From the NCBI GenBank assembly GCA_027064085.1, contig JAMOQH010000128.1:1-7642 (forward strand): a stretch of DNA of 7,642 nucleotides, read 5' to 3'. Shown here one piece after another: positions 1-7,642 of this stretch (the stretch's first letter is position 1; each line of letters starts with the position of its first letter). Position numbers and translations under genes: made by a program. This DNA comes from a bacterium (lineage in GTDB: Bacteria; UBP6; JAFGXH01). Below the pieces are notes generated by a model that was given only the letters and a program-made list of their open reading frames with translations, was not told where the DNA came from and did no database searches.

Positions 1-299
1 ATCATTTTTTTCATATTTTTAATACTTAAATCTACATAAGCTTTTAGTTTATATCCTGGAGCTGTTTCTGAAATAAGATTAACACTATCGCCTTTACCGT
101 TAGTCCATAAGTTTTTATTGCCACTCTTATTCCAAGTGTTTGGAAAACTTATGGTAATGCCTTCAAATGTAATAGATTTTGTGTTGGAAATTGCCTTAGG
201 GCTAGTTGGTGCTAAATCATTTGGATTAGTAGGGCTTGGAAACTGTGCAACGAGTGCAAAGCTCATAAACACTATTATTGAGATAATCATTTTTTTCAT
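1..299 (-). CDS. Secreted protein of unknown function, N-terminal 99 residues (3' end outside window)
   Basis: The reading frame starts at an ATG at 299-297 and is still open at the left edge, giving 99 residues. It is preceded by AAGGAGG with a 4-nt spacer, a strong ribosome binding site. Residues 1-18 form a signal peptide: MKK, a hydrophobic run IISIIVFMSFALVA, and a likely signal peptidase I cut after A18. There is no lipobox cysteine, so the mature protein should be soluble and exported. A Pro/Asn-rich linker (about 20-40) leads into a beta-rich start (about 43-92) with ITISFPNTWNKSG, LWTNGKGDSVNLI and YVDLS. That pattern, a hydrophobic strand, then P-x-x-W, then 'G.s.n', recalls PsbP/DUF1795-like domains, but this is only a resemblance. 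Its ATG overlaps the TGA stop of the ABC ATPase gene (ATGA), so the two are probably translationally coupled and co-transcribed. Confidence 0.82.
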   Translation of the reverse strand, partial: MKKMIISIIVFMSFALVAQFPSPTNPNDLAPTSPKAISNTKSITFEGITISFPNTWNKSGNKNLWTNGKGDSVNLISETAPGYKLKAYVDLSIKNMKKM

Positions 300-985
300 T
301 TTTCCTCCTTAGGGTTAGTTAATGTGTCGCTTTCTATACTTCCATTTTCGATTCTGATAACTCTGTCTGTTAATTCTGCAATATGAAGTTCATGAGTTAT
401 AATAAAGACTGTAATGTTAAACTCTTTATTCAATTTTCTAAAAAAATTTAATATTTCTATTCCAGTTTCTCTGTCAAGATTACCTGTAGGTTCATCACAA
501 AGTAATAATTCAGGCTTATTAAATAATGCTCTAGCTATTGCAACTCTTTGTTTTTGACCACCACTTAGTTCATTTGGATATTTATCTATTTGCTCTGGTA
601 TTCCTACAATTTTAAGTAGTTCTTCAACTCTTTTTATTCCAAATTTTTTATCACTAAATTGTTCTGGTAATTTAATGTTTTCTGCAACAGTTAAGTGACT
701 TAATAAATTGAAATTTTGAAAAACAAAACCTATGTGTTTGTTTCTATAATTTGATAGTTTTTTATCGTTTATTTTTTTTAGATTTTCAGAAATAGAGATT
801 ATTTCACCGTCATAGTGAGTATCTAGTCCTCCAATTAAGTTTAAAAGGGTTGTTTTACCACTTCCACTTGTTCCAATTATTGATATAAAATCTCCTTTTT
901 TTACAGAAAAGGAAACATTGTTTAATACTTTTTTAGCATCTTTATCATTACTGTATCTTTTAATAATATTATTTACTTTAATCAT
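296..985 (-). CDS. ABC transporter ATP-binding protein, LolD/MacB-type
   Basis: This 229-residue protein is a complete nucleotide-binding domain, the normal length for stand-alone ATPases of the LolD/MacB/FtsE group. Motifs in order: Walker A GTSGSGKT (38-45), Q-loop Q90 (FVFQN), signature LSGGQ (140-144), Walker B LLLCDEP with D164 and E165, the EPTGNLD box (165-171) typical of this group, and H-loop H198 (THE). These ATPases power either lipoprotein release from the inner membrane (LolCDE) or MacAB-type efflux and mechanotransmission. They act at the cytoplasmic face with an FtsX-type permease. No permease is in the window. It could lie beyond the left edge, after the overlapping secreted gene. 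The start at 985 has AGGG with a 5-nt spacer. The stop TGA overlaps the next ATG. The family is secure, but the transported substrate is not known. Confidence 0.93.
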   Translation of the reverse strand: MIKVNNIIKRYSNDKDAKKVLNNVSFSVKKGDFISIIGTSGSGKTTLLNLIGGLDTHYDGEIISISENLKKINDKKLSNYRNKHIGFVFQNFNLLSHLTVAENIKLPEQFSDKKFGIKRVEELLKIVGIPEQIDKYPNELSGGQKQRVAIARALFNKPELLLCDEPTGNLDRETGIEILNFFRKLNKEFNITVFIITHELHIAELTDRVIRIENGSIESDTLTNPKEEK

Positions 986-1237
986 ATTAACCCTAAAGAA
1001 TTACTTATTTATCTCATAAGTTCAATATTAAATCAATATTTTTTTTTATTTTAGTCGTTTCAACTTTAACTTTGTTAAATTTTCAACTATTCACTCAACT
1101 TTATATATAAATTTTCGTTTAATTAATAGATGATATAATAAACTTAATCAGCTCTTTTTGTATTATATAGGAATTCAAGTTATTATTACTTATAAAATAG
1201 TAATTTAAAATGGAGAAGATTATTAAAAATTAAATAA
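986..1237. other. AT-rich intergenic region with short direct and inverted repeats
   Basis: This 252-nt stretch separates the Nudix-like gene from the ABC ATPase gene, and I see no coding frame or RNA gene in it. It holds a 15-nt inverted repeat TTTAACtttGTTAAA (1065-1079). It also holds three direct copies of TCAACT (1060-1065, 1083-1088 and 1095-1100), which read AGTTGA on the transcribed strand, 75-115 nt upstream of the ATPase start. A weak AT-only inverted repeat, ATTACT/AGTAAT, lies at 1185-1204. The region must carry the promoter of the ABC ATPase operon if that operon is transcribed separately. Confidence 0.6.
1008..1036 (-). promoter_or_regulatory. Possible weak sigma70 promoter for the ABC ATPase operon
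   Basis: On the minus strand a TTGATT -35-like element (1031-1036) is followed after 17 nt by GATAAA (1008-1013) as a poor -10 match. This would place the start of transcription close to the ATPase ribosome binding site. In DNA this AT-rich such matches arise by chance, so this is a candidate only. A perfect TATAAT at 1162-1167 is an alternative -10, but it has no acceptable -35. Confidence 0.25.
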
Positions 1238-1245
1238 TTATTTAA
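1230..1245 (-). terminator. AT-only perfect palindrome at the Nudix gene stop, possible weak terminator
   Basis: A perfect 16-nt palindrome, TTAAATAATTATTTAA, overlaps the TAA stop of the Nudix-like gene. On the transcribed strand it is followed at once by TTTTT. The position fits the end of the thrS operon. The stem has no G or C and would be weak, so this may be chance in AT-rich DNA. Confidence 0.25.
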
Positions 1246-1771
1246 GCCCTTTTAATACTAAAGTTAAAAATTCTAAAGAAACAGAAGTTTCAATTATTTT
1301 TTTACCAACTTCTTCATAAAAAATATCTTTACCCTTTGCTGCTAAAGTTTTACCAAATGATTTCCAATAAGTTCTATTTATTCTTGGTTCTACTGTTTTC
1401 GCTTCTTTTATATCTAGTATAAATAAATGTACCCTTGAGGCAATATGTTTAGATTCAAAGAAATATCCTCTGTAAAGTGTGTCCATTTTAGAAACGACTA
1501 GACCAGCTTCTTCTTCTATTTTTCTTTCTACAGCTTTAATTGGAATTTCATCATCTTCAATTGTTGCTGAAAAAGGATAGTAATTGTATTCATCTCTTGA
1601 ATTGCAATGTGCAGGATTGTATTCACTTCTCCAATAAACTTCATTATTATAGATAAATATAAACTCTACCCTATCACTATTTTCAATATAAATAAATTTT
1701 TCACCTTTTTCATTTGTTCTTTTTTTTATATCAAAGAATTTGTATGATTTTATGATTTCTTTCTTTTTCAT
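1238..1771 (-). CDS. Nudix hydrolase-like protein with degenerate Nudix box
   Basis: The 177-residue protein carries a Nudix-like motif at 69-91 matching the spacing GX5EX7REUXEEXGU: A69, E75, R83, K84, I85, E87-E88, G90, L91. Two positions deviate. The first Gly is Ala, and the Glu after Arg is Lys (K84, codon AAA). In MutT this Glu is one of the catalytic acidic residues. E87 and E88, the usual metal ligands, are kept. The surrounding pattern fits a Nudix fold: a strand before the box (EFIFIYNNEVYW, 36-47) and a strand after it (VHLFILDI, 114-121). Nudix enzymes cleave nucleoside diphosphates linked to other moieties, but the substrate cannot be read from the sequence, and activity may be altered or lost. 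It starts 20 nt after the stop of the secreted basic protein, with AGGA and a 7-nt spacer, and is probably the last gene of the thrS operon. Confidence 0.75.
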   Translation of the reverse strand: MKKKEIIKSYKFFDIKKRTNEKGEKFIYIENSDRVEFIFIYNNEVYWRSEYNPAHCNSRDEYNYYPFSATIEDDEIPIKAVERKIEEEAGLVVSKMDTLYRGYFFESKHIASRVHLFILDIKEAKTVEPRINRTYWKSFGKTLAAKGKDIFYEEVGKKIIETSVSLEFLTLVLKGLK

Positions 1772-1791
1772 TATCGTATCCTATTAAATAA

Positions 1792-2829
1792 TTATCTTTT
1801 CATTTTCATCATCATATTTGGTTGTTTACCTTGTTTCTTTTGTAATTTTTTAATGATTCTAACAGAATTATCAATATTAATCACTATAGAGATTAAAGCT
1901 AGATCTCCTTTTGCAACTATCTTAAGTGAATTCATTATTGACTTAAGTTCTTTTGCAGCATCTTTACCAACTATTTTACTATAAGCATTAATTTGTTGTT
2001 CTAGCATAGGTTTAAAATTTTTGAATTGCATATTTAGTGTTTGTGTAAAAGATGCTACTCCTGCTTTATCTGCCTTTAATAAAAAGGTAAGTTTTAATTT
2101 TTTATTTGTTAAATTTCCTGCAAAAGCAAATAATTTTATATTGTTAGCTAAAGAATTAAGTCCAATCATTGCAACAGCTGGATTTGCTTGGTTTTTGGTT
2201 ATCGCTTGTTGTATTAAAGCTTTTTGAGAAGCTTGAACAATATTTAAAACGAAAAATTCAGGAGATTTTAAAGTTGATAATAATTTGTTAATCATTTTTT
2301 TCTTAGTGAAGTTTTTGCCTTTATTTGCATCAATAACTTTTTTAACTCCTATTACAGAGCCTAAGATAGTATTATTATTAAAAAAAGCAACTGCATCAAA
2401 TTTACCCTTTTCATTGTTTTTAACTTTAATATCTTGGTATATAGTTGTTCCATTATATTTTTGAGTTTTTGCATCTTTAGCTTTTTTTAACTGTAGTTTT
2501 GCCATGTTTTCAAGACTAATTCCATGTAGAATTACGGAAAAATCAGCGTTTTTTGCATTTTTCTTATTTTTCATTAAAGATTCAAAATTAGAATGAAAAG
2601 ATATTGAACCAAGTTTTTTAATATCAATTCCCATTTTTTTCATTTTTTTCATTGCATCTTTTGCGTCTTTAGTTTTCATAAACTTTTTTAGATGTTTATT
2701 TTTCATAAAAGATTTAGTTGATACATAACCAAAAACATCTGCATCTTTAGGAATTAACTTGTAGTTAATTCCCGGTTTTGCAAAAATTGCAAAACTCACA
2801 AATAGGGTTAAAAATGCTAAAATTTTCAT
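1792..2829 (-). CDS. Highly basic lysine-rich secreted protein, unknown function
   Basis: The 345-residue protein begins with a clear signal peptide (KILAFLTLFVSFAIFA, likely cut after A17) and no lipobox, so it should be exported. I do not recognise a named family. The mature part starts with LIPKDADVFGYVSTKSF (25-41). Further on are GTTIYQD (127-133), FFNNNTILGSVIGVKKVID (149-167) and SPEFFVLNIVQA (189-200). This layout loosely recalls poorly characterised exported proteins that begin with 'P.da.v.gyv' and contain an 'iy.....aF.....ilgs...vk..id' stretch. By hand count it has 64 Lys and 2 Arg against 20 Asp/Glu, so it is strongly cationic, with no Cys or Trp. The C-terminus is Met/Lys-rich (MMMKMKR). 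There are no membrane segments after the signal peptide. GGAGG with a 4-nt spacer precedes the ATG. It lies 41 nt after the response regulator gene and 20 nt before the Nudix-like gene, which suggests one transcript. Confidence 0.85.
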   Translation of the reverse strand: MKILAFLTLFVSFAIFAKPGINYKLIPKDADVFGYVSTKSFMKNKHLKKFMKTKDAKDAMKKMKKMGIDIKKLGSISFHSNFESLMKNKKNAKNADFSVILHGISLENMAKLQLKKAKDAKTQKYNGTTIYQDIKVKNNEKGKFDAVAFFNNNTILGSVIGVKKVIDANKGKNFTKKKMINKLLSTLKSPEFFVLNIVQASQKALIQQAITKNQANPAVAMIGLNSLANNIKLFAFAGNLTNKKLKLTFLLKADKAGVASFTQTLNMQFKNFKPMLEQQINAYSKIVGKDAAKELKSIMNSLKIVAKGDLALISIVINIDNSVRIIKKLQKKQGKQPNMMMKMKR

Positions 2830-2841
2830 GATTCCTCCAAT

Positions 2842-2858
2842 ACCGAATTAAGTTCGGT
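2842..2858 (-). promoter_or_regulatory. Intercistronic hairpin before the ribosome binding site of the secreted protein gene
   Basis: On the transcribed strand ACCGAA-cttaa-TTCGGT forms a perfect 6-bp stem with a 5-nt loop. It sits 12 nt after the response regulator stop and a few nt before the GGAGG of the secreted protein gene. No U-run follows, so it is not a standard terminator. It could protect mRNA ends, set relative expression of the two genes, or be an operator half-site pair in DNA. Confidence 0.45.
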
Positions 2859-2870
2859 GCAACTAATAAA

Positions 2871-3518
2871 TTAAATTTCAACTAAGCCTAGTTTTATAGC
2901 TTCTGAAATAGCTTCTACTTTAGACTTAACTCCTAGTTTTTTATAAATTTTGGATAGCATATATTTTATATTTCTTGGTGTTCTATCAGTAAACGATGCT
3001 ATCTCCTTATAAGTAAATCCTTGAATTAAATATAATAAAACCTCATTTTCACTTGCTTCAAAAATTATATCGTTTTCTTTATGGTTAATTGTTTCAAATG
3101 TTTTAAAATAATTTATAAATTTATTAGCAAGAATTGGTTCTATAACAACACCACCTTCAATGACTTCTATAATTGAATCTTTTAGCTTATAAGGAAGTTC
3201 TTGTTTGAGTATGTAGCCACTTGCTCCTGCTTTAATCGCTTCAAAAACTTTATCTTCATCACTAAATGATGTTAATATTAAAATATTAAAATAATCTAAA
3301 TATTCGTGAATTTCTGTAACAATTTCAACACCTGATTTATCAGGAAGTTCTAAGTCAAAAATACAAAGATCTGGGTAGTGATCTGTTTTTTTTATATAAT
3401 TTAAAAAATCATTAGCACAATAAAAAAAAGCATCAATATTATGACCATATTGTTGTAACATTTTTCTTAGAACAACAGAAAACCTTTTATCATCTTCTAC
3501 AATAACTAATGAACTCAT
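2871..3518 (-). CDS. Two-component response regulator, NarL/FixJ family
   Basis: The 215-residue protein has the full two-domain layout. The receiver domain (about 3-118) has the acidic pocket E8-D9-D10, phospho-acceptor D55 in IFDLELPD, the switch residue T83 (LTS) and the conserved K105 (ILK). The LuxR-type helix-turn-helix (about 154-213) reads ENEVLLYLIQGFTYKEIA, then TPRNIKYMLSKIYKKLGV and a KVEAI tail, so it should bind DNA as a dimer after phosphorylation. No histidine kinase gene lies in the window, so the partner is elsewhere or the regulator is an orphan. AAGGA with a 5-nt spacer precedes the ATG. It begins 23 nt after infC, in the place normally held by rpmI in thrS-infC-rpmI-rplT loci, so it is probably co-transcribed with translation genes. 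Targets are unknown; the two genes downstream are natural candidates by context only. Confidence 0.93.
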   Translation of the reverse strand: MSSLVIVEDDKRFSVVLRKMLQQYGHNIDAFFYCANDFLNYIKKTDHYPDLCIFDLELPDKSGVEIVTEIHEYLDYFNILILTSFSDEDKVFEAIKAGASGYILKQELPYKLKDSIIEVIEGGVVIEPILANKFINYFKTFETINHKENDIIFEASENEVLLYLIQGFTYKEIASFTDRTPRNIKYMLSKIYKKLGVKSKVEAISEAIKLGLVEI

Positions 3519-3541
3519 TTCTTTCCTTATAAGAAATTTTC

Positions 3542-4096
3542 TTAGCTGTTTGTTACTCCAGGGGCAACAATCATAACCATCATGTAGCCTGCCATTGAAG
3601 GGTTTTGTTCTACATGTGCTATATCAGACACCTTTTCGAAAAGATTATTCAAAATTTCTTTTGCTGATTCTGCATATATTATTTCACGCCCTCTAAATCT
3701 AACAACTAGTCTGACTTTATAGCCTAAATTTATGAAGTTTACTAGTTTCTTAGCTTTTACTTCAAAATCATGAGTTTCTATTTTAGGTCTCATTTTTAAT
3801 TCTTTAACTTTTACAACACTTTGTTTCTTTTTGGCTTCCTGCATCTTCTTTTTATGGTCATATTTTAATTGACCATAATCCATAATTTTGCAAACAGGAG
3901 GTTTGGAATTTCCACCAACTTCTACTAAATCAAGACCTGCTTCAAATGCTAATCTTAGAGCTTCCTTAATATGAACAACTCCTCTTTTAACTCCCTTGTC
4001 ATCAATGAGTAAAACTTCTTTTACTCTAATGTCCTTGTTTACATTGTAATTTAATTTACCCGAATCTTTTTGGGGTGTAGAATTCCTAGCTATAAT
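3542..4096 (-). CDS. infC: Translation initiation factor IF-3, full-length with AUU start
   Basis: IF3 binds the 30S subunit, prevents 50S joining, and proofreads the start codon and initiator tRNA. The first in-frame ATG (3883) lies inside the conserved VCKIMDYG motif and would give only 113 residues without the N-terminal domain. The frame stays open and clearly IF3-like upstream: DIRVKEVLLIDDKGVKRG and ALRLAFEAGLDLVEV, then PPVCKIMDYG and a linker to the C-terminal domain. No ATG, GTG or TTG occurs in it. Upstream is AGGAGG (4100-4105), then TAC, then ATT (4096-4094) and ATA (4093-4091), with an in-frame TAA stop further upstream. An ATT start gives MIARNS and 184 residues, near the 180 of E. 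coli IF3. The 3-nt spacer equals that of the acyl-CoA dehydrogenase gene here. ATA, with a 6-nt spacer, is the alternative. Non-AUG infC starts are known to let IF3 repress its own translation. Confidence 0.95.
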   Translation of the reverse strand: MIARNSTPQKDSGKLNYNVNKDIRVKEVLLIDDKGVKRGVVHIKEALRLAFEAGLDLVEVGGNSKPPVCKIMDYGQLKYDHKKKMQEAKKKQSVVKVKELKMRPKIETHDFEVKAKKLVNFINLGYKVRLVVRFRGREIIYAESAKEILNNLFEKVSDIAHVEQNPSMAGYMMVMIVAPGVTNS

Positions 4097-4099
4097 GTA

Positions 4100-4105
4100 C
4101 CTCCT
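4100..4105 (-). promoter_or_regulatory. Strong Shine-Dalgarno of infC, 3 nt before AUU
   Basis: AGGAGG on the minus strand is followed by TAC and then ATT. It is a near-perfect anti-SD complement, as might be needed to support a non-AUG start, and it anchors the choice of the infC start at 4096. It lies in the 21-nt gap after the thrS stop. Confidence 0.8.
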
Positions 4106-4117
4106 AACATAAAATTA

Positions 4118-6010
4118 TTATAACTCACTATTTAATTGATTAATAAAATCAGAAAAAGTAAAACTGCCTAAGTCTCCTTTATCTCTACTTCTAACAGAAA
4201 GAGCATCACTTTCTATTTCTTTATCTCCTAAAATCAGCATATACGGAACTTTTTCCATTTGGGCTGACCTTATTTTATAACCAAGTTTCTCATCTCTTTT
4301 ATCTATTTCTACTCTGAAACCCATATCAAACAGCTTTTCATATATTTTTTGTGCATATTCAATATGTTTTTCTGATACAGGAATAACTTTTATCTGAACA
4401 GGAGATAACCATAAAGGAAACTTTCCTGCATATTCTTCGATTAAAATACCAATTAATCTTTCCAAAGAACCATAAATCGCTCTGTGAATCATTATTGGTC
4501 TATGTTTTTGATTATCTTCACCAACATAAGTACAATCAAATCTTTCAGGAAGAGCGAAGTCTAACTGAATTGTAGAGCATTGCCAAGCTCTTTTAAGAGA
4601 ATCCCTTATTGAAAAATCTATTTTAGGGCCATAAAAAGCACCATCACCTTCGTTAATATCATATTTATAGTCAAGCTCATCTAGAACTTCTTTTAATGCA
4701 GTTTCTGCTTTATTCCAATTTTCTATTTCACCAATAAATTTTTTGGGTCTAGTTGATATTTCAACTTCAAAATCTTTAAAACCAAGTTTGTTATATATTG
4801 TTTCAATTAATTTTATAACTCCCTTAACTTCATCTTTAATTTGAGATGGTAACATATAAATATGGGCGTCATCTTGAGTAAATTGTCTCACTCTCATTAA
4901 ACCATGAAGAGTTCCTGAACGCTCATGTCTATGAACCATGCCTAATTCTGAAAGCTTTAATGGTAAATCTTTGTAGCTATGCATTTGGGAATTATAAACT
5001 ATCATTCCGCCAGGACAGTTCATTGGTTTAATTGCATGTTCCTGTTCGTCTATCTGAGTAAAATACATGTTTTCATGATAATTTGCATAATGGCCTGATT
5101 TTACCCATAAATCTTTGTTTAAGATGATAGGAGTCTGTATTTCTTGATAGCCATCTTTTTTATGTAAATCACGCCAGAAATTAACTAAAATATTTTTAAA
5201 GGTCATACCTTTAGGATGCCAAAAAGGAAAGCCAATACCCTCTTTTTGAAAAGAGAAGAAATCTAACTCTTTTCCTAGTTTTCTGTGGTCTCTTTTTTTA
5301 GCTTCTTCTAGCATATTTAAGTATTCTTTTAGTTGATCTTTAGATGCAAAAGCTGTTCCGTAGATTCTTTGGAGCATTTTGTTATTTTCATCACCACGCC
5401 AATAAGCTCCCGCTATTTTCAACAATTTAAATGCTCTTAGTTTACTTGTTGAAGGAATATGTGGTCCTCTGCATAGATCTATAAAATCACCTTGTTGATA
5501 AAATGTGATTGTTTCATTTTCGGGTAATTCTTTAATGATTTCTACTTTATAAGGCTCGTTTAACTCTTCAAAATGTTTAATTGCATCTTCTCTACTCATT
5601 ATTTTCTTTTCAAATTTATAATTGGATGCAATTATTTTTTTTATAGCTTTTTCTATTTTTTTTAAATCTTCAGGTGCAAAAGGTGTTGCCACATCAAAAT
5701 CATAATAAAATCCATCATCAATAACAGGGCCTATTGTAACTTTTGCATCTTTAAATATTGTTTTAACTGCTTGAGCCATAATATGAGCAGCAGAATGTCT
5801 TAATGTTTCAAGTCCTTCTTTGTCTTCTAGTGAGAAAATTTGATATTCGCTATTATTAATTATAGAATCAGATAGGTCGATAAGCTTTTCATTATTAATT
5901 TTTGCTACAATTGCTTGTTTATATAGTTTCTTGTCATTTTTTTTAAGGAAATCAAGAATATTGATATTTTCTTCAATGTTTTTATATTCAATATTATTTA
6001 TTTTTATCAT
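4118..6010 (-). CDS. thrS: Threonyl-tRNA synthetase
   Basis: The enzyme activates threonine with ATP and charges tRNA-Thr in the cytoplasm. It is complete at 630 residues, with the usual bacterial four-domain layout. A TGS domain covers about 1-60. The N2 editing domain has its metal-site motifs HSAAH (H72, H76) and C180-x3-H184. The class II catalytic core has motif 2 around MVHRHERSGTLHGLMRVRQF (358-377) and motif 3 GSLERLIGI (514-522, R518). Its zinc ligands C332, H383 and H509 are offset by two from E. coli C334/H385/H511. The C-terminal anticodon-binding domain covers about 535-630. All key residues are intact, so both charging and Ser editing should work. GGAG with a 5-nt spacer precedes the ATG. 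A sigma70-like promoter lies just upstream with room for only a short leader, so no T-box riboswitch is present. infC starts 21 nt after the stop. Confidence 0.98.
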   Translation of the reverse strand: MIKINNIEYKNIEENINILDFLKKNDKKLYKQAIVAKINNEKLIDLSDSIINNSEYQIFSLEDKEGLETLRHSAAHIMAQAVKTIFKDAKVTIGPVIDDGFYYDFDVATPFAPEDLKKIEKAIKKIIASNYKFEKKIMSREDAIKHFEELNEPYKVEIIKELPENETITFYQQGDFIDLCRGPHIPSTSKLRAFKLLKIAGAYWRGDENNKMLQRIYGTAFASKDQLKEYLNMLEEAKKRDHRKLGKELDFFSFQKEGIGFPFWHPKGMTFKNILVNFWRDLHKKDGYQEIQTPIILNKDLWVKSGHYANYHENMYFTQIDEQEHAIKPMNCPGGMIVYNSQMHSYKDLPLKLSELGMVHRHERSGTLHGLMRVRQFTQDDAHIYMLPSQIKDEVKGVIKLIETIYNKLGFKDFEVEISTRPKKFIGEIENWNKAETALKEVLDELDYKYDINEGDGAFYGPKIDFSIRDSLKRAWQCSTIQLDFALPERFDCTYVGEDNQKHRPIMIHRAIYGSLERLIGILIEEYAGKFPLWLSPVQIKVIPVSEKHIEYAQKIYEKLFDMGFRVEIDKRDEKLGYKIRSAQMEKVPYMLILGDKEIESDALSVRSRDKGDLGSFTFSDFINQLNSEL

Positions 6011-6042
6011 TTAAACTCCAATAATGAAATAAATCCAATTCC

Positions 6043-6071
6043 AAAATATCAATTTTACTTTAATAAGTCAA
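6043..6071 (-). promoter_or_regulatory. Sigma70-type promoter of thrS operon
   Basis: On the minus strand TTGACT (6066-6071), a 17-nt spacer and TATTTT (6043-6048) match the -35/-10 consensus well. Transcription would start near 6036, leaving a leader of about 25 nt before the thrS ATG. This is too short for an attenuator or T-box. Confidence 0.6.
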
Positions 6072-6163
6072 GAGACAATAGCATTTTAGTGTAAATTTTA
6101 TATTTTAGAGTTAGTATTGAGCATAATAGTTAATTTTTATTGTTAAATTTAAAAAATAAGTGA

Positions 6164-6182
6164 AAACACCATTAATGTGTTT
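6164..6182 (-). terminator. Possible terminator hairpin downstream of acyl-CoA dehydrogenase gene
   Basis: On the transcribed strand AAACAC-attaatg-GTGTTT makes a 6-bp stem with a 7-nt loop, followed by TCACTTATTTTTT. It lies about 50 nt after the dehydrogenase stop and before the thrS promoter, where the end of that transcript is expected. The stem is short and AT-rich and the U-run starts a few nt late, so this is a moderate candidate. Confidence 0.4.
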
Positions 6183-6219
6183 GAACGACATGCGTAAAAC
6201 TGCTTTGCAGGTTGATGCC
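6183..6219. other. GC-richer intergenic island with small hairpin
   Basis: These 37 nt are about 49% GC by hand count, well above the surrounding intergenic DNA. They include CTGC-ttt-GCAG (6200-6210), a 4-bp stem that two A-T pairs can extend across a bulged G. No reading frame is convincing. It lies just after the dehydrogenase stop and could be the 3' UTR structure of that mRNA, a small RNA, or a remnant of a repeat element. Confidence 0.4.
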
Positions 6220-6234
6220 AAAAATAAAACTAAA

Positions 6235-7386
6235 TTAGTCTCTTAAAACAGCACGACTAATAACCATTCTTTGAACTTCAGAAGTACCTTCATAAATTTC
6301 TGTGATTCTTGCATCTCTAAAATGTCTTTCTGCGGGATAATCTTTAGTATATCCGTATCCTCCAAAAATTTGTATAGCTTTACTTGTTACAAATCCACTA
6401 GTTTCTGCGGCATAAAGTTTTGCCATTGCACTTATTGTTCCAAAATGAGGATCTTTTTGATCTTTTAGGTAAGCTGATTCTCTAATTAATAGTCTAGAAG
6501 CCTCTACTCTAGTTGCCATATCTGCAAGCATAAATTGAATAGCCTGAAAGGAAGCAATAGACTGACCAAACTGCTTTCTTTCTTTTGAATAATCTGCAGC
6601 TTCTTCTAGAGCAGCTCTTGAAATTCCTAATGCTTGAGCAGCAATACCAATTCTTCCGCCATCTAAAGTTGCCATAGCAATTTTAAATCCCATTCCTTCT
6701 TGAGCAAGTAAATCTGATTCATGAACTTTTACATCATCAAAAATAATAGATGCAGAAGACGCACCTTTAATTCCTAATTTATTTTCAATTTTACCAATTG
6801 AAACACCCTCTGTTTTCATATCAACTATAAATGCTGAAATTCCACGGCTCTTTTTAACAGGAGTTTTATCTGTAACTGCAAAAACTATTGCATAATCAGC
6901 TTGTGGAGCATTGGTTATAAAGTTTTTACTACCATTAATGGTATAATATTCGCCTTCTTTTACTGCTGTTGTTTTTTGTGCTATTGCATCAGTTCCTGCA
7001 TTTGGCTCTGTGAGGGCAAAACAACCAAGCTTTTCACCGCTTGCAAGAGGTTTTAAATATTTATTTTTTTGTTCTTCATTTGCGAATTTTAATAAAGGGT
7101 CACATACAAGTGAGTTGTTAACACTCATAATAACACCAGTTGATGCACATCCTCTTGATATTTCTTCCATTGCAATTGCATAAGAAACAACATCCATATC
7201 ACTTCCACCATATTCAGCAGGAACATAAACTCCTAAAAGTCCTAATTCACCTAATTCTTTGATTATTTCAGTTGGAAATTCTCCTTTTTTATCTATTTCG
7301 GCTGCAACTGGAATTAGCTTTTCTTTAGCAAATTTTCTAGTCATGTCTTGAATCATTTGTTGTTCTTCTGATAATGTAAATCTCAT
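6235..7386 (-). CDS. Acyl-CoA dehydrogenase, short-chain/butyryl-CoA type
   Basis: This FAD enzyme oxidises an acyl-CoA to the trans-2-enoyl-CoA, or works in reverse in butyrate-type fermentation, passing electrons to electron-transfer flavoprotein. It is complete at 383 residues, typical of the family. The N-terminal helical domain (about 5-117) is followed by the signature GCFALTEPNAGTDA (121-134) in the beta domain. The C-terminal domain has ERKQFGQSIASFQAIQF (269-285), QIFGGYGYTKDYPAERHFRD (339-358) and the catalytic-base segment ITEIYEGTSE with E366, where short-chain and butyryl-CoA dehydrogenases carry it. Chain-length preference cannot be proven from this alone. No etfA/etfB, thiolase or enoyl-CoA hydratase gene is adjacent, unlike many bcd operons. 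GGAGG sits 3 nt before the ATG. It has its own promoter and tandem repeats upstream and appears monocistronic. Confidence 0.95.
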   Translation of the reverse strand: MRFTLSEEQQMIQDMTRKFAKEKLIPVAAEIDKKGEFPTEIIKELGELGLLGVYVPAEYGGSDMDVVSYAIAMEEISRGCASTGVIMSVNNSLVCDPLLKFANEEQKNKYLKPLASGEKLGCFALTEPNAGTDAIAQKTTAVKEGEYYTINGSKNFITNAPQADYAIVFAVTDKTPVKKSRGISAFIVDMKTEGVSIGKIENKLGIKGASSASIIFDDVKVHESDLLAQEGMGFKIAMATLDGGRIGIAAQALGISRAALEEAADYSKERKQFGQSIASFQAIQFMLADMATRVEASRLLIRESAYLKDQKDPHFGTISAMAKLYAAETSGFVTSKAIQIFGGYGYTKDYPAERHFRDARITEIYEGTSEVQRMVISRAVLRD

Positions 7387-7409
7387 AATCCTCCATTTTT
7401 TTGTAAAAA

Positions 7410-7448
7410 TTTAACAAACAGTATTAATAAACAAGATTAATAAACAAG
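7410..7448 (-). repeat. Tandem 13-bp repeats in the leader of the acyl-CoA dehydrogenase gene
   Basis: Two perfect adjacent copies of CTTGTTTATTAAT (minus strand; 7436-7448 and 7423-7435) are followed by a degenerate third copy (7410-7422, 9 of 13 identical). They start at about the predicted transcription start and cover roughly the first 36 nt. That position would let a bound protein block initiation, so an operator is plausible. A replication-slippage repeat is the alternative. Confidence 0.6.
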
Positions 7449-7451
7449 GGT

Positions 7452-7481
7452 ATTTTAGTTTAATAATGGTTGTGATGTCAA
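7452..7481 (-). promoter_or_regulatory. Sigma70-type promoter of acyl-CoA dehydrogenase gene
   Basis: On the minus strand a perfect TTGACA (7476-7481), an 18-nt spacer and TAAAAT (7452-7457) form a strong promoter candidate. Transcription would start near 7445, at the edge of the tandem repeats, giving a leader of about 58 nt. Confidence 0.65.
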
Positions 7482-7512
7482 TAATTTTTTAATTTTAGAA
7501 TATGCTTTAATA

Positions 7513-7642
7513 TTATTTTTTTTTTAATTCTTTAATTTCTTTTTTGGTTTTTATAATTTGATTTTCTATTGATTCAATTTTTTTATCAATTTCTTTTATT
7601 TTGTTATCATTGTCTTTATTTTTATATCTTTCATCTTCTAAA
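7513..7642 (-). CDS. Coiled-coil C-terminus of a protein entering from the right edge
   Basis: The last 42 codons of a reading frame run from the right edge to TAA at 7515-7513. The peptide is rich in Lys, Glu, Ile and Asn. Counting from the first complete codon, hydrophobic residues fall at 15, 18, 22, 25, 29, 36 and 39, with T at 32, a regular a/d heptad pattern. This indicates a parallel coiled coil reaching almost to the C-terminus, which is LKKK. The function cannot be told from this fragment. The final lysines are encoded in a run of ten A's (7516-7525), just before the stop. The codon pattern, the heptads and the clean stop followed by a promoter for the next gene support a real gene end. 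Confidence 0.6.
   Translation of the reverse strand, partial: LEDERYKNKDNDNKIKEIDKKIESIENQIIKTKKEIKELKKK

Follow-up and report, generated by a model that had tools for sequence, protein, structure and literature searches.

A likely AUA start codon for infC, the gene of translation initiation factor IF3, in an uncultured low-GC bacterium

Start codons of infC in described systems

The AUU start codon of Escherichia coli infC, with the autoregulation of translation initiation factor IF3 that goes with it, is a textbook case. Feedback of IF3 on its own start codon is established for this AUU and has also been described for an ATC start in Streptomyces, and wrong annotation of infC starts has already been documented (PMC5472188). 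In Staphylococcus aureus, an AUA start of infC was mapped by retapamulin ribosome profiling (Ribo-Ret), and the authors of that study have already proposed that the gene is autoregulated (PMC13009471). The ATT start of infC in Listeria has been confirmed experimentally (PMC13068326). In our own comparisons, infC had no canonical start at all in 15 of 33 genomes (one per family, from 33 families outside the phylum studied here). The same was found for 52 of 80 named infC loci, which were picked by similarity to the IF3 described below and carry automatic start calls, so that they are no census; the codon supported by a Shine-Dalgarno sequence (SD) among these loci was ATA in 22 cases, ATT in 16 and ATC in 8. 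Starts at AUA, AUU or AUC are thus widespread among infC genes.

We analyzed a stretch of 7,642 nucleotides (the window) from contig JAMOQH010000128.1 of assembly GCA_027064085.1, in which infC represents a further case of this well-known kind of gene start. Our main reading, to which we give a probability of about 0.87, is that infC initiates at AUA behind a strong SD, with IF3 feeding back on its own synthesis. Like the E. coli gene, it combines the thrS-infC order, an SD followed by an ATH start, an initiator tRNA with a CAU anticodon and a two-domain IF3, although E. coli uses AUU where the window has AUA, and rpmI-rplT do not come next after infC in the window as they do in E. coli. The S. 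aureus gene has the same AUA start, but it belongs to an unrelated phylum and its start was mapped experimentally, whereas the one in the window is deduced from sequence. Members of the Rhodobacteraceae and Pseudodesulfovibrio also resemble the window, with an ATA after an SD and the same distance of 18 codons between ATA and domain core, although they belong to other phyla and their start is put forward by the same sequence argument only. With the window, the many infC genes that use ATH starts gain an AUA member from a low-GC, uncultured lineage. The case agrees with the idea that AUA, AUU and AUC are interchangeable at this gene and opens no new question.

The infC gene and its N-terminal domain

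The source genome is a draft of 3.65 Mb in 195 contigs, and all statistics on it given below come from a sampled part of 717 kb, with a G+C content of 27%. The features of the locus are collected in Table 1. Read from the ATA, the infC product matched both Pfam domains of bacterial IF3 above their curated cut-offs: IF3_N at 4.4e-28 (97.7 bits versus a cut-off of 26.9), with all 70 positions of the domain covered, and IF3_C at 9.7e-30 (102.8 bits versus 34.8). The TIGR00168 profile matched at 2.1e-58 and the profile search found the gene in a single copy in the genome, while the E. coli IF3 chain 8jsg matched at 2.5e-40. Read off the 8jsg alignment, the E. coli residues Y70, Y75, R99, K110, R129 and R131 are identical in the window (six of six), several of them having roles in IF3 function.

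TABLE 1 Coordinates of features at the infC locus of the window
Feature	Positions	Strand	Basis or remark
thrS, threonyl-tRNA synthetase, upstream of infC	4118..6010	minus	ORF translation; in phylum relatives, the protein encoded ahead of infC aligns with its C-terminus
Shine-Dalgarno AGGAGG, extended TAGGAGGT	4100..4105	minus	Sequence; kept in both relatives
ATT, most likely spacer	4094..4096	minus	ACC in both relatives; only 3 nt from AGGAGG
ATA, most likely infC start codon	4091..4093	minus	At AGGAGG+6 in 3/3 family genomes
infC, translation initiation factor IF3	3542..4093	minus	183 aa, full length from AUA
First canonical in-frame ATG of infC, internal	3881..3883	minus	ORF listing; product from here without IF3_N

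From the in-frame stop TAA (4117-4115) to the internal ATG, the infC frame holds no ATG, GTG or TTG, a statement of the preliminary description that we verified on the sequence and on the ORF listing. The ORF starting at this ATG (3542-3883) encodes 113 aa and matches only IF3_C in Pfam; the complete IF3_N match is absent from it, confirming that the N-terminal domain is encoded upstream of the first ATG. Taken alone, the missing canonical starts are weak evidence, since a run of ~70 codons without one has a chance of about 0.10 at the codon usage of this genome. Joined to the conserved domain and the strong SD, the run is no longer weak evidence, and the points that count are that the N-terminal domain is coded in conserved form and that the SD-N6-ATA arrangement is conserved. 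Among 470 frames of at least 150 codons in the sampled 717 kb, infC was unique in combining an ATH or CTG codon preceded by a strong SD with the absence of canonical starts from its first 30 codons.

It is hardly conceivable that infC begins at the ATG at 3883 and yields only the C-domain of IF3: this is indeed the first canonical start of the frame, but a complete and conserved N-terminal domain is coded upstream of it, and the conserved SD sits at the AUA. Gene callers restricted to ATG, GTG and TTG would nevertheless begin infC there. Such a truncation had been foreseen from the noncanonical start, and our results support it, with the correction that an ATA start implies the loss of 70 residues, the earlier figure of 71 holding for an ATT start only. 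Correcting the annotation would keep these residues, a whole domain, that are otherwise dropped.

Upstream, the thrS stop lies 24 nt from the AUA. In the genome of the window, thrS and infC are together and rpmI-rplT are found on another contig (C105), while both relatives from the same family have infC-rpmI-rplT together, preceded by a gene other than thrS. The usual thrS-infC-rpmI-rplT cluster is therefore split at different joints, as seen in window positions 3542-6010 plus locus L082 versus loci L031 and L032. In the place of rpmI, the window carries, directly after infC and 23 nt past its stop, a response regulator (2871-3518) whose output domain is of the LuxR type (GerE). Elsewhere in the genome, a tRNA-Glu/tRNA-Lys pair occurs with the same spacing and scores on each of two contigs, C15 and C153 (L207 and L208).

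Choice between AUA and AUU

On the minus strand, AGGAGG is followed by a TAC spacer, the ATT and the ATA, leaving 3 nt to ATT and 6 nt to ATA, exactly where the preliminary description had placed them. The SD thus lies at a usable distance from the ATA. Along the sampled part of the genome, ATG is strongly enriched 4 to 5 nt past AGGAGG, which is also where the spacing of AGGAGG-led genes peaks. Since 6 nt and 3 nt are each found in 3 of 37 such genes, spacing alone cannot separate AUA from AUU, and we dropped it as a means of deciding between them. A 16S rRNA gene from which to read the anti-SD was not found in the assembly.

The comparison within the family included the genome of the window and two others (G001 and G002), both from one genus, whose IF3 proteins are 60% identical to that of the window. 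Both carry TATAGGAGGTGCACCATAGTT, in which the ATA is at the same distance from the SD and ACC replaces ATT, so that the relatives read TAGGAGGT-G-CA-CC-ATAG and the window TAGGAGGT-A-CA-TT-ATAG. As in the window, an in-frame stop closely precedes their infC, and the domain core has no canonical start ahead of it. Because the ATA is present in the relatives at an unchanged distance from the SD, whereas ACC stands for ATT, AUA is the likely start codon of infC and ATT a spacer. The preliminary description had allowed either codon, with a preference for ATT, and had suggested aligning the upstream regions of infC from related genomes; in this alignment, ATA was kept in three of three family genomes and ATT was not, so that ATA stands as the likely start and the preferred ATT is most likely wrong.

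Initiation at the AUU, as in E. coli infC, appears quite improbable. An in-frame ATT does follow the SD, AUU is the infC start in both E. coli and Listeria, and a 3-nt spacing exists in this genome, but this distance is among the shortest at which an SD can work, and the site is ACC in both relatives while the ATA is kept. The idea that an ATG was lost from the infC start by a sequencing or assembly error, for which one could invoke the draft state of the assembly with its 195 contigs, carries a negligible probability. Relatives with an ATG at this position, which had been named as a sign of such an error, were looked for, and both have ATA, in two other assemblies and within diverged surroundings; since three assemblies share the ATA, sequencing error is excluded. 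A conserved leader peptide overlapping the infC start (MLGGTL and a stop, from an ATG at 4110-4108) was considered and dropped, the relatives lacking an ATG there.

Initiator tRNA, proposed IF3 feedback and start codons within the phylum

The initiator tRNA gene (locus L226) reads TCGGG-CTCATAA-CCCGA, with a CAU anticodon, as in the E. coli type of IF3-autoregulated infC, a GGG/CCC stem and a C1/A72 mismatch. An unusual initiator tRNA was rejected, one of the four CAU tRNA genes that we read being a standard initiator. As the anticodon is an ordinary CAU, an AUA start means a mismatch at the third position, and IF3 has been found in vitro to disfavor weak third-position pairs such as AUU read by CAU (PMC10158994).

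The logic of E. coli infC, to which the preliminary description had pointed, is the natural reading for the gene in the window. The strong AGGAGG, 6 nt before the AUA, would hold the 30S subunit over this codon, which the ordinary CAU initiator tRNA would read with a third-position mismatch. With IF3 abundant, the initiation complex at AUA would be rejected, while a drop in IF3 would permit more initiation there, and the level of IF3 would in this way be set by IF3 itself, as in E. coli. We infer both that cells initiate at AUA and that IF3 feeds back on it; autoregulation of infC is likely, made plausible by the ordinary CAU initiator tRNA and the conserved IF3 residues, and a fair, if not novel, proposal.

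That the AUA puts a fixed brake on IF3 synthesis, with no feedback of physiological weight, seems unlikely to us. Noncanonical starts generally lower expression; in poor medium, S. aureus reporters retained ~10% of the AUG level (PMC13009471). No structured operator stood out around the infC start, where fold stability was like that of shuffled sequences (z of 0.54), and Rfam gave no matches in the window. However, IF3 discriminates against exactly such start codons, and some feedback is to be expected wherever IF3 functions normally (PMC5472188).

Among 22 infC genes from other families of the phylum (L033-L054), none was without a canonical start. There, the thrS stop overlaps the candidate infC start in the form TTGATG or TAATG. 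In three of them (L050, L052 and L053), ATT replaces the ATG of the overlap and TTG is kept as the only canonical codon, while in two others (L046 and L048) ACG takes the place of this ATG, leaving UUG as the sole canonical codon. Given that the infC genes of the other families keep canonical candidate starts overlapping thrS, and that three have ATT for ATG, the start codon of infC has changed within the phylum. Very tentatively, the way in which infC is started may have switched in this phylum, from a candidate start (UUG, AUG or AUU) overlapping the thrS stop in the other families to a strong SD with AUA, separated from that junction, in the family of the window; thrS-coupled re-initiation may then have given way to control mainly through IF3 feedback.
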